Source: an uncultured Anaerobiospirillum sp. (GTDB lineage Bacteria > Pseudomonadota > Gammaproteobacteria > Enterobacterales > Succinivibrionaceae). Taken from it: DNA of 62,417 bases. Location: NCBI GenBank assembly GCA_944390115.1, contig CALXOW010000014.1:1-62417 (forward strand). The letters run 5' to 3'. The translations under genes were made by a program, and so were the position numbers. The notes under the pieces are model-generated. The model did not search any database, was not told where the DNA came from, and was given only the letters and a program-made list of their open reading frames with translations. Position 1 is the first letter of the stretch, and the number at the start of each line of letters is the position of its first letter. Below are positions 1 through 62,417 of the stretch, one piece after another.

Positions 1-117
1 GCTGAGTCGGCCGCTCCAGCAGAGCAGCTTACTGCGTCCGCTGAGTCGACCACTCCAGCAGAGCAGCTTACTGCGTCTGCTGAGTCGACCACTCCAGCAG
101 AGCAGCTTACTGCGTCT
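1..117 (+). repeat. Three 39-bp tandem repeats inside tamB
   Basis: Three consecutive 39-bp units each encode AESTTPAEQLTAS or a close variant (1-39, 40-78, 79-117). The second and third are identical and the first differs at a few bases. A partial fourth copy begins at 118. The array may continue upstream of the window. It lies in a disordered Ala/Thr/Ser-rich region, so copy number could vary without disturbing folded domains. Confidence 0.9.
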
Positions 118-3100
118 GCTGAGACGACCGCTGCGTCCGCTCAGTCGGTCGGTGCGTCCGCTGAAGCTCCTGCGTCGGACCCAGCTGGTGAATCCAATAC
201 TGAGTTAGCTGCTGGGGGTGAGGCGACTACTACCGATAAGTCGGCTGCTACCGCTGCTGCGTCAAGTGCGCTCAGCTCGCTACAAGCAGAGCAAGTTGCC
301 GATAGCTACGAGCAGCAATTGCTGGCCAGTGCGCCGGTAGATGCTGCGCCGCTACCAGCGTCGGCTGTGCCTGGCACGACCGCTGCGCCTGCTGTCTCGG
401 CACCTGCTGCCTCGGCGGCGTCTGGGGCGAGCGCTGAGCTAGTAGGCATTGGCATGGGCGCGGCTCCAGTTAAGGCTATCGTGAAGGAATTTGGCTCGGG
501 TAATGGCGCGATTGAGTCTTTGCCGACTATCGTCTTGCCTTTTAACCTTGAGGTTAAGAGCTTTGTCATCAAAAAGGGCCGCTACTACATGCAGGGCTTT
601 GACACCCAAGAGGTGGATTTAGCCTTAAAGGACAGCACGTGGTATGACACCAAGCTGGTGGTGGGCTCTTTTGACTTAAAGCATGAGTTTGGTGAAGCTC
701 AGCTCTTAGCCGATCTCGATTTCTCGCAGTACTTTGCTCTGAACGTCAAGCTCACCGGTGAGGGCTATCAAAACGACGCCACCCATGACTTCTTGCAAGG
801 TTTGCTCTATGGTCTGCGTGGCGATATCGCAGTCAGCGGTGATTTGACCGATCTGACCGCGTTAGCCGAGCTCAATTTGGGTGGTGCGACCACCTTAAAG
901 GCCCACGCCAATCTGCTCTCAGGTGCCCTACCGGTGATGGTAGAGCTGAGTGCGCGCGACTTTACTTACCCGATCTTTGGCGAACCATTGGTTAACCTCA
1001 AGGAGGTTAACTTCAATGGTTCTGGTAACTTGGTCGATGGCGTTGACGTCAATCTCGATGCCCTGGTCACAGGCTTTGACTTCAAGGACGTCAAGACTAA
1101 GCTTGCCGCCCAGATCTCTTATGAAAAGACCCATATCGATTACTTCACGGTCGCAGGAACCTATTTAGGGGAAAAGCTCGCTGCTGATGTCTCCGGTGAT
1201 TTCTTCTACGGCAAGCTGTTAGGTGTCGATGCTAAGGTCTACGCTCAGGTCAAGGATGCGGGCTTTATCTCGCCGCTGCTGAAAGGTCCGTTGCTGCTTG
1301 ATAGCGATGTCGTGGCGATCATGAACCAAAATGATAAGGCCAAGAGTGCGCTGTCGGTGGCCAGTGAGCCGGTGTATCTGGAGTATCGTATCCCGAAGAC
1401 CTCGGTCATGTTAGAGGACTTTGATGCCGATACCATCGAGTCGCGCCTGTTAAGTTCGGTCAAGGAAGGTCGTACCGAGCTTAAGTCCGTGGCCACCCCT
1501 CATAGCACCAGTTCGGAAGTTGCGGCCACCACTAATGCTGAAGAGGCATCCTTGCTCTCAGGCAGCAACTATCATGAAGTGACCCACGAGGCTACTGATT
1601 CGGCGGTCAAGGCAATTCAGTCGGGTAAGAGCTTAGCCAAAGTGCGTCCACTCAAGCGCAATCAAGAGCTCTTGGCCGGAGGCGTACCGGACGGTCCGCA
1701 AGACTTGCTTATTACGCCTGAGGAGTATGTCGAGGCGGTGCGCTTTGGTACCTACGAGGCAGGTCTCAACAAGGACGAGGTCAGTGCGCTCCTTGCCAGC
1801 ACCTCCCTTGATGGCGTGGTCACTGATGAAGACTTAGCCCACTTTACGGTAGATGGAGCTCCGACGGAACCGACCTTCTTGCAGAATCTCTTTAACAACA
1901 ATCTGCCGGAGATCATGACCAATATCCGCCATATCAATGGCGAGCTCTACTTTAATGGCCAAAAGACCACGATTGCGATTAAGGACATTGTGGGCGACTT
2001 ACACCAAGGCTTTAGAGTGGAGCTGCTCAAGGTCACCCAGGGACCTAATATGGTGCTGGCGGAAGGTCAAATCACCGAGAAAGGTGCCGACTTAAACACC
2101 GTGATTGATGTGCAGGATCTCTCGACCTTAGTGCCGAAGTTACAAGGTTCGCTCTCGGCTTACTTGATGAGCTCGGGCTCGATCCATGATTTGAATTTTG
2201 AGCTGTCAGGCACGGCACCGCTCATTCGCTCGGGCGATATGCGCATCCGTAAGCTGGTGTTTAACTCTGCCTTTAATATGCAGACGCGCGCCTTGAACTT
2301 TACCGCGATGGCCGATCGAGTCCGCTTGGTTAAGGGCATGGCCGCCAATCGCCAATGCTTTATTGACCTGTCAGGTACTCCGCTGCGCCATAACTTATCG
2401 GCGAACTGCGGCGGTGCTACCGCAGGCTATATCAGCATTGATGGCAGCTTGGACTTACAGAATCAGTACTACAACGCCAACTTGCTGGAAATGTACTTGA
2501 GTACCGAGTCGGCCGGTGCCTTGTCGCTGTCCAGTCCAGTCTATGTCAGCCTGGCGTTATCGGATATGAGTGGCAGTGTTTCGCCGGTTGAGTTAAGAGG
2601 TGAAATTGGCCAAGTCAATCTGTCCGACACCGTCTTCTCTTCGAGTTACACCGAAAGTCACTTAGTGGTATCGCAGTTTAACTTGAGCTCTTTAAGTGAC
2701 TTCTTCCCTGAGAGCGTGCGCATGATGGTGCCGCTCGATGTGACTGCTGACGTGGTGATCGATCGGGGCAATCCTGATATCACCCTCAATGTCTCCAGTG
2801 CCGAGGGTGCGATCTTCTCGACCGTAGGCGCCGGTATTGTTTATGACAGCTTGAATTTTGAGAGCCGTTTAACCAAGGCGGCCTTGCACAACAATCTCCA
2901 GATTCAGCTGCGCAATAATCGCGGTGCGATCCTCTCTGAAATCTTGGTCTCCGACCCAATGGGCGCGGGGCGCTTAAGTGGCGACTTTAGGATTATCGAC
3001 TTTGACTTAAGAACGATCTCCAATGTGGGCCAGAGCTTCAATGAGTTAACGGGCTTTACCAACGTTAACGCGACCTTTGGTGGTACGATCACGGCGCCGC

Positions 3101-4251
3101 AGGTCTTTGGCGTGATCAAATCTAAGGGCAGTGCGATTCCGCGCTATGACGTCGGTCAAATCAACGACTTTGATTTGAATATCGAGCTCAACGGCCAGCA
3201 GGGTAATCTTGACGGCACTATTGTGCTCAATGAAAGAGAGCTTAAACTCGCCGGTGCCCTTGATTGGTCCAACGGGCCTAATGGCGCGCTCACCGCCACA
3301 GCACGCGAGCTGCCGGTGTTCTTAGTGGGCTATGGCCGTGCCGCCGCTAACCTTGATGCCCAGGTAACCTTGGGCGAGATCTTAGATATCAAGGGTGAGG
3401 TGGAGATTCCGCGTGCCATGATCTCGGTCAACGATGTCAGCTCGAGCGGTACCAATGTCTCAGGCGATGAGATCTTGGTGCCTGAGGAAGGTACGCAAGC
3501 TCTCATGCGTCAGGCGCCGAGCAATTTCAAGAGTGCGATGGATCTCAAGGTCAAGATGGGTGATGATGTGCGCTTCTCGGCCTTGGACATGGTTGAGGGC
3601 CGCTTAGGTGGTGGGCTTAACATCACCAAGCGGGTCAGTGATAACACCATCCGTGCTAACGGCGAAATCAATATTGTGGACGGTGCGGCTGATATCTACG
3701 GGCGGCGCTTTAATTTTGCGACCGCGCGTGTGCTCTTTAAAAATGAGATCGCCAACCCAAGCCTCAATATTGAGGTGGTAGCCGATGAGGATTCGCTCGA
3801 AGACGATGTTCAAGTAGGTGTACGCGTCACCGGCACGGCGAACGCTCCTGACATCAATCTTTTCTCTAAGCCGAATATGTCGCAAAACGAGATCCTCTCG
3901 TACATCCTCTATGGCCATGGCTTGGATAAGAACGTACTCCAGCAGGATTCCAACAATTCCAACCTGCTCTTAGGCTTAGGTGTTTCGGGCATCTCAGGCC
4001 TGGCCACCGGTATTGCTGAGTCCTTTGGTGTGCGTGATATTCAGTTCAATACTGAGGGCTCAGGCGATGAAATGCAGGTGGCGGTCCAAGGTTACATCAC
4101 GCGCAAGCTGCGTCTATCCTACGGCTATGGCATCTTCTCGACCATTGGTGAGTTTAAGCTGCGCTACGAGCTCATCGACTCGTTCTACGTCGAGTTCATC
4201 TCAGCCTTAAATCAAACGGTCGACCTGATCTACAGCTTTGACTTTGATTAA
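1..4251 (+). CDS. tamB: Translocation and assembly module subunit TamB (5' partial)
   Basis: The reading frame is open from base 1, so the N-terminus with its membrane anchor lies outside the window; 1416 residues are visible. TamB is an inner-membrane-anchored periplasmic protein that works with the outer-membrane barrel TamA in outer-membrane biogenesis and lipid transport. The visible part is long beta-rich AsmA-like repeat sequence, and the last 400 residues match the TamB/DUF490 C-terminal domain, ending in the characteristic stretch LRLSYGYGIFSTIGEFKLRY before IYSFDFD and the stop. The first 105 residues or so are an Ala/Ser/Thr/Glu-rich low-complexity insert that starts with three 13-residue repeats. 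tamA would be expected upstream. The family call rests on the C-terminal domain and is firm; the low-complexity segment is unusual for the family. Confidence 0.9.
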   Translation, partial: AESAAPAEQLTASAESTTPAEQLTASAESTTPAEQLTASAETTAASAQSVGASAEAPASDPAGESNTELAAGGEATTTDKSAATAAASSALSSLQAEQVADSYEQQLLASAPVDAAPLPASAVPGTTAAPAVSAPAASAASGASAELVGIGMGAAPVKAIVKEFGSGNGAIESLPTIVLPFNLEVKSFVIKKGRYYMQGFDTQEVDLALKDSTWYDTKLVVGSFDLKHEFGEAQLLADLDFSQYFALNVKLTGEGYQNDATHDFLQGLLYGLRGDIAVSGDLTDLTALAELNLGGATTLKAHANLLSGALPVMVELSARDFTYPIFGEPLVNLKEVNFNGSGNLVDGVDVNLDALVTGFDFKDVKTKLAAQISYEKTHIDYFTVAGTYLGEKLAADVSGDFFYGKLLGVDAKVYAQVKDAGFISPLLKGPLLLDSDVVAIMNQNDKAKSALSVASEPVYLEYRIPKTSVMLEDFDADTIESRLLSSVKEGRTELKSVATPHSTSSEVAATTNAEEASLLSGSNYHEVTHEATDSAVKAIQSGKSLAKVRPLKRNQELLAGGVPDGPQDLLITPEEYVEAVRFGTYEAGLNKDEVSALLASTSLDGVVTDEDLAHFTVDGAPTEPTFLQNLFNNNLPEIMTNIRHINGELYFNGQKTTIAIKDIVGDLHQGFRVELLKVTQGPNMVLAEGQITEKGADLNTVIDVQDLSTLVPKLQGSLSAYLMSSGSIHDLNFELSGTAPLIRSGDMRIRKLVFNSAFNMQTRALNFTAMADRVRLVKGMAANRQCFIDLSGTPLRHNLSANCGGATAGYISIDGSLDLQNQYYNANLLEMYLSTESAGALSLSSPVYVSLALSDMSGSVSPVELRGEIGQVNLSDTVFSSSYTESHLVVSQFNLSSLSDFFPESVRMMVPLDVTADVVIDRGNPDITLNVSSAEGAIFSTVGAGIVYDSLNFESRLTKAALHNNLQIQLRNNRGAILSEILVSDPMGAGRLSGDFRIIDFDLRTISNVGQSFNELTGFTNVNATFGGTITAPQVFGVIKSKGSAIPRYDVGQINDFDLNIELNGQQGNLDGTIVLNERELKLAGALDWSNGPNGALTATARELPVFLVGYGRAAANLDAQVTLGEILDIKGEVEIPRAMISVNDVSSSGTNVSGDEILVPEEGTQALMRQAPSNFKSAMDLKVKMGDDVRFSALDMVEGRLGGGLNITKRVSDNTIRANGEINIVDGAADIYGRRFNFATARVLFKNEIANPSLNIEVVADEDSLEDDVQVGVRVTGTANAPDINLFSKPNMSQNEILSYILYGHGLDKNVLQQDSNNSNLLLGLGVSGISGLATGIAESFGVRDIQFNTEGSGDEMQVAVQGYITRKLRLSYGYGIFSTIGEFKLRYELIDSFYVEFISALNQTVDLIYSFDFD

Positions 4252-4279
4252 GCCCGCCGGGCCGCCCCTTAAGGGGCAG

Positions 4280-4459
4280 CCCCGGTAGCTGGGCAGCCTT
4301 GATGGGCCAGCCCCGGCAACTGGGCAGCCTTGATGAGCCTGTCCCGATAACTGGACAGCCTTGATGAGCCTGCACCGATAACTGGGCAGCCTTGATAGAC
4401 CTGCCCTGGTAACTGAACGGCCTTGATAGGCCTGACTCAGTAAATGGGCGGCCCTTAAG
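4280..4459. repeat. 31-bp degenerate tandem repeat array between tamB and the next gene
   Basis: Five full units and one partial unit of 31 bp begin at 4280, 4311, 4342, 4373, 4404 and 4435. Each carries the core GGGCAGCCTTGAT or a near variant, followed by a conserved cctg. The array is flanked by CCCTTAAGGGG-type palindromes at about 4265-4276 and 4455-4462. It fills the 300-bp gap before the next gene. Because 31 is not a multiple of 3, the apparent reading frames on the minus strand shift frame at every unit, which argues against coding. Confidence 0.85.
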
Positions 4460-4551
4460 GGGTGGGTGGAGTGCAGCTTGGCGCAAAAGATGCCTGAAGG
4501 GCGAAAGTGAGCGATAATAGCTCCTATATCGGCTGTTAAGGAGAGAGTGAC

Positions 4552-6498
4552 GTGAGCAAGCTGATGACACCGGAGGCTCAAGACAAGTTACGGGGCAATG
4601 AGCATGCCCGCCACTTTAAGTTAGCCGCATTGGCCTTAGCGGTGAGTGGGGCACTCGCGATGACCGCAGATGCCGCAGAGCCTGCTGATGATTTGTATCA
4701 CCAGGTGCAGCGTCAAGTTGCAGCTCCGGCATCGAGCGCTGATGTTACTCCGCGCAGTATCTTGGAACGTGAGGCTCTGTTCACGCCGCCTAATTTAGAT
4801 GAGCTGGTGCCGCTTGAGGGCTTTGAGAGTACTGAGCCGCAGGAGCACTACGAGGTGCGGGAACCACAAAGCATTGGCCAAGATGTCACCATTGAGCGCA
4901 TGGGCACCTTCCGTATTCCAAGTCCTGATCCTACTATCGATTACTCCAGCGATCCGGGCCGTCCGCTCCACGGCAATGCTATCTACGCCTTGCCGCCCCT
5001 TGATCCCAACAAGCCTTATGCCCAAGTCAAGGCAGAACAAACCGAAAATCCTTTAGCCTCGCCTTACTACAATGTGGCCACGGGGCAAATTGACTATCCT
5101 GAGGAAGTGCTGCGCCAAAAGCAGCTTGATGCTTACGTCTCGCCTGAGGAAGAGCGTGCGACCCGTCTTAAGGACTATGACAAAGAGCGCGTGGCGCAAT
5201 TAAAAGACGCCAATCAATACGTGCCTTTTGACGGCTTAGTGCAGCATGATGCCGTCTACAGTTACCTGCCGGAGGAAGCTCAGGTCTTCTACGTCGATCG
5301 CGAGGCCGATCGGGCGCGTCTTGAAGAAGAAATTACCCAAATTGAAAAGCGCAGCCATGGCACCTTAGGTTTTGCCCTGCTCGATCAAAACGGTATTGTC
5401 GCCTTAAAGGACAATAGCGCTTACCCCTTGGTGGGTTTGACCAAGTTCCATTTGGCTTATGCGGTTGCCAGCTTGATGAGTGATCGCCTCGAGAACCAAA
5501 ATACGCGTGTTTTCTTCTTTACCGATATGCTGCGCAGCGATGTTTATTCGCCGCTGGCCGACATTCTCTACAAGAAGGCGACCCGCATCGTGCGTGATGC
5601 TACCGGCAGAGCCATTCTTGACCCTAATAGTCTGGAGAATCAGCCTACCACCAACGAGCGCTCAGCTATTATTGCTAGTACCGTGCGTCAGTACCAGGCC
5701 GGTGAGGATATCAGTGTCGATTTAGACGAGGTGCGCTTACGCAGCATTACTAAGCAAGCGGTGGAGGATGCTCATCGCAATCTGCCTAAGGGCGAGCGCC
5801 TGTCGCTTTCCATTGGCGATTTGATGTACTACTCCTTAGGCTTCTCGGACTCTAACGCCAGCGCGATATTGCTCCAGTACCTTGGTAATTCGCTTAAGTC
5901 CTTAGAGCTCTTTGATCGCATCAAGGGCCTCTATCGCGCCAAATTTACTGCCTTTGAGTACGATATCGATAAGGATCCAAGGCTGGCTTCAGCCAATACC
6001 GCACCGCTTTATGAGAGCGCTAAGCTGATGGCTTTGTACGCTGAGGACACTAAGATCAATCCTGAGGTGCGTAAGTTCGTCAACGAAATTATGTACTTCA
6101 ACGTTACAGGCAAGGACGCCATTCAGCGCGGCGTTAGAGAGAGTATCTACTTCCAAGAGCAGGAGCGTTTAGGTAAGGATGTGCCGCGCTTTAGCTCGCA
6201 CAAGCAAATTAACTCTGTCCCGACCCCACCAAGTCTTAAGATTTACAGCCGCGAGGGTATTGGCGGTATTGTCGAGGATGAAGGTCGACGTACCATCATC
6301 TCCGATTTAGCCTTAATCGAGTACGAAGGCCGTAGCTACGTTTTAGTCGTAGCGGTCAAGGATATTCGCGGGCGTTTGGCGCAATCTGAGCGCAATGGTG
6401 AACAGGCGATTGCGGCCACCGCGCGCACGCTCTTTGACTACATCTTGTCGCGTCCGCTCGCAGCTCCAAGCGCAGTCACCACACCTGCGGCCCAATAA
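4552..6498 (+). CDS. Secreted class A beta-lactamase-fold protein, probably catalytically degenerate
   Basis: This 648-residue protein starts at a GTG preceded by AAGGAG (4538-4543). An N-terminal hydrophobic segment ending near ADAAEPAD (about residues 24-44) looks like a signal peptide. Residues from about 265 onward resemble the serine hydrolase/class A beta-lactamase fold. The segment aligning with the Ser70-x-x-Lys motif reads GLTK (295-298), so the nucleophile position is Gly. The SDN loop reads SDS in LGFSDSNASA, and the KTG triad reads REG in YSREGIGG. The roughly 250 residues before the domain have no recognisable family. The protein could bind peptidoglycan or another ligand without hydrolysis. 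The fold call is moderately firm; loss of activity is inferred from the motifs. A 2-component role with TamB is not implied. Confidence 0.6.
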   Translation: MSKLMTPEAQDKLRGNEHARHFKLAALALAVSGALAMTADAAEPADDLYHQVQRQVAAPASSADVTPRSILEREALFTPPNLDELVPLEGFESTEPQEHYEVREPQSIGQDVTIERMGTFRIPSPDPTIDYSSDPGRPLHGNAIYALPPLDPNKPYAQVKAEQTENPLASPYYNVATGQIDYPEEVLRQKQLDAYVSPEEERATRLKDYDKERVAQLKDANQYVPFDGLVQHDAVYSYLPEEAQVFYVDREADRARLEEEITQIEKRSHGTLGFALLDQNGIVALKDNSAYPLVGLTKFHLAYAVASLMSDRLENQNTRVFFFTDMLRSDVYSPLADILYKKATRIVRDATGRAILDPNSLENQPTTNERSAIIASTVRQYQAGEDISVDLDEVRLRSITKQAVEDAHRNLPKGERLSLSIGDLMYYSLGFSDSNASAILLQYLGNSLKSLELFDRIKGLYRAKFTAFEYDIDKDPRLASANTAPLYESAKLMALYAEDTKINPEVRKFVNEIMYFNVTGKDAIQRGVRESIYFQEQERLGKDVPRFSSHKQINSVPTPPSLKIYSREGIGGIVEDEGRRTIISDLALIEYEGRSYVLVVAVKDIRGRLAQSERNGEQAIAATARTLFDYILSRPLAAPSAVTTPAAQ

Positions 6499-6544
6499 AT
6501 CATTGCCAAGCTTGGGCCAATTAGCTTGGGGCAAGCCCGCCCTA

Positions 6545-6570
6545 AGCGCCACCAGCGCGCTGGTGGCGCT
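6545..6570. terminator. Perfect 26-bp palindrome, terminator-like hairpin
   Basis: AGCGCCACCAGCG is followed directly by its exact reverse complement, giving a 13-bp-arm palindrome in the 195-bp gap before hpt. There is no T-run on either side, so an intrinsic terminator is possible but not typical. A second, imperfect hairpin (CCAAGCTTGGGCC...GGGGC) sits at about 6507-6533. Confidence 0.45.
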
Positions 6571-6598
6571 CTGACTATGAAGCCCGGCCTTGGTGGGC

Positions 6599-6604
6599 TA
6601 TAAT
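6599..6604 (+). promoter_or_regulatory. Candidate -10 element (TATAAT) for hpt
   Basis: A consensus TATAAT sits 90 bp before the hpt start and directly after the palindrome at 6545-6570. No convincing -35 hexamer at 16-18 bp is visible, so this is a weak promoter call. Confidence 0.3.
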
Positions 6605-6693
6605 TGCTCAAATTTATTGGGCTCAAGCTGAGCCTTAAGTGCAATTGTGCGTGGCCCACTTATAGTGGGCGCAGCGTTCTTTGGGGTATAACC

Positions 6694-7233
6694 ATGCAGC
6701 AAGTAAAAGAGCTGATTCCGCGCTTTACTAAAGAGCAACTTCAGGAGCGCGTAAGCGCCTTAGGTCAGGCTATTTCTGCGGACTATAAGGACAAAGACTT
6801 GGTCTGTGTCTGCATCTTAAAGGGCGCTATTCCGTTCTTTGCCGACTTAATCCGCGCGATCGACCATGAGACGATGTGCATTGACACCCTCCGTGCTACT
6901 TCCTACGGCAATTCCGACACTTCAAGTGGCGTGGTCAAGTTCGTCAAGGATGTCGAGTTAGACATTAAAGGCCGTGACGTCTTAATTGTCGAGGACGTGG
7001 TGGATTCGGGCCTGACTATGAAGGAAATCGTGCAGCATATGCACGACTTAGGTGCTGCTTCGGTCAAGATTGCGGTTTGCATCGACAAGCGCGAGCGCCG
7101 CGAGGTTGAAGTCGATATCGCCTACAGCTGCTATCAGTTAAACGAGGGCTTCATTGTCGGCTACGGCTTAGACTATGCCGAGCACTATCGTCAGCTTGAT
7201 GGTATCTACGAGGTCGTCCTTGCAAACAGTTAA
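6694..7233 (+). CDS. hpt: Hypoxanthine phosphoribosyltransferase
   Basis: This enzyme salvages hypoxanthine (and some guanine) to IMP/GMP using PRPP in the cytoplasm. The 179-residue length is standard. The PRPP-binding motif reads [14 protein letters not shown], and an early [14 protein letters not shown] matches the pyrophosphate-binding loop. The [10 protein letters not shown] segment corresponds to the flexible catalytic loop. The ATG at 6694 is chosen because it gives the family N-terminus; the in-frame extension upstream to 6604 has no family counterpart. The gene ends 46 bp before the start chosen for lonH, and the two are probably co-transcribed. Confidence 0.93.
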
Positions 7234-7279
7234 GTTGCGGCACCCCGACGGCACTGAGACCAATGTGGTCAAGGGTGTC

Positions 7280-9034
7280 ATGATGTTAGAGGCGGCCGAC
7301 CTCGTCCCGACCTTTCCCGACCACTTCTTTGCCCAAGGTAAGTCCAAAGAAGAGGCCGTAAGCGCAACACAGTCCGCAGCTCAAGGCGAGCCTGCGGCGC
7401 AGCCTGAAGCCCAGCCTGAAAGCAGCGCAGCCCAGCCTGAGAATACTGCAGCCCAGCCTGACGAGGGCGCCGAGCTGTCGTCGCTGGTGCCACCGCGCTC
7501 CTTTGCCTCGCTGCAGCTGCGTGCTAAGAACGCCACCAAGGCTTTGTTTGCCCAAAAGCGCGAGCATTTGCTGGTGCTGTGCAGCGACACGAGCGTAGAT
7601 GGCATTGCCACGGCGGTGGACTTGGTGCGTGAGGTGCAGGGTTTAGAGCCGACGGTAGCGTACGCGCCGACTAAGTTTGAGTTCTTTGGCAATGACAAAG
7701 AAGACGGCATCATCACTGCGGCCGGGGCCGATGGACTCAACGTGGTAGTGATGCCGTGCACCCACCTCATTGACCATCCTAAGTGGCTGGGGATGCTCGA
7801 CGCGTGCCTGGCGCAAAACGAAGCCCTTAAGCTTATCTTAGTGGGCGATGCCACTGACGTAGCCCAGCTCACCATTTTGTGGCCGACCTGCGAAAACTCC
7901 TTGCACGCAGATATTGTGCTTGAGTTTTCTTCGGTAGGGGCGCTTGAGACTATTGCTGGTCTGATTAGCTACTACCAGACCAAGGAGCCGTTGTTGCCCT
8001 TTAGCCGCGATGCGGTCGCATTGCTCGCAGGCTATTGCTGCCGCTTAAGTGGGGATCGCCGCTATATCGGCTTAACTGAGCTGCCGCTCAAGAGCGTGAT
8101 CTTTGAGGCCAACCGTTATGCTACGGCCGCAGGTCAGAGCTTTGTCGCACGCCGTCACGTGCTCAAGGCCTTAGGCGCCTTGGATTTTCGCAATAACTAC
8201 TTGGCCGAAGAGAGTTTGCGCGAACACCGTGACCGCCTGCTCTTGATTGCGACCAAGGGTGCAGCCGTAGGTCAAATCAATGGCCTCTCGGTGATCGAGA
8301 CTATGGGCACCTCCTATGAGTACGGTGAGCCGGTTCGTATCACCGCCACTCTGCGCGCCGGTGGTGAGGGCGACGTCATCGATATCGAGCGCAAGGCCGA
8401 GCTTGCGGGCCAAATTCACGCCAAGGCCATGATGATTATCAATGGCTTCTTGACTAAGGAATTTGGCGCCGAGCAGCCCTTGCCGGTAAGCGCCAGCTTA
8501 GTCTTTGAGCAAAGCTACAGTGAGATCGACGGCGATAGCGCCAGCTTAACCGGTCTGTGCGCGGTCATTTCGGTGCTGGCCAACGCTAAGGTCAGCCAAG
8601 CGCTGGCAGTGACCGGTGCGGTCGACCAATTTGGTGACGTCCAAGCAGTGGGTGGCGTCAACGAGAAGATCGAAGGCTTCTATCGTGTCTGCCGTTTACA
8701 TGGCTTTACGGGAACGCAAGGTGTGATTATCCCGAAGTCCTGCGTCAACCAGCTGGTACTGCGTCCAGCGGTCGTTAAGGCGGTGGCCGAGCGTAAGTTC
8801 TTTATCTTCACGGTCGACCATGTGACCGAGGCAGTTAAGCTCTTAACGGCCTTAGACTGGGGCGACGCGGAGACTGAAGATACCATTTGCTATCGCATCA
8901 ACCAGCGTTTGAGCAATGTCGGGGGGGCGAACCAAGATCTGCCTTGGTACGAGGCGCTCATTGAGCGCATCAAGGAGCTGTTCCATTTTGGCTCGTCCGA
9001 AGCGCAGCCAAGTAGCCACAGCCACCACAAGTAA
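7280..9034 (+). CDS. lonH: Lon-like protease of the YcbZ/LonH family
   Basis: The ATG at 7280 follows AAGGG at 7271 and gives a 584-residue product that begins MMLEAADLVP, close to the E. coli YcbZ N-terminus and length. The C-terminal third is an S16 Lon protease domain with the catalytic serine in DGDSAS (S420) and the catalytic lysine in GGVNEKIEGF (K463), preceded by the conserved IDIERKAELAGQIHAK block. The middle is a degenerate AAA-like region without a clear Walker A, as is usual in this family. Residues about 35-70 are an AQPE/AQPD-repeat linker, an addition relative to E. coli. In-frame starts further upstream overlap hpt and are rejected. A rho-independent terminator follows. Confidence 0.88.
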   Translation: MMLEAADLVPTFPDHFFAQGKSKEEAVSATQSAAQGEPAAQPEAQPESSAAQPENTAAQPDEGAELSSLVPPRSFASLQLRAKNATKALFAQKREHLLVLCSDTSVDGIATAVDLVREVQGLEPTVAYAPTKFEFFGNDKEDGIITAAGADGLNVVVMPCTHLIDHPKWLGMLDACLAQNEALKLILVGDATDVAQLTILWPTCENSLHADIVLEFSSVGALETIAGLISYYQTKEPLLPFSRDAVALLAGYCCRLSGDRRYIGLTELPLKSVIFEANRYATAAGQSFVARRHVLKALGALDFRNNYLAEESLREHRDRLLLIATKGAAVGQINGLSVIETMGTSYEYGEPVRITATLRAGGEGDVIDIERKAELAGQIHAKAMMIINGFLTKEFGAEQPLPVSASLVFEQSYSEIDGDSASLTGLCAVISVLANAKVSQALAVTGAVDQFGDVQAVGGVNEKIEGFYRVCRLHGFTGTQGVIIPKSCVNQLVLRPAVVKAVAERKFFIFTVDHVTEAVKLLTALDWGDAETEDTICYRINQRLSNVGGANQDLPWYEALIERIKELFHFGSSEAQPSSHSHHK

Positions 9035-9050
9035 TCCCCTCAGCCCAACG

Positions 9051-9081
9051 AAAAAAGCCCAGCCCGCGCGCTGGGTTTTTT
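9051..9081. terminator. Bidirectional intrinsic terminator after lonH
   Basis: An A-run, a CCCAG...CTGGG stem with a GC-rich loop and a T-run make a symmetric terminator. It can end lonH transcription on the plus strand and could stop leftward read-through from the exporter genes. Confidence 0.8.
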
Positions 9082-9296
9082 GTCGCTCCAGGCCGAGGGC
9101 GCTGTGCAAAGTATTTATGTACGGTCAAATTATGCTAGAAAGAAAAATGGGGCGGTACGCCACGCTGCAGCTTAATAAGATTGGTGCAGCCAAATGCACA
9201 AACTTTGGTTTTTGCCAGTTTTTGCATTTGACTGCCCAAAATTGCAGCAAGATGGAGGATGGTTGCGGCTGCTGTATTGTTGCTGCTTGATTGCAG
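9082..9296. other. Non-coding gap between lonH and the exporter genes
   Basis: These 215 bp lie between convergent genes. They are AT-richer than their surroundings and hold short GCAAAAA/TTTTTGC-type repeats. A 52-codon plus-strand frame from 9132 has no ribosome binding site and is not called. No other feature is recognised. Confidence 0.4.
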
Positions 9297-9794
9297 TTAG
9301 AGCTTGGTGTGGCGGTACTTGTAGAAGAAGAGCGGCGGGATGGCGATGCCGACGGCAATGGCGCTGATGATGCCCAAGGAGAGCATGCCCCGGTGGAACA
9401 GCTCGTGGATGTAGATGGTCGATTGGGCGACGTCGCTGTTGTCGATGACCTGCATCAAGGCTAAGAGCGCATGATAGGCGTGTACTCCTGGGATTAAGGA
9501 GATGATGCAAGGCACAGTAAAGATCGGGCGCGGGGCGCGCAGCTTCGGGCCAAAGTAAATAAAGATGAGCGAGCACACGCAGCACGCTAGGAAGGTTGCC
9601 ACTACAATCTCGACGTTCATAGCCTCAAGCAGAGCGCGTACACCACGCGTGAGCGCTGAACCTAGGCCAATTAAGGCTAAGAAGCGGGTTGGCACGGTAA
9701 AGAGCATGGCAAAGGCTGGGCCGATAAAACCAGCGGCTAAGGCCTGAAACAAGATATTAAGCCAGACCTCGGAGGTGAAGGCAAAGTTCAACAT
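9297..9794 (-). CDS. Threonine/serine exporter, small subunit (ThrE C-terminal type, YjjB-like)
   Basis: This 165-residue membrane protein has about four to five hydrophobic helices and matches the DUF3815/ThrE_2 family; the loop PCIISLIPGVHAYHAL is diagnostic. In many bacteria ThrE is split into an N-terminal subunit (YjjP type) and this small subunit, which together export amino acids or small carboxylates such as threonine, serine or succinate. The ATG at 9794 lies 5 bp after AGGAG; a GTG at 9800 overlaps that site and is less likely. It follows its partner by 13 bp. Confidence 0.85.
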   Translation of the reverse strand: MLNFAFTSEVWLNILFQALAAGFIGPAFAMLFTVPTRFLALIGLGSALTRGVRALLEAMNVEIVVATFLACCVCSLIFIYFGPKLRAPRPIFTVPCIISLIPGVHAYHALLALMQVIDNSDVAQSTIYIHELFHRGMLSLGIISAIAVGIAIPPLFFYKYRHTKL

Positions 9795-9807
9795 AGGCAC
9801 TCCTGGG

Positions 9808-11025
9808 TTACCACAGGTTTTGGGGCAGATAGGTGATAAGCAGACTAGTGAGGTAGCTGGTGGTCAAAAGGCCCACAGCGGCGGAAATAACCAAGACGGC
9901 GGCGATCACCAGGCGCGTTAAGCCAATGGGGACATAGCCTTTGAAGATATCAAGGAAGCCATTGAGCATCGGGAAGCCCGGCACTAAGAGCAAGGTGGTG
10001 CAGGTGGCGGCGATCAGGGTTTCATCTGCGTTCGCCTGAAAGCCGTAATGGCAGACCAAGGAGGCGATGAGCGAGCCAATACAGGCTGAGAGCATAAAGG
10101 TAAAGCTCTCGAAAAAGCCGCGCTTGATAAAGGCAAAGCGTGAGTACATCAAAAAGAGGCCACCAATGATGGCTGAGAGGCATACCGCTAAGGTGCCGCC
10201 ATTTAAATAGGCAAAGCAGCCTCCGGCTAAGGCTTCAATCACGATCAGCTGATTGCGGCTGTAGTGGCGCGGGCGCACCGCGCGAATGGCGTGGTAGATT
10301 TTCTTTGGGTCGGTGAGCTTGCCGTCGCTCACAAAGAGGCAGATGTGATGCAGGCGCGCCAGCGCGTCCATATTGATCGCAAACTGCTTGATTTCCTTGA
10401 ACTCGACTGCGACCTCGTAGCCGCGACGCAGCTTGACGATAATGCCATCACGGGTGATGCTCAAATCGACGCTGTGGCAGTCTAAATCATGCGCCATCTT
10501 CTTGACCGACTGGACAATGAGGCGGGTTTCAGCGCCATAGGAGGCCATACGCCAACCCAAAGTTGCGAGCAGCTTGGCCTTGAGCGCCAGCTCGCCCTCG
10601 CCGGTGACGAATTTGTCCGGCAGCAAGAAGCGCTCATACTCCGTGCCTTCCACTGTAGAGACGCCAAAGTCACCGGTGCTAAACATGACCGGAGCGGCAT
10701 AGGAGCCTTGGCCGTAGCCGTCGTGCGAGAGCTTTTCTTTGCTATAGTTGGTGCTCTCATGCAGCTCTACCGGGAAATCCTCAGGCAGCTCGGTGTGATG
10801 CTCGTGGGGAAAGTCAGGCTCAAAATGTACTGGGCGCTCAGGGCTGACGCAGTGAGACTGGTTGGAGAAATTTGACTGGTCCAGGGACGTTGGTTGGTTT
10901 ACGGGGCTATGTTGGCTTAAGTCGCTTGATGGGGCTAAGTGGTTGGGCTGGTTCAAGGTGCCGGGCTCAAGTTCAGATCTGGAGGTCGGTGTGCTCTGGG
11001 GAGGCGTGGTTGGATTTGGGCTCAT
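9808..11025 (-). CDS. Threonine/serine exporter, large subunit (ThrE N-terminal type, YjjP-like)
   Basis: The 405-residue product has an N-terminal cytoplasmic part of about 140 residues rich in Pro, Asn, Ser, Gln and His, with no similarity I recognise. The DUF1212/ThrE_1 domain follows, with the conserved VDLSITRDGIIVKL region, and then about five membrane helices. The ATG at 11025 is preceded by AAGAGG at good spacing; an upstream in-frame start (11073) lacks one. E. coli YjjP is about 256 residues, so the disordered N-terminal extension is the odd part. It works as a pair with the gene immediately downstream. Confidence 0.85.
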   Translation of the reverse strand: MSPNPTTPPQSTPTSRSELEPGTLNQPNHLAPSSDLSQHSPVNQPTSLDQSNFSNQSHCVSPERPVHFEPDFPHEHHTELPEDFPVELHESTNYSKEKLSHDGYGQGSYAAPVMFSTGDFGVSTVEGTEYERFLLPDKFVTGEGELALKAKLLATLGWRMASYGAETRLIVQSVKKMAHDLDCHSVDLSITRDGIIVKLRRGYEVAVEFKEIKQFAINMDALARLHHICLFVSDGKLTDPKKIYHAIRAVRPRHYSRNQLIVIEALAGGCFAYLNGGTLAVCLSAIIGGLFLMYSRFAFIKRGFFESFTFMLSACIGSLIASLVCHYGFQANADETLIAATCTTLLLVPGFPMLNGFLDIFKGYVPIGLTRLVIAAVLVISAAVGLLTTSYLTSLLITYLPQNLW

Positions 11026-11294
11026 AGTGCGTGCCTCTTGGTCAGTTGGCGGAGGGGGGCCTTGCGGGCGCACCTATTGTCAGCACATCGCGCTACCAGG
11101 TCAAGCACAAAGCTTGATTTTACGGGCAAGTTCGAGTCGGTGCGCGCTTGGGGAGCAACTTGAGCTTTGTTGTCTTTTCTTGCGTGATGTTGCTTTGAGT
11201 ATGAGCTAGGTTCCACTTTGGGGCCATCAGTTGTGCGCCTAAACCTAAGGCCGTGTAAGATGGACTTAATATGTTATTTAGTGAGGGATTTGTT

Positions 11295-12146
11295 ATGGCT
11301 GAGATTGAGGGTGCCTTAGTACAAGAGGAGCTGCAAACTGGAACTGGGGCGCGCGGGACAGCTCACAGCCCGGTGGTGCTGATTACGGGTGCGGCAACTG
11401 GTATCGGCGCGGCGACGGCGCGCAAGTTTGCCCAAGAAGGCTATGCGCTGATTTTAGGTGACGTTAACGTCGAGGCGCTCGCTACGACCGTCGAGACGCT
11501 CAAGGGGCCTGATGGGGCTAAGTTGCCGCTGGAGCAAGTGTTAGCGGTACGCTGCGATGTGACCGACAAGGAGAGCATCAAGGCTATGGTTGCCGCCGGT
11601 ATGGACCAGTTTGGCCATATCGACTATCTCTTTGCTAATGCCGGCATTCACCGCAATAACACCATCTTGACCATCTCAGATGAGGAGCTGGAGCTGGTGG
11701 TGCACACCAATGTCTTTGGTGCGGTGTACACCGTTCAGGCGGTATTGCCGCATATGATTGAGCAAGGGCAAGGCTCGATTCTGTTCAACTGCTCGGATCA
11801 GTGGTTTATCGGCAAAAAGAACCAGTTCGCCTACGGTATGACCAAGGGTGCCATCGGCCAGATTACGCGTTCTTTAGCCGCTGAGTTCGCACCGCAGAAT
11901 ATCCGCGTCAATGCTATTTGCCCTGGTACCATCGATACCCCAATTGCGCAGCGTGCCTTAAGCAATTACGCGCAGCGCGCGGGCATAACCCTGGAGGAGG
12001 CTTATCAAGAAGAGCGTGCGCTCTTTTTATCAAATCGCCTGGGTACCCCAGAGGAAGTAGCGGAAATGGCGTTCTTCATCCTGGTTAAGGCGACCTTCTC
12101 CACCGGCTCACACTTTGGCATCGACGGCGGCCTCTGCTGTTCATAA
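11295..12146 (+). CDS. SDR-family NAD(P)-dependent oxidoreductase
   Basis: A classical short-chain dehydrogenase of 283 residues. It has the TGxxxGIG cofactor loop (ITGAATGIGAAT), the NAG motif (NAGIH), the catalytic Ser in NCSDQW and the YxxxK pair in YGMTKGA, and ends with the typical FGIDGG sequence. The substrate cannot be read from the sequence; sugar-alcohol or 3-oxoacyl substrates are usual. The ATG at 11295 follows GAGGG by 7 bp and is preferred to 11271. An extra segment of about 20 residues precedes the Rossmann fold. The gene stands alone between two opposed operons. Confidence 0.85.
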   Translation: MAEIEGALVQEELQTGTGARGTAHSPVVLITGAATGIGAATARKFAQEGYALILGDVNVEALATTVETLKGPDGAKLPLEQVLAVRCDVTDKESIKAMVAAGMDQFGHIDYLFANAGIHRNNTILTISDEELELVVHTNVFGAVYTVQAVLPHMIEQGQGSILFNCSDQWFIGKKNQFAYGMTKGAIGQITRSLAAEFAPQNIRVNAICPGTIDTPIAQRALSNYAQRAGITLEEAYQEERALFLSNRLGTPEEVAEMAFFILVKATFSTGSHFGIDGGLCCS

Positions 12147-12190
12147 CGCTGGGCGCTAATGCCTGACCGCTTGGTACTTCTTTGCGTCTT

Positions 12191-12240
12191 GCGCCCGCCC
12201 CGTACGGCGTTGGGGCGGGCGCTTGCGTTTTTTTTTTTTT
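12191..12240. terminator. Strong intrinsic terminator with T13 tract
   Basis: A GCGCCCGCCCC...GGGGCGGGCGC stem (12191-12222) is followed by a short spacer and thirteen T (12228-12240). It ends the SDR transcript. The last T residues overlap the tonB stop codon of the opposite strand. Confidence 0.85.
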
Positions 12241-13015
12241 AGGTCAGCTCAAAGCGAATCGGCAGGCGCAAGGTGAAGTTGTGCTCGACCTGAGGAAAAT
12301 TATGGACCGCGCGCCGAATCGAGCTTAACGCTGCTTCATCTAAGATCTGATGCCCCGTGCCTTTGAGCAGGCGCAGTCCGCGAATCTTACGCTCCTTGGT
12401 GTAGGTAAATTGCACCACAGCAATGCCTTCATGGCGCATCAGCCGCGCTTTACGCGGATAGAGTAAGTTCTGGTCAATGGCTTTTTTGATGCGCAGTAAT
12501 ACCGGGTGTTGGTCCTTGCCCAAAATCAACACGCGCTGCGCGGCACCGCTCGGGGTGGGTGCTGCTCGGTGTGCCTGCGGGTTAGGGCGAGCCTCATGGT
12601 GCCTCGTTACGTCTTGAGGGCGTGCCTCGCGTTGATGCTGAGCTTTACGTATTGGTTTAGGCTTCTTATGAACCTGCTTGGGGACAGGACGCGCCTGGGC
12701 TTGGGGTATGACTTGAGGTTCCGGCTCAACTTGGGGCTCAATTTGGTTCTCTACTGGTGGCTCTACTTGGGGCTCGGGCTCTACCCTTGGTTCAGGCTCT
12801 GCTGGGAGCTCGGGCGCAGGCTCCGCTTGGGGCTCGGCCACAAACTTACCTAAATCAAGGTCGATGGTGGCGCTGCCTAAGGAGAGGTTCTGTACCTTGC
12901 TTGGGCTGTGCGCCATAAGCTGATAGGCGCCTAAGGCGAGGGCGCCGTAGAGACAGAGCGTGAGGCCCAGGGCCGGTTTGATGGCAGTTTGCGTCATGAT
13001 AGCCGTTTGCGTCAT
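12239..13015 (-). CDS. tonB: Energy-transducing protein TonB
   Basis: The 258-residue protein has one N-terminal membrane helix, a long periplasmic Pro/Glu spacer of PEPQVEP-type repeats, a basic His/Lys segment and a C-terminal TonB domain (RKARLMRHEGIAVVQFTYTK, ending LPIRFELT). TonB couples the proton-motive force through ExbBD to outer-membrane receptors. The start overlaps the exbD stop as ATGA. The first 12 residues are a duplicated MTQTAI, so an internal ATG at 12997 is an alternative start. It is the last gene of the iron operon and ends in the T-tract at 12228-12240. Confidence 0.92.
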   Translation of the reverse strand: MTQTAIMTQTAIKPALGLTLCLYGALALGAYQLMAHSPSKVQNLSLGSATIDLDLGKFVAEPQAEPAPELPAEPEPRVEPEPQVEPPVENQIEPQVEPEPQVIPQAQARPVPKQVHKKPKPIRKAQHQREARPQDVTRHHEARPNPQAHRAAPTPSGAAQRVLILGKDQHPVLLRIKKAIDQNLLYPRKARLMRHEGIAVVQFTYTKERKIRGLRLLKGTGHQILDEAALSSIRRAVHNFPQVEHNFTLRLPIRFELT

Positions 13016-13395
13016 GATTGCTTGGTGGCAATAGAGAAGTTTTCGTGCTGAAGCTCTTTGAGCGCGTCAATAATCGCGATAAAGACCGCAAAGTCGCACT
13101 TTTCATCAAGGCGTAATTGCACGTGCTGCTCCCGTTTAATCAGGGCCAGCTGGTTTTTGAGTTCGCTTGGGCTAGTAAGCGTGCCATCAAGGTAGATTTC
13201 TCCTTGAGCATTGGCCTCGAGCATGATGGATACGTGCTTTTCGGGCTCTGCTTGCGAACTGGAGCTGGGGAGCTTGACCTCTATCTTGCCTTGCGCAATA
13301 AAGCTTGAGATCGAGAGCACGATGCATAAGAGCACCAGCATGATGTCAATAAAGGGCACGATGTTAAGGGGCGTGCGCTCGGGCGTTAGCTTCAT
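13012..13395 (-). CDS. exbD: Biopolymer transport protein ExbD
   Basis: The 127-residue protein has a single N-terminal helix with the key aspartate in NIVPFIDIMLVLLCIVL, followed by a periplasmic domain. ExbD forms the proton-driven motor with ExbB that energises TonB. Both ends overlap neighbouring genes by the sequence ATGA (13392-13395 with exbB, 13012-13015 with tonB), indicating translational coupling. Length and motif are standard. Confidence 0.93.
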   Translation of the reverse strand: MKLTPERTPLNIVPFIDIMLVLLCIVLSISSFIAQGKIEVKLPSSSSQAEPEKHVSIMLEANAQGEIYLDGTLTSPSELKNQLALIKREQHVQLRLDEKCDFAVFIAIIDALKELQHENFSIATKQS

Positions 13396-13835
13396 GCGCT
13401 GGGCTCCAGGTTTTCTTGGTGCTTGAAGTTGGTGATAATGACCGCAATCTTGCGGTTTAAGCCGTTGTAGGCGATGAGGGTCGGGATCGCGACTACTAAG
13501 CCTAAAGCGGTGGCATAGAGTGCCAGCGACAAGCCAGTCATAATGGCGCTGGCATCGATGGCGCTGGCTTTACCCATGTCGTAAAAGGTAATCATAATGC
13601 CCACGACCGTGCCCAAAAGTCCCACGTACGGGGCGTTGGAGTAGATGATGTAGAGCGTGGTGAGATTGGTGGTGCAGGCTTGCTCTAAGCGTTCGACACT
13701 GGGATAGTGCTGCAGCTGGCGTTGGGCGCGGCGTAGGAAAATAACGCGCTCTAGGGTAAAGAGCAGCGCGAAAAAGCCCATGCCGCCTAAGACGATCAAG
13801 ATAGTCAGATCGATACTGTGTTTTAAAAATTCCAT
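13392..13835 (-). CDS. exbB: Biopolymer transport protein ExbB (short form)
   Basis: A 147-residue MotA/TolQ/ExbB protein with three membrane helices and the conserved APYVGLLGTVVGIM and LYATALGLVVAIP segments. It forms the channel complex with ExbD. At 147 residues it is shorter than the E. coli protein (244) and resembles the compact ExbB found next to iron receptors in epsilonproteobacteria. A CGGAG ribosome binding site precedes the start. It lies 69 bp after the receptor gene. Confidence 0.9.
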   Translation of the reverse strand: MEFLKHSIDLTILIVLGGMGFFALLFTLERVIFLRRAQRQLQHYPSVERLEQACTTNLTTLYIIYSNAPYVGLLGTVVGIMITFYDMGKASAIDASAIMTGLSLALYATALGLVVAIPTLIAYNGLNRKIAVIITNFKHQENLEPSA

Positions 13836-13904
13836 AGTGGCTCCGGATGGGGCGGCCCGCTGCTGCGCTTGAGATGGCGCTGAGGGCTGCGGGCATCCTT
13901 TTGC

Positions 13905-16109
13905 TTAGAAGTCTAAGGTGTAGTTGAGGTAGAGGCTGCGGCCTTCGATGTAGTCGCGGTAGTAGGAGTTATAGCTAGTACCACGGCTGGAGGTAACTTC
14001 ATCGAAGCTGTCGTAGGCGTCAAAGTCGAGCAGGTTGTTAATCGTGACGTTGAGACGCGAGTGCTCGGTGAAGTTGTAGTGCGCGCCGATATCAACTAAG
14101 ACGTAGTCCTTGTAGTAGTCGAAGTTGGCGCCACCCTTGGTCGAGACGTATGGGGTGTGGAACTTGCCCACGCCCTTGAGGAAAAAGCCCCAATTGTCCT
14201 TATCGTAGGCGAGCTTGGCCATGAGCGAGTGACGGGGAATGGCGTTGACGGCCTTGCCTTGATCCGCGCCATCACGATAGCGGTGATCGGTGTAGGTGTA
14301 TGAGCCCTGCACGCTCCAGTTTCTGTACTTGACTGAGCCGAAGAGCACTTCGATACCCTTGGCGCGGGTCTGGCCCTTGTTTTGGCGCAGACTGCACTTG
14401 GAGCCGTTTTCTTGTACCGCCGGGTCGCAGATCACGCCATTAGCCATAGTCTCACCAATGTCGTAATCGGTGGAGCCGAGCTTATTATCAAAGTCGGTGA
14501 GGAAGCCCGTGACCGTGAGGCTACCGACTTTTGGCCACTCGTACATAACGCTGAGTTCATAGTTGACCGAGGTCTCAGGCTCTAAGTTCGGGGTACCGTA
14601 GATCGGGTTTTTGCCATAGCTGTCTTGCTGATAGATGCCGTCAGTGAGCTCCTTGACCGATGGGGTCTTGTAGCCTGCGGCAATACCACTCTTTAAGGTC
14701 AAGCGGTCAGTGGCGCGCCACACAACATAGCCGCGTGGAGTGACATGGCTGCCGAATTTGTTCGAGTAGGTGTAGCGTCCACCTAAGGTGGTGGAGACCG
14801 AGTCAGTGATAAAGTACTCGCCTTCAAGATAGAGCGAGGTTAAGTTGTGGATCAGTTCATGGCCCGAGATGGCGTCGGCCAGCTCTGGATTGCTTTGGAC
14901 GTTGGTTAAACTTGAGTCGTCACGGAAGCGATCATGCCAGAATTGAAAACCATAGGTGAGATTGAGGGCGCCTAAGCCGGAATGGAGCTTGCCCAAATCC
15001 ATTGGGGTGACGGCCTTGGTCTCAAAGATATAGGAGCGGCTGTAGAAGTCGTAGTCGATATGGTCGCGCTCGTGGTTGTAGTACTGCAAGTAGCTATTGA
15101 GCGAACCAAACTCAAACTCACCATCATAATTGAGGACGATTTGATCCTTGATGTAGTCATTGAGTACGGCAATGCCCCGAGACGAGGTGTTCATCGAGCC
15201 TGCGGTCATTTCTGAGCGCTCAACATCCAAGCTCACATCATGCTGCTTGGTCGGGCTGACGGTTAAAGTGGCACCGTAGTTCTTGAGCTCAAAGTCATTG
15301 GCAGAATGGCCCAAATATGAGCCGTTAGGGGCTTTAAGATTGGTCTTATCCTTGGAGTAGTAGCGACCACGCAGAGCCAGCGAGGTCTTGGTCGCGTTGG
15401 TGGTCAGAGGAATGGCCACATAGCCATTGGTGCCGTAGGCATTACCAAATTTGGAATGCTCTTGGATCAAGGTCTCAAAGCCTAAGGAGCCGGTGAGCTC
15501 ATCAGGGTGCTTCTTGGTGATGACATTGACCACACCACCTACAGCATCGGAGCCATAGAGGGTGGAAGCAGGACCACGAATCACTTCGACGCGCTCAATC
15601 ATTGAGGCCGGTGGGGTAAAGCCAAAGTTCGGGTCAAAGCCATTTTTGACGAAGCCGGTGGATGAGTTTTGGCGCTTACCATCGATCATGTACAGGGTAT
15701 AGTCCGAGCTAAAACCGCGAATCATGATGTTGGAGCTGCCAGTCTTACTCTTGGAGATTTCAATGCCCGGCAGGTTGGCCACGATATCGCCAATATCGCG
15801 GGCTGGCGCCTCTTTAATCGTATCGGCGCTGACAATCGACATCGAGGCTGGGGCCTCGCGCAAGTCTTGGGTAAAGCCTGAGGCGGTAACTACGGCTTGG
15901 CCTAAATCATAGACGGCAGCGCCGTCCTCAGCACTGGAGGTATCCTCAGTGTAGGCAGTTTCCTCGGTAGATGTTGCTTCAGAGCTGGTCGTCTCGGCAC
16001 TATCTCCGTAGAGGGCGGCCATGGTGGCAGCGTCGAGGTCTTCGGCCAAAGCGGCGTTGGTCCAGCACAGAGCGGCGATCAGGGCGAGGGGGGAGAGACG
16101 GTATTTCAT
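13905..16109 (-). CDS. TonB-dependent siderophore/iron receptor
   Basis: The 734-residue outer-membrane receptor has a signal peptide (cleavage near ALAED), then an acidic Ser/Thr-rich stretch of about 45 residues, and a TonB-box-like AVVTASG near residue 75. The plug domain includes IMIRGF, and the conserved VIRGPASTLYGSDAVGGVVN follows. The C-terminal barrel contains YKTPSVKELTDG, PNLEPETS and a final aromatic residue (YTLDF). These are features of the FepA/CirA/IrgA class of ferric-catecholate receptors. The substrate is not certain. It follows the binding-protein gene by 24 bp in the same operon. Confidence 0.9.
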   Translation of the reverse strand: MKYRLSPLALIAALCWTNAALAEDLDAATMAALYGDSAETTSSEATSTEETAYTEDTSSAEDGAAVYDLGQAVVTASGFTQDLREAPASMSIVSADTIKEAPARDIGDIVANLPGIEISKSKTGSSNIMIRGFSSDYTLYMIDGKRQNSSTGFVKNGFDPNFGFTPPASMIERVEVIRGPASTLYGSDAVGGVVNVITKKHPDELTGSLGFETLIQEHSKFGNAYGTNGYVAIPLTTNATKTSLALRGRYYSKDKTNLKAPNGSYLGHSANDFELKNYGATLTVSPTKQHDVSLDVERSEMTAGSMNTSSRGIAVLNDYIKDQIVLNYDGEFEFGSLNSYLQYYNHERDHIDYDFYSRSYIFETKAVTPMDLGKLHSGLGALNLTYGFQFWHDRFRDDSSLTNVQSNPELADAISGHELIHNLTSLYLEGEYFITDSVSTTLGGRYTYSNKFGSHVTPRGYVVWRATDRLTLKSGIAAGYKTPSVKELTDGIYQQDSYGKNPIYGTPNLEPETSVNYELSVMYEWPKVGSLTVTGFLTDFDNKLGSTDYDIGETMANGVICDPAVQENGSKCSLRQNKGQTRAKGIEVLFGSVKYRNWSVQGSYTYTDHRYRDGADQGKAVNAIPRHSLMAKLAYDKDNWGFFLKGVGKFHTPYVSTKGGANFDYYKDYVLVDIGAHYNFTEHSRLNVTINNLLDFDAYDSFDEVTSSRGTSYNSYYRDYIEGRSLYLNYTLDF

Positions 16110-16133
16110 AGGGTCAGTCTAGTTGGGAAAAAG

Positions 16134-17069
16134 TTACAGGGCTGCTTCGAGGTCTTGGAGCATGTAGTCGAGGGCTGTTAGGCCGCCTTCGCTTAAGTAC
16201 CAGACAGCTGAGTTGAGGTAGAAGAGCTTGCTTTCTTGGTAGGCGCGGGTCTTATGGACCAGCTCGTTATTCATGACGTCGCGCGCGAGCTGGGCGCCCT
16301 TGCGCCCAATGGCGCTATCGCGATCGAGCACAAAGAGGTACTCGGGATTGAGCTTGACTAAGAGCTCAAAGGACGACTCATTGCCGTGGGTGGACGACAG
16401 GTCGGCGGCTAAATTGGTAAAGCCTAAGTCCTGGCCGATGAAGGCGCAGCGCCCGTGATTGCCTAAGGTCTTAAACTGCGAGGCGTTGACCATGCCGATA
16501 AGCACGCTGTGGCCTTGGGCCTTGGCTTTGAGGGCCGCAATGCGCTCTTCGTAGCTTGCAATCAGGTCTTGGGCGGCCTGCTCTTGGCCGAAGATAGTGG
16601 CGATGACGTCGGTGGAGCGCTTGACACTGCTCAGCAGCGGTTGCTCATAATCGACTGCTAAGAACACCACTGGGGCGATTGCGCTGAGCTGGTCGTATTT
16701 GGCGGCGAGACGGCCGCCAATGAAGATCACCTCAGGCTCTAAGGCCATCAGCGCTTCTAAGTCGACGGCCTTGACCGTGCCGACATTGGCGCTCTTAGGA
16801 CTATTGGCGAGCGCACTGAGATAGTCAGGGGCTACGCCCTTGGCCGTGCCGACGATTTTGTCGCCCAGACCCAGCGTGTCCATGATATCGAGTACGGCAT
16901 AGTCGATCACGACGACGCGCTCTGGATTTTTCGGTACGCTGACCGTGGTGGCTTGGCGCGCGCCGTTGTAGCTGAAGACCGAGACGGTCTCTTGGGCTTG
17001 GGCCGCAGTGGATAGACCTACGGCCAGCAGCGCTAAGGCCTTAAGGGTACGGGAAAAGGTAGAGAGCAT
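16134..17069 (-). CDS. Periplasmic ferric-siderophore-binding protein (CeuE/YclQ/VctP type)
   Basis: The 311-residue protein has a signal peptide ending AQAQE and the PERVVVIDYAVLDIMDTLG opening typical of the FatB/CeuE/YclQ branch of type III binding proteins. CeuE-type proteins bind tetradentate ferric catecholates with a His and a Tyr that complete the iron shell. Matching positions are present here as the His in STHGNESSFE and the Tyr in AVWYLSEGG. No lipobox cysteine is seen, so it is likely soluble in the periplasm. The gene begins 11 bp after the ATPase gene with AGGAA upstream. Confidence 0.9.
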   Translation of the reverse strand: MLSTFSRTLKALALLAVGLSTAAQAQETVSVFSYNGARQATTVSVPKNPERVVVIDYAVLDIMDTLGLGDKIVGTAKGVAPDYLSALANSPKSANVGTVKAVDLEALMALEPEVIFIGGRLAAKYDQLSAIAPVVFLAVDYEQPLLSSVKRSTDVIATIFGQEQAAQDLIASYEERIAALKAKAQGHSVLIGMVNASQFKTLGNHGRCAFIGQDLGFTNLAADLSSTHGNESSFELLVKLNPEYLFVLDRDSAIGRKGAQLARDVMNNELVHKTRAYQESKLFYLNSAVWYLSEGGLTALDYMLQDLEAAL

Positions 17070-17080
17070 GATCGTTCCTG

Positions 17081-17836
17081 TTAGAAGTGCAGGGCTAAAG
17101 GTTTACCTTTGTGCGGTGTGACGGTGAAAGCGACTTGATAGACCTCGCGCAAGAAGTCCTCTTGCATCACCTCGTCCACGGTGCCGTAACGTGCAATCGC
17201 ACCGTCCTTAAAGGCACAGATGTAGTCGCAGTAAAAGGCGGCATAGTTGAGGTCATGCAGGACCATGATGACGCTCTTGCCTAACTCATCGCACAGTCTT
17301 CGGACCGTGGTCATAAGCTTGGTTGCGTGGTACAAGTCAAGATTATTGGTAGGCTCATCGAGCAAGATGTACTCGGTGTCTTGCGCTAAAACCATGGCAA
17401 TGAGCGCGCGTTGGCGCTGACCGCCGGAGAGTTCATCGAGGTAGCGCTCGGCTAAGTCACTTAACTCCATAAAGTCCAAGGCCTGAGCAATCTTGGCTTG
17501 GTCTTCGGTGGTCAGCTGCCCTTGGTTATAAGGAAAGCGCCCAAAAGCGACCAGTTCAGCGACGGTGAGCTTGGCGGCTAAATGGTGCTGCTGGGCCAAA
17601 AACGCTAAGTTTTGCGCCAGCTCGCGGCGGCTGTAAGAATCAAGCTTGCGGCCTTTGAACGCGATATGACCGTGGTCAGGCTTGATCTGATGGGCCAGCA
17701 TATTGAGCACGGTGGATTTACCCGCGCCATTGGGGCCAATTAAGGCGATGACCTTGCCGCTAGGTAGCTCAAGGCTTACGTCCTTGACCACAGCCGTGCC
17801 GTCGTAGTGTTTATGCAGGTGGTGGAGGGAGAGCAT
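17081..17836 (-). CDS. Iron-siderophore ABC transporter ATP-binding protein
   Basis: The 251-residue ATPase has Walker A GPNGAGKST, a Q-loop near LAFLAQQHHL, the signature LSGGQRQRALIAM, Walker B YILLDEPTNNLD and the H-loop VLHDLN. It belongs to the FepC/FecE-like family, here of the CeuD/YclP/VctC branch. The ATG at 17836 follows AAGGAA and sits 1 bp after the permease stop codon. A longer in-frame start at 17947 would run into the permease gene and is rejected. Confidence 0.93.
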   Translation of the reverse strand: MLSLHHLHKHYDGTAVVKDVSLELPSGKVIALIGPNGAGKSTVLNMLAHQIKPDHGHIAFKGRKLDSYSRRELAQNLAFLAQQHHLAAKLTVAELVAFGRFPYNQGQLTTEDQAKIAQALDFMELSDLAERYLDELSGGQRQRALIAMVLAQDTEYILLDEPTNNLDLYHATKLMTTVRRLCDELGKSVIMVLHDLNYAAFYCDYICAFKDGAIARYGTVDEVMQEDFLREVYQVAFTVTPHKGKPLALHF

Positions 17837-17837
17837 G

Positions 17838-18791
17838 TTAGGTTCCTTGCAGCTTGGTACCACGGATAATGAGATAGAGGAAATAGCTGCCGCCCGCGAT
17901 CGTGATAATGACGCTGATCGGAATGGCATAGACAAAGACGCGCTCAATCACGACCTGACCTGCGATCAAAATAAGCAGGGTAAAGAGCATTGACCCGGCG
18001 ATAAGGTAGCGGTGGCGGTAAGTGGCAAAGAGCTGGCGTGCTACATTGGTAGTAATCAAGCCCATAAAGGAAATCGGTCCAACTAAGGCGGTGGCAATGG
18101 CAATGAGCAAGGTCACGTAAAGTAACAAGGTGCGCAGGGTGCCGTCATAGTTAACGCCCAAGGCTTGAGCTTGGACCTTGCCTAGAACTAGGACATCCAA
18201 GAGCTTAAGCTGGGGGGAGCACAGTACAGTCAGCGCTATTGTTAGAGCCGCCGCTAAGAGCAGCACTTCGTGGTTTACCTGGTCAAAGGATGCCACTAAG
18301 GTCGTGAGCAGGGCGTCATAATCGTTAGGATCCATCGTGCGTACGATGGTGCTCTGTACCGAGGTCAAAAAGGTAGTGAGCACCGTGCCAATAAGCAGCA
18401 CATAGAGCACGTTGTACTTGGTCTTGGCAAAAAGATAGCTGTAGACGCTGACCGCGACCACGGCCATTAAGCCTAAGTCACAAAGAAAGGCCAGGTTCTT
18501 ATTGGTGACAATAAACGACCCCATACCCAAGGTGAACACAAGCAGCGTGTGTAAGAGCACATAGAGGCTGTTCATGCCCAAGAGGCACGGCGTGACCATG
18601 ACATTGTTGATCAAGGTCTGAAAGATGAGCGAGGCGCCGCCAATACAGATAGCAGCCAGGCTCATTGCCGCGAGCTTAGGGATGCGCAGCTCTAAGGCAA
18701 ATTGCCAGTACTTGGGATGTAAGTCCCAGCACAGATATGCAGCTACGGCGCTGAGCGCAAGGAGCGTTAAGGTAATTAATTTGAGCTGCAT
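17838..18791 (-). CDS. Iron-siderophore ABC transporter permease 2 (CeuC/YclO/VctG type)
   Basis: A 317-residue FecCD-family permease with about nine to ten membrane helices. Diagnostic segments are GGASLIFQTLINN near the start and VGPISFMGLITTNVAR, the latter preceding the ATPase-contact loop. It pairs with the other permease to form the heterodimeric channel. Its start overlaps the end of the upstream permease gene by 16 bp, a sign of tight translational coupling. Confidence 0.92.
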   Translation of the reverse strand: MQLKLITLTLLALSAVAAYLCWDLHPKYWQFALELRIPKLAAMSLAAICIGGASLIFQTLINNVMVTPCLLGMNSLYVLLHTLLVFTLGMGSFIVTNKNLAFLCDLGLMAVVAVSVYSYLFAKTKYNVLYVLLIGTVLTTFLTSVQSTIVRTMDPNDYDALLTTLVASFDQVNHEVLLLAAALTIALTVLCSPQLKLLDVLVLGKVQAQALGVNYDGTLRTLLLYVTLLIAIATALVGPISFMGLITTNVARQLFATYRHRYLIAGSMLFTLLILIAGQVVIERVFVYAIPISVIITIAGGSYFLYLIIRGTKLQGT

Positions 18792-19789
18792 GCCGGTGCT
18801 CCGACTGGGGTTAAACTTGGGGCCTTGATGCGGCGCTTGGGGCTTAAGCGTCGGAAGATCAAGGCGATAAAGATGAGTGAGCCTAAGCTGCCTACAATGA
18901 GCTCAATTGGGACCTCGTACGGGAAGATGATAAGGCGCCCGATGAGGTCACAGGCCAAGACAAATAAGGCTCCGGCTAAAGCGGTATTGAGCAAGGTGTT
19001 TTTGAGGTTATCACCTTGGTACATCGTGACTAAATTAGGGACAATCAGGCCGATGTAGGAGATCGTGCCCACGACCACGACAATTGAGGCGGTGAGCATG
19101 GCCGCCAAGGTCAGGCCGATAAATAAGAACAGCTGGTAGTTAACGCCTAAGCTCTGCGCCAGGCCCGAGCCCAAGCCCACGATGTTGAAGTGCTGGGCAA
19201 AATAGAAGGTCAAAAGCAGGAGCGGCAGTACCAGAAATACGATTTCGTAGTGACCTCGCACCACAGTGGAAAAGTGACCAACCGTGAGGCTGGCTAAAGC
19301 CTGATTCATATCGAATTTGAAGGCCAGGAAGTTAGTGACACCACCAATGATGTTGCCGAACATGATGCCCACTAACGGCACCAAGATGAGGTCTTTGACC
19401 TGCACCTTTTGGATAAAGGCAATAAAGATCCAAGTGCCGAGCAAGGCACAAGCAAAAGCCCCCAGGGCGCGCTCAATTAAGGTCGATCCCGGCCAAAAGA
19501 GTAAGGCCAGCAAGACGCCTAGCTGCGCCGATTGAATCGTGGCCGCAGTGGAGGGCGAGACAAACTTATTGCGGCAGAGGCTCTGCATCATCAGGCCCGC
19601 TACCGCAAGGCCCATTCCGGCCATGATGATAGCTAAGAGGCGCGGTAAGCGCGAAATCAGCAGTAATTCCCAGGTGTCGATGGTCGCGCTGGAGAAGTCT
19701 AGTACTCCCACAAAGAGCGAAGCGACGCTTAGCAGGGCAAGGCTGAGCGCCAAAATGATAGTGAGATGGTGTCGGGTCCAAAAGGTCAT
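18776..19789 (-). CDS. Iron-siderophore ABC transporter permease 1 (CeuB/YclN/VctD type)
   Basis: A 337-residue FecCD-family permease and the first gene of the operon. It contains LPRLLAIIMAGMGLAVAGLMMQ, the typical opening of this family, and GTISYIGLIVPNLV before the coupling loop. The ribosome binding site is weak (CAGG). Three AGTTAGC elements and two palindromes lie in the 130 bp upstream. Confidence 0.92.
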   Translation of the reverse strand: MTFWTRHHLTIILALSLALLSVASLFVGVLDFSSATIDTWELLLISRLPRLLAIIMAGMGLAVAGLMMQSLCRNKFVSPSTAATIQSAQLGVLLALLFWPGSTLIERALGAFACALLGTWIFIAFIQKVQVKDLILVPLVGIMFGNIIGGVTNFLAFKFDMNQALASLTVGHFSTVVRGHYEIVFLVLPLLLLTFYFAQHFNIVGLGSGLAQSLGVNYQLFLFIGLTLAAMLTASIVVVVGTISYIGLIVPNLVTMYQGDNLKNTLLNTALAGALFVLACDLIGRLIIFPYEVPIELIVGSLGSLIFIALIFRRLSPKRRIKAPSLTPVGAPACSSN

Positions 19790-19798
19790 GTTGGGCCT

Positions 19799-19858
19799 GA
19801 TATAGTTAGCGTTAGGTGATCTAAGTTAGCTATTGCTAACTCGGGTGTAACTATATCA
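19799..19858 (-). promoter_or_regulatory. Promoter/operator region of the iron operon: long inverted repeat and palindrome 1
   Basis: TGATATAGTTA (19799-19809) and TAACTATATCA (19848-19858) form a perfect 11-bp inverted repeat. They enclose the palindrome AGTTAGC-tatt-GCTAACT (19824-19841). A further AGTTAGC half-site lies at 19804-19810, 20 bp from the half-site at 19824. On the minus strand a possible -10 (TATAGT, within the right arm) has TTACTT 17 bp upstream. The palindrome would then sit just downstream of the start point, where a repressor would block transcription. The sequences are seen; the promoter and regulator are inferred. Confidence 0.6.
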
Positions 19859-19896
19859 GATCGTGGCGCATAAAGTAATAGCGTGCCATAAAAAAA

Positions 19897-19916
19897 AAGT
19901 TAGCCTACGCTAACTT
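19897..19916 (-). promoter_or_regulatory. Palindrome 2 upstream of the iron operon
   Basis: AAGTTAGC-ctac-GCTAACTT is a near-perfect operator-like palindrome with the same half-site as palindrome 1. The two centres are 74 bp apart, close to seven helical turns, so two bound dimers would face the same side of the DNA. The GTTAG/CTAAC halves resemble DtxR/IdeR-type boxes more than the GATAAT units of Fur boxes. Confidence 0.55.
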
Positions 19917-19936
19917 AAGTTTCACTGCTGTCCCAT

Positions 19937-19966
19937 AAAAAACAGAAAGCCCACCAAAAGGTGGGC
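19937..19966 (-). terminator. Intrinsic terminator of the yfcH-FMN protein transcript
   Basis: GCCCACC-aaaa-GGTGGGC (19949-19966) has an A-run on its left (19937-19942), which reads as a T-run for leftward transcription. It separates the upstream genes from the iron operon. The remaining bases to 20152 are non-coding with no further feature recognised. Confidence 0.7.
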
Positions 19967-20152
19967 GTGATCACAAAAAACGCGGGGCGTAGTCCCAATT
20001 TGAAGCGCGCGATTCCAACTTTCTGCGCGTAGCCCTCATGTGCAATGCTTGCTGCGCAGAGAGCTGTGAGCGCAGTTTCGCGCCACATGATGGAGCGGGC
20101 GCTGGAGCTGTGGGCACTGTGTAGGCGCTATGTGCGGTAGGGGCATTGTGCC

Positions 20153-20656
20153 TTAGTGCGGCACGATTTCCTTGAGTCCAGCACGCTCGACTTTGAGTAC
20201 AAACATCTGCGTGGCCTTGAGGTGCGGGACTACGTCGCGCTTTAACTGCTCCAAGTCTTGGTCGTAGCCGTGGTGCGCCATGAGGGCCACGATGGCCTCT
20301 TGCGCGGCCTCACCCTCTAAGAACAGCATGGTGCCTTCACCGCTGATGCTTCGAAAGAAATTAGTGCTTTTGTGCGGCAGCTCCTTTATGACGACTTGGG
20401 TGCGCAAGGTGATAGTAAAGGCGCAGTGCGGGTCACGGTGCAGCAGCTCAAACTTGCGCCCGGCCTTGGCGCCATGAAAGACGAGGTAGAGCTCGTTGTC
20501 CTTGACCACCGGGGCATAGTTGACCGTGACCGCGTATGGGTAGGGCTCATCCTTGAGAGCCATAGTCATCTCGCAGGCGTCGTTGAAGGCGTTAAGGACC
20601 TGTTCGTGATCATTGCAGGCGCGCGTTGACCGGCGCATCGTCACTAATTCAAACAT
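20153..20656 (-). CDS. Pyridoxamine 5'-phosphate oxidase-related FMN-binding protein (NimA-like)
   Basis: A 167-residue split-barrel flavoprotein of the PNPOx-like class. It begins MRRSTRACND and contains PYPYAVTVNYAPVVKDNELYLV and the HGAKAGRKFELL pattern, where FMN phosphate contacts usually lie. Such proteins reduce small molecules, for example nitroimidazoles in the Nim group; the substrate here is unknown. The start is 3 bp after the yfcH stop with AAGGA rather far upstream, so translational coupling is likely. Confidence 0.75.
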   Translation of the reverse strand: MFELVTMRRSTRACNDHEQVLNAFNDACEMTMALKDEPYPYAVTVNYAPVVKDNELYLVFHGAKAGRKFELLHRDPHCAFTITLRTQVVIKELPHKSTNFFRSISGEGTMLFLEGEAAQEAIVALMAHHGYDQDLEQLKRDVVPHLKATQMFVLKVERAGLKEIVPH

Positions 20657-20659
20657 GGC

Positions 20660-21538
20660 TTAGGCGATATCCTTGATGTTCGGGGCGTGGAACACAAAAT
20701 TGTGGTCTAACAGGATCTGCGGCACGATCACTTGGTCAGCCTCTAAGAGCTGAATACGGCGGTCGCCTAGGCGTAAAAAGCCGGTGATAATCGGAATTGG
20801 GGGCAGACGGGCGCCCTTATAGCAGCATTGCAGCAGCTCTTTTAAAGTGGCGCTTTGCGGTGAGGTCAGATTGACTACACCAGATTCAATCTCGGCGGCG
20901 TGCTCACATAAGAAGATGAGCGCACGGCAGGTATCGTTAAGCTCGATAAAGGGAATGTGGTTGGTGCCGTGAATTACGGTAAAAGGCGGAATGTAAGAGG
21001 CCTTTTTAATCAGGCCGCCACTGCGATGGAGCACGATGCCTAAGCGCAAGATATAGTAGTGGGCAATTTGATGCTGTTGCACTAACTCTAGAGTGGCTGC
21101 TTCCAGCTTGTGAGCGATATTGGCAATGTCACTGGTGCCCACGGCCTCACTGCTCTCATTTTGGGGCTCGGCGCTCTTTTCGTTATAAGCAGCGACCGCG
21201 CTGGCTTGCAAAAAGATTGGAGGGAGCTTGGCTTTGGCCTTGAGCTTAGCCAAGACATCAAGGCGCGAGGAGAGCAATAAGCTTAAACGGCGAGTCGTGA
21301 TTTGCTTAGCCCCGAGGCTCTCACCGGCCAGGTTGATGAGGACATCGCCTTGACCTTGGTAATCCTCGTACGAGCTGAAGGTAACCGAACTAACATCGAA
21401 TTGGTGTTTAGTCAGGTGCGCACAGACCTCAGAGATAATCGAGTGGGATAAAATCGTAACTTGGTGGTGTTGCGCCACCAACATGCGCGCTAAATAGCTG
21501 CCAACGAAGCCGGAGCCTCCTGCAATCACAACTTCCAT
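20660..21538 (-). CDS. yfcH: Epimerase-like NAD(P)-binding protein, YfcH/TIGR01777 family
   Basis: A 292-residue extended SDR-type protein with an N-terminal Rossmann loop (VVIAGGSGFVGSYLA). The block DVLINLAGESLGAKQITTRR follows, where the LAGESL motif is diagnostic of the YfcH family, and SAVAAYNEKSAEP stands in place of the usual YG motif. The substrate is unknown in the family. The ATG at 21538 lies 6 bp after AGAGGA and is preferred to the upstream 21562. Confidence 0.85.
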   Translation of the reverse strand: MEVVIAGGSGFVGSYLARMLVAQHHQVTILSHSIISEVCAHLTKHQFDVSSVTFSSYEDYQGQGDVLINLAGESLGAKQITTRRLSLLLSSRLDVLAKLKAKAKLPPIFLQASAVAAYNEKSAEPQNESSEAVGTSDIANIAHKLEAATLELVQQHQIAHYYILRLGIVLHRSGGLIKKASYIPPFTVIHGTNHIPFIELNDTCRALIFLCEHAAEIESGVVNLTSPQSATLKELLQCCYKGARLPPIPIITGFLRLGDRRIQLLEADQVIVPQILLDHNFVFHAPNIKDIA

Positions 21539-21629
21539 AGTAATCCTCTTAGTCTGCGGCACTTGAGCCTTGCTTGATTATAGCGCAAAGCGTGAGGACT
21601 AACTTTGGTCTTGGGCCCTTTAGAAACGA

Positions 21630-21653
21630 CACAGGCCCCATCTGGGGCCTGTG
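21630..21653 (-). terminator. Hairpin after pta, weak terminator
   Basis: CACAGGCCCCA and TGGGGCCTGTG form an 11-bp stem with a two-base loop. The leftward flank is only moderately T-rich (cgtttct), so termination efficiency is uncertain. Confidence 0.5.
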
Positions 21654-21744
21654 CGCGCTCTAATTTAGGGGCTAAGTACGTTCAAGCGTATTTAGCCCCG
21701 CGCTGTCCTGGGACAAAACGTCCTAGGCTCGCAGCGTTTTAGGA

Positions 21745-23778
21745 CTACTTGGCGTCCTTTTGACCTGCCTGGATGGCGGTGATGGCAACGGTGTAAACGA
21801 TGTCATCAACTAAAGCGCCACGCGAGAGGTCGTTAACTGGCTTGTTGAGGCCTTGTAACATAGGACCGATGGCGACGACGTTAGCCGAACGCTGTACGGC
21901 CTTGTAGACGGTGTTGCCAGTGGAGAGGCTTGGGAAGATGAAGACGGTAGCCTTGCCTGCAACCTTGGAGTTTGGAGCCTTTTGGGCAGCAACGTCAGGC
22001 ATAACCGAAGCGTCGTACTGGAGTGGGCCGTCGATATTTAAGTCTGGGCGTAACTCCTGAGCCTTCTTGGTAGCCTCGGTCATGAGGTCAACATCTGGAC
22101 CCTTGCCCGAGGTGCCGGTCGAGTAGGTGACCATAGCAACGCGTGGATCAATACCAAAGGCCTTAGCGGTGTCAGCCGACTGAATAGCAATCTGAGCTAA
22201 CTCATCAGCATTTGGATTGAGGTTCAGAGCGCAGTCGCCGAAGACATAAACCTGCTCTTCCATCAGCATGAAGAAGATAGCCGAAACTAAGGAAGCGCCT
22301 GGAGCGGTCTTGATGACTTGTAAGGCTGGACGAATGGTGTTGGCGGTGGTGTGGACGGCGCCGGAAACTAAGCCGTTAACCTCATCACGCTCTAACATCA
22401 TAGTGGCTAAGAAGACGTTATCCTTTAACATCTCACGGGCTTGCTCTGGGGTTAAGCCCTTCTTCTTGCGCAGCTCGACTAAGCGGTCAACGTAGTTGTC
22501 GCGGATCTCATCTGGGTCGATGAACTCAACGCCCTCGTCTAAGGATACGCCTTGAGCGGCAGCGACCTTTAAGATCTCGTCCTTCTTACCATAGAGGACA
22601 GGAACGGCAATCTTAGCAGCAGCAACACGAGCAGCAGCGCAAACGGTACGAGGCTCATCGCCCTCAGGCAGAGCAATACGCTTGTTAGCAGCACGAGCCA
22701 GCTCGGTTAACTTGTAGCGGAAAGCCTCTGGGCTCATTAATGGGAACTCAGCAGCCTTGCCCGACTTCAAGGTGTCGATTAACAGTGGGTTGAAGCAAGG
22801 AGCAGCGTAAGCAGCAACTGCCTCAGCGCGCTCAGCGTCATCCTTGAGTAAGAAGGCAGGTAACGAGCCTAAGGTCTCAGCTACAGCCCAGACCGAAGCC
22901 TTGGTGCAGATAGTGGCTTGACCAGCAGTGCCTTCAACGCCATCGCATAAGACTACGATCGCAGCCTTGGTCTCAGCTGGAACTTGATTGGTGATGAGTA
23001 AGTCGTGATCACCTGCGGCAGCAGCATCGAAGACTACGGTGCTAGCACGGGCATTACCAGCACCAGCTAAGGCGCCGTCGATGAAACCGGCTAAATCAGA
23101 GGCACGGTAAGCGTAGTTCTTGCAGCAGTATGGGATAACAGCCAGTGGGGTGCAGCCGCAGCCTGCGCCATCGGCGGAGCAAGCCTCAGGAGCTGGAGCT
23201 GAAGCAGGCTTGTGGCAAGCGCAATCCTTGCCGCCGCAGCCGCCATCGCGGTGACCCGATAAGACTAACTTCTTTTGACCCTTAGCATCGCGTGGGGCAT
23301 CAGCATTTAATAAGATGCCGCCTAAGAAGCGGGTAGCAGCAGCGTTGCCAAAGTAGGATAAGGCAATCTTGACTAAGTCCATAGCCTTTTGGCACTTGCC
23401 CATCGAGACGACTAAGATATCGCCGTCAACAGCGTGGCAAATAGCGGAGTTGATGGCGTTCTGATCGAACTTGTCAGCAACGACACCCTCAACGACTACG
23501 ACGTCAGCACCGGTGTCCTTGATCAGGCGGTAGTAGTTGCCGAGGATTGCCTCAACTAACTCACTCTTCTTGCCTTGGGATAGGTACTTAACTGCCTCGC
23601 ACTTGGAAATGGAGTAGCACTGAGCGCACTCCTTATCACAGATGTTCTTGCAAGCATCTAATGGACGGAAAGCAACAGCCTTGACGCCAGCGTCTTGTAA
23701 GGCCTTAACTAAACCGTTGGTTGCGACAAACAGACCATCAGATTTGCCCACAGGGACAAGCATTACTGAACGTGCCAC
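21745..23778 (-). CDS. pta: Phosphate acetyltransferase, long form with cysteine clusters
   Basis: The enzyme interconverts acetyl-CoA and acetyl-phosphate. The GTG at 23778, preceded by GGAG, gives VARSVMLVPVG, aligned with the start of E. coli Pta; the product has 677 residues. The order is an N-terminal P-loop-like/DRTGG regulatory region (about 1-340) and a C-terminal catalytic PTA_PTB domain (AFRYKLTELARAANKRIALP onwards, with SGAVHTTANTIRP and GPLQYDASVMPDVA). Two segments are odd: C43, C47, C51, C54 and C60, including CDKECAQC, and C181, C186, C188, C200, C207 and C209. E. coli Pta has no such cysteines there. ackA, normally adjacent, is absent from this locus. Confidence 0.93.
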   Translation of the reverse strand: MARSVMLVPVGKSDGLFVATNGLVKALQDAGVKAVAFRPLDACKNICDKECAQCYSISKCEAVKYLSQGKKSELVEAILGNYYRLIKDTGADVVVVEGVVADKFDQNAINSAICHAVDGDILVVSMGKCQKAMDLVKIALSYFGNAAATRFLGGILLNADAPRDAKGQKKLVLSGHRDGGCGGKDCACHKPASAPAPEACSADGAGCGCTPLAVIPYCCKNYAYRASDLAGFIDGALAGAGNARASTVVFDAAAAGDHDLLITNQVPAETKAAIVVLCDGVEGTAGQATICTKASVWAVAETLGSLPAFLLKDDAERAEAVAAYAAPCFNPLLIDTLKSGKAAEFPLMSPEAFRYKLTELARAANKRIALPEGDEPRTVCAAARVAAAKIAVPVLYGKKDEILKVAAAQGVSLDEGVEFIDPDEIRDNYVDRLVELRKKKGLTPEQAREMLKDNVFLATMMLERDEVNGLVSGAVHTTANTIRPALQVIKTAPGASLVSAIFFMLMEEQVYVFGDCALNLNPNADELAQIAIQSADTAKAFGIDPRVAMVTYSTGTSGKGPDVDLMTEATKKAQELRPDLNIDGPLQYDASVMPDVAAQKAPNSKVAGKATVFIFPSLSTGNTVYKAVQRSANVVAIGPMLQGLNKPVNDLSRGALVDDIVYTVAITAIQAGQKDAK

Positions 23779-24244
23779 TATTTTTCTCCAAAATAATCTG
23801 CCAATCCTCGTGTATGCCGCGCGCCCCACGCTCCAAAAGCGCTGTGGTAAGAAGCGCCGAGGTAAGGCACTTAAGTGCGGTCATACAAATTCCAAGGCCT
23901 AGAATAGCGCAAAAGCGCAGTTCGTGCCCGGCTTTTTGCAAAAATTGCCCAGCACCATAACCGGTCAAAAAGGACCACCTCAGCGATAGTCGGTCGTACT
24001 TCCATGGCGCAAACCCGCACCAAATCACGCTTGCAAGCCCTGTAAGTGCCGCGCGTTCACCCTTACTGGAGCCTAACCGTACCCACTGGAGCACTTACAT
24101 ACCAGTGCTCTTTTTTCTTAAGACTTTATTAATTAACTTTATAAAATCAACCGTGCTGCTTTTATGGCCCCAGCTTTCCCCATTGGGCGGTGTGAGCTTT
24201 GTGCTAATATCGTAGGCAAAGCTTGTAGCAAAGGAGGATGCTTC
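23779..24244. other. 466-bp non-coding region between pta and a small membrane peptide
   Basis: This divergent region must hold the pta promoter (minus) and the promoter of the plus-strand peptide. For the latter, TGCTAATAT at 24202-24210 gives a -10 (TAATAT) with TTGGGC 16 bp upstream (24183-24188). It also contains the orphan terminator at 24087-24119. Minus-strand frames in the region have no ribosome binding site and no similarity. Confidence 0.5.
24087..24119 (+). terminator. Orphan rho-independent terminator on the plus strand
   Basis: GAGCACT (24090-24096) and AGTGCTC (24105-24111) form a 7-bp stem, followed by TTTTTTCTT. This is a textbook plus-strand terminator, yet no plus-strand gene lies between 9034/12146 and this point; all intervening annotated genes are on the minus strand. 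It may end an unannotated small RNA starting within 23780-24060, or block antisense transcription coming out of the pta region. Confidence 0.6.
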
Positions 24245-24337
24245 ATGAATCCATATGTTTACTTCTTCGTGATGGTCGGATTGGCTGTTTTCTTTGTCGT
24301 GGTACTCGTCGGTGGCGTCATGCGGATGGGGCGCTAA
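24245..24337 (+). CDS. 30-residue single-span membrane peptide
   Basis: The ATG at 24245 lies 7 bp after a consensus AAGGAGG (24231-24237). The product starts MNPYVYFFVMVGLAVFFVVV and consists almost wholly of one hydrophobic helix with a basic C-terminus (RMGR). A candidate promoter lies about 40 bp upstream. I do not recognise it. Small one-helix peptides of this kind often bind and modulate larger membrane complexes. The strong translation signal is the main evidence that it is real. Confidence 0.6.
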   Translation: MNPYVYFFVMVGLAVFFVVVLVGGVMRMGR

Positions 24338-24468
24338 ACGACCCAGCACTGCTTGAGTAGTTTTTCTTATGAGTCGCGGTTAGGTGGTGCTGGTAGCGCG
24401 CGGCGGTGCTTTTTGACTTCACGCAAGCTCTGAGGCTAATTTATCGCCCGCGCCCTGTGTGGGATGGC

Positions 24469-24474
24469 TATAAT
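24469..24474 (+). promoter_or_regulatory. Candidate -10 element of yfbV
   Basis: TATAAT lies 42 bp before the yfbV start. No good -35 is visible at the expected spacing. A T13 tract follows at 24491-24503, inside the presumed 5' leader. Confidence 0.35.
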
Positions 24475-24515
24475 GTGGGCCGTCATTTTGTTTTTTTTTT
24501 TTTGCGTGGGGTCTT

Positions 24516-25004
24516 ATGAGCTTCAAGATCATCAATGCCGTTAAGCGGGGCAGTGCTTTTATGGAGTTGTGGCCGGCCGATGAGCCGGTGCTCAAAGCCG
24601 CGTTCCGTGAGGTCAGAGTGGCCCTGATGCTGCGTAAGGCTAAGTGGGGTGTGCCGCCGATCGTCGCGATTGTGCTCTTTATGCTCTATTACTCGGTCGG
24701 TGGGATTCAGGGCTTGCGCCTGATGGTAACTTACCCCAGTGCTTTTTCTGGCTACACCTATCTGTCCTTTGCTACCGCCATCATGAGCGTCCTGTGCATG
24801 CTGATGTTGGTGCTCAACGGTTATGTGTGGCTGGCCTTGCAGTCTTATCAAAAGCTCACCCCGCACCAAGAGCACTTTTACCGTGAGCTGATGACCCAAC
24901 TGGGCAAGGAACCAGTGGAAAAGCCGCGTATGTTTGAGCTGGCACAAGCGATCAGCGAGGGCTGCAAGAAGCTCAAGGATAAAAGCTTCCTAGAGAAGAT
25001 ATAA
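24516..25004 (+). CDS. yfbV: UPF0208 membrane protein YfbV
   Basis: A 162-residue DUF412 protein with two membrane helices (about 45-65 and 80-105). It has the family pattern FMELWP near the start and LTPHQEHFYRELMTQLGKEP after the second helix. In E. coli yfbV is the gene next to ackA-pta and loss of it affects chromosome macrodomain behaviour. Here the neighbourhood is kept (pta is the nearest large gene) but ackA is missing. The C-terminus coincides with a 22-bp tandem duplication. Confidence 0.9.
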   Translation: MSFKIINAVKRGSAFMELWPADEPVLKAAFREVRVALMLRKAKWGVPPIVAIVLFMLYYSVGGIQGLRLMVTYPSAFSGYTYLSFATAIMSVLCMLMLVLNGYVWLALQSYQKLTPHQEHFYRELMTQLGKEPVEKPRMFELAQAISEGCKKLKDKSFLEKI

Positions 25005-25022
25005 AAGCTTCTTAGAGAAGAT
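24979..25022 (+). repeat. 22-bp tandem duplication across the yfbV stop codon
   Basis: ATAAAAGCTTCCTAGAGAAG plus AT at 24979-25000 is followed by the same 22 bases with one change at 25001-25022. The duplication created or preserved a stop codon at its junction (25002-25004). Confidence 0.85.
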
Positions 25023-25030
25023 TTAGCCTA

Positions 25031-25060
25031 AAAAGGCAAGGCCCGCTGAAGCGGGCCTTG
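25031..25060 (-). terminator. Terminator between convergent yfbV and the Sel1-like gene
   Basis: CAAGGCCCGC and GCGGGCCTTG form a 10-bp stem with a four-base loop (25037-25060). On the leftward side the flank reads ccttttta, so it fits termination of the minus-strand gene best; it may also act on yfbV. Confidence 0.7.
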
Positions 25061-25079
25061 GAATAATAAGAAAGTTTGG

Positions 25080-25832
25080 TTAGCTGGCAGCGTCCTGCGT
25101 CTTATTGCCGTTTTGGACGTACATATTGAATTGCTCGAGCTTGTCTTGATACTCGCGCACTTCTTGGCACGACTCCTCGTCCCCTAAGTTGCAGGCAGCT
25201 TGATGGTACTTGCCCGACTCCTTAAAGAGCTCGACGTTGCGCGTCATATAGGCCTCTGAGAAGATGACCAAGGCAGCTTGGCGGCAACCGGTGGCGTCCT
25301 TTAACTCGCAGGCGCGTTTGCCATAATCAGCAGCGGTCTTGAGGTTCTGCTCGACGTGATCGCCAATATAGTAGAGCGACGATAAGATGAGGCAACCGTA
25401 AGCCTGGCCGTGGTCGCACAGGTACTCGCCGACTTTAATGCCCTGAGGATAGTCGTTGAGACCAAAATGCGAATCGGTCAGCAGGGTGCTTAAAGCGGCG
25501 CAGCTTTGGTAGGATTGATCAGAATCCGAGTAGCAGACCTTGCTTAAGTATTGAGCGGCCTTGGCATAGTTCTGTTGGCCCAAATAGTTCTGAGCCAGCA
25601 GGCGGCAGGCCTCAATATCACCGTCATCGCAGGCTTGCAGGGCGAGGGACTCCCCGGCAAAGCTGGCAGTTGGGGCAGTAGGTGCTGCGGGAGCTGATGG
25701 GGCCGCTGCGGGCGCGGAGTTGACGATCGAGGTTGCAGCCATAGCTGTGCTTCCCACCAGAGCACTAAAGCTAAAAGCGAGCAGGGCGGCACTAAGCTGT
25801 GAGATGCCACGGAAATGATGAGCGCTGTCCAT
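25080..25832 (-). CDS. Secreted cysteine-rich Sel1-like repeat protein
   Basis: A 250-residue protein with an N-terminal hydrophobic signal segment (about 10-35) and an Ala/Pro linker. Helical Sel1/TPR-like repeats follow, each carrying cysteines spaced as in Hcp-type proteins: ALQACDDGDIEACRLLAQNYL, KVCYSDSDQSYQSCAALSTL, EYLCDHGQAYGCLILSSLYY, RACELKDATGCRQAAL and AACNLGDEESCQEV. Each pair probably forms a disulfide between the two helices of a repeat. The role is unknown; such proteins usually mediate protein-protein contacts in the periplasm. The ATG at 25832 is chosen because it precedes the signal segment, although AAGGAA lies 12 bp away. Confidence 0.7.
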   Translation of the reverse strand: MDSAHHFRGISQLSAALLAFSFSALVGSTAMAATSIVNSAPAAAPSAPAAPTAPTASFAGESLALQACDDGDIEACRLLAQNYLGQQNYAKAAQYLSKVCYSDSDQSYQSCAALSTLLTDSHFGLNDYPQGIKVGEYLCDHGQAYGCLILSSLYYIGDHVEQNLKTAADYGKRACELKDATGCRQAALVIFSEAYMTRNVELFKESGKYHQAACNLGDEESCQEVREYQDKLEQFNMYVQNGNKTQDAAS

Positions 25833-26120
25833 ATTGAAACTAGGTTCCTTGGTTTGTGCTGAGGGCGCGCTGATGACGAGGCTGCGCTCAAGCTGAGATT
25901 TGAGCCTCAAGCTTAAGTTTGAGTATGCGTTTTGAGCTGTAGTCAGTTAGTGCGCCGCTACCTTGCAGTAATCCTGTAACGGTAATAATCGGCAGGTTGT
26001 GATCTGGGCTTTACCCCAGAGCACAACAATTTTCGTCAGAATCAGATTATGACTTAGATACAGGCAAAAAACTGTGAGTTTAGACATTCTTTAACGCTCG
26101 CACTAGGCACAATGAGCAAT

Positions 26121-26672
26121 TTAGTCAGAAACTAGGGGCAAGATGCCTTCAAGCTCCAACAACTTTTGCTTGCGCTCCAGGCCTTGGGCATAGCCAGTGA
26201 GTTTGCCGGCTGCTCCCAAGACCCGATGGCAGGGCACGATAAGACAAATCGGATTGGCCCCGACCGCTTGGCCGACCGCCCGTGCCATCAGTGTGCTGCG
26301 CTCAGGAAAGAGGCGCTGCGCGATCGCCCCATAGGTCGTGGTCTGACCATAGGGGATATTGAGCAATGCGCGCCAGACCTTGCGCTCAAACTCCGTCCCG
26401 ATAAACTCTAACGCAGGCTCTGGACCTGGCTTTTGTCCGGCAAAGTATTGCTTCAGCCAGGTCAGGATGGGCTCAGGGCAGCCTGAGGTCATGGTATCGG
26501 CGGCAATGGCCACGTGATAGCGCGCAAAGGCCTTAGGGAGCAAGTCCTCAAACCAGAGGCCTAACAGCTTTTGTTCCGCACTCACCAAGAGGGTGATAGA
26601 GCCTAAGGGTGAGGCCGTGCGATAAGCTTGGGCGCTGATGGTGCCGCCGTGCCGCGCCTTGAAGGTGAACAA
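26121..26672 (-). CDS. ogt: Methylated-DNA--protein-cysteine methyltransferase
   Basis: This suicide repair protein removes alkyl groups from O6-alkylguanine onto its own cysteine. The active-site motif PCHRVLG lies near residue 150, preceded by the DNA-binding segment YGQTTTYGAIAQRL and RAVGQAVGANP. The length of 183 residues fits Ogt-type enzymes without the Ada regulatory domain. The start codon is TTG at 26670-26672, supported by AAGGAG about 7 bp upstream. It begins 2 bp after the stop codon of the acetyltransferase gene, so the two form an operon. Confidence 0.9.
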   Translation of the reverse strand: MFTFKARHGGTISAQAYRTASPLGSITLLVSAEQKLLGLWFEDLLPKAFARYHVAIAADTMTSGCPEPILTWLKQYFAGQKPGPEPALEFIGTEFERKVWRALLNIPYGQTTTYGAIAQRLFPERSTLMARAVGQAVGANPICLIVPCHRVLGAAGKLTGYAQGLERKQKLLELEGILPLVSD

Positions 26673-26674
26673 GC

Positions 26675-27283
26675 TTATTCTCCTTCTTTCTTAGAGGCGG
26701 CCATAGCAGCCGCTAAGGCTTGGGCCAGGGACTGCTTGGCCTCGATGGTCTTACTCAAGCGGTAGTTGGTAAAGGTTTGGCCACGGACCTCCACTTGTTG
26801 CTCGGTCACGACCGCAAAGCCCAAGTGCTCAAAGAATGGCTTGGCGGTGATAGAGGCATCGGTGGTGATGTGATCGTGGTGATCACGCGAGCACACGTTC
26901 TCAAGGCAGTGACAAAGCTCGCGCCCAATGCCGTTGCCTTGAAACTTAGGGTCAACGAAGAGGTGATCTAAGTGGCCCTCACCGGTCAAAGAGCCAAAGC
27001 CCACGACCTGCATCGAGCCGCCGACATCGTCCTTGGCATCAAAGGAGAGGCACGCGACGATGCAGTAATTGCGCTCAAGGCGTGCATTGAAGTTGGCCGC
27101 TAGATTAGGCTCAAACTTAGGAGCCCAAGCGGCCAGCTGCTCGGAATTATAGTGTTGAGCGCAAGTGACGTGCACCGCCTGGTAAAAGACCTCGTACACT
27201 GCGGACAGAAGATGCTGGTTGTAAGGCAAAATTAAAAGAGAAGGCTCGCCTTGTGGGACCTTTTTGCTGCGACCTTTGGCCAT
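26675..27283 (-). CDS. GNAT-family N-acetyltransferase (YafP-like)
   Basis: A 202-residue acetyltransferase. The acetyl-CoA site is visible as LDHLFVDPKFQGNGIGRELCHCLE, the classic V-x-P-x-x-Q-G-x-G-x-G/A motif A, with an N-terminal VYEVFYQAVHVTCAQHYNSEQLAAW block typical of YafP-like members. The substrate is unknown. The ATG at 27283 has GGAG 9 bp upstream; a start at 27325 lacks one. The CRP-type site at 27364 is only 80 bp upstream, so it could act on this gene as well as on rbsK. Confidence 0.8.
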   Translation of the reverse strand: MAKGRSKKVPQGEPSLLILPYNQHLLSAVYEVFYQAVHVTCAQHYNSEQLAAWAPKFEPNLAANFNARLERNYCIVACLSFDAKDDVGGSMQVVGFGSLTGEGHLDHLFVDPKFQGNGIGRELCHCLENVCSRDHHDHITTDASITAKPFFEHLGFAVVTEQQVEVRGQTFTNYRLSKTIEAKQSLAQALAAAMAASKKEGE

Positions 27284-27363
27284 GGCTGTGCTCCAATCAA
27301 CTATGCTGGTTTTCTTGAGCTGCATTGTAGCGTACGTGATGATGTCAACGCGGCCCCCTTGCC

Positions 27364-27379
27364 TGTGAAATATGTCACA
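27364..27379. promoter_or_regulatory. Perfect CRP-type binding site
   Basis: TGTGA-aatatg-TCACA matches the E. coli CRP consensus in all ten conserved positions. It lies 256 bp before rbsK and 81 bp before the divergent acetyltransferase gene. A -10-like TTTACT at 27397-27402 would place the site near -36 to -41 of a rightward promoter. CRP control would suit a ribose locus. The rest of 27284-27634 has no further recognised feature except a G/A-rich ribosome binding site (GAGGGAGG) before rbsK. Confidence 0.7.
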
Positions 27380-27634
27380 CTATTGCTGAGGGCTAGTTTA
27401 CTCTGATTGAGCTCTTATCTATCCTTGTTGCGATCTTCTAGGTCTTTGGTGGATTTGGTCTTAGGGATGGGGCTAAATCGTGACCTCAAGAAAAAAATAA
27501 AGCTTGCGCTCCTGCGCCTGGGCAGAGGTTAGGGGTAAAGTGGAAGCTTGAGCATTTGAGGCGCCAAGGCACTTAGTCCATTTCTTATTTTTGGCTACGT
27601 ACCATGGCTATGGTGCAATGAGGGAGGATAGCTT

Positions 27635-28579
27635 ATGGCAACACCTAAGCTATTAGTGTTTGGCTCACTTAATGTCGATTTCGTTTACCAAGTGCCGCAC
27701 TTTGTGCAACCGGGCGAGACCTTGCGCTCGACGGGCCGTCAGGTCTTTGCCGGGGGCAAAGGCTTAAATCAGGCGGTAGCTTTAGCCCAAGCAGGCGGCC
27801 ATGTTTATTTTGATGGCGCCGTCGGTCAAGATGACAGCGCTATTTTGCTTAATGTGCTCGATGAGAAGCATATCGATACCACCCACGTTAAGAAGCGGGC
27901 GCAGGAGCCAAGTGGCCACACCTTTATTCAGGTTGATAGCAAGGGCCAAAATTGCATTTTGCTCTACGGCGGCGCCAACCAAAGTCATACTAAGGCAGAG
28001 ATTGATGCCTGCTTAGCACAATTTAGCGCGGGCGATTATTTGGTGGTCCAAAATGAGACCAATGAAGTGGCCTATATGATTGAACAGGCTGCTGATTTGG
28101 GCTTAAAGGTCTGCATAAATGCCTCACCTTTAGATGATAAGGTGCTCGCTATGCCTCTGGAGCGCTGTGCCTATATCATCGTCAACGAAATTGAAGGTGC
28201 AGCTTTAGTGGGTATGGATGCTGCTGCTGATCCTTATGAGATGTTGGCCCAGCTTAAGGCTAAGTTCACCGCCAGTACGATTTTGCTGACCTTAGGCTCG
28301 AAGGGCTCGCTCTTAGCACCGCAAGGCAGTGATAAGATCTACGCCTGCAAGGCCTTTAAGGTCCAAGCCGTGGACACCACTGCCGCCGGCGATACTTTCT
28401 TAGGCTACTTCGTCGAGCAAATGTCCGAGGGCATTGCCCCAGAGGTCGCGCTGCAGCGTGCCACTGCCGCTTCGGCCATTGCGGTAACCCGTAAGGGCGC
28501 CACCCCTTCGATTCCAGCGATTGCTGAGGTCCTTGAGTTCTTGCAGTGCCATGAGCCGACCTTAGTTGATCGTCTCTAA
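27635..28579 (+). CDS. rbsK: Ribokinase
   Basis: A 314-residue PfkB-family kinase that phosphorylates D-ribose at O5. It opens with LVFGSLNVDFVYQVPHF, has the sugar-contact glycine motif AGGKGLNQAVALAQAGG and the catalytic/anion-hole motif DTTAAGDTFLGYF, which carries the base aspartate. The length is normal. It is the first gene of a ribose-type cluster (rbsK, rbsD, AraC regulator, MFS permease) in place of the ABC transporter RbsABC seen in E. coli. Confidence 0.9.
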   Translation: MATPKLLVFGSLNVDFVYQVPHFVQPGETLRSTGRQVFAGGKGLNQAVALAQAGGHVYFDGAVGQDDSAILLNVLDEKHIDTTHVKKRAQEPSGHTFIQVDSKGQNCILLYGGANQSHTKAEIDACLAQFSAGDYLVVQNETNEVAYMIEQAADLGLKVCINASPLDDKVLAMPLERCAYIIVNEIEGAALVGMDAAADPYEMLAQLKAKFTASTILLTLGSKGSLLAPQGSDKIYACKAFKVQAVDTTAAGDTFLGYFVEQMSEGIAPEVALQRATAASAIAVTRKGATPSIPAIAEVLEFLQCHEPTLVDRL

Positions 28580-28682
28580 GGAGCATGTGCTGCCGCCGCG
28601 TTTTCTTAACCGATTTTGCCTCGTCCTAGGGTGCCACCTGGTGTGAGGTGCACAATTAGCAGCCTGTGCCAGGGCTGTTGAT

Positions 28683-28723
28683 CTTCAGGTGAAGCCTCCC
28701 AAAGCCAACAGCTTTACCTGAAG
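28683..28723 (+). promoter_or_regulatory. Inverted repeat between rbsK and rbsD
   Basis: CTTCAGGTGAAGC (28683-28695) and GCTTTACCTGAAG (28711-28723) pair over 13 positions with a single G-T mismatch, around a 15-base loop. The 279-bp gap holds no open frame. It may be a hairpin that terminates or processes the rbsK message, or an operator. No T-run follows. Confidence 0.5.
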
Positions 28724-28858
28724 GCTAGGTGTAGTCGTTACATCCCAACGTCTGCATCTGGCGTCGTCTAAGCCTGGGGCAGGGGCCTCAGGCTTGCTTT
28801 AGCCTCGTAGTAACAATCAATCTTTTTGGGCCTAGCCCACCATTACAGGATTTCTATT

Positions 28859-29260
28859 ATGAAAAAGATTGGTTGCCTCAATTCCGAGCTGTCTTATGTA
28901 TTAGCCAAGCTCGGTCACTTCGATACCCTCACCGTTGGTGATTGCGGTTTGCCGGTACCCCAGGGCGTACAGCGCCTTGATTTAGCTGTCACCTACGGCG
29001 TGCCTTCGTTCTATCAAGTCTTTGACGTCATCGATAAGGAAGCCAAGTTCCAAAAGGCGATTATTGCCGCTGAGAGCATCGAGCAAAATCCAGAGTTCTA
29101 TCAATTCATCACCGCCTGGGCCCAGCGTGAGGGCGTCGCGATCGAGGTAGTGCCCCACAATGAACTCAAGGCTCAGTCAGCCCGCAGCGTCGCGGTGGTA
29201 CGTACCGGCGAGTGCAAGCCTTATTGCAACGTTATCTTAGAGTCGAACGTGTCCTTTTAG
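28859..29260 (+). CDS. rbsD: D-ribose pyranase (RbsD/FucU family)
   Basis: A 133-residue mutarotase that interconverts the pyranose and furanose forms of ribose so that ribokinase can use it. It has the family opening MKKIGCLNSELSYVLAKLGH with the catalytic histidine, then LTVGDCGLPVP and the C-terminal RTGECKPYCNVIL. The ATG at 28859 gives this family start; an in-frame start at 28826 lacks one. AGGA lies 10 bp upstream. Confidence 0.92.
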   Translation: MKKIGCLNSELSYVLAKLGHFDTLTVGDCGLPVPQGVQRLDLAVTYGVPSFYQVFDVIDKEAKFQKAIIAAESIEQNPEFYQFITAWAQREGVAIEVVPHNELKAQSARSVAVVRTGECKPYCNVILESNVSF

Positions 29261-29281
29261 CGCGCACAGCTCGCAGTGACG

Positions 29282-29333
29282 GGCGCCATGGTGTGAGTGG
29301 CGCCTGGGGTGTGACCTGCCGTGGCAGGTCACA
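29282..29333 (+). promoter_or_regulatory. Two adjacent perfect inverted repeats before the AraC gene
   Basis: GGCGCCA (29282-29288) pairs with TGGCGCC (29298-29304). Next to it TGTGACCTGCC (29310-29320) pairs exactly with GGCAGGTCACA (29323-29333). The second could be a tight hairpin or an operator. Its outer TGTGA/TCACA resemble CRP half-sites but are 14 bp apart, not 6. No T-run follows. Confidence 0.55.
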
Positions 29334-29366
29334 GGCCATGATTTCCCTCAAGGTGAGGATCTGATT

Positions 29367-30716
29367 GTGACCAGAAAAGAAAAATTGGCGCGTGCTGCGG
29401 CGGTAGGGGCTGATCTGGCGTTAGGTGCTGCGCCCTGTGCAGGAGCGCCCAGTGCTGGAGCGTCCAGTGCCGGAGTGCTCAGTGCCAGCTTTGAGCCGGA
29501 CCGCCTGAATATCTTGCCGATTAGCTATGCGCTGTCCTTGCTCTTGCAGCTCTTGCCGGTGCCGATTCAAGTGCTCGATCGCTCGGGTGCCTATCTCACC
29601 AAGAGCGATGCCGATATGAGCTGGGATGTGCTCCAGTGTGATGAAGCTTTTAGAAAGGAGCTGGTGGAACGCGTATTAAAAGAGCGTATTACCCTCTTTA
29701 CTCAGGAGCGCCCCGCGCTGATCGGCGGCGTGGCACTCGCTGGTGATTTAGTGCTCTTAGTGGGACCAGTGGCGATGCGCGCGGTGGACTCTAATTTCTG
29801 CAAGCTGTACGCCGTACGCCATCAGGCAAACAATGTGGTCTTGCCGACCTTACCTGCACCCAAAGTAGCGTCGCTCTTGCTTTTGATTCACGCTACGCTC
29901 ACGGGTGAGAAGATTGCGCTGACCTCCTTTCTTGATCGCTTCTTTTTGCAAGATAACGTGGTGGAAGATACGCTCAAGCGCGCGGCTGAAATCTATATGG
30001 ACGAGTCGCTCAAGCTGAGGCCACACAACCCGATTTCCTTTGAGCATGACATCATTGATGCGGTCAAGCAGGGCGATGTTGGTGCCTTAGAAAAAGCGTT
30101 GAGCTCCCCTTATGCCTCGATGCGTGGCACCTTAAGCTCCGATCCGCTGCGTGACCAAAAGAATTTAGCGATTGTGGATATCACCTTGGTCTCGCGCGCG
30201 CTCATTGATACCGGCTATTCGGCCGAGGCCATTTTTATCTTGACCGATGCCTTTATCCGCAATGTCGATGAGTGCAAGGATGCCGAAGAGGCTAAAGCCA
30301 TCGCCCGCGCCTGTGCCATTCACTGCACCGAGCTCAGAGCTAAGGAGCTGCAACAAGAGCGCGCGGGAACTGGCGTGACGAGCCCTCTGGTGCAGCAAGC
30401 CTGCGAGTACATGGAGCGCCATGTGTACGCCAAGCTTGATGTGAAGGCCATTGCCGCTGAACTCAAGGTCAGCGTGGGCTATCTGTCCAAGATCTTCAAG
30501 CGCGAGCGCCATTGCACTATGTCCGATTACATGCGCGCCAAGAAGATTGAGATCGCCTGTCTCATGCTCACCAATACCGACCAGTCGATCGACGAGATCG
30601 CCTTGTCCTTATCCTTTTGCTCGCAAAGCCACTTTGGCGCCTTCTTCTCCAAGGTCAAAGGCTGCTCGCCTTCGACCTTTAGAAAATTAAGCCGTTTAAA
30701 GCGCAAGCAAGGCTGA
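29367..30716 (+). CDS. AraC-family transcriptional regulator with large N-terminal sensory region
   Basis: The GTG at 29367 follows GAGG by 8 bp. The 449-residue product has an N-terminal region of about 340 residues that I cannot assign, possibly a GAF/PocR-like sensor judging from its size and the IQVLDRSGAYLT segment. The C-terminal double helix-turn-helix of AraC proteins begins at about residue 350 (YAKLDVKAIAAELKVSVGYL and SIDEIALSLSFCSQSHFGAFF). Placement between rbsD and a sugar permease suggests it regulates the cluster in response to ribose or a related pentose. Residues 13-35 are a low-complexity Ala/Gly/Ser stretch. Confidence 0.85.
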   Translation: MTRKEKLARAAAVGADLALGAAPCAGAPSAGASSAGVLSASFEPDRLNILPISYALSLLLQLLPVPIQVLDRSGAYLTKSDADMSWDVLQCDEAFRKELVERVLKERITLFTQERPALIGGVALAGDLVLLVGPVAMRAVDSNFCKLYAVRHQANNVVLPTLPAPKVASLLLLIHATLTGEKIALTSFLDRFFLQDNVVEDTLKRAAEIYMDESLKLRPHNPISFEHDIIDAVKQGDVGALEKALSSPYASMRGTLSSDPLRDQKNLAIVDITLVSRALIDTGYSAEAIFILTDAFIRNVDECKDAEEAKAIARACAIHCTELRAKELQQERAGTGVTSPLVQQACEYMERHVYAKLDVKAIAAELKVSVGYLSKIFKRERHCTMSDYMRAKKIEIACLMLTNTDQSIDEIALSLSFCSQSHFGAFFSKVKGCSPSTFRKLSRLKRKQG

Positions 30717-30871
30717 CCTAGTTATGCTAACCCGGTTGTAGCAGGATGAGTAGATGGGTGGAGCTAACTAGGTCGGAGCGTAGCCGAGTTTGCGGGCAAG
30801 CTTGGGTGCAAAATTGCGCAAGTGGCTCCCCCAATCTTGGGCGTAAAGTTGCTGTTCGTAGCAAGATTGGG
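30715..30871 (+). promoter_or_regulatory. Structured leader before the MFS permease
   Basis: GACCTAGTTA (30715-30724, overlapping the AraC stop) pairs perfectly with TAACTAGGTC (30765-30774). CCCAATCTTG (30830-30839) pairs perfectly with CAAGATTGGG (30862-30871). A small hairpin TTGGT-cttgc-ACCAA follows at about 30881-30895. The 279-bp gap has no open frame. It may be a regulatory leader or a set of operators. Confidence 0.5.
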
Positions 30872-30995
30872 CAGAAAATGTTGGTCTTGCACCAACCTTG
30901 TGCTATATCTCAAATGGGGAGCTATTTTCGTTAATGGTGCTCTCCTTGGCTTGCTGTGCGCAAGCTCGGTTTAGCTTTCTTAAGGGTTGTGTGTC

Positions 30996-32249
30996 ATGGG
31001 ATCTCCAGCTGTCTCCAAACAGACGCGGATTGCACTTTACGTGGTCTTTGCCATCTTGATGATGGCCTTAGGCTCATCTGATTCTTTGCGTGGTGTCTTT
31101 GCTCCGGTCTTTGCCGAGCACTTCACGCTCACCGCCAGTGATCTCTCGCTTATCATTACGGTGAGCTATATCGGTAATCTGGTCTTTATGCTGTTGGGCA
31201 CGCGTATCGCGGACTCATTTGGCCTGCGCTTGGTCTTTATTACGACCATGTTGCTGTGGATGGCGGCGCTCGCGCTCTACCTGGTGACCGACAATTTTAT
31301 TCTGCTCTTAATCGGAATGTTCTTTGCCATGGGTGGCTCGACCTTGCTCAACATCATGTTGAACCTGATGTCGCCGCTGCTCTTTGCCGCGCCGGGCATG
31401 ATTCTCAACACGCTCTTCTTTACCCAGGGCATCGGCACCACCTTCTCGCAAAGCGCGATCAGCGCCACGGTTGACTCCTTTGTCGACTGGAAGATCGTCA
31501 ATGGCGTCTTGTTAGTGATGGGCGCAGTTGCGGTGATTGGCTTTGCCTTCTTAAGCCGGAATATTCAAGGCTTAACGCGCGCGCGTAAGTCCGAGCAGCA
31601 GGGTTCTGCTGAAATGCAGGACAATGCTGTCCAGCAGGGAAGTGCCGCCCCTAAAGTCAGTTATATAGAGATCGTCAAGTACCCTGCTTTCTGGTTCTTG
31701 TTCTTGATCTTCGGCTTCTACTTTGTCGCCGAACATGGCGTTATGAATTGGGTCAACATCTACCTCATTCAGGGTAAGGGCTTAAGCTCCGCCGAGGCGG
31801 CGATCTTCCCGGCCTTGTTCTTTGGTGGCATCACGGTCGGTCGTCTTATCTTATCCAAGCTCGTCGATAAGATGGGCATTATGGGCAGCTTGCGCTTGTG
31901 CTTTATCAGCGGCACCGTGATCTATCTGATTGCCTATGTCATCGGCGGCAATGCCTACTATCTCTTTGCGCTTGCGGGCTTCTTGCTCTCCATCATTTAC
32001 CCAACCACGATGCTGGCGGTACAGCTGTACTTCCCAGCCTATAACGCCGCCACCGCTACCGGCGTCATCATGGCCGTGGCCACGATCTTTGATATCGCCT
32101 TCAACGCAGTTTTTGGCTACATCATCGACTCAGTGGGCTACGATCTCTCCATGATGCTGATGCCAATTGCGATGGTACTCTCGACCGCCACCTTCTTGGT
32201 CTTCGAGCGCATGCGCAGTCTGCGCTTGCGTGAGAACTTAGGCAAGTAA
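30996..32249 (+). CDS. MFS sugar permease (FucP-like), probable ribose/pentose importer
   Basis: A 417-residue major facilitator with about twelve membrane helices. A central cytoplasmic loop (about 190-220) is Gln/Ser-rich. The GSSDSLRGVFAPVFAEHF segment in helix 1 and the later PALFFGGITVGRLILSKLVD motif fit the fucose:H+ symporter class. Its position after rbsK, rbsD and the AraC gene suggests it brings in ribose; that is context, not sequence proof. The ATG at 30996 has AAGGG upstream and is preferred to a TTG at 30987. Confidence 0.8.
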   Translation: MGSPAVSKQTRIALYVVFAILMMALGSSDSLRGVFAPVFAEHFTLTASDLSLIITVSYIGNLVFMLLGTRIADSFGLRLVFITTMLLWMAALALYLVTDNFILLLIGMFFAMGGSTLLNIMLNLMSPLLFAAPGMILNTLFFTQGIGTTFSQSAISATVDSFVDWKIVNGVLLVMGAVAVIGFAFLSRNIQGLTRARKSEQQGSAEMQDNAVQQGSAAPKVSYIEIVKYPAFWFLFLIFGFYFVAEHGVMNWVNIYLIQGKGLSSAEAAIFPALFFGGITVGRLILSKLVDKMGIMGSLRLCFISGTVIYLIAYVIGGNAYYLFALAGFLLSIIYPTTMLAVQLYFPAYNAATATGVIMAVATIFDIAFNAVFGYIIDSVGYDLSMMLMPIAMVLSTATFLVFERMRSLRLRENLGK

Positions 32250-32428
32250 CAGTTGCCATCGGCCCGGTAGGGCCTGAGCTTATTGAGATACGCCTGACCT
32301 GGGGTAAGACCTGGGCCATCGGAGAGTAGAGTGTAATGCTGCCGCAAAAGGCCTATAAGTCAGGCTTGAGGCGTGTCTCTTGATACTTTTTGGTTGCGCT
32401 AGGACGTATTGGGGATTGGGCGAAGGTC

Positions 32429-34462
32429 ATGATTGGTTCATTGTGGGCAAAATTAGGTTTTGGGACGAACAAGCGCCGCGATGATTTAAATCTGGGGCGC
32501 TCCTTGGTCGTGGCGGCACTGATGGTAGTGCTCGTGGTCTGTGCATCGATTGTGATGATCAATCACATCTCCAGCACCGAGCGCGAGCGTTGCTTTGATC
32601 GCCTTTACACTGAAGCTGCTGACATTGCGACCTTTATCGAAAACTCGATCGCCAACGATCGCGAAGAGCTCAAGCTGTTGGCGGCGGTGGTCGCGCAAAG
32701 TGACGACTTCAACTCGCCGCATTTGTGGAATCTCTTAACCTCCTTTGATCATGTGGGCTTCATGTCGCAGCTGGCGCTGCTCATGCCTGACGACACCGTG
32801 ATCTATGGCGCCGGGCAAACTATCGATGCCAAAGGCCAGCTCTCCTTCCAAAAAGAAATGGGCCATGGGGTGCATGTGTCCCACCGGGGCAAGAGCTTGC
32901 TCAACCCAGACGAATACGTCCTGCGTCACTACTACCCAATTAAGCGCGAGGGCCAAGTGGTGGCCATCCTCTATGGCGTAGTCATGATCCAAAAGCTGCC
33001 CTTGACCATGTCCATCCAGCCTTACTCGGGTAAGGGTGCGATGTACCTGATTGAAGGTGATACCGGTGACTTCTTGGTCGATACTTGGCACCCAGGCCAG
33101 GTGGGCAATCTGTGGGAGTTAGGTACTCGTCTAACCGCCCCAGGCTATGATGCTGCTAAGTTCCAGCGTGGTTTTATTAAGGGTGAGAGCGACTATCTCG
33201 TCTTTGTGTCTCGTACTATTGGTGAGTATCTCTACTTCTACTATTGCCCAGTCGCTATCAATGAGTGGCGTATTGCGCTGTCGATCCCTGAAAGCGTGGT
33301 GATGGCCAATGCCCTCCATATCGAAAAGGTACTCAAGGTCTTCTTGATCGTTGAGATTATCTGCTTTGCCCTATATCTCATTTGGGTGCTCAATGACGTG
33401 CGTCAGGTCACTGCCGAAAAGCAGCGTCGTCTTGAGACGATTCAGAATATCCATGAGATTGAGCAATTCCTCTTTAACGCGCATGAGAAAAAGGAAAATC
33501 TCTATGCGGCGATCGAGAGGCTGGGCAAGATCATGGGCGCCGGGCGCATCAACTTCTGGATGTTAGAGCGTGGTCTCAATCACCACTATCGCTGGGAGCA
33601 AGGCCAGCCGGCGGAGGAATGCGATCATGCCAGCTTGCCGCCGGTCAAGCTCTTAAAGAGCTTTGCTTCAGGCTCCAATCTCTTTGAGGCCCATACCCCG
33701 CAGCAGCTTACGGCCATGCTGCCGGAAGCGGCAAAAGCTTCGACTCCAGTGGCCAATGATCCTGCTTCCTCAGACGGTCATCTTTCAAGCTCGGAGGCGC
33801 TTAACCAGGTGTTAGGTGCCAAGTTGCGTAATATCTTGGCGGTGCCGGTACGTGATGTGGTCGCTGGTCAATTAAGCGGCGTCTTGGCGATCAGCAATGT
33901 TAAGTCGGATGCCACCAATGTCCCGCTGCTACAAGCCATGGGCTTTAGCTTTGGCATGTTCTGCAATAACGTCAAGAACCGTGCTGACCTCCAAGAGCAA
34001 GGTGAGCGTGATGCCTTAACCGGCATGTTCAATCGCAATCGCTATGAGCGTGACTTGCCGGTGCTCTTTGATAGGTATCAAGAAGCTCTCACCTGCATTT
34101 ACATCGACGTCAATGGTCTACGTGAGATGAACAACACCAAGGGCCACGACTTAGGTGATGTGATGTTGCGCACCGTCGCGCAGGCGATCAACAACTTCTT
34201 CCCTGAAAACTATAAGTATCGTGTCGGTGGTGACGAGTTCGTGCTCTTTGTGCCCGGCACTCCTGAAGCCGAGCTCAACAAGTACAGTGAGGACATGGCC
34301 GCTGAGCTCTTGCAGTACGACTACCACGTATCAGTGGGCATCGAGTGCGAGCGCAACGTCGAATCGATCTCCAAATTAATTAAGGCCGCTGAGCAGAAGA
34401 TGTACAACCAAAAGCGTGCCTTCTACGCCACACGCGAGCGCCGCAATATGCACGTGGCTTAA
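32429..34462 (+). CDS. Membrane diguanylate cyclase, Cache-like sensor + GAF-like + GGDEF (paralogue 1)
   Basis: The 677-residue protein has membrane helix 1 at about 24-46, a periplasmic sensor of about 250 residues (Cache-like), helix 2 at about 301-322, a linker (QRRLETIQNIHEIEQFLFNA), a GAF-like region and a C-terminal GGDEF domain. The active site reads GGDEF at 600-604, with the metal-binding Asp in IYIDVNGLREMNN and GHDLGD. The RxxD inhibitory site five residues before GGDEF is absent. It should make cyclic di-GMP from GTP. The start MIGSL matches the start of paralogue 2, so 32429 is preferred to 32390. Confidence 0.88.
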   Translation: MIGSLWAKLGFGTNKRRDDLNLGRSLVVAALMVVLVVCASIVMINHISSTERERCFDRLYTEAADIATFIENSIANDREELKLLAAVVAQSDDFNSPHLWNLLTSFDHVGFMSQLALLMPDDTVIYGAGQTIDAKGQLSFQKEMGHGVHVSHRGKSLLNPDEYVLRHYYPIKREGQVVAILYGVVMIQKLPLTMSIQPYSGKGAMYLIEGDTGDFLVDTWHPGQVGNLWELGTRLTAPGYDAAKFQRGFIKGESDYLVFVSRTIGEYLYFYYCPVAINEWRIALSIPESVVMANALHIEKVLKVFLIVEIICFALYLIWVLNDVRQVTAEKQRRLETIQNIHEIEQFLFNAHEKKENLYAAIERLGKIMGAGRINFWMLERGLNHHYRWEQGQPAEECDHASLPPVKLLKSFASGSNLFEAHTPQQLTAMLPEAAKASTPVANDPASSDGHLSSSEALNQVLGAKLRNILAVPVRDVVAGQLSGVLAISNVKSDATNVPLLQAMGFSFGMFCNNVKNRADLQEQGERDALTGMFNRNRYERDLPVLFDRYQEALTCIYIDVNGLREMNNTKGHDLGDVMLRTVAQAINNFFPENYKYRVGGDEFVLFVPGTPEAELNKYSEDMAAELLQYDYHVSVGIECERNVESISKLIKAAEQKMYNQKRAFYATRERRNMHVA

Positions 34463-34840
34463 GCTAGGAGGTGAACTCAGGGCACCGGTTTAGGTAGGCC
34501 CTGGCGTTACCGAAGGCTAAGTGCGGCAGTGTGAGCGCTCTTAAGTGGTGCGCTTAATAGGGGCGCTTGGTTGTGCCGCAAGTGAAGAAGTTGCTTGAGG
34601 CGGCGCGCTTACAGGCCGATTGGCTTGAGCTAGGTTGGCTTTGTCGGGAGTGGGATTGCCTAGTTATATTGTGACCGCAGGCATGACTTTACATTTATCT
34701 AGGAAGTTGTTACCTAGATTTAACATTGAGAGGGTACACTGTATTTTTTTTAGATAAAAAGCTGATAAATAAGGGCTGCGTCATGATGCCTTGATACACC
34801 ATCACTGCGTTACGACATCAGCTAAGGCTGGGGTGAGATC
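34463..34840. other. Gap between cyclase paralogues 1 and 2
   Basis: No gene is seen in these 378 bp. TCTAGG and CCTAGA (about 34707-34726) form an inverted repeat around aagttgtta, followed by an A/T-rich stretch with TTTTTTTT and possible -10 sequences. The region probably carries an independent promoter for paralogue 2. Confidence 0.4.
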
Positions 34841-36889
34841 ATGATTGGTTCATTGTTGTCAAGATTGAGTAAAAAAGCTGACGTACGTCACGATGAGTTA
34901 AAACTCGGACGATCGCTCAGTGTGGCTATAGTCATGGTCGTGTTGATCGTGGTAGCCTCGATCGTGATGACCAACCACATCTCCGATAATGAGCGCAAGC
35001 GCTGCTTTGATCGGCTGTTAACGGAGGCACATGATATTGCCTCCTCGATTGAAACCTCGGTCAACAACGATCGTGAAGTGCTACAACTGCTGGCAGATGT
35101 GGTGGCACAAAGCGATGATTTCAACTCACCTCAATTATGGGAGCTCTTGAGATCCTTTGATCATATGGGCTTCATGTCGCAGCTGGCGCTGCTCACGCCC
35201 GATGACACGATCATCTATGGCGCGGGCCAATCACTTGATGCGTCAGGACTGCTCTCCTTTAACCAAGAGCTGATCCAAGGCAAACATATTTCACCGCGCA
35301 GTGTCAGCTTGCTTGATTCCAAGAACTACGTCCTGCGTCATTTCTGCCCGGTTAACCGCGATGGCAAGGTCGTCGCGCTGCTTTATGGCGTGATCATGGT
35401 GCAAGATCTGCCGGTGACTATGGCAATGAGGCCTTATGGCGGCAAGGGCGCGATGTTCCTGATTGAAGCTGAGAGCGGCAATTTCTTGATCGACACTTGG
35501 CATACGGGCCGATTAGGTAATCTGCGCACCTATACCGGTAAGCGTGAGATTGCTTCGGGCTATGATGTAGCCAAGTTTAGGCGCGGTTTTGCCCAGGGCG
35601 AGGTGGATTACATTGCTGGCAAGTCACGTACAATCGGTGCGTATCTCTACCTCCATTACCGGCCGGTCGGGGTCAATGATTGGCGCATTGTCGTCTCAGT
35701 CCCTGAGAGCGTAGTGATGGCCAATGCTCTCTATATCGAAAAAGTGCTCCATATCTTCTTAGGGGTGGAGATTTTCTGCTTTGCCTTGTATCTGCTCTGG
35801 GTGCTCAATGACGTGCGCCGAGTCACTGCTGAAAAGCAGCGCCGCCTTGAGACGATTCAGAATATCCATGAGATCGAGCAATTCCTCTTTAACGCGCATG
35901 AGAAGAAGGAAAATCTCTTTGCGGCCATTGAAAAGCTCGGCAAGATCATGGACGCTGGGCGTATCAACTTCTGGATGTTAGATCGGGGACTCAATTACCA
36001 TTTCCACTGGGAGCATGGGCAACCGGCCGAGGAGTGTGAAAAGGTCAGCTTGCCTCCGGTTAAGCTCTTAAAGAGCTTTGCCGCAGGCTCCAACCTCTTT
36101 GAGGCTCACACGCCACAGCAAATCGCGGCGATTGTGCCCGATGCGATTAAAGCAGCAGCCAACAGCACTGCCGCTAACGACCCAGCCGCCCCTGCAGATA
36201 CGGTTAATGCCGCCGCTACCGAGGCGGTCGTGCAGGTATTAGGCACCAAACTGCGCAATATTATTGCAGTACCGGTGCGCGATGTGGTCGCGGGCCAATT
36301 AAGTGGCGTCTTAGCGATCAGCAATGTTAATGCTGACGCCACCAATGTGCCGCTTTTGCAAGCGATGGGCTTTAGCTTTGGCATGTTCTGCAATAACGTC
36401 AAGAACCGCGCTGACCTCAAAGAACAAGGTGAGCGTGATGCCCTAACTGGTATGCTCAATCGTAATCGCTATGAGCGCGACTTACCGGAGCTCTTCGAGC
36501 AGTTCCGTGCCGCCTTGACCTGCATTTACATCGACGTCAACGGTCTGCGTGAGATGAACAATACCAGGGGGCACGACCTAGGCGACGTCATGTTGCGCAC
36601 GGTGGCCCAAGCGATCGAGAACTATTTCCCAGAAAAGTACAAGTATCGCGTTGGCGGTGACGAGTTCGTCCTCTTTGTGCCTAATGGGGATGAGGCCGAA
36701 CTGACTAAGTGCAGTCAAGACCTGGCTGCCGACCTCGAGCAGTACGACTACCACGTATCGGTAGGCATCGAGTGTGAAAGCGATGTCGAGACCATTTCCC
36801 ACTTGATCAAGGCCGCCGAGCAAAAGATGTACAACCAAAAGCGCGCCTTCTACGCCCGCCGCGAGCGGCGCAATATGCACGTGGCCTAA
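34841..36889 (+). CDS. Membrane diguanylate cyclase, paralogue 2
   Basis: The 682-residue protein has the same layout as paralogue 1: helix 1 (about 25-45), Cache-like periplasmic domain, helix 2 (about 300-322), GAF-like region with an extra Ala/Thr/Asn-rich loop (about 435-460), and GGDEF at 605-609. The cytoplasmic half is nearly identical to paralogue 1 (for example LRNIIAVPVRDVVAGQLSGV and NNVKNRADLKEQGERDALTG), whereas the periplasmic half is less conserved, as expected if the copies sense different ligands. RxxD is again absent. GAG-T-G-A at 34830-34836 serves as a weak ribosome binding site. Confidence 0.88.
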   Translation: MIGSLLSRLSKKADVRHDELKLGRSLSVAIVMVVLIVVASIVMTNHISDNERKRCFDRLLTEAHDIASSIETSVNNDREVLQLLADVVAQSDDFNSPQLWELLRSFDHMGFMSQLALLTPDDTIIYGAGQSLDASGLLSFNQELIQGKHISPRSVSLLDSKNYVLRHFCPVNRDGKVVALLYGVIMVQDLPVTMAMRPYGGKGAMFLIEAESGNFLIDTWHTGRLGNLRTYTGKREIASGYDVAKFRRGFAQGEVDYIAGKSRTIGAYLYLHYRPVGVNDWRIVVSVPESVVMANALYIEKVLHIFLGVEIFCFALYLLWVLNDVRRVTAEKQRRLETIQNIHEIEQFLFNAHEKKENLFAAIEKLGKIMDAGRINFWMLDRGLNYHFHWEHGQPAEECEKVSLPPVKLLKSFAAGSNLFEAHTPQQIAAIVPDAIKAAANSTAANDPAAPADTVNAAATEAVVQVLGTKLRNIIAVPVRDVVAGQLSGVLAISNVNADATNVPLLQAMGFSFGMFCNNVKNRADLKEQGERDALTGMLNRNRYERDLPELFEQFRAALTCIYIDVNGLREMNNTRGHDLGDVMLRTVAQAIENYFPEKYKYRVGGDEFVLFVPNGDEAELTKCSQDLAADLEQYDYHVSVGIECESDVETISHLIKAAEQKMYNQKRAFYARRERRNMHVA

Positions 36890-37333
36890 CCAAGCTGCCC
36901 CCAAATGGCGCAAAAAAAAAAAAAAACAGCCTCAGCGCGCTGTGGAACCTGCCCAGTGCGCTGTGGGACTAACCCCACGCGACTTTGAGTTTGCCCGGCC
37001 CATAACTTAATGCCGCCTCAGTCCTTGCTGGGGACTAACTCTGCCCACCAAAGTGCGTGCTTATTCCAGTCCACGCTGGGTTTTTAGGTTTTTGGTTTGA
37101 ATTGGTGCGCGTATAAACTGTGACGCTGGTAGGTGGTTGCGAGACGCAGCTTGGTGTTATGCTGAACCTTTACGGTGTCATCATTATGCTTGTAGCCCTT
37201 TAATCTTGTGAGGTCAGAACCAGGTTAACGACGCTGAATGGCTTTGAGCACAGGTTGCGGGGTAGTTGCGTTGCTGCGAGCATGATGGTGCAGGACGAGG
37301 TTGGCCTCGTGAATTTAAGCTAAAGGCGACATC
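36890..37333. other. Gap between cyclase paralogues 2 and 3
   Basis: These 444 bp hold an A15 tract (36912-36926), followed by GCGCTGTGG direct repeats (36938-36946 and 36958-36966). No credible open frame, RNA gene or terminator is recognised. A promoter for paralogue 3 probably lies here. Confidence 0.4.
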
Positions 37334-39421
37334 ATGATGCGTTCTTGGTTCGGCACATTTATTAAGGATTTCAGCGTTAAATTAGGGGCGGGCGCACAGC
37401 GCTGGGCGCAGCGCTGGGCACAGCGCCTAAGCCCGCAGAGCCGTACTTGGCGGGCGCGCCAGAAGAGCCGCCCGGCTAAAAGTCCCAGCGATGAGATGCG
37501 TTGGGGCCGCTCCTTGGTCGGCGCGGTCTTGGTGGTAATCTTGGTGGGCATTGCGTCGGTAGTGATGACCAATCACATTGCCGCTGTTGAGCGCGAACGT
37601 TGTTTTGACCGTCTTTACGAAGAAGGCAGCGATGTCGCTACCTATATCGAGCATGTTATTGCCCATGATCGAGAGGAGTTGAATTTACTGGCTGCGATGG
37701 TAGCACAAAGTGAGGAGGTCACCGATCCTAAGCTGTGGCAGCTCTTAAGCTCCTTTAAGGCCGTTGGTTTCATGTCCAAGGTTGGCTTGCTGCTGCCTGA
37801 TGACTCGCTCGTCTATGGGACGGGGCAGAAACTTAATGTTAAGGGCAAGTTGTCTTTTGCCTCGGAGGCCGCTCTGGGGGCCCATATCTCAGAGCGTAGT
37901 ACCAGCTTGTTCGGCCCAAATAAATATGTGTTGCGGCATTTCGTGCCGGTGGAGCGTGCGGGGCAAGTAGTCGGTATGCTCTATGGCTTAGTGGTGTTAG
38001 ATCAGCTGCCTATATCGATGTCCTCACTGCCTTATACCGGCAAGGGTGCGATCTTCCTGATTGAGAGTGACACGGGTAATTACCTTATTGACACCTGGCA
38101 TCAAGGACCTTTGGGCAATATTTGGCAAAAAGGTGAGCGCGAGTTGGCATCGGGCTATAACTTTGCCGACTTTAAGCGTGGTTTGATCGAGGGGCAGCTG
38201 GGCGTTATGAGCTACTTCTCGCGCACCATTGGCGACTTCGTTTATTACCATTACCGCCCCCTGGGAATTAATAATTGGCGGGTTGCCGTGTCCGTACCTG
38301 AGGTGGTGGTGATGGCCAATGCCAAGCATATCGAGACATCCCTCCATACCTTCTTAGGCGTTGAGTTTGTCTGCTTTGCCCTGTATCTCTTATGGGTGCT
38401 CAATGACGCCCGTAAGGTTACGGCACTTAAGCAGCGGCGCCTTGATAATGTGCAGCATCTCCATGAAATCGAGCAATTCTTGTTCAACGCTCATGAGAAA
38501 AAGGAAAATCTCTACGCCGCAATCGAAAAGATGGGGCAGGTCATGGGCTGTGAGCGCCTGAACTTTTGGTTCTTAGATCGAGGCATCAATCGCCACTATT
38601 GCTGGGAGCAAGGCAAGCCGACCGAGGAAGGTACCGACGCCACGCTGCTCCCAGTTAAACTGCTCAAGAACTTTGCCGCTGGAGCAGAGCTCTTTGTAGC
38701 TGATACTCCAGCCGAAATTGCGGCCATCCTGCCTGATGGCGCTAAAGCGGGCAATGATAGTGGCGCTCAAGCAGCCACGAAACTCAAAAACGTCATGGCT
38801 GTGCCGGTGCGCGATGTGGTCGCCGGACAGTTGTGCGGTGTGTTGGCCTTAAGCAATATTAAAAAGGGTGCACGCAATGTGCCCCTCTTGAACGCCTTAA
38901 GCTTTAGCTTTGGTATGTACTGCAACAACGTCAAGAACCGCGCCGACCTGCAAGAGCAAGGCGATCGTGATACCTTAACAGGCATGTTCAACCGCAATCG
39001 CTACGAGCGCGATTTGCCTGAGCTCTTCAAGCAATACCAGGCCGCCCTCACCTGTATTTACATCGACGTCAATGGCCTGCGTGAGATGAACAACACCAAG
39101 GGCCACGATTTAGGTGACATCATGCTGCGTACCGTTGCGCAAGCGATTACCACTTACTTCCCAGGGCCATACCAGTACCGAGTGGGCGGTGATGAGTTCG
39201 TGCTCTTTGTCCCAGCCGGAGATGAGGCTGAACTCACTAAGTGCAGTGTCGACTTGGCCACTGACATTGCGCAATACGACTACCACATCTCGGTTGGCAT
39301 CGAAAGTCAGCAGCAGGTTGCAACCATTGCACAATTGATTAAGGCGGCCGAGCAGAAGATGTACGACCAAAAACGCGCCTTCTACGCGACGCGCGATCGA
39401 CGCAAGATGCACGTAGCTTAG
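37334..39421 (+). CDS. Membrane diguanylate cyclase, paralogue 3
   Basis: The 695-residue protein has a longer basic cytoplasmic N-terminus (QRWAQRWAQR repeat, about 22-50) before helix 1. The Cache-like domain, helix 2, GAF-like region and GGDEF at 618-622 follow. It diverges more from the other two but keeps HEIEQFLFNAHEKKENLYAAIE and the full GGDEF active site with IYIDVNGLREMNNTKGHDLGD. RxxD is absent. An alternative start codon is the next ATG (37337). The autotransporter gene converges on it 89 bp downstream. Confidence 0.87.
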   Translation: MMRSWFGTFIKDFSVKLGAGAQRWAQRWAQRLSPQSRTWRARQKSRPAKSPSDEMRWGRSLVGAVLVVILVGIASVVMTNHIAAVERERCFDRLYEEGSDVATYIEHVIAHDREELNLLAAMVAQSEEVTDPKLWQLLSSFKAVGFMSKVGLLLPDDSLVYGTGQKLNVKGKLSFASEAALGAHISERSTSLFGPNKYVLRHFVPVERAGQVVGMLYGLVVLDQLPISMSSLPYTGKGAIFLIESDTGNYLIDTWHQGPLGNIWQKGERELASGYNFADFKRGLIEGQLGVMSYFSRTIGDFVYYHYRPLGINNWRVAVSVPEVVVMANAKHIETSLHTFLGVEFVCFALYLLWVLNDARKVTALKQRRLDNVQHLHEIEQFLFNAHEKKENLYAAIEKMGQVMGCERLNFWFLDRGINRHYCWEQGKPTEEGTDATLLPVKLLKNFAAGAELFVADTPAEIAAILPDGAKAGNDSGAQAATKLKNVMAVPVRDVVAGQLCGVLALSNIKKGARNVPLLNALSFSFGMYCNNVKNRADLQEQGDRDTLTGMFNRNRYERDLPELFKQYQAALTCIYIDVNGLREMNNTKGHDLGDIMLRTVAQAITTYFPGPYQYRVGGDEFVLFVPAGDEAELTKCSVDLATDIAQYDYHISVGIESQQQVATIAQLIKAAEQKMYDQKRAFYATRDRRKMHVA

Positions 39422-39510
39422 CCACGCTATTTGGCACGTTCCCGTGCTAATAGGGGAGCGTGCCTATGACACTCAGTTCAGATCTTGGCGGCGCCCAGCA
39501 GGCCTGAGCC

Positions 39511-42168
39511 TTAAAAAGGCCAAGCCAGCTCCAGCTGGCCACTGAACTCTGAGATATCAGCCCAGCTGCGGCGCAGCGCAGCGTGGTAGGTAATAGGTCC
39601 CAAGGTTCCTGCTGCGCCGAGATTTATGCCACAGCTGGTGCCATCAAGCTCATAGGCTGGTACCTCATAGTTCTCAACCATGCCGGTAAAACGTGAGGAC
39701 AAGATGCGTCGTCCGTAGCCGCTGAGGCTAAGCGTGAGCTGGTCGCTGACTTGCCACTTGGCGCCAAGACCTAGGCGCACCGAGTTGAGCGTCATTGCAT
39801 CCATGTTCAACGTGTTGTGATCCTTGTGCTCAATGGTCAAGTCGGTCGCGTTGAGGTAGATGAGGTCGTAGCGCAGTTGCGGGACGAGCGCTACGGTGGG
39901 CGTTAGAGGCAGTTCGTAACTGCCTTTGAGGCTTAAGGTCGCATATTCGGTGTCATAATCGAAGGCTACTTGGTCCTTGGTGCGCTCAAAGTACGCCTCA
40001 AAGTCTGATTGCACCATGCCCGCACGCACGGCGCCGTGAAGCGTCCAGCCGTTATGGTCAAGCCCCAACATCACGCCCAAGCCCCCGGTCTTAACTGAGC
40101 CTTGGGGCGTAATACCGGCAAAGTCTTGTTCACAATCGGCTTGTCCCAGCTCCATAAAGAGCACGGAGTACAGGGGCCCAGGTCCTGGCAGCGCCACTCC
40201 CATTAAGGTGGCCGCACCCTCGAGTTCTAAGACGCCGTTGGCCTTAAAGTCAAAGTCGTAAGCACGCCCGGCTATCACGGGAGCGACGCTCTTGGGTATA
40301 ACCAGTTCGTCGAGCAGGCTGGCGCCTTGCGCCAGAGTTAAGGCCGCCGCTGCCGGGGTTACGAGCAAGGTTTGGGCGTGAGCTCGGTCGACCTGCGTGC
40401 TGTGCTCAAAGATAGGCTGGTTCTCAGACGATGGCTGGTCTGGTTGAGGGGTATCAGGTTGTGGCTTCTCAGGCTGAGGGTTATCAGGCTGTGGCTCGTC
40501 AGGTTGTGGCTCATCAGGCTGTGGCTCTTGTTCGTTGGGAGGTGTAGGGCCGGTTTCCGTCCAAATGAGCTCGTGCTCAAAGCGGTGATCGTCCTTAGGC
40601 ACCCAAGCGTTGAAGACAAAGGTCTCATCGCCGCGAATCAAGGTGGTTTCGTCTACGATGAGCTGGTCGGTCGCGTCAACGTAGATGAGCTTGCTTGGGT
40701 CGGCCGCTGGTACCTTAAGGCCGCTCACCCAGAGTTCTTTGTGGCGCAGATCAAGGCCCGCTGCACCGGTTACGGTCAGGGCGTGCTTAGGGTTAGCGCT
40801 GGTCACGCTGTCATTGCTGGGGTGCAGCAAGATGTGCAGTCGTCTAAAGTCGGTCAGGCCACCCACGCGCACCGTGCCATCAACCGCGATCTCTTGCGTT
40901 CCTGAGATGGTGCCCGTGACGGTGGTGGTGCCACGGACAATCGCGAGGTTGTGCGCTAAGTTTTGCGCAGCGGCCACGATCGCATTGCCATTAACAGTGG
41001 CGTTATTAAGCAGCAGCGTATTGTGGGCGGCGCTTGGGGCTTGAGCCACGGTTACATCCCCGTGTACTGTGCCGTTTGTGACCCGCAAGAGGTTAAGGTC
41101 AGCGTTTGCGCTCTGGCTGTGGGAGGCCAGTACTGAGCCCTGCACTGTGCCTTCAATGCTGACTGCGTTGTAATTGGCAGGACCGTGCGCGGTAGCACCC
41201 ACAATTGAGCCTGTTACCGTGGCGTTAGCGTAGAGGTTTACTTGGTTAAAGTAGGCCGCGCCGGTGTAAGATTGTGCGCCCAGCACTTGCTCAGTGCTGC
41301 CCGCGCTCACATTGACGGTGTTGGCCAGCACATTGCCTGATGCGACCGCGCCGATAAGCTGCTTTGTGGTACCAGACCATTGGGTAATGGAGTTGTCGGA
41401 GGCGCTACCTTGGGGGCTATAGCCTGCCAGCGCAGTGTTGACCGTGCCCATCAGATCTACAAAGTTGCTGTCAGCAGCGGTAGCGCCCATACCGCCGACC
41501 ACGCTGTCAGCTGTACCCATAATCGAAACTGAGTTTTGCGCGGCGCTACCTTGGGTCGCCACTGCACCTAAGACGGTGGTGGCTACGCTGCCTGCGTCCG
41601 TGATGACCTCATTGGAGCTGGCGCTGGCTCCTGAGCCGCCCACAGCCCACGTGGTGCGGGCGCTGCTACTGAGCCATAAATCGTTGCTCTGCGCTGCGCC
41701 GTTAAGGCTCATGCCAGCCACGGCATAGGTAGCGCTGCCCTCTAAATTGAGCGTGTTGACGCGCACAGTGCCCTGACTCCAAGCGGCCAGTGCGCTCTGA
41801 GCTTGGCTATCCGAGCTTATATTCAAAGTATTGTAGGAGGTGGGGCTGGTGCCTTGATTTAAGGCTGTGAGAGCTAGATTCAAGGTGCTGCCTGTCACTG
41901 TAAGCTCATTGTCAGCAACATTTTGGCTGTGATGCCAAGCACCGATGGCGTCGTAAGATCCTGAGATGCCGCTTAGCTCGACGCGATTGCCGCGAAAGGT
42001 CCCGCTTTGAGGGCCAAACCACGGGCTTGCAGACAACTCAAGACCCGAATTTTGAATGGGGCTGCTTGCGGCGCTTAGGGGCGTAGAGCTGCTGGTGAAG
42101 TTGAGATATTGGGCCTGGGCTGGCGTGAGAGCAAGCAGAGCTAAAGTCAGGGGAAGAGGTTTGATCAT
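39511..42168 (-). CDS. Type V autotransporter adhesin-like protein
   Basis: The 885-residue protein has a signal peptide (LALLALTPAQAQ), a passenger of about 500 residues made of short repeats such as NSVSIMGTADSVVGGMG, typical of a beta-helix, and a Pro/Gln/Asp linker (PQPDEPQPDE-type, about 545-585). The C-terminal autotransporter barrel of about 260 residues contains GVMLGLDHNGWTLHGAVRAG and ends in an aromatic residue (LELAWPF). The passenger function cannot be read; adhesion or biofilm roles are usual. The ATG at 42168 follows AAGGAG. It faces the three cyclase genes. Confidence 0.85.
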   Translation of the reverse strand: MIKPLPLTLALLALTPAQAQYLNFTSSSTPLSAASSPIQNSGLELSASPWFGPQSGTFRGNRVELSGISGSYDAIGAWHHSQNVADNELTVTGSTLNLALTALNQGTSPTSYNTLNISSDSQAQSALAAWSQGTVRVNTLNLEGSATYAVAGMSLNGAAQSNDLWLSSSARTTWAVGGSGASASSNEVITDAGSVATTVLGAVATQGSAAQNSVSIMGTADSVVGGMGATAADSNFVDLMGTVNTALAGYSPQGSASDNSITQWSGTTKQLIGAVASGNVLANTVNVSAGSTEQVLGAQSYTGAAYFNQVNLYANATVTGSIVGATAHGPANYNAVSIEGTVQGSVLASHSQSANADLNLLRVTNGTVHGDVTVAQAPSAAHNTLLLNNATVNGNAIVAAAQNLAHNLAIVRGTTTVTGTISGTQEIAVDGTVRVGGLTDFRRLHILLHPSNDSVTSANPKHALTVTGAAGLDLRHKELWVSGLKVPAADPSKLIYVDATDQLIVDETTLIRGDETFVFNAWVPKDDHRFEHELIWTETGPTPPNEQEPQPDEPQPDEPQPDNPQPEKPQPDTPQPDQPSSENQPIFEHSTQVDRAHAQTLLVTPAAAALTLAQGASLLDELVIPKSVAPVIAGRAYDFDFKANGVLELEGAATLMGVALPGPGPLYSVLFMELGQADCEQDFAGITPQGSVKTGGLGVMLGLDHNGWTLHGAVRAGMVQSDFEAYFERTKDQVAFDYDTEYATLSLKGSYELPLTPTVALVPQLRYDLIYLNATDLTIEHKDHNTLNMDAMTLNSVRLGLGAKWQVSDQLTLSLSGYGRRILSSRFTGMVENYEVPAYELDGTSCGINLGAAGTLGPITYHAALRRSWADISEFSGQLELAWPF

Positions 42169-42405
42169 AGGCTTGCTCCTTGGACCATTTGGCTTTAAAG
42201 CCATATTACCTGCTCATCTTACGAGATTTTCCTTATTGTGACAAATTGAAATGAGCTTGACGCTGCTTCCCAACTTGGCTGGGGATAGTGGCTAGGGTGC
42301 AAATAGGGTGCAAAAAAGGCCAGGTGTCGGCTCATTTCTTTTGCGCTAAAACGCATAAAAATGGGCTTTTTCACCTGACCTTGCGACTTCAATCAGAAGA
42401 CGGGA

Positions 42406-43908
42406 TTAGGCACTTTGCTCCGTGCGGCACGGAAGGGCCATGAGCTGCTGGTACACGCTCAGGGCGCAATCACGGCCCTCGGCTAAGGCATAGACCACCA
42501 AAGACTGACCTTTGCGGCAGTCGCCCGTGACAAAGACTTGCGGGTCGGAGCTTTGGAAGGCGTTAGCGCCTTGCGTTGTAGCCTTAAAGTTGTGGCGCTC
42601 GTCTTGGGCAAGACCTGCTTTCTCAAAGGCCTTTTGGCTCGGGTGGCTATAGCCTAGAGCAATGAGCACGATGTCCGCCTCTAAGCTGCCTTCAGAGTCC
42701 TTGATTGGGGTGATCTTGCGCTTGGGCCCCCACTTAACTTGGACCGTGTTAATAGCGCCCACCGTGCTTGGGTCATCTTTGCTTGGGACAAATTCCGTGG
42801 TGTTGGTGGCAAAGAGCCTGGTGCAGCCTTCCTCTTGCGAGGTCGAGGTGTGCTTGATCGGGCGGGCGTTAGGCCAGACCTCACGCACGTTGATCTCAGT
42901 TGGCAGCTCCTCGTGATAGTCCACTTGGGTGACCGACGCAGCGCCCTTGCGGATTGAGACGCCAATGCAGTCCGAGGCCGTTTCACCGCCTCCAATGATC
43001 ACCACCTTCTTGCCCTTGACCTCAATGGGGTTGAGGCCTTTGCCTTGATTCTCCTTGTTTTGCGCAATGAGAAAATCGAGGGCAAAGTAAATGCCCTGGA
43101 GGGCACGGCCGGGGACGTTGAGATCGCGTGGGGTCTCTGAGCCCACTGCTAAGACCACGGCGTCGTATTGCTCCTTGAGCTCAGCTAAGCTGACCACAGC
43201 TTGGTGGTCGCTGTGAATGCCGGACTCTAATTGTGGGTTGGCATCTTGGTTGGCTAAGACCAAGGTTGAGGTCTTAAAGATTACGCCTTCGGCAGCCATT
43301 TGCTTGATCTTGCGATCGAGCACTTCCTTGGAGAGCTTGAAGTCCGGAATGCCGTAGCGCAGTAGGCCGCCAATCTGGTCCATCTTCTCATAGACACAGA
43401 CCTTAACGCCTAAGCGGTTTAAGCGCACCGCGCATGCCAGGGCCGCCGGGCCCGAGCCGACAATCGCCACCGTTTTACCCGTGCTTGCCGTTGGGGCAAG
43501 GCTGTGCACTAAGCCATGAGCGTAGGCGTATTCGATAATCTTGCGCTCAATTGACTTGATGCCGACTTCGTGCGGCTGGTAGAGGCCTAGGCAGCAGCTT
43601 TCCTGGCACAGGGCCGGGCAAATGCGCCCCGTGATCTCAGGGAAGTCGTTGGTGCTGATTAAGGCTTGATAGGCCTCGGCCCAGCGCCCGGCAGCGACCA
43701 TTTTGTTGAAGTCGGGCATGTCATTGTGCAGAGGACAGCGGTTTTGGCAAAAAGGAATGCCGCAATCCATACAGCGTGAGGCCTGTTGTTGCGCCTGCGC
43801 ATCGCTTAAGGTCGCGATAAACTCGTTGAAGTGCGTGATACGCGTCGCCACACTTTCCTGGGCGGCGACGACCAAGGGTAAGTCCATGAATCCACGTTCG
43901 TTTGCCAT
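42406..43908 (-). CDS. gltD: Glutamate synthase (NADPH) small subunit
   Basis: The 500-residue subunit passes electrons from NADPH through FAD and iron-sulfur clusters to GltB. The N-terminal cluster cysteines are in CMDCGIPFCQNRCPLHN and CPALCQESCC. The FAD loop is VAIVGSGPAALACAV and the NADPH loop is VVIIGGGETASDCIG. The ATG at 43908 lies 6 bp after AGGAG, a site that includes the gltB stop codon; the ATG at 43914 would overlap that site. It is the last gene of the glnA-gltB-gltD cluster. Confidence 0.93.
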   Translation of the reverse strand: MANERGFMDLPLVVAAQESVATRITHFNEFIATLSDAQAQQQASRCMDCGIPFCQNRCPLHNDMPDFNKMVAAGRWAEAYQALISTNDFPEITGRICPALCQESCCLGLYQPHEVGIKSIERKIIEYAYAHGLVHSLAPTASTGKTVAIVGSGPAALACAVRLNRLGVKVCVYEKMDQIGGLLRYGIPDFKLSKEVLDRKIKQMAAEGVIFKTSTLVLANQDANPQLESGIHSDHQAVVSLAELKEQYDAVVLAVGSETPRDLNVPGRALQGIYFALDFLIAQNKENQGKGLNPIEVKGKKVVIIGGGETASDCIGVSIRKGAASVTQVDYHEELPTEINVREVWPNARPIKHTSTSQEEGCTRLFATNTTEFVPSKDDPSTVGAINTVQVKWGPKRKITPIKDSEGSLEADIVLIALGYSHPSQKAFEKAGLAQDERHNFKATTQGANAFQSSDPQVFVTGDCRKGQSLVVYALAEGRDCALSVYQQLMALPCRTEQSA

Positions 43909-43917
43909 GACCATCTC

Positions 43918-46900
43918 CTAAAGTGGGCTAGTTGCTTGCTTATTCTTTAAGGCCTGCGCATATTCGTGCGGCATGACCTTCAAGAACTGACCTAAACAGT
44001 GGTCAAAGTCATTTAGCAGCTGTTGGCCTAAGGTCGAGCCGGTGCGGGCGACGTGCTCGCTGAGCAGCTCGTAAATGAGCGTCTCATCGTGCTTGCCTTG
44101 GTGGAGCGGCAGGTCGAGGCTATCCTCACTTTGCGGCTGAACATAGCAGGTCATAAAGTTACCTGAAGCCAGATGCTGCTGAGCGCTCCCCTGCGGATCG
44201 TAGAGATAGGCGACACCGCCGGACATACCGGCTGCGAAGTTGGAGCCAATCTGCCCTAAGACTAAGACGGTGCCATTGGTCATGTACTCACAGCCGTGGG
44301 CGCCCGTGCCTTCGACTACGCACGCCGCGCCGGAGTTACGCACTGCAAAGCGCTCACCGACACAGCCATTGATAAAGACCTTGCCTGAGGTGGCGCCATA
44401 GAGGCAGGTGTTACCAGCGATAATATTGGCGCTGGCCTCTGCGGCAAAATCGCGATCCTTCTTGATCGCAATGACACCGCCTGATAGGCCTTTGCCCACA
44501 TAGTCGTTGGCCTCGCCCTCAAGCTCTAAGGTCAAGCCTTGGGTTAAGAAGGCACCCAAGCTTTGACCGGCGGTACCACGCAGCTTCAAGGTGATGAAGT
44601 TATCGGCCAACTCACCAGGGTGGAGCTTGGTGAGCTGGGCGCCTAACATGGTGCCCACCGCGCGGTTGATATTGCACACGCTGCTTTCAATCGTGAGCGG
44701 TTGATGAGATTGCACCGCCTGGGTCACGGCCTCTAAGTATTGATAGTCAAAGCTGTGCTCGAGCTCGTGCTCTTGCTCCTTGCTATGGTGCATGGCATCA
44801 GGGCTCTCAGCGGGCTCTTGGTAGAAGATCGGGGTTAGGCTTAAGGTGCGGGCCTTAGCAAAGTGGGCGCTTAGCTCATCTGGCTCACGCTGCTGCAGGT
44901 ACTCGCTATGGCCAATTAAGTCCTCAAACTTGGCTACACCTAAGGAGGCCATGAGGGCACGGGCTTCTTCGGCCACAAAATAGAAGAAATTGATAAGCTT
45001 CTCTGGGGTGCCCACGAAGTTCTTACGCAGCTCAGGATCTTGGGTCGCGATGCCCGCTGGGCAAGTGTTCTTTTGGCACTTGCGCATGATTGTGCAGCCT
45101 AAGCACACTAAGGCGGTGGTACCAAAGGCAAACTCGTCGGCACCTAACAAGGCACCAATCACCACGTCGCGGCCAGTCTTAATTTGTCCATCGACTTGCA
45201 CCCGTACTCGTGAGCGCAGTTTATTGCGCACTAAGGTTTGCTGTACTTCACTAAGGCCCAATTCCCAAGCCGAACCGGTGTTCTTAATCGAGGAAGCCGG
45301 AGCGGCACCGGTACCACCATCGTGACCTGAGATCACGATATGGTCGGCCTTGCACTTGGCCACACCGGCTGCGACTGTGCCGACACCGACTTCGGACACC
45401 AGCTTAACCGAGATGCGGGCACGATCGTTGGCACGCTTTAAGTCGTAGATGAGCTGGGCTAAGTCTTCAATCGAGTAGATGTCGTGGTGCGGTGGTGGCG
45501 AAATCAGGCCCACGCCCTCCGGGCTGTGACGCAGCTTGCCGATGTAAGCGGAAACCTTGTGCCCAGGGAGTTGACCGCCTTCACCGGGCTTAGCACCTTG
45601 GGCCATCTTGATTTGGATTAAGTCGGCGGATTGCAGATACTGCGAGGTGACACCAAAGCGGCCCGAAGCTACTTGTTTGGTGCGCGAACGCAGGCTATCA
45701 CCGGCCTTTAAGGCAATCGGTACCACCGCATCTGAGCCTAAGACCTCAACTAAGTTGGTATCGTGGTCGATAGGGGCAAAACGGCGCTCATCCTCGCCGC
45801 CTTCACCGCTATTGGACATAGCCCCAATGCGATTCATAGCGATGGCCATCGTGGCGTGCGCTTCGGTCGAAATCGAGCCCATCGACATGGCAGCGGTAGC
45901 AAAGCGCTTCACGATGCTTTCCGCGCTCTCCACCTCCGACAGGGCAATTGGCGCCTTCGGGCTCTTAAACTCAAAGAGGCTGCGTAAGGTCATGAGGCGG
46001 CTGGAGTTATCGTTGATGATGGCCGCATAGCGCTCATAAGCGGCCTTATCATGATGCGTCACCGCCCGCTGCAAGGCAACCACGGCCTCAGGCGTCCACA
46101 TATGATCCTCGCCTTGATAGCGCACTGCTAAATCACCACCAACCGGTAGCGCGGTCAGACTGTGGCGCAGTCTAAAGAACGCATCCTGATGCATCTTGAC
46201 CGCTTCAGCGGCGATATCAAACAGGCCCACGCCTTCAATCGGGCTTGGGGTATTGGTGAAGTAGTTGGCGACAAAGCTCGACTTAAGGCCAATTGCCTCA
46301 AAGATCTGGGCGCCGATGTAGGACATATAGGTGCAGATGCCCATCTTGGCCATGATCTTCAACAGGCCCTTATCGACGGCCTTGATATAGGCGTGCTCTG
46401 CTTGGAGAGCCGCCTCTTCATTCGGGGCTAAGCTGCGTACTAAATCTAAAGCAAGGTATGGGTACACCGCTTCCGCACCATAGCCGCCTAATAAGGCAAA
46501 GTGGTGAATGGTGCGCGCCGAACCTGTTTCCACCACTAAGCCGGTCGAGGTGCGCAAGCCCTTTTCGACCAAGCACAGGTGAATGGCCGAGGTTGCCAAT
46601 AAGGCTGGGATCGCCACGCGCTCTTCACTGACATTGCGATCGGAGATGATGAGGATGTTGACGCCTGCGGCTACCGCATCGACCGCTGCCGCCTTGATGC
46701 TGGCTAGGCGCGCTTCAATGCCGTTCTTGCCCCAAGCAATAGGGTAGGTGATATCGATGCAGCGCGCGACAAACTTGCCAGAGGTCAGCTGATCGATCTG
46801 ATAAATACGCGCCATCTCCTCGGCGGTTAATACCGGCTGCTCCACCTCTAAACGCACTGGCGGATTGGTGTCCATGATGTTGAGTAGATCTGGACGCGGA

Positions 46901-48573
46901 CCGATAAAGGACACCAGAGAGGTCACCGCTTCTTCGCGAATTGGGTCAATCGGCGGGTTGGTGACCTGAGCAAAGAGCTGGCGGAAGTAATCGTAGAGCA
47001 CGCGATTATGCTGCGAGAGCACGGCAAAGGGGGCGTCGTTACCCATTGAGAGCACAGGATCGCCGCCGCCTTGCACCATCGGCACGATTAAGCGCTCGAT
47101 TTCTTCGCTGCTATAGCCAAAGACACCTAAGCCTTGCTCTAAGGTGAGGGCACCGGCTTGTCCGGCAATATTAACCGGGAGCTTAAAGGATGCACTACCA
47201 GATCCGTTTTCTGTGGTGACCGGTAGTAAGTCCGTGAGCTTGATGCGGATCTTATTGATCCACTCGCGGTAAGGCTTGGCGGTAGCAAGGGCGTTCTTGA
47301 GCTCAGCATCGTTGATGATGCGGCCTTGCTCGAGGTCAATTAAGAGCATGCGCCCCGGCTCTAAACGCCACTTTTGCTTGATATTGTGCTGCGGAATGTT
47401 GAGCACCCCGCTTTCTGAGGCGAGCACGATGTAATCATCGTGGGTGATAACGTACTTGGCTGGACGCAAGCCATTGCGATCTAAGGTCGCGCCAATTTGA
47501 CGGCCATCGGTAAAGGCGACCGCTGCCGGGCCATCCCAAGGCTCCATCATGGCGGCGTAGTACTCGTAGAAGGCCTTGAGGTTCGGATCCATTAAGGCAT
47601 CTTTTTCCCAGGCGGCCGGAATCATCATCATAGCCGCTTGCGCCAGAGAGTAGCCAGACATGGTCAGAAGCTCAAAGGCGTTGTCAAAGGAGGCCGAGTC
47701 CGATTGCCCCTGGAAGATGAGCGGCCAGAGCTTAGCTAAGTCCTCACCAAAAATAGGCGAGGAGATGTTCTTTTCACGGGCCAAAATCCAATTGAAATTG
47801 CCGCGCAAGGTGTTGATTTCACCATTGTGGGCAATCATACGGAATGGATGCGCCAGCGACCACTGCGGGAAGGTATTGGTCGAGAAACGCTGGTGGATTA
47901 AGGCTAAAGCCGAAATGGTGCGGCTATCTTGCAGATCTTGGTAGTACAGCCCAACTTGCGAGGCCAAAAGCTGGCCCTTATAGACCACGGTGCGGGCGCT
48001 AAAGGACGGGATGTAGAACTCCTTGCAGTGGTGGAGCTTTAAGTTGGCAATAGCGATCGAGCAGCGCTTGCGAATGATATAGAGCTTGCGCTCTAAGGCA
48101 TCGGTGACCAAGATGTCCTTAGATGGGCCGATAAAGATCTGGCGGATGATGGGCTCTTTGGCGCGTACCGCTGCGCTCATCGGCATCGTGTGGTCCACTG
48201 GGACATCGCGCCAGCCTAAGATGGTTTGGCCTTCAGCTAAGACCGCGCGTTCAATTTCTTCTTGGCAGGCATGGCGCGAGGCTGACTCCTGAGGTAGGAA
48301 AATCATGCCTACGCCGTAGGCGCCCTCAGGCGGCAGGGTTACGCCTTGGGCTTGCATATCATCGCGATAGAGCTTATCTGGGATCTGAATTAAGATACCC
48401 GCACCATCGCCTTGGAGGGGATCGGCACCAACGGCACCACGGTGGGTGAGGTTGGTTAAGATCTCAAGACCTTGCACCACGATTTTGTGGCTTTTCACGC
48501 CTTTGAGATGGGCGATCAAGCCCACACCGCAGGCGTCATGTTCAAAATTCTTCTGATAGAGGCCGTGTGTCAT
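43918..48573 (-). CDS. gltB: Glutamate synthase (NADPH) large subunit
   Basis: A 1551-residue subunit that makes two glutamates from glutamine and 2-oxoglutarate. After removal of a 14-residue propeptide the N-terminal nucleophile would be C15 (FEHDACGVGL) of the class II amidotransferase domain. The central and FMN-binding synthase domains contain GQLPGHKVSAYIGKLRHSPEG and GHDGGTGAAPASSIKNTG. The 3Fe-4S cluster cysteines are in CLGCTIMRKCQKNTCPAG. A C-terminal beta-helix GXGXG domain follows (GLSGGVIAI, AGMSGGVAYL). It lies 170 bp after glnA. Confidence 0.95.
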   Translation of the reverse strand: MTHGLYQKNFEHDACGVGLIAHLKGVKSHKIVVQGLEILTNLTHRGAVGADPLQGDGAGILIQIPDKLYRDDMQAQGVTLPPEGAYGVGMIFLPQESASRHACQEEIERAVLAEGQTILGWRDVPVDHTMPMSAAVRAKEPIIRQIFIGPSKDILVTDALERKLYIIRKRCSIAIANLKLHHCKEFYIPSFSARTVVYKGQLLASQVGLYYQDLQDSRTISALALIHQRFSTNTFPQWSLAHPFRMIAHNGEINTLRGNFNWILAREKNISSPIFGEDLAKLWPLIFQGQSDSASFDNAFELLTMSGYSLAQAAMMMIPAAWEKDALMDPNLKAFYEYYAAMMEPWDGPAAVAFTDGRQIGATLDRNGLRPAKYVITHDDYIVLASESGVLNIPQHNIKQKWRLEPGRMLLIDLEQGRIINDAELKNALATAKPYREWINKIRIKLTDLLPVTTENGSGSASFKLPVNIAGQAGALTLEQGLGVFGYSSEEIERLIVPMVQGGGDPVLSMGNDAPFAVLSQHNRVLYDYFRQLFAQVTNPPIDPIREEAVTSLVSFIGPRPDLLNIMDTNPPVRLEVEQPVLTAEEMARIYQIDQLTSGKFVARCIDITYPIAWGKNGIEARLASIKAAAVDAVAAGVNILIISDRNVSEERVAIPALLATSAIHLCLVEKGLRTSTGLVVETGSARTIHHFALLGGYGAEAVYPYLALDLVRSLAPNEEAALQAEHAYIKAVDKGLLKIMAKMGICTYMSYIGAQIFEAIGLKSSFVANYFTNTPSPIEGVGLFDIAAEAVKMHQDAFFRLRHSLTALPVGGDLAVRYQGEDHMWTPEAVVALQRAVTHHDKAAYERYAAIINDNSSRLMTLRSLFEFKSPKAPIALSEVESAESIVKRFATAAMSMGSISTEAHATMAIAMNRIGAMSNSGEGGEDERRFAPIDHDTNLVEVLGSDAVVPIALKAGDSLRSRTKQVASGRFGVTSQYLQSADLIQIKMAQGAKPGEGGQLPGHKVSAYIGKLRHSPEGVGLISPPPHHDIYSIEDLAQLIYDLKRANDRARISVKLVSEVGVGTVAAGVAKCKADHIVISGHDGGTGAAPASSIKNTGSAWELGLSEVQQTLVRNKLRSRVRVQVDGQIKTGRDVVIGALLGADEFAFGTTALVCLGCTIMRKCQKNTCPAGIATQDPELRKNFVGTPEKLINFFYFVAEEARALMASLGVAKFEDLIGHSEYLQQREPDELSAHFAKARTLSLTPIFYQEPAESPDAMHHSKEQEHELEHSFDYQYLEAVTQAVQSHQPLTIESSVCNINRAVGTMLGAQLTKLHPGELADNFITLKLRGTAGQSLGAFLTQGLTLELEGEANDYVGKGLSGGVIAIKKDRDFAAEASANIIAGNTCLYGATSGKVFINGCVGERFAVRNSGAACVVEGTGAHGCEYMTNGTVLVLGQIGSNFAAGMSGGVAYLYDPQGSAQQHLASGNFMTCYVQPQSEDSLDLPLHQGKHDETLIYELLSEHVARTGSTLGQQLLNDFDHCLGQFLKVMPHEYAQALKNKQATSPL

Positions 48574-48685
48574 CGTTATCTTCTCACGGAGCAGGCGTTA
48601 GCACCAGTAAAGTAACGCCAAGAGAGCTCGCTCAAGGGCTTACGCTGAGCCCTAAGTTCTGTTCGCAGCTAGGCTTAAGCTAAGG

Positions 48686-48725
48686 GGGCCCGGCCCTGAC
48701 CAAATGGGGTCTAAGGGACGGGCCT
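48686..48725 (-). terminator. GC-rich hairpin between glnA and gltB, weak terminator or attenuator
   Basis: GGGCCCGGCCCT and AGGGACGGGCCT pair imperfectly around a 15-base loop just after the glnA stop. No T-run follows, so partial read-through from glnA into gltBD is plausible. Confidence 0.35.
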
Positions 48726-48743
48726 GCGGGGGACAGCGGGCGC

Positions 48744-50153
48744 TTAGAGGCTGTAGTAGAGCTCAAACTCAGCTGGGTGTGGGATGGAGTTGACCTTAGT
48801 GCACTCCTCGAGCTTGAGGTTGATGTAGGCGTCGATGCTGTCCTCAGAGAAGACGCCGCCCTTAAGTAAGAACGCCTTGTCTTGATCTAAGGCTTGCAGG
48901 GCTTCCTCAAGCGAGGCGGCCACTTGTGGAACGTTCATGGCCTCCTCTGGCGGTAAGTCGTAGAGGTTCTTATCCATTGGATCGCCCGGCTCGATCTTGT
49001 TTAAGATGCCGTCAAGACCGGCCATTAACATGGCGGTAAAGGCGAGATATGGGTTAGCGGTGCAATCGGGGAAGCGTACTTCGATGTGCGCAGTCTTTGG
49101 GTTTAAGGCTGCCGGGATGCGGATCGAAGCCGAGCGGTTCGAGGCCGAGTAAGCCAGCATGATCGGAGCCTCAAAGCCTGGAACTAAGCGCTTGTAGGAG
49201 TTGGTGGAAGGGTTGGTGAAGGCATTGAGGGCCTTAGCGTGCTTGATGATACCGCCGATGTACCACAGAGCTTCTTGGGACAGACCGCCATAGAGGTTGC
49301 CCGCGAAGATATTGCGGCCATCTTTAGCAATCGACTGGTGGCAGTGCATACCCGAGCCGTTATCACCGGCCATGGGCTTAGGCATAAAGGTCGCGGTCTT
49401 ACCAAACTGCGCGGCGACGTTTTGCACTACATACTTGTAGAGCAGGACTTCATCGGCCTTCTTGGTTAAGGTGTTGAAGCGGGTAGCGATTTCATTTTGT
49501 CCGGCGGTGGCCACCTCGTGGTGATGGGCCTCGACGACTAAGCCTAACTGCTTCATCTTAAGGCACATCTGCGAGCGCATCTCTTGAGCCGAATCAACTG
49601 GAGGTACTGGGAAGTAGCCGCCTTTGACGCCGGGACGGTGGCCCTTATTGCCCTCAGGGTAGACCTTATCGGAGTTCCAAGCGGCCTCAATGTCATCGAT
49701 CGCGACCATGGAGCCGGACATGCCGGTCTTAAAGCGGATGTCATCAAAAACAAAGAACTCAGGCTCTGGGCCAAAGCACGCGGCATCACCGATGCCGGTG
49801 GAGCGCAGGTATTGCTCGGCGCGCTTGGCGATGGAGCGTGGGTCACGGTCATAGCCGTTTAAGGTGCTCGGCTCCAAGATGTCGCAGCGGATCGCGACGG
49901 TTGGCGTCTCAAAGAACGGATCTAAGAACACGGTGTCTAAGTCGGCCATTAAGAGCATGTCCGACTTGTCGATGCCACGCCAGCCGCCGATGGACGAGCC
50001 ATCAAAGAGTTTGCCTTCTTTGACAAAGTCCTCGTCGATAGCCTCAGCCGGCAGCGAGATGTGCTGCTCCTTGCCCTTGGTGTCGACAAAGCGCAGGTCG
50101 GCAAACTCGACCTGGTGGGTCTTAATTAAATCTTGTAATTCTTGATAGGTCAT
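48744..50153 (-). CDS. glnA: Glutamine synthetase type I
   Basis: The dodecameric enzyme joins ammonia to glutamate at the cost of ATP. The ATG at 50153 gives exactly 469 residues, the length of E. coli GlnA, and the matching start [16 protein letters not shown]. Catalytic motifs include [19 protein letters not shown] and [12 protein letters not shown]. The adenylylation tyrosine is present in [14 protein letters not shown] lies 10 bp upstream. With gltBD downstream it forms the full GS-GOGAT pathway. Confidence 0.96.
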
Positions 50154-50844
50154 AGCAACAGGCTCCAAGGGGACTTAGCCCCAACAATAGGAAGCAAAGT
50201 AATGAGCAAAAGTAAGATGAGCAAAAGAGCTCGCCTTGAGGCGAAACTGGGACAGCCCGTGAAGCCAAGTAAAGCAAGGCAAGGCACACTCAAAGCAGCA
50301 GTCCAAAAAGCTTTAAGCTGCCGGCTTGGCTTCACGGTAGAAAAGTCGATAAATATCAGCTTTTCCTGCAACTTGCACCAAAATAGAACGCAGTTTTAAA
50401 ATTTATTTAGGTGAACTGCATCGCAGTTTTGGCGCTTGTTTTGTGCTGTTGGCGCTAATTTTGGGCGATTTGTGGCCTGAGATCAACGAAAATCACGTGA
50501 TAGTTCATATCCTGGAGCATCGGTGCACTGTTTTTGAAGTTTTAAAATCACGTATCAAAACAGTGCAATAGCTACAACCGGCGGCACTGGTAGCGCGCAC
50601 CTCGCCAAGTAAAGAGTGATAAATAACCTCACCAAGCGTGCACCATCGCTGGGTGCCAAGATTTGACCTACGTTAAAAGCGGTCAAAAAGTCCATTTTCA
50701 GTATGGTCACACCGCTTTACCGTGGTGCGCAATTGAGGGCGGCAGCGCGCATAATTGGCTGAAATTAGCGTGCTCCATAAAAGAAAAAGTGCGGAACAAC
50801 TGGTAGAACGGAGTCTGGTTTGCTCACAGAATTGTCGTTATGAC
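50154..50844. other. Long non-coding region upstream of glnA
   Basis: About 690 bp hold no gene I can support, between divergent glnA and the small secreted protein genes. Notable are AACTGC-atc-GCAGTT (50414-50428), ATCACGTGAT (50492-50501) and a long inverted repeat at 50524-50567. A near NtrC-like pair GCAC...GTGC lies at 50639-50655, where the spacer is 9 bp, not the expected 7. No consensus sigma-54 promoter facing glnA was found; TGGTGC-aag-TTGCA at about 50379-50392 is two bases short. Confidence 0.45.
50524..50567. repeat. Perfect 11-bp inverted repeat with 22-bp centre
   Basis: TGCACTGTTTT (50524-50534) and AAAACAGTGCA (50557-50567) are exact reverse complements. The sequence AAAATCACGT occurs inside the centre and again at 50489-50498, just before the palindrome ATCACGTGAT. 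It could be a regulator binding site or a hairpin in a glnA leader. Confidence 0.7.
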
Positions 50845-50860
50845 TGTGATTTACTTCACA
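50845..50860 (+). promoter_or_regulatory. Perfect CRP-type binding site upstream of the Asp/Trp protein
   Basis: TGTGA-tttact-TCACA matches the E. coli CRP consensus at all ten conserved positions. It is 121 bp before the start of the 91-residue secreted protein. A possible -10 (TACAAT, 50921-50926) would place it near -80, a known class I spacing. Confidence 0.7.
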
Positions 50861-50980
50861 GGGTAAGCAGCAGGTAGGTGGACTTAATCTAAATTTAACA
50901 AAGCGCTTATAGCTTTTGGTTACAATGCCATCAAAGGCAGAAATAAGCCTTTTCTTGCGCAACTAGTAGGAGCCGTTGTT

Positions 50981-51256
50981 ATGACCAAAGCCCCTTTACT
51001 TAAATTGTTACTTGCCGTGCTCGCCCTGACTTCGGTGGGCAGCGCCACTCACGCTGTGCCGTTAAGCGCAGACCCAATGGGCAGCAGCGTCACGCAAGAG
51101 ACGCTCTCGTGGCTGGATAGCCAAGAGCAGATCCTGCTGGCCGACGATGATTGGGACGATGACGATCGTTGGGATGACGATGATGACGACGACGATTGGG
51201 ATGATGACGATCGTTGGGACGATGACGACGACGATGATGATGACTGGGACGACTAA
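50981..51256 (+). CDS. Small secreted poly-aspartate/tryptophan protein
   Basis: The 91-residue product has a signal peptide (LLLAVLALTSVGSATHA) and about 28 ordinary residues. It ends in a 37-residue tail of 30 Asp, 5 Trp and 2 Arg, in the order D3-W-D4-R-W-D8-W-D4-R-W-D9-W-D2. AGGAG precedes the start. I do not recognise a family. The tail could bind divalent cations or a cationic surface, with Trp at near-regular intervals. The next gene encodes a second protein of the same flavour, so they probably belong to one system. A terminator follows at 51299. Confidence 0.8.
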   Translation: MTKAPLLKLLLAVLALTSVGSATHAVPLSADPMGSSVTQETLSWLDSQEQILLADDDWDDDDRWDDDDDDDDWDDDDRWDDDDDDDDDWDD

Positions 51257-51298
51257 GTGAGCTCGCCCAACATTGCAAGCGTGACGCTCAAATTCAAG

Positions 51299-51336
51299 CG
51301 CCAACTCTCAAATCGGGAGTTGGCGTTTTGGTTTTG
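51299..51336 (+). terminator. Intrinsic terminator
   Basis: CGCCAACTC (51299-51307) and GAGTTGGCG (51317-51325) form a 9-bp stem, followed by TTTTGGTTTT. It ends the transcript of the small Asp/Trp protein. Confidence 0.85.
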
Positions 51337-51389
51337 GGCACAGTATCGGCTAATCTTGGGATAGGTTGACGTTTAGCAGGGAGGTCGCA

Positions 51390-51932
51390 ATGGCGCACAA
51401 AATCTGGAGTTCGCTCTTATTAGGCGCGGCAGTTATGGCGCTGAGCTGCTCAGCGCAGGCGCGCGATGGTTACGACGCGATGGAAGATCAGTTGCTGCAA
51501 AACGGCAGCACTGGGGCTCAGCCGCAGGGCTTTGGTCCAGGACCGGCGCGTGATGGCTGGCGCGCGCATGACCGCCATCATGACGAAGGACGCTGGGGCC
51601 ATCAGCGCTGGGACGAGGATGAATGGGAACCCGACGAGGACGAATGGGACGAGGATGAGTGGGAGCCCGATGAGGACGAGTGGGAACCCGATGAGGATGA
51701 GCCTGACGAGGACGAAGACGAGTGGGGCGATGAGTGGACCCTGCGTCTTGATGCGGGCCCAACTCAGTTAGTGGCTCACTGCGGTCGAGGCGGTTGGCAC
51801 CGGGGTGGCGGCTGGCATCACGGCGGTTGGTGCCATGATGGTCCGCGCTCTGACTATTACGATCGTGCTCCGGACACTTGGGAGCGCCTGTACAGCCAGC
51901 GCCGCTATTATTACGAGGATAAGTGGTCTTAG
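51390..51932 (+). CDS. Secreted acidic Trp-repeat protein with His/Gly/Trp C-terminal region
   Basis: The 180-residue protein has a signal peptide (SLLLGAAVMALSCSAQA). From about residue 75 it has an acidic repeat of DEDEWEP units, with Trp every six to seven residues. Next is TLRLDAGPTQLVAHCGRGG, then a His/Gly/Trp-rich segment (GWHRGGGWHHGGWCHDG) with two cysteines, and a Tyr-rich end. The ATG at 51390 has GGGAGG upstream; a TTG at 51366 is less likely. The acidic and histidine-rich parts suggest metal binding, but no family is recognised. It has its own terminator. Confidence 0.78.
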   Translation: MAHKIWSSLLLGAAVMALSCSAQARDGYDAMEDQLLQNGSTGAQPQGFGPGPARDGWRAHDRHHDEGRWGHQRWDEDEWEPDEDEWDEDEWEPDEDEWEPDEDEPDEDEDEWGDEWTLRLDAGPTQLVAHCGRGGWHRGGGWHHGGWCHDGPRSDYYDRAPDTWERLYSQRRYYYEDKWS

Positions 51933-51954
51933 ACCCAGCTGAGATTGCGCTTAT

Positions 51955-51989
51955 AGGCGCCTGCTTCCTTGTGGAGGCGGCGCCTTTTT
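51955..51989 (+). terminator. Intrinsic terminator
   Basis: AGGCGCC (51955-51961) and GGCGCCT (51979-51985) pair, with an inner smaller stem, and T5 follows. It separates the second acidic protein from the third secreted protein. Confidence 0.7.
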
Positions 51990-52077
51990 CGTGCCGCTCA
52001 TTTTGAGGCCGCGCTCAATGACAGGCGGCACGGGACGCGCTATGCTGAGCGCACTGCGGTCAGGTAAGGAGAGAGCT

Positions 52078-52950
52078 ATGGAGCGCAAAATCTGGTTGGT
52101 GCTGGTAGCGGTAGTGCTGTGGACGCTGGGGCAGACGGCGTGGGCGCAAGAGAATACGATCCCGCGCGAATTGCGTGAGCAAATGTATGCGCAAGTTAGA
52201 GCCAGTACCATTGCACGTGCGCAAAGTAGCATAGAAGCAAATCGCTTTCTGAGTGCCGAGAAAAAGGCAATTTTCTTGGACTACCAAGATCGACTCTTCA
52301 ACCGAACCCAGATTATCCCTAGCATGGTCGATGAGCTTCTTGATACCTATGGAGTCAAGCTGTTTGAGCTTCCACCGGAGCAGTCACGCGCTATTTTGAC
52401 GGGGTGGATCGGAGATATCTTTGGTCGCTATATGAGTGCGGGGCTCACCTATCTCTCAGACGATGACCGTAAAGTGTTCTTGTCCTTAGAAAGTGACATG
52501 ATGAGCCGGATGGAGCCGCATTATTGTGTGCTCTATGCCAACGGTGTCTTAACAATTGACTCGCTGGCCCAAAACAAAGATGTTAATGCTGATGTCATTA
52601 AGACCATGAGCAGCAAGCAACTCCAAGCGATGCTTGATACCCAGCTCAACGTTTTTACTCTTGGATCCCTGCATAAGGGCAAGCCACGTCAGGTGTCGCG
52701 GGCACAGTATGATGCGATGATGAACGCCTTTGTACAAGAACTTGTAGGCTGGATCGACTCTTTCCAACCTGAGGATTTGCCCGTGGTTGAGGCCTATCTC
52801 GATGGAGAGGAAATAAGCGAGAGCGATTATTGCACGCTCACTATTAGCCTCACCCAAATGGGGTTGGAGGCTGAGGGCAAGGTAGGAGAGCTGGTGCGCC
52901 TGATGATGTCATTTGGTAGTTTTGACGAGTCCGAGGTGGTCTCGGACTAA
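52078..52950 (+). CDS. Secreted protein of unknown function
   Basis: The 290-residue product has a signal peptide (IWLVLVAVVLWTLGQTAWAQ) after MERK, and the mature part is largely helical (for example QMYAQVRASTIARAQSSIEA). Two cysteines (in HYCVLYANG and SDYCTLTISL) could form a disulfide. The layout is a little like periplasmic DUF2059 proteins, but I cannot confirm a family. The ATG at 52078 is preceded by AAGGAG. It shares the M-x-x-K-I-W start with the previous secreted protein (MAHKIW, MERKIW), which may reflect gene kinship or a common secretion bias. Confidence 0.75.
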   Translation: MERKIWLVLVAVVLWTLGQTAWAQENTIPRELREQMYAQVRASTIARAQSSIEANRFLSAEKKAIFLDYQDRLFNRTQIIPSMVDELLDTYGVKLFELPPEQSRAILTGWIGDIFGRYMSAGLTYLSDDDRKVFLSLESDMMSRMEPHYCVLYANGVLTIDSLAQNKDVNADVIKTMSSKQLQAMLDTQLNVFTLGSLHKGKPRQVSRAQYDAMMNAFVQELVGWIDSFQPEDLPVVEAYLDGEEISESDYCTLTISLTQMGLEAEGKVGELVRLMMSFGSFDESEVVSD

Positions 52951-53047
52951 AGCTTGCCCATTGAGCTGCGCGGTGCGCTCAAGTTACGCGGTGCGCGCGG
53001 GCCCCATGATGCTCTGGGGCGCTAGGGCCCAGGCGTGGGCGGGCGCC

Positions 53048-53152
53048 TTAGCGCTTGCGCCAGTAGATAAAGAAATAGATAGTGAGAAAGATCGCGAAGA
53101 TGAGCAGGACGCCCATCCAAAAATCGAGGCTCATGAAAGTCTCTAAGCTCAT
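53048..53152 (-). CDS. 34-residue single-span membrane peptide
   Basis: Read on the minus strand, the ATG at 53152 follows AAAGGAG by 6 bp. The peptide has a short polar start (MSLETFMSLD), one hydrophobic helix (GVLLIFAIFLTIYFFIY) and a basic end (WRKR), typical of small inner-membrane proteins. It diverges from the LysR gene, which starts 92 bp away. No family is recognised. The strong ribosome binding site and clean topology support it. Confidence 0.6.
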   Translation of the reverse strand: MSLETFMSLDFWMGVLLIFAIFLTIYFFIYWRKR

Positions 53153-53243
53153 AGCAGCTCCTTTAATCGGTCAATGCTCCAGATTGTGGCAAATTGTACC
53201 ATAGGCTATTATTGGTGCAGGTTGGATTAGGGCGGAGGCGTTA

Positions 53244-54146
53244 ATGCTGGAGGTACGAGAGCTGCGCTACTTTTTGGAAGTGGCCTTGACGGGCAATATC
53301 ACTAAGGCCGCGCACCACTTGCACGTGACGCAGCCTTGTCTGTCGCGCGCGATCAAAGATTTAGAGGGCAAGCTCGGCCAACGGCTGTTGGTGCGGAGAT
53401 CTCATAGCGTGGCCTTGACCCAAGAGGGCGCGCTCTTTGTAGAGCGGGCGCGGGCGATTGTTGACTTGGTGGGCCATACCGAGCGCGAGTTTCAGACCTT
53501 ATCCCAAAAGATTGAGGGCCAAGTTAATCTCTGCTCGGCTGAAACCCCAGCCTTTCGTTTGCTCAGCGCTGTGATTGCGGACATTCAAGCTGAGCACCCC
53601 GGTGTGCGCTTTAACTTAGAAAGCGGCAACTACGAACAGACCATAGTGCGCCTAGACCAAGGGATTTATGACTTTGGCCTGGTGGTCGAGCCTTTTGCTC
53701 AGCTCGATCACTTTGAGGTGTTGACCTTGCCGGTGCATGACAGTTGGCGCGTGATTTTGCCTGCTGGGCACCCGCTATGCCGCAAAAAAGTGATCACGCC
53801 TGATGACTTGGTAGAGGTGCCGCTCATCATGTCATCGCAAGAGCTTAATAATGGCTCGGCGGCAGGATTGCGCTTGTGGTTTGGCGCCCGTTATTCCCAG
53901 TTGCATATAGTGGATACTTTCAACCTGCTCTATAACGCGACCTTGCTCGTCGAGCAAGGCATAGGCGTGCTGCCCGCCTTAGGCGGCATCATCAATGTGC
54001 GGGGAAATCCTAAGCTTTGTGAGCGCCCGATGAAACCTGCGCTAACTACGCAGGTTTATCTCATTTGGGGGCGCCATCGCACCTTGCCACCTCCAGCTCA
54101 GCTTTTCTTGGAGCGTTTTAAGGCTCAGCTTGAGATTATGGGTTAA
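53244..54146 (+). CDS. LysR-family transcriptional regulator
   Basis: A 300-residue LTTR with an N-terminal winged helix (LRYFLEVALTGNITKAAHHL, then TQPCLSRAIKDLEGKLGQ) and a C-terminal periplasmic-binding-protein-like effector domain from about residue 90. The target and ligand are unknown. It is divergent from the 34-residue membrane peptide and convergent with the YbjJ-like transporter, so the peptide gene is a possible target. GGCGGAGG serves as the ribosome binding site. Confidence 0.9.
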   Translation: MLEVRELRYFLEVALTGNITKAAHHLHVTQPCLSRAIKDLEGKLGQRLLVRRSHSVALTQEGALFVERARAIVDLVGHTEREFQTLSQKIEGQVNLCSAETPAFRLLSAVIADIQAEHPGVRFNLESGNYEQTIVRLDQGIYDFGLVVEPFAQLDHFEVLTLPVHDSWRVILPAGHPLCRKKVITPDDLVEVPLIMSSQELNNGSAAGLRLWFGARYSQLHIVDTFNLLYNATLLVEQGIGVLPALGGIINVRGNPKLCERPMKPALTTQVYLIWGRHRTLPPPAQLFLERFKAQLEIMG

Positions 54147-54305
54147 GATGAGGACAGGCACAGCTTGCGGCTAAGAGGGTTTGCAGACGCAGCAAGCTAT
54201 GCCTGATAGGGTCAGGCACGGCGGCTGAGCTGAAGGTGAACTAAATTCAGCACGCCTTGCCTGATTCGGTTACGCCGGTATGAATACCGGCCAAATTAGG
54301 TTTAG
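54147..54305. other. Gap between convergent LysR and MFS genes
   Basis: These 159 bp contain a short hairpin TGCCTGA-tagg-TCAGGCA (54198-54216) and a CCGGTAT/ATACCGG pair (54280-54296). Either may act as a terminator, although neither has a T-run. Confidence 0.4.
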
Positions 54306-55523
54306 CTAGCTTTGTCTTAAATAGCGCAAGCTCAACGCAGTGACGCTTAAAGTAAAGACACCTAGCACCACGAAGGTCAAATGCAGCGTAATTAAGTGGG
54401 CTAAGAAGCCAATGACCGCAGGCCCTAATAGCACACCGGTAAAACCTAAGCAGTTGACAATGGTGACGCTGATACTCATCGGCACATCCTTGACCTTGGC
54501 CACATAGGACACCAGCTGTGGAATGACATTGCTGGAGCCAATGCCGATCAAGGCAAAGCTGGCGATAGTAAAGATGGCATAGTCAATTAAAGCGGCCAGA
54601 GTAAAGCCCAGGCAGATAATCATAGTGCCCAACACAATGACGCGGCGGCGCCCCATCGCGAGGACAATGCGATCGCCTAAAAAGCGCATGCTGGTCATCA
54701 TGATGGCAAAGGCAGCATAGCCGTAGCCTGCTTGCTCTAAGGACACGCCACGCTCATCGACCAAGAACACGCTCGACCAGTCAAGCATCGCGCCTTCAGT
54801 TAAGTAGAGCACAAAGAGCATGAAGCTAATCATGAGCACGGTCGGGTGCAATAGATAGCGTTTGCTCCAAATGCGCTCAGGCAGGGCTTCTTGCCCGTCC
54901 TCTGCTCTGCCCGGTACTTGCAGGCCGTGGTGCTCAGGATGGAGCTCGGGCTCGGTGAACAAATTGCGCCCGCGCCACAGCACCATGATAATTAAGAACG
55001 AAGCACTGATCGTCGCCGCCAGTTCAACCGAGAGATTGGCGCCTAATAAGCTGGTGACGCCAAAAGAGCCCACGAGACCACCCAGGCTGTAGCGTGCGTG
55101 CAGCCCGCTCATGATGGTGCGCCCGGTGACCTGCTCGATCATCGCGCCATTGATATTGGAGACTACTTCCAAGATCACGGCAGCCATGCCAAAGAGCACT
55201 AAGATCACGATGAGCAGGGGCAGGTACTCGAGGACCGAGATAAGCACTAAGCACAGTGCCCAGACGATGGTCGCACCCATGATCGGGATTTTGCAGCCTA
55301 AGCGGGCGGTCAAAAATCCCGCCAAAGGCGAGGAAAAGAGGGAACCACCGCCTACACACAAGAGCAGTAGGCCTAAGCCGTGTTCATCTAAGCCAAAACG
55401 AGCTTTAACGTAAGGAATAATTGGCGCCCACGCGGCAATGGCAAAGCCTGCGGCCAAGAAGCCGACGCGATTAGAGCGCATCCAAAGTGGGAAATTGGTA
55501 GGAATGGTAGTTTGGTGTTTCAT
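54306..55523 (-). CDS. MFS transporter, YbjJ-like
   Basis: A 405-residue major facilitator with about twelve helices. It has MRSNRVGFLAAGFAIAAWAP at the start and SGLHARYSLGGLVGSFG in helix 5, both typical of the YbjJ group, plus SNVIPQLVSYV in the second half. The substrate is unknown. AGAGG lies about 9 bp upstream. The upstream gap (55524-55854) has an inverted repeat AGTTGGT/ACCAACT at 55579-55601 in its leader. Confidence 0.82.
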   Translation of the reverse strand: MKHQTTIPTNFPLWMRSNRVGFLAAGFAIAAWAPIIPYVKARFGLDEHGLGLLLLCVGGGSLFSSPLAGFLTARLGCKIPIMGATIVWALCLVLISVLEYLPLLIVILVLFGMAAVILEVVSNINGAMIEQVTGRTIMSGLHARYSLGGLVGSFGVTSLLGANLSVELAATISASFLIIMVLWRGRNLFTEPELHPEHHGLQVPGRAEDGQEALPERIWSKRYLLHPTVLMISFMLFVLYLTEGAMLDWSSVFLVDERGVSLEQAGYGYAAFAIMMTSMRFLGDRIVLAMGRRRVIVLGTMIICLGFTLAALIDYAIFTIASFALIGIGSSNVIPQLVSYVAKVKDVPMSISVTIVNCLGFTGVLLGPAVIGFLAHLITLHLTFVVLGVFTLSVTALSLRYLRQS

Positions 55524-55854
55524 AGCACCAAGCCTCTGCTACCCTTGGGGTACGCGGCCTCGCTGTACTCTTATCCCTAGTTGGTTTTGTGGTTACCAAC
55601 TGCACAGTCGGGCTCGCCTGTAGACCGCGCTTGAGCGCACGTGCCTACGGTAGCTTAGGCACTTGAGTCTGATTTCAGGGAGTGCGCCCATTATAGCAAC
55701 CGGGGCGGGGGTAGCAAGGACTCTGTGACCACTGAACCTCCCCACTTACAGCAAGCTTGCGGGGTGCAAGCTCACCGATTGCGCCAGCGTGCCAGAATGC
55801 AAGCTTGGACTGGCGCAAGCTTACCTAATTAAGGTGCGTGTGCGCTGTGCCGCT
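55524..55854. other. Gap between the MORN-like and YbjJ-like genes
   Basis: Two inverted repeats are seen. AGTTGGT/ACCAACT (55579-55601) lies in the presumed leader of the YbjJ-like gene. TTGCGCCAG/CTGGCGCAA (55779-55818) lies downstream of that region, with GCAAGCTT repeats between and around the arms. No open frame is supported. Confidence 0.45.
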
Positions 55855-56631
55855 TTAGGCGGGTTGTTGGGGTGAGGTTAAGCGGCCCTGGTTGTAATAA
55901 TGGGCGCAAATGAGCTTGCCTTGATTGTCGTAGCTTTGATCTGGCCCATGGCGCAAATCGTGGCGGTACGAGGTAGCACGAGCCAGAGTGCCGTCTTCGT
56001 AGTACTCGCAGGCCACACCCTCAATCAAGCTGTGACTAAAAGGAATAGTGCGTTTGAGCGCGCCTGATTCGTAGTACCAGGTGGTGGTGCCTTCAGTTAA
56101 GCCATCAACAACCGTGGTGCTGAGCATAGTGTGTCCCGATGGGTAAAACTGCTTGGTAGTGACCAGGCCGTGCTGATGGAGGCTGCTTGAGGAGGTCACA
56201 CCGTTTTCGTAGTAGGTGCGCATATAACCGCAGCTGCGGCCATGATCATCGTAGCTGATGGCCTGCTCACACTTGAGCTGGCCGTTGGGGTAGAAGGTGC
56301 GCGCCAGGCCCGCGCACAGATCGTGCTCGTAGGGGATTTCGTAGGCTAGCTGGCCGTTTTCGTAGAAACCTTGGCTTACGCCATTGAGTTGACCAGACTC
56401 ATAATGCTCGATTTTCTTGAGCGCGCCTGATGGGTAGTACTCGGTGACGGTGCCGTCACGGGGCGTGGTAGCTGACGCTGCTACGGGGACGCTGTGGGCC
56501 TTGGTCGAATTGAGGTTAAGGTCTTGCGTGGCCGCCGGAAGGCTGGCTCCAAGGGCAATGCTGGGGGCACCTAACACATGCAGTATATTGGGGGTGATCA
56601 CAGGATCGTGGGAGGCAGTCACTGGCAGCAT
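55855..56631 (-). CDS. MORN-like repeat protein (YwqK-type antitoxin-component family)
   Basis: A 258-residue protein made mostly of repeats of about 22 residues with the pattern YYxSGxLKxxxxYxxGxLxG, for example YYPSGALKKIEHYESGQLNG, FYENGQLAYEI, FYPNGQLKCEQ and YYEDGTLARATSYRHD. Such repeats fold as beta hairpins and occur in the YwqK family, annotated as toxin-antitoxin antidote components, although the role is often unproven. The start is uncertain: ATG 56631 has only a weak GGA, and GTG 56784 would add 51 residues without a clear signal. No toxin gene is adjacent. Confidence 0.65.
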   Translation of the reverse strand: MLPVTASHDPVITPNILHVLGAPSIALGASLPAATQDLNLNSTKAHSVPVAASATTPRDGTVTEYYPSGALKKIEHYESGQLNGVSQGFYENGQLAYEIPYEHDLCAGLARTFYPNGQLKCEQAISYDDHGRSCGYMRTYYENGVTSSSSLHQHGLVTTKQFYPSGHTMLSTTVVDGLTEGTTTWYYESGALKRTIPFSHSLIEGVACEYYEDGTLARATSYRHDLRHGPDQSYDNQGKLICAHYYNQGRLTSPQQPA

Positions 56632-57031
56632 AGCAATTCGTCCGAGCAAATAGTTGGGGCAAACCAAACGGTTGGGGGTGGCTACCCTTTGGGGGTAATC
56701 AAGTGGTGGGTACTTTGACCCTAGAGGTTTGATTGCCAAGTGGTCGTCAAAAGGACTGGGGCATCTTGGCCTAATGTGGAGCACGGGTCAAATGTCGGCC
56801 GGTTTTTTGACCGTTGCGGGGCAAAATAAACGCTTGCGCTAAGTTTCGGTGCACGTTACGCACTATTTTGGCGGCGCGGGCTATGCTTACAAGATTTCTG
56901 GGGAGCCTGGGCAGTTGCAAAGAATTATGCAAAAGTATTGGAGCGCTGGGACTTTCATGTAAAAATGGGGCAGTGAGACTGGGTGGGTCTTACTGTTTTC
57001 GGTCAGTCACCAAGCAATGAGGGGGTACACG

Positions 57032-60000
57032 ATGGCTCGACAGTGGTTGGCTTCACTAAAAGTGCAGCTTCCGCGTAAGTTAGAAGAATTTGCCCATAAT
57101 GATGCCACAGGCGGCGTCATTATGATGTTTTGTACTGTCTTAGCGCTGGTATTGCAAAATGGCTCGTATTCGACGAGCTATCGTCACTGGCTGGAGATGA
57201 GCGCAGGCGTCATGTTTGGCGACTTCTCGCTCATTAAGCCGCTGCTGTTGTGGATCAACGACGGTCTGATCACTATCTTCTTCTTCTCGATTGGCCTGGA
57301 GCTGAAGATTGAGTTTATCAAGGGACACCTCTCTGATCGACGTAATATCATCTTGCCGAGCTTAGGTGCCTTTGCCGGTATCGTATTCCCGTCCCTCTTC
57401 TTTATCGCCTTTAACTACGATAATGCCTTTGCGATGCGTGGTTGGGCGATTCCGACCTCGACTGATACCGCCTTTAGCTTGGCCTTATTGCTGCTCTTAG
57501 GTTCCCGTGTGCCTGCCTCGCTTAAGATCTTCCTCTTATCGATGGCGATCTTCGATGATATCGGTGCGATCTTGGTTATTGCGCTGTTCTATACCTCGGA
57601 GCTGTCGGGTCCGGCCTTAATCTTGGCGGCCTTTGCCTTGATGTGCCTCTTAACCCTCAATTACTTTGGGGCCTCGCGCCACATGTTCTACGTCTTCTTT
57701 GGCGTCATTATGTGGTTTGCCATTTTAAAGAGCGGCGTGCACGCCACCTTAGCCGGTATCATCACCGCCTTCTGTATCCCAATGAAGAACGCTGATGATC
57801 AGCCGATGGTGGAACCGATTTACCATAGTCTAAAGATGTGGGTCGCGCTGGTGGTGCTGCCGATCTTTACCATCGCTAATGCTGGTGTCGATCTGTCCAT
57901 GATTGACCTCAATGGCTTATTCTCGCCAGTTAGCCTTGGTATCTTCACCGGTCTGTTCTTTGGCAAGCAGATTGGCATCTTCTTGGTCATTTGGCTGTGC
58001 ATCAAATTGCGCGTGGTCAAGATGCCGGTGGATGCGACTTACCCGCAGATCTATGGTGTGTGCATTCTGACCGGTATCGGCTTTAGTATGTCGATGTTCA
58101 TTGACACCTTGGCGTACCAAGGTAGCAATGTGTTCGAATATGCCGACTCCTTAGCGATCTTGCTGGCGTCACTGTGCTCGGGTGTTTTTGGTTATTGCTA
58201 CTTACGCTTCTTTGCCTGCCGTACTAAGGCCATTGAGTATCGTCCATGGTTACCAGCACCGCATGGCTATCGTGGTAGCATGGCTACGGCCAACCTCTAC
58301 ACCTTGGAGGCTCCAATTCAAGGTCCGGCCAGCGTTGCTCCTACTGCCGCTTTAGTTGCTGAAGCCGCCGCTCGTGCTGCGGCCGCACGTCAAGCTGCTG
58401 AGGCCGCTGAGGAAGCTGCCAATGCTGCACAAGTAGCCGCTGAGGTCGCACAAAAGGTGGCCGCCACCGAAGAAGTCGATGACAAGACGGTAGCTGAAGT
58501 GCAGCTTGCTGCCGCTCAGGCCGCCCAAGCTGCCGCTAGCGCCGCAGTTTCGACCTCGAAGCTCGATGATTCGGAGGAAACGGCTGATACCGCAGAAGCC
58601 GCCGCTGCCGCATTAGAGGCTGCTCAAGCTGTAGCTGATAGCGCCGCTGAGGCGGTAGAAGAGGCAGCTAAGGCCGAGGAAGAGGCCATAGCAGCTGAAG
58701 AGGCGGCCCAGGCCGAGGAAGAGGCTCAGGCTGAGGCAGAAGCTCAGGATGATAAGTCCGCAGCAACTTCCGAGGCAGCGATCAATGAAGCCATCGATGC
58801 GGCCCAAGAGACTATTGCCGCCGAAACTGATGATGCCGCTGAAGCCGGGGCAGAGTCGGTAGTGGTTGCCGTAGCTAAGGCTCAAGCGGCTGAAAGCCAG
58901 GCTGAGGCTGCACCAGCGGCTGAGGAAGGAGCCAAGGCTGCTGAAGATTCTGGCGCTGCTGAGACTAAGAGCGCTGCCGCACCGGCAGAGTCGTCTCAGG
59001 GCAAGGCTGAACAGAAGGACGAGTCCGATCAGAAGGTTCAGGCTGATAAGAAAGCTGAATCCGATAAGAAGGCTGAGTCCGATAAGAAGACTGAGTCCGA
59101 GGACAAGGGTCAGTCCGATAAGGCCGAGGACGAAGGCGGCGTCTTAAGCAGCGTCGTTGAGACCACGGTCAAGGTGGCCAAGGCGGTTACGACCTTAGTC
59201 AAGGGCGAGGATGAGGAAACCGAGCCTAAGTCTAAGGACGAAGGCGCCAAGAAGACCGCATCTGCCGAGCAAGCTGAGGCCGAAAAGTCCGAAGCTGACC
59301 AGAAGGCTGACGACAAGAAGGCGGATAAGACTGCTGACAAGAAGGCCGAGCAGGCTGCCGATAAGGCCGCTGATAAGAAGGCTGACGACAAGAAGGCAGA
59401 GTCGAAGGCTGAGGATGACCAAGAGGAAGAGGGCGGTGTCTTAAGCAGCGTCGTCGAAACTACGGTCAAGGTCGCTAAGGCGGTCACCTCCTTAGTCAAG
59501 TCTGATAGTGAGGACGAGGCTGAAGGCTCCGAGAAGGATAAGTCCGAAAATACGGAAAAGGTCAAGACGGATAAAGCCAAGACGGAGAAGGCCAAGTCCG
59601 CTAAGGATGAAGCCGCTGACGAGCCTGAGAGCGAGGAAGATACGGTGGCTGAGGATGCTGAGAAGTACCTCAAGCACATCGTGGCTAAGGCGCAAGCTCA
59701 AGTGCTGCAAACGCCAAAGCAGGTGAAGACCGATGAGGAACTGGCAGCAATTCGCGCCCGTGCCGAGGCCTTGGCTGCTTCGATGGCCAAGCCGCAGGCA
59801 ACCTTGGTTGAGCCTGAAGGGGAGCCAAAGGACACCGAGGAAAGCGCTGAGCCTGCTACCGGCTTAAAGGTCGCCGATGTCGCCCCAGAGGCCGTATCAG
59901 CGCCAACGACTGCGCCGACCGCAGCACCTGCAACCGAAACCAGTGGTTTAAAGGTCGCTGATGTCTTGGCCACTGAGCCAGCTCAGCCTTCTGAGACCAT

Positions 60001-60061
60001 GGACCAGGCCGAAGCTGAATCCAAGGCGCAAGCTGCAGCAAAGGATCCTGAGTCCAAGTAG
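57032..60061 (+). CDS. nhaA: Na+/H+ antiporter NhaA with a roughly 600-residue charged C-terminal tail
   Basis: Residues 1-400 are a standard NhaA exchanger that expels Na+ in return for H+. The ion-binding aspartates D175-D176 (MAIFDDIGAILVIAL) match E. coli D163-D164, STDTAFSLAL carries the conserved Asp of helix IV, and the helix X lysine is in FFGKQIGIF. Residues about 405-1009 are a cytoplasmic tail rich in Ala, Glu, Lys, Asp and Ser. It contains two copies of the 23-residue unit GGVLSSVVETTVKVAKAVT plus three residues to LVK (59135-59203 and 59432-59500), ESDKKA repeats and two GLKVADV motifs. E. coli NhaA has only 388 residues. GGGGG lies 7 bp before the ATG at 57032. Confidence 0.9.
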   Translation: MARQWLASLKVQLPRKLEEFAHNDATGGVIMMFCTVLALVLQNGSYSTSYRHWLEMSAGVMFGDFSLIKPLLLWINDGLITIFFFSIGLELKIEFIKGHLSDRRNIILPSLGAFAGIVFPSLFFIAFNYDNAFAMRGWAIPTSTDTAFSLALLLLLGSRVPASLKIFLLSMAIFDDIGAILVIALFYTSELSGPALILAAFALMCLLTLNYFGASRHMFYVFFGVIMWFAILKSGVHATLAGIITAFCIPMKNADDQPMVEPIYHSLKMWVALVVLPIFTIANAGVDLSMIDLNGLFSPVSLGIFTGLFFGKQIGIFLVIWLCIKLRVVKMPVDATYPQIYGVCILTGIGFSMSMFIDTLAYQGSNVFEYADSLAILLASLCSGVFGYCYLRFFACRTKAIEYRPWLPAPHGYRGSMATANLYTLEAPIQGPASVAPTAALVAEAAARAAAARQAAEAAEEAANAAQVAAEVAQKVAATEEVDDKTVAEVQLAAAQAAQAAASAAVSTSKLDDSEETADTAEAAAAALEAAQAVADSAAEAVEEAAKAEEEAIAAEEAAQAEEEAQAEAEAQDDKSAATSEAAINEAIDAAQETIAAETDDAAEAGAESVVVAVAKAQAAESQAEAAPAAEEGAKAAEDSGAAETKSAAAPAESSQGKAEQKDESDQKVQADKKAESDKKAESDKKTESEDKGQSDKAEDEGGVLSSVVETTVKVAKAVTTLVKGEDEETEPKSKDEGAKKTASAEQAEAEKSEADQKADDKKADKTADKKAEQAADKAADKKADDKKAESKAEDDQEEEGGVLSSVVETTVKVAKAVTSLVKSDSEDEAEGSEKDKSENTEKVKTDKAKTEKAKSAKDEAADEPESEEDTVAEDAEKYLKHIVAKAQAQVLQTPKQVKTDEELAAIRARAEALAASMAKPQATLVEPEGEPKDTEESAEPATGLKVADVAPEAVSAPTTAPTAAPATETSGLKVADVLATEPAQPSETMDQAEAESKAQAAAKDPESK

Positions 60062-60080
60062 GACTGAGTAGGTCTTAATA

Positions 60081-60120
60081 AAAAAGCCCGGAACTGAGTG
60101 TGAACTTGGTTCCGGGCTTT
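60081..60120 (+). terminator. Intrinsic terminator after nhaA
   Basis: AAGCCCGGAAC (60084-60094) and GTTCCGGGCTT (60109-60119) form an 11-bp stem, with a flanking A-run and a short T-run. Confidence 0.85.
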
Positions 60121-60163
60121 GTTATGAGCGCGGCGCTGTCGTTTGGTGCTGAGCGGGCGCTAG

Positions 60164-60211
60164 TGCTAAAATAAGCGGTTGTTTTGCCCTTGGGGCAATG
60201 TTGTTTTTGTT
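60164..60211 (+). promoter_or_regulatory. prfA promoter and leader hairpin
   Basis: TG-c-TAAAAT (60164-60172) is an extended -10 element. Downstream, TTGCCC (60184-60189) and GGGCAA (60193-60198) form a short stem followed by a T-rich stretch (60201-60211), 25 bp before the prfA start. The hairpin resembles a weak terminator in the leader and could act as an attenuator. Confidence 0.5.
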
Positions 60212-60222
60212 TGGGACAGAGC

Positions 60223-61317
60223 ATGCAAGAGAGTATTTTAAGAAGATTAGACTCGATTGTTGAGCGCCATCAGGAAGTGGAGCAACTGTTAGCTCAGCCT
60301 GAGGTTATCGCAGATCAGGAAAAGTTTCGGGAGCTCAATCGTGAGTACTCGCGTCTGCAAGTAATGGTGGATACCTACAAGGAGTACAAGACCTGCGTTT
60401 CTGATTTAGAGGAAATGGAGTCGATGCTCCAAAGTGACGACGCTGATATGCGCGCTATGGCCGAAGAAGAAATTGGCCCAACCAAGGAGCGCGCTGAGAA
60501 GCTCGACCACGATTTACAGATCTTGCTCTTGCCTCATGACGAGCGCGATGACTGCAACTGCTTCCTTGAGATCCGTGCCGGTACCGGTGGCGACGAGGCA
60601 GCGCTCTTTGCCGGTGAAATGCTGCGTATGTACACCAAGTACTGCGAAGCTAAGGGCTGGACCTTGGAGATTGTCTCCATGTCCGAAGGCGAAATGGGTG
60701 GTTGCAAGGAAGCTATTTGCAAGCTGTCCGGCGAAGGCGCCTATGGCTATATGAAGTTTGAGTCGGGCGGTCACCGCGTGCAGCGTGTGCCTGAGACCGA
60801 GTCGCAAGGCCGTGTCCACACCTCCGCCTGCACCGTGATGGTCTTACCTGAGATCCCGCCATCAAAGGCCCCTGAGATCAACCCAGCTGACTTAAAGGTT
60901 GATACCTTCCGTGCCTCCGGCGCTGGTGGTCAGCACATTAACAAGACCGACTCGGCGATCCGTATTACCCACATTCCAACCGGTATCGTGGTTGAGTGCC
61001 AAGACCAGCGTTCGCAGCACTCCAACCGTGCCCGCGCCATGGAAGTGTTAATCTCGCGTCTGGCTAAGTTAGAAGAGGATAAGCGTAACGCCACCTTAGC
61101 TGAGCAGCGTCAAAGCGTCTTTAGCTCCGGTGACCGTTCCGATCGTATCCGTACTTACAACTTCCCACAAAGTCGCGTCACCGACCACCGCATTAACTTG
61201 ACCCTCTATCGCTTAGCCGAAATTATGGAAGGCAAGTTAGACCTGATCTTAGAGCCGGTGATCGAAGAGTATCAATCCGAGCAGTTGGCTGCGATGGCAA
61301 GCCAAAGCGGCCTCTAA
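60223..61317 (+). CDS. prfA: Peptide chain release factor 1
   Basis: The 364-residue factor recognises UAA and UAG stop codons and releases the peptide. The stop-codon recognition P-x-T motif reads PET in [16 protein letters not shown]. The catalytic GGQ is in [18 protein letters not shown], followed by [12 protein letters not shown]. The ATG at 60223 gives the family start MQES and length. In many Gammaproteobacteria hemA precedes and prmC follows prfA; neither is here, so the methyltransferase gene that modifies the GGQ glutamine must lie elsewhere. Confidence 0.95.
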
Positions 61318-61523
61318 GAGAAGGCCTTTAATCTGCGCCTGCTGCCGCGCTCTGCGGCAGCAGCAATCACTCTCCTGCCCCACGACATAGCAACACGGGC
61401 GCAGCAACTTGCGCGCATGAAAAAAAAAAACCGCAGCACTTGTGGTACTGCGGCCCGTGTTTGCGATTTGATGAGGCCTTACGCTCTCGGGCGTAAGGTC
61501 TTTAGCTTAAGCGTGCTGTCAGC
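61318..61523. other. Gap between prfA and the repeat protein
   Basis: The gap contains a perfect 10-bp-stem hairpin CTGCTGCCGC/GCGGCAGCAG (61339-61363) just after prfA, without a T-run, and a second hairpin CCTTACGC/GCGTAAGG (61477-61498). The A11-flanked terminator at 61420-61453 lies between them. Confidence 0.6.
61420..61453 (-). terminator. Intrinsic terminator for the repeat protein gene
   Basis: CCGCAG (61431-61436) and CTGCGG (61448-61453) pair, with additional internal pairs. The A11 tract on the left reads as a T-run for the leftward transcript. Confidence 0.75.
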
Positions 61524-62417
61524 CTAGCTTAAGCGTGGTAAACGATGCCCGGCACTGACTTGGGCGGCAATCTTCTTGCTCTCGCTGGCGGTCATGCGCT
61601 TTAAGGCGGTGAGGACACCACTCTCTGGTGCAGCTGGAGCCTTATAAGGCAGGGCAGCGATGGCCTGAGGAGTATCCTCGGTTAAAGCGTTCACAATGCC
61701 ATCCCAACGTGCGGCCACGTAAGCCTCAGTCTCAGGCTCTTGAACCTTAACTTCGTTATCGCTTTGGGCGATGGTTTGAGCTAAGTGCGCCATTAACAGG
61801 GACTGAGTGGAATCAAGCCAAGCAAAGCGCTTGAGATAGAGTGAGGTTAATTCCTCATTGCTCAGCGCAGGCTGCTCGGTTAAGGCAGCCAGGGCATACG
61901 AGCTTAAGCTCTCAGCCTGAACCTCAGGGGCTTGAGGGGCAACTTGTAAGTCAACTAAGCGCTGGGTTGGGCTCAGTGAGCATTGAGCTAACAGGTCAGC
62001 TAAGCGGGCGTGCGCTACGCTTGGAGTAGGCTTGCCATTAACCAAATCCTGAGCTGGGGTAAACCACGACTGAGCTAACAGGTCAGATAAGCGCTCATGC
62101 GACATCGAGCTTTCAGCTTGAGCCTCAACCTTGGCCTCAGGAGCTGGAGCAGCTTGAGCGGCCATTGGCTCAGGCTCACGCATCGCAACTAATTGATCCG
62201 TTGGGGTGAGCCAGGACTGAGCTAACATATCAGCTAAGCGCTCGTGCGACAGCGAGCTTTCAGCTTGAGCCTCTGGCGCAACGCGCGCAGCAACTGGAGC
62301 GGCAGCAACTGGAGCGGCAACAACTTCAGGGGCGGCCATCGGCTCAGGCTCACGCATCGCAACTAATTGATCCGTTGGGGTGAGCCAGGACTGAGCTAAC
62401 ATATCAGCTAAGCGCTC
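61524..62417 (-). CDS. Repeat-rich protein of unknown function (5' partial)
   Basis: The frame is open to the right edge, so the N-terminus is missing; 297 residues are visible. They hold two nearly identical 58-residue repeats and degenerate further copies. Each carries a helical motif LADMLAQSWLTPTDQLVAM or similar, joined by Ala/Pro/Glu-rich linkers. The last 120 residues are a different, mostly helical region ending RLPRLS. I recognise no family. It is probably cytoplasmic, as no hydrophobic helix is seen. The large conserved N-terminal part, if any, would decide its identity. Confidence 0.7.
   Translation of the reverse strand, partial: ERLADMLAQSWLTPTDQLVAMREPEPMAAPEVVAAPVAAAPVAARVAPEAQAESSLSHERLADMLAQSWLTPTDQLVAMREPEPMAAQAAPAPEAKVEAQAESSMSHERLSDLLAQSWFTPAQDLVNGKPTPSVAHARLADLLAQCSLSPTQRLVDLQVAPQAPEVQAESLSSYALAALTEQPALSNEELTSLYLKRFAWLDSTQSLLMAHLAQTIAQSDNEVKVQEPETEAYVAARWDGIVNALTEDTPQAIAALPYKAPAAPESGVLTALKRMTASESKKIAAQVSAGHRLPRLS
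62160..62417 (-). repeat. 174-bp near-identical direct repeat inside the repeat protein
   Basis: The sequence starting at 62160 recurs at 62334 with few differences over the 84 bases visible before the edge. The period is 174 bp, or 58 codons. A degenerate third copy lies at about 62040-62105. The array probably continues beyond the window. Confidence 0.85.

Follow-up and report, generated by a model that had tools for sequence, protein, structure and literature searches.

In Anaerobiospirillum the Na+/H+ antiporter NhaA is fused, in a single reading frame, to a C-terminal tail longer than the transporter itself, and the part of the tail that adjoins the membrane domain is strongly conserved. 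The gene was studied in a 62,417-nucleotide stretch of DNA (the window) from an uncultured member of the genus (GenBank assembly GCA_944390115.1, contig CALXOW010000014.1). Reasoning in part by analogy, we propose that the tail is a genus-specific cytoplasmic regulatory or scaffold arm, the far end of which would be able to rest on the membrane; we put the probability of this reading at roughly one half. The features of the gene are listed in Table 1.

Table 1. Features of the nhaA fusion gene (positions refer to the window, residues to the 1009-residue product)
Feature	Position	Strand	Residues and remarks
NhaA-tail fusion gene	57032..60061	+	1009 aa; single uninterrupted frame from ATG 57032 to stop 60061
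NhaA antiporter	57074..58219	+	15-396; ion-binding aspartates included
Juxtamembrane module	58232..58666	+	401-545; IEYRPWLPxPxGY and QGPxSVAPTA stretches, then Ala-rich helices
Module helix 1, predicted	58337..58465	+	436-478
Module helix 2, predicted	58481..58558	+	484-509
Helix 3, predicted	58583..58747	+	518-572; extends past the conserved module
Variable linker	58748..59134	+	low complexity; 18-nt repeats at about 59013-59120
Amphipathic unit, copy 1	59135..59203	+	702-724
Amphipathic unit, copy 2	59432..59500	+	801-823; the copy that has a positional match in the three closest orthologs
Distal helical element	59636..59785	+	869-918 (KYLKHIVAKAQAQV...); counterpart in ten of ten orthologs, partly picked by eye
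GLKVADV motif, copy 1	59861..59881	+	944-950
GLKVADV motif, copy 2	59945..59965	+	972-978

A complete NhaA continues into a 609-residue tail

NhaA is the textbook Na+/H+ antiporter of bacteria. In the protein encoded by the window, the Pfam family PF06965 matched residues 19-391 (E = 4.4e-128, 427.7 bits) and TIGR00773 matched residues 20-391 with 370.8 bits against a cut-off of 254; two NhaA subfamily models likewise scored above their cut-offs. Alignment to the solved E. coli NhaA extended over residues 16-394 (E = 4.1e-99) and placed T144, D145, D175, D176, H237 and K312 on E. coli positions 132, 133, 163, 164, 225 and 300, respectively, which we take to be ion-binding or associated residues. 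Asp163 and Lys300 of the E. coli protein are named in the excerpted text of a cryo-EM study (PMC13408996). With both family matches and D175/D176 aligned, the first 400 residues hold a complete NhaA with its ion-binding aspartates, as the sequence-only reading had stated. NhaA proteins without a large tail are usually about 390-480 aa long; since length is not a criterion of the family models, the 1009-residue protein remains an NhaA.

The start codon is preceded by AGGGGG at 57020-57025. A second in-frame ATG at 57017 is a possible start; position 57032 is the start used for aligning the three closest orthologs. The tail, residues 401-1009, contains 27% Ala, 16% Glu, 10% Lys and 8% Asp and has a net charge of -73, which agrees with the earlier description of one open frame carrying an Ala/Glu/Lys/Asp-rich tail longer than the antiporter. 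A net negative charge of 67-116 is found in the tails of all ten orthologs, whose sequences have diverged. This could mean that the tail is in effect a charged polymer, which would gather Na+ or buffer protons by the cytoplasmic funnel and in this way tune the antiporter. Retention of a strong negative charge in ten of ten tails despite divergence is in favor of this explanation, but the conserved Ala-rich module and the cationic helices (see below) would be left unexplained, and we consider it quite unlikely.

Long open reading frames of low complexity are prone to assembly errors in principle, but we found no evidence that nhaA had been joined to a separate gene by a frameshift, a chimeric assembly or a missed stop. 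The frameshift or assembly error that the sequence-only reading had considered at about 58240 was absent. The fusion is equally unbroken in ten Anaerobiospirillum genomes, which excludes such errors, and a separate tail gene was not found in these relatives, the tail following NhaA in all ten. The titles of three records, A. succiniciproducens DSM 6400, NML120448 and NML120449, do not call them MAGs or bins; one of the ten is titled just Succinivibrionaceae bacterium, and those other than the three named strains are MAGs or bins. Frameshift and chimera were therefore rejected, the chance of an artefact being negligible, and the NhaA-tail fusion is real.

The tail is apparently confined to one genus among the genomes searched

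The unbroken fusion was found in 10 of the 11 Anaerobiospirillum genomes examined, with tails of 578-963 residues. The eleventh genome (94% complete) had no PF06965 match; the fusion is thus present wherever this nhaA occurs among the genomes of the genus examined. A profile built of the final membrane-helix residues and the first 150 tail residues detected the same 10 of 11 genomes and none of the 46 remaining genomes of the family. Besides the ten fusions, this model of the module recovered in the family a single faint hit (E = 3.3e-5, over model positions 16-90) in a 1726-aa frame of one close relative (G003). According to the complete list of PF06965 matches, 21 of 57 family genomes carry the domain: the ten Anaerobiospirillum frames are 994-1365 aa long and the eleven frames of other genera 395-479 aa, with one fragment of 138. 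No tail was found on NhaA in the 11 other Succinivibrionaceae genomes (of 46) with a PF06965 match.

Two short peptide patterns, derived from the alignment behind this profile and searched against 84,980 species genomes, yielded 9 loci, each a complete NhaA-tail fusion. Because these are the same nine assemblies already contained in the family set, the number of supporting genomes is ten and not nineteen. In 24 genomes from the order's other families the complete list showed no NhaA frame longer than 474 aa. In a sample of the phylum 157 of 249 genomes matched PF06965, and among the matches listed the NhaA frames measured at most 546 aa, apart from a single frame of 763 aa; these matches reach to about E = 2e-135, and the tailed gene of the window (E = 3e-129) would rank below them. 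The 763-aa frame owes its greater length to sequence upstream of NhaA, the open frame being of high GC. Openly licensed papers among the matches listed for NhaA C-terminal extensions or tails, or for Anaerobiospirillum, described no such tail, and no such papers were found on fusions of NhaA to a thioredoxin domain or on low-complexity extensions in bacterial proteomes. The tail is apparently restricted to the genus.

An NhaA paralogue that lacks the tail and has about 65 additional residues inserted in the core was observed on contig 1 of the window's genome (24390-25733) and in G003 (contig C82); in two other close relatives (G009 and G010) partial or interrupted copies alone were matched.

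The neighborhood of the ten loci contained nothing seen to account for the tail. In 7 of 10 loci, the window included, prfA follows downstream on the same strand at a distance of no more than 0.7 kb; in one genome (G006) it is about 2 kb away and points the other way, and for two loci it falls outside the available DNA. At the contig end, the ORF 61524-62402 consists of degenerate SHERLADMLAQSWLTPTDQLV-type repeats and has no Pfam match. Its best clade matches (three genomes) are 49-69% identical, as against 97-99% for the neighboring prfA, which indicates that this ORF evolves fast.

The membrane-proximal part of the tail is under purifying selection

The strongest signal in the tail is the module of residues 401-545, and not the 23-residue unit discussed below. 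The module starts directly after the final membrane helix. In the alignment of the ten complete proteins this region has few gaps, IEYRPWLP and SVAPTA are invariant and VQLAAAQAA is near-invariant; mean column identity over the ten orthologs was 76%, calculated from an alignment that begins 10 and ends about 5 residues outside the module. Against the three closest orthologs (G003, G010 and G009, in this order) dN/dS was 0.008, 0.047 and 0.026 for the module and 0.023, 0.064 and 0.053 for the NhaA core, whereas the distal tail gave 0.28, a value that was not computable, and 0.27. The low ratios of the module are partly due to dS, which is higher there than in the core. In comparisons with six distant orthologs, where synonymous sites are near saturation, pN was 0.21-0.29 for the module, 0.13-0.26 for the core and 0.53-0.62 for the distal tail, the module changing at 1.1-1.9 times the pN of the core. 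The module is therefore strongly constrained, somewhat less so than the core over long times. As the part adjoining the transporter is so well conserved, the tail probably does a job.

The AlphaFold2 model of the full-length protein was poor (mean pLDDT 38.6, most of the NhaA core below 50), likely on account of the alignment of only ten rows. Since not even the core was folded confidently, the model was used for secondary structure only. Nine of the eleven ten-residue blocks between residues 451 and 560 had mean pLDDT values of 70-78, the highest of the model, and a second predicted model gave similar helices. Beyond NhaA, no Pfam family matched the tail at E values up to 1, and the best hit in a profile search of the PDB with the module had E = 0.088. 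The weak PDB hits, which range up to E = 0.22 and include two light-harvesting chains aligned over the YRPWL-like stretch, were treated as chance.

The distal tail is variable but retains recurrent helical elements

Beyond the module the tail continues as a long, acidic and fast-evolving linker. The sequence-only reading had drawn attention to a 23-residue unit occurring twice, exactly 99 codons apart, and the two copies indeed begin at residues 702 and 801 and share 22 of their 23 residues. This pair is peculiar to the window's genome: the three closest relatives have one full copy each, G010 having two shorter forms in addition. In the 19-residue core of the unit the copies differ by 8 bases in 8 codons and every change is synonymous, which shows that the encoded residues have been maintained since the duplication. 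Around copy 2, dN/dS against the three closest orthologs was 0.47, 0.11 and 0.12, calculated on no more than 34-35 codons, and protein-level constraint there must therefore be regarded as modest.

The earlier interpretation of the unit as an amphipathic helix stood in part. Its amphipathicity places the unit at the 97th percentile of tail windows, and its net charge is positive, but copy 1 was not predicted to be helical in the full-length AlphaFold2 model, and the helix predicted for copy 2 (803-822) had pLDDT values under 40. The unit does not stand out from an otherwise disordered tail either, other parts of the tail looking ordered as well. In the distal element AlphaFold2 placed helices at 869-892 and 901-918 with block means of 36-56; conservation of this element is strong within the window clade (dN/dS 0.05-0.13) and weak between distant orthologs.

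It had also been suggested that the unit touches the membrane. This is plausible, as no ortholog is without a predicted cationic amphipathic helix: it is the 23-residue unit in four genomes and lies at the extreme C-terminus in six. In the recurrent arrangement an acidic stretch is followed by the predicted helix, which often opens with Gly-Gly and a hydrophobic residue; the helix is internal in the window clade, and C-terminal examples elsewhere are EGGMLKKISGLIKKPKV, SGGALSKITKLFKKH and TSVLQKISNVFKKH. In nine of the ten orthologs the unit or the C-terminal helix was detected as a cationic window, its moment being at or above the 90th percentile, and in the tenth (L035, genome G004) the C-terminal helix was recognized by inspection. 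Among random 16-mers drawn to the same tail composition, 0.005% to 0.4% equaled the six C-termini in their hydrophobic and positive make-up. For the four C-termini of the window clade the share was 3% to 43%, which is no clear helix signal.

Low-complexity stretches are common in the genus

Open reading frames containing at least 100 low-complexity polar residues were counted mechanically in 400 kb samples, taking ORFs of at least 200 aa and excluding those cut by the ends of stretches. There were 9 among 196 in the window's genome, 14 among 166 in A. succiniciproducens and 2 among 246 in one sister genus, the counts taking in inserts and N-terminal stretches besides tails. When a shorter scanning window was applied to 1.26 Mb of the window's genome, the analyzed stretch included, 46 of 646 ORFs were scored as low-complexity.

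Several individual cases were noted. A RecO protein (RecO_N and RecO_C domains; L078:8999-11446) has a low-complexity extension of several hundred residues, and in L067:3207-6281 a DctP-type solute-binding protein (Pfam) runs on into more than 600 further residues that are repetitive and rich in Ala, Glu, Pro and Thr. In A. succiniciproducens (L115:3062-5656) a C-terminal part that appeared CheW-like by eye comes after many near-identical ESAADAAMIAAAEQSDKDKADAAA-type repeats.

Since low-complexity growth is a habit of the genus, the distal NhaA tail need not be specifically selected and may be a by-product of this habit; it is the module that sets the NhaA case apart from the other low-complexity stretches. 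Possibly, then, only residues 401-545 work, for example as a dimerization or regulatory domain, and the 400-plus residues that follow are neutral or near-neutral, tolerated growth. The sharp fall of constraint after about residue 545, the wide range of tail lengths and the extensions on RecO, the DctP-type protein and others all speak for this. Such growth would not, however, account for the amphipathic helix type and the distal element recurring in all ten orthologs, nor for copy 2 of the unit being kept in four genomes and the copies differing just synonymously over 19 residues; on these grounds we are inclined to doubt this explanation.

A motif shared with a second membrane protein

The tails also contain an L[KST]V-type motif, chosen after the sequences had been inspected, of which the broad form is present in 10 of 10 tails and the strict form in 8 of 10. 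In the low-complexity segments of 1.26 Mb the motif was observed 3 times against a mean of 0.13 in shuffled sequences, and none of 300 shuffles reached 3. Two of the three occurrences are the defining NhaA copies, and the plain rate elsewhere, 30 motifs in about 298,000 aa, predicts about 1.5 occurrences; the enrichment is therefore a lead only.

An unrelated multi-TM protein of the window's genome (contig 13, 17409-18638; L075) has a low-complexity tail with GLTVESV, and its counterparts in three clade relatives have GLTVESV, GLSVASV and GLSVADV. Orthologs in the other 7 genomes were without the motif, one ortholog being cut by a contig end. Of 10 complete orthologs of this protein (L075, L149-L159), 7 have a C-terminus that is both cationic and aromatic, for instance KKKKKGWLW and KKKRGFFGRI. 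The motif parallel between NhaA and this protein is a lead and not a result. It could point to a genus-wide tail code, in which disordered cytoplasmic arms on inner-membrane proteins would carry basic hydrophobic membrane clips and a GL[KST]V..V docking motif, and one partner would gather NhaA and the contig 13 protein (and its three clade orthologs) into an assembly at the membrane surface. We regard this as improbable.

Proposed role and comparison with known systems

In the reading that we prefer, a housekeeping NhaA has gained a genus-specific cytoplasmic arm in Anaerobiospirillum. By the known topology of the E. coli protein the tail should lie on the cytoplasmic side. The Ala-rich helical module would most likely pack on the cytoplasmic face of the antiporter or on its dimer twin, or hold a partner protein, and by analogy it might act as a regulatory or oligomerizing domain at this face. 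The acidic, mostly disordered linker would bear the distal helical element and the GL[KST]V..V-type motifs, which could dock partners. If the cationic amphipathic helix or helices fold and lie on the membrane, the far end of the arm would be re-tethered near the transporter. Through such contacts the tail may regulate, cluster or scaffold the antiporter, with a possible effect on transport. The genus itself is marked by unusually many low-complexity stretches on ordinary proteins.

The closest known system is E. coli NhaA (PDB 1zcd, 4au5, 7s24 and 9rh1), which shares the antiporter core and the ion-binding residues with the protein of the window; the solved NhaA chains measure 376-411 aa as compared to 1009 aa here. 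In the excerpted text of the cryo-EM study, an antibody fragment bound at the C-terminus of NhaA is located on the cytoplasmic side; the study calls the C-terminal tail of the E. coli protein dispensable and describes the N-terminus, in one state, as an amphipathic helix on the membrane (PMC13408996).

A scaffold of another kind is RNase E, whose E. coli representative has a membrane-targeting amphipathic helix. According to the part consulted of PMC11964227, RNase E of Pseudomonadota has a C-terminal scaffold domain on which partners assemble via short linear motifs. The window tail has candidate motifs and predicted amphipathic helices, but it is not assigned to that family; RNase E is an RNase and not a transporter, and no sequence relation is claimed.

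Na+/H+ exchangers with long intracellular tails are known from animals. As described in the excerpted text of PMC11953442, animal NHE tails are about 125-440 aa long, have an interfacial helix at the membrane for which an autoinhibitory role is proposed, and regulate exchange via this helix and partners. NHE1 and NHE9 are in this respect like the NhaA of the window, whose tail, however, is longer, bacterial and Ala-rich; the likeness is one of description, and no homology was seen between the tails. Plant SOS1, a Na+/H+ antiporter with intracellular domains, is under an autoinhibitory mechanism and is activated by phosphorylation (PMC10372031, in the part consulted); here, too, it is by description, as an antiporter with intracellular domains, that the proteins are alike. 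An NhaA lineage whose tail exceeds the transporter in length and opens with a strongly constrained segment offers a natural case for studying how a cytoplasmic domain may regulate or organize such an antiporter, alongside the tails of animal NHE and plant SOS1.
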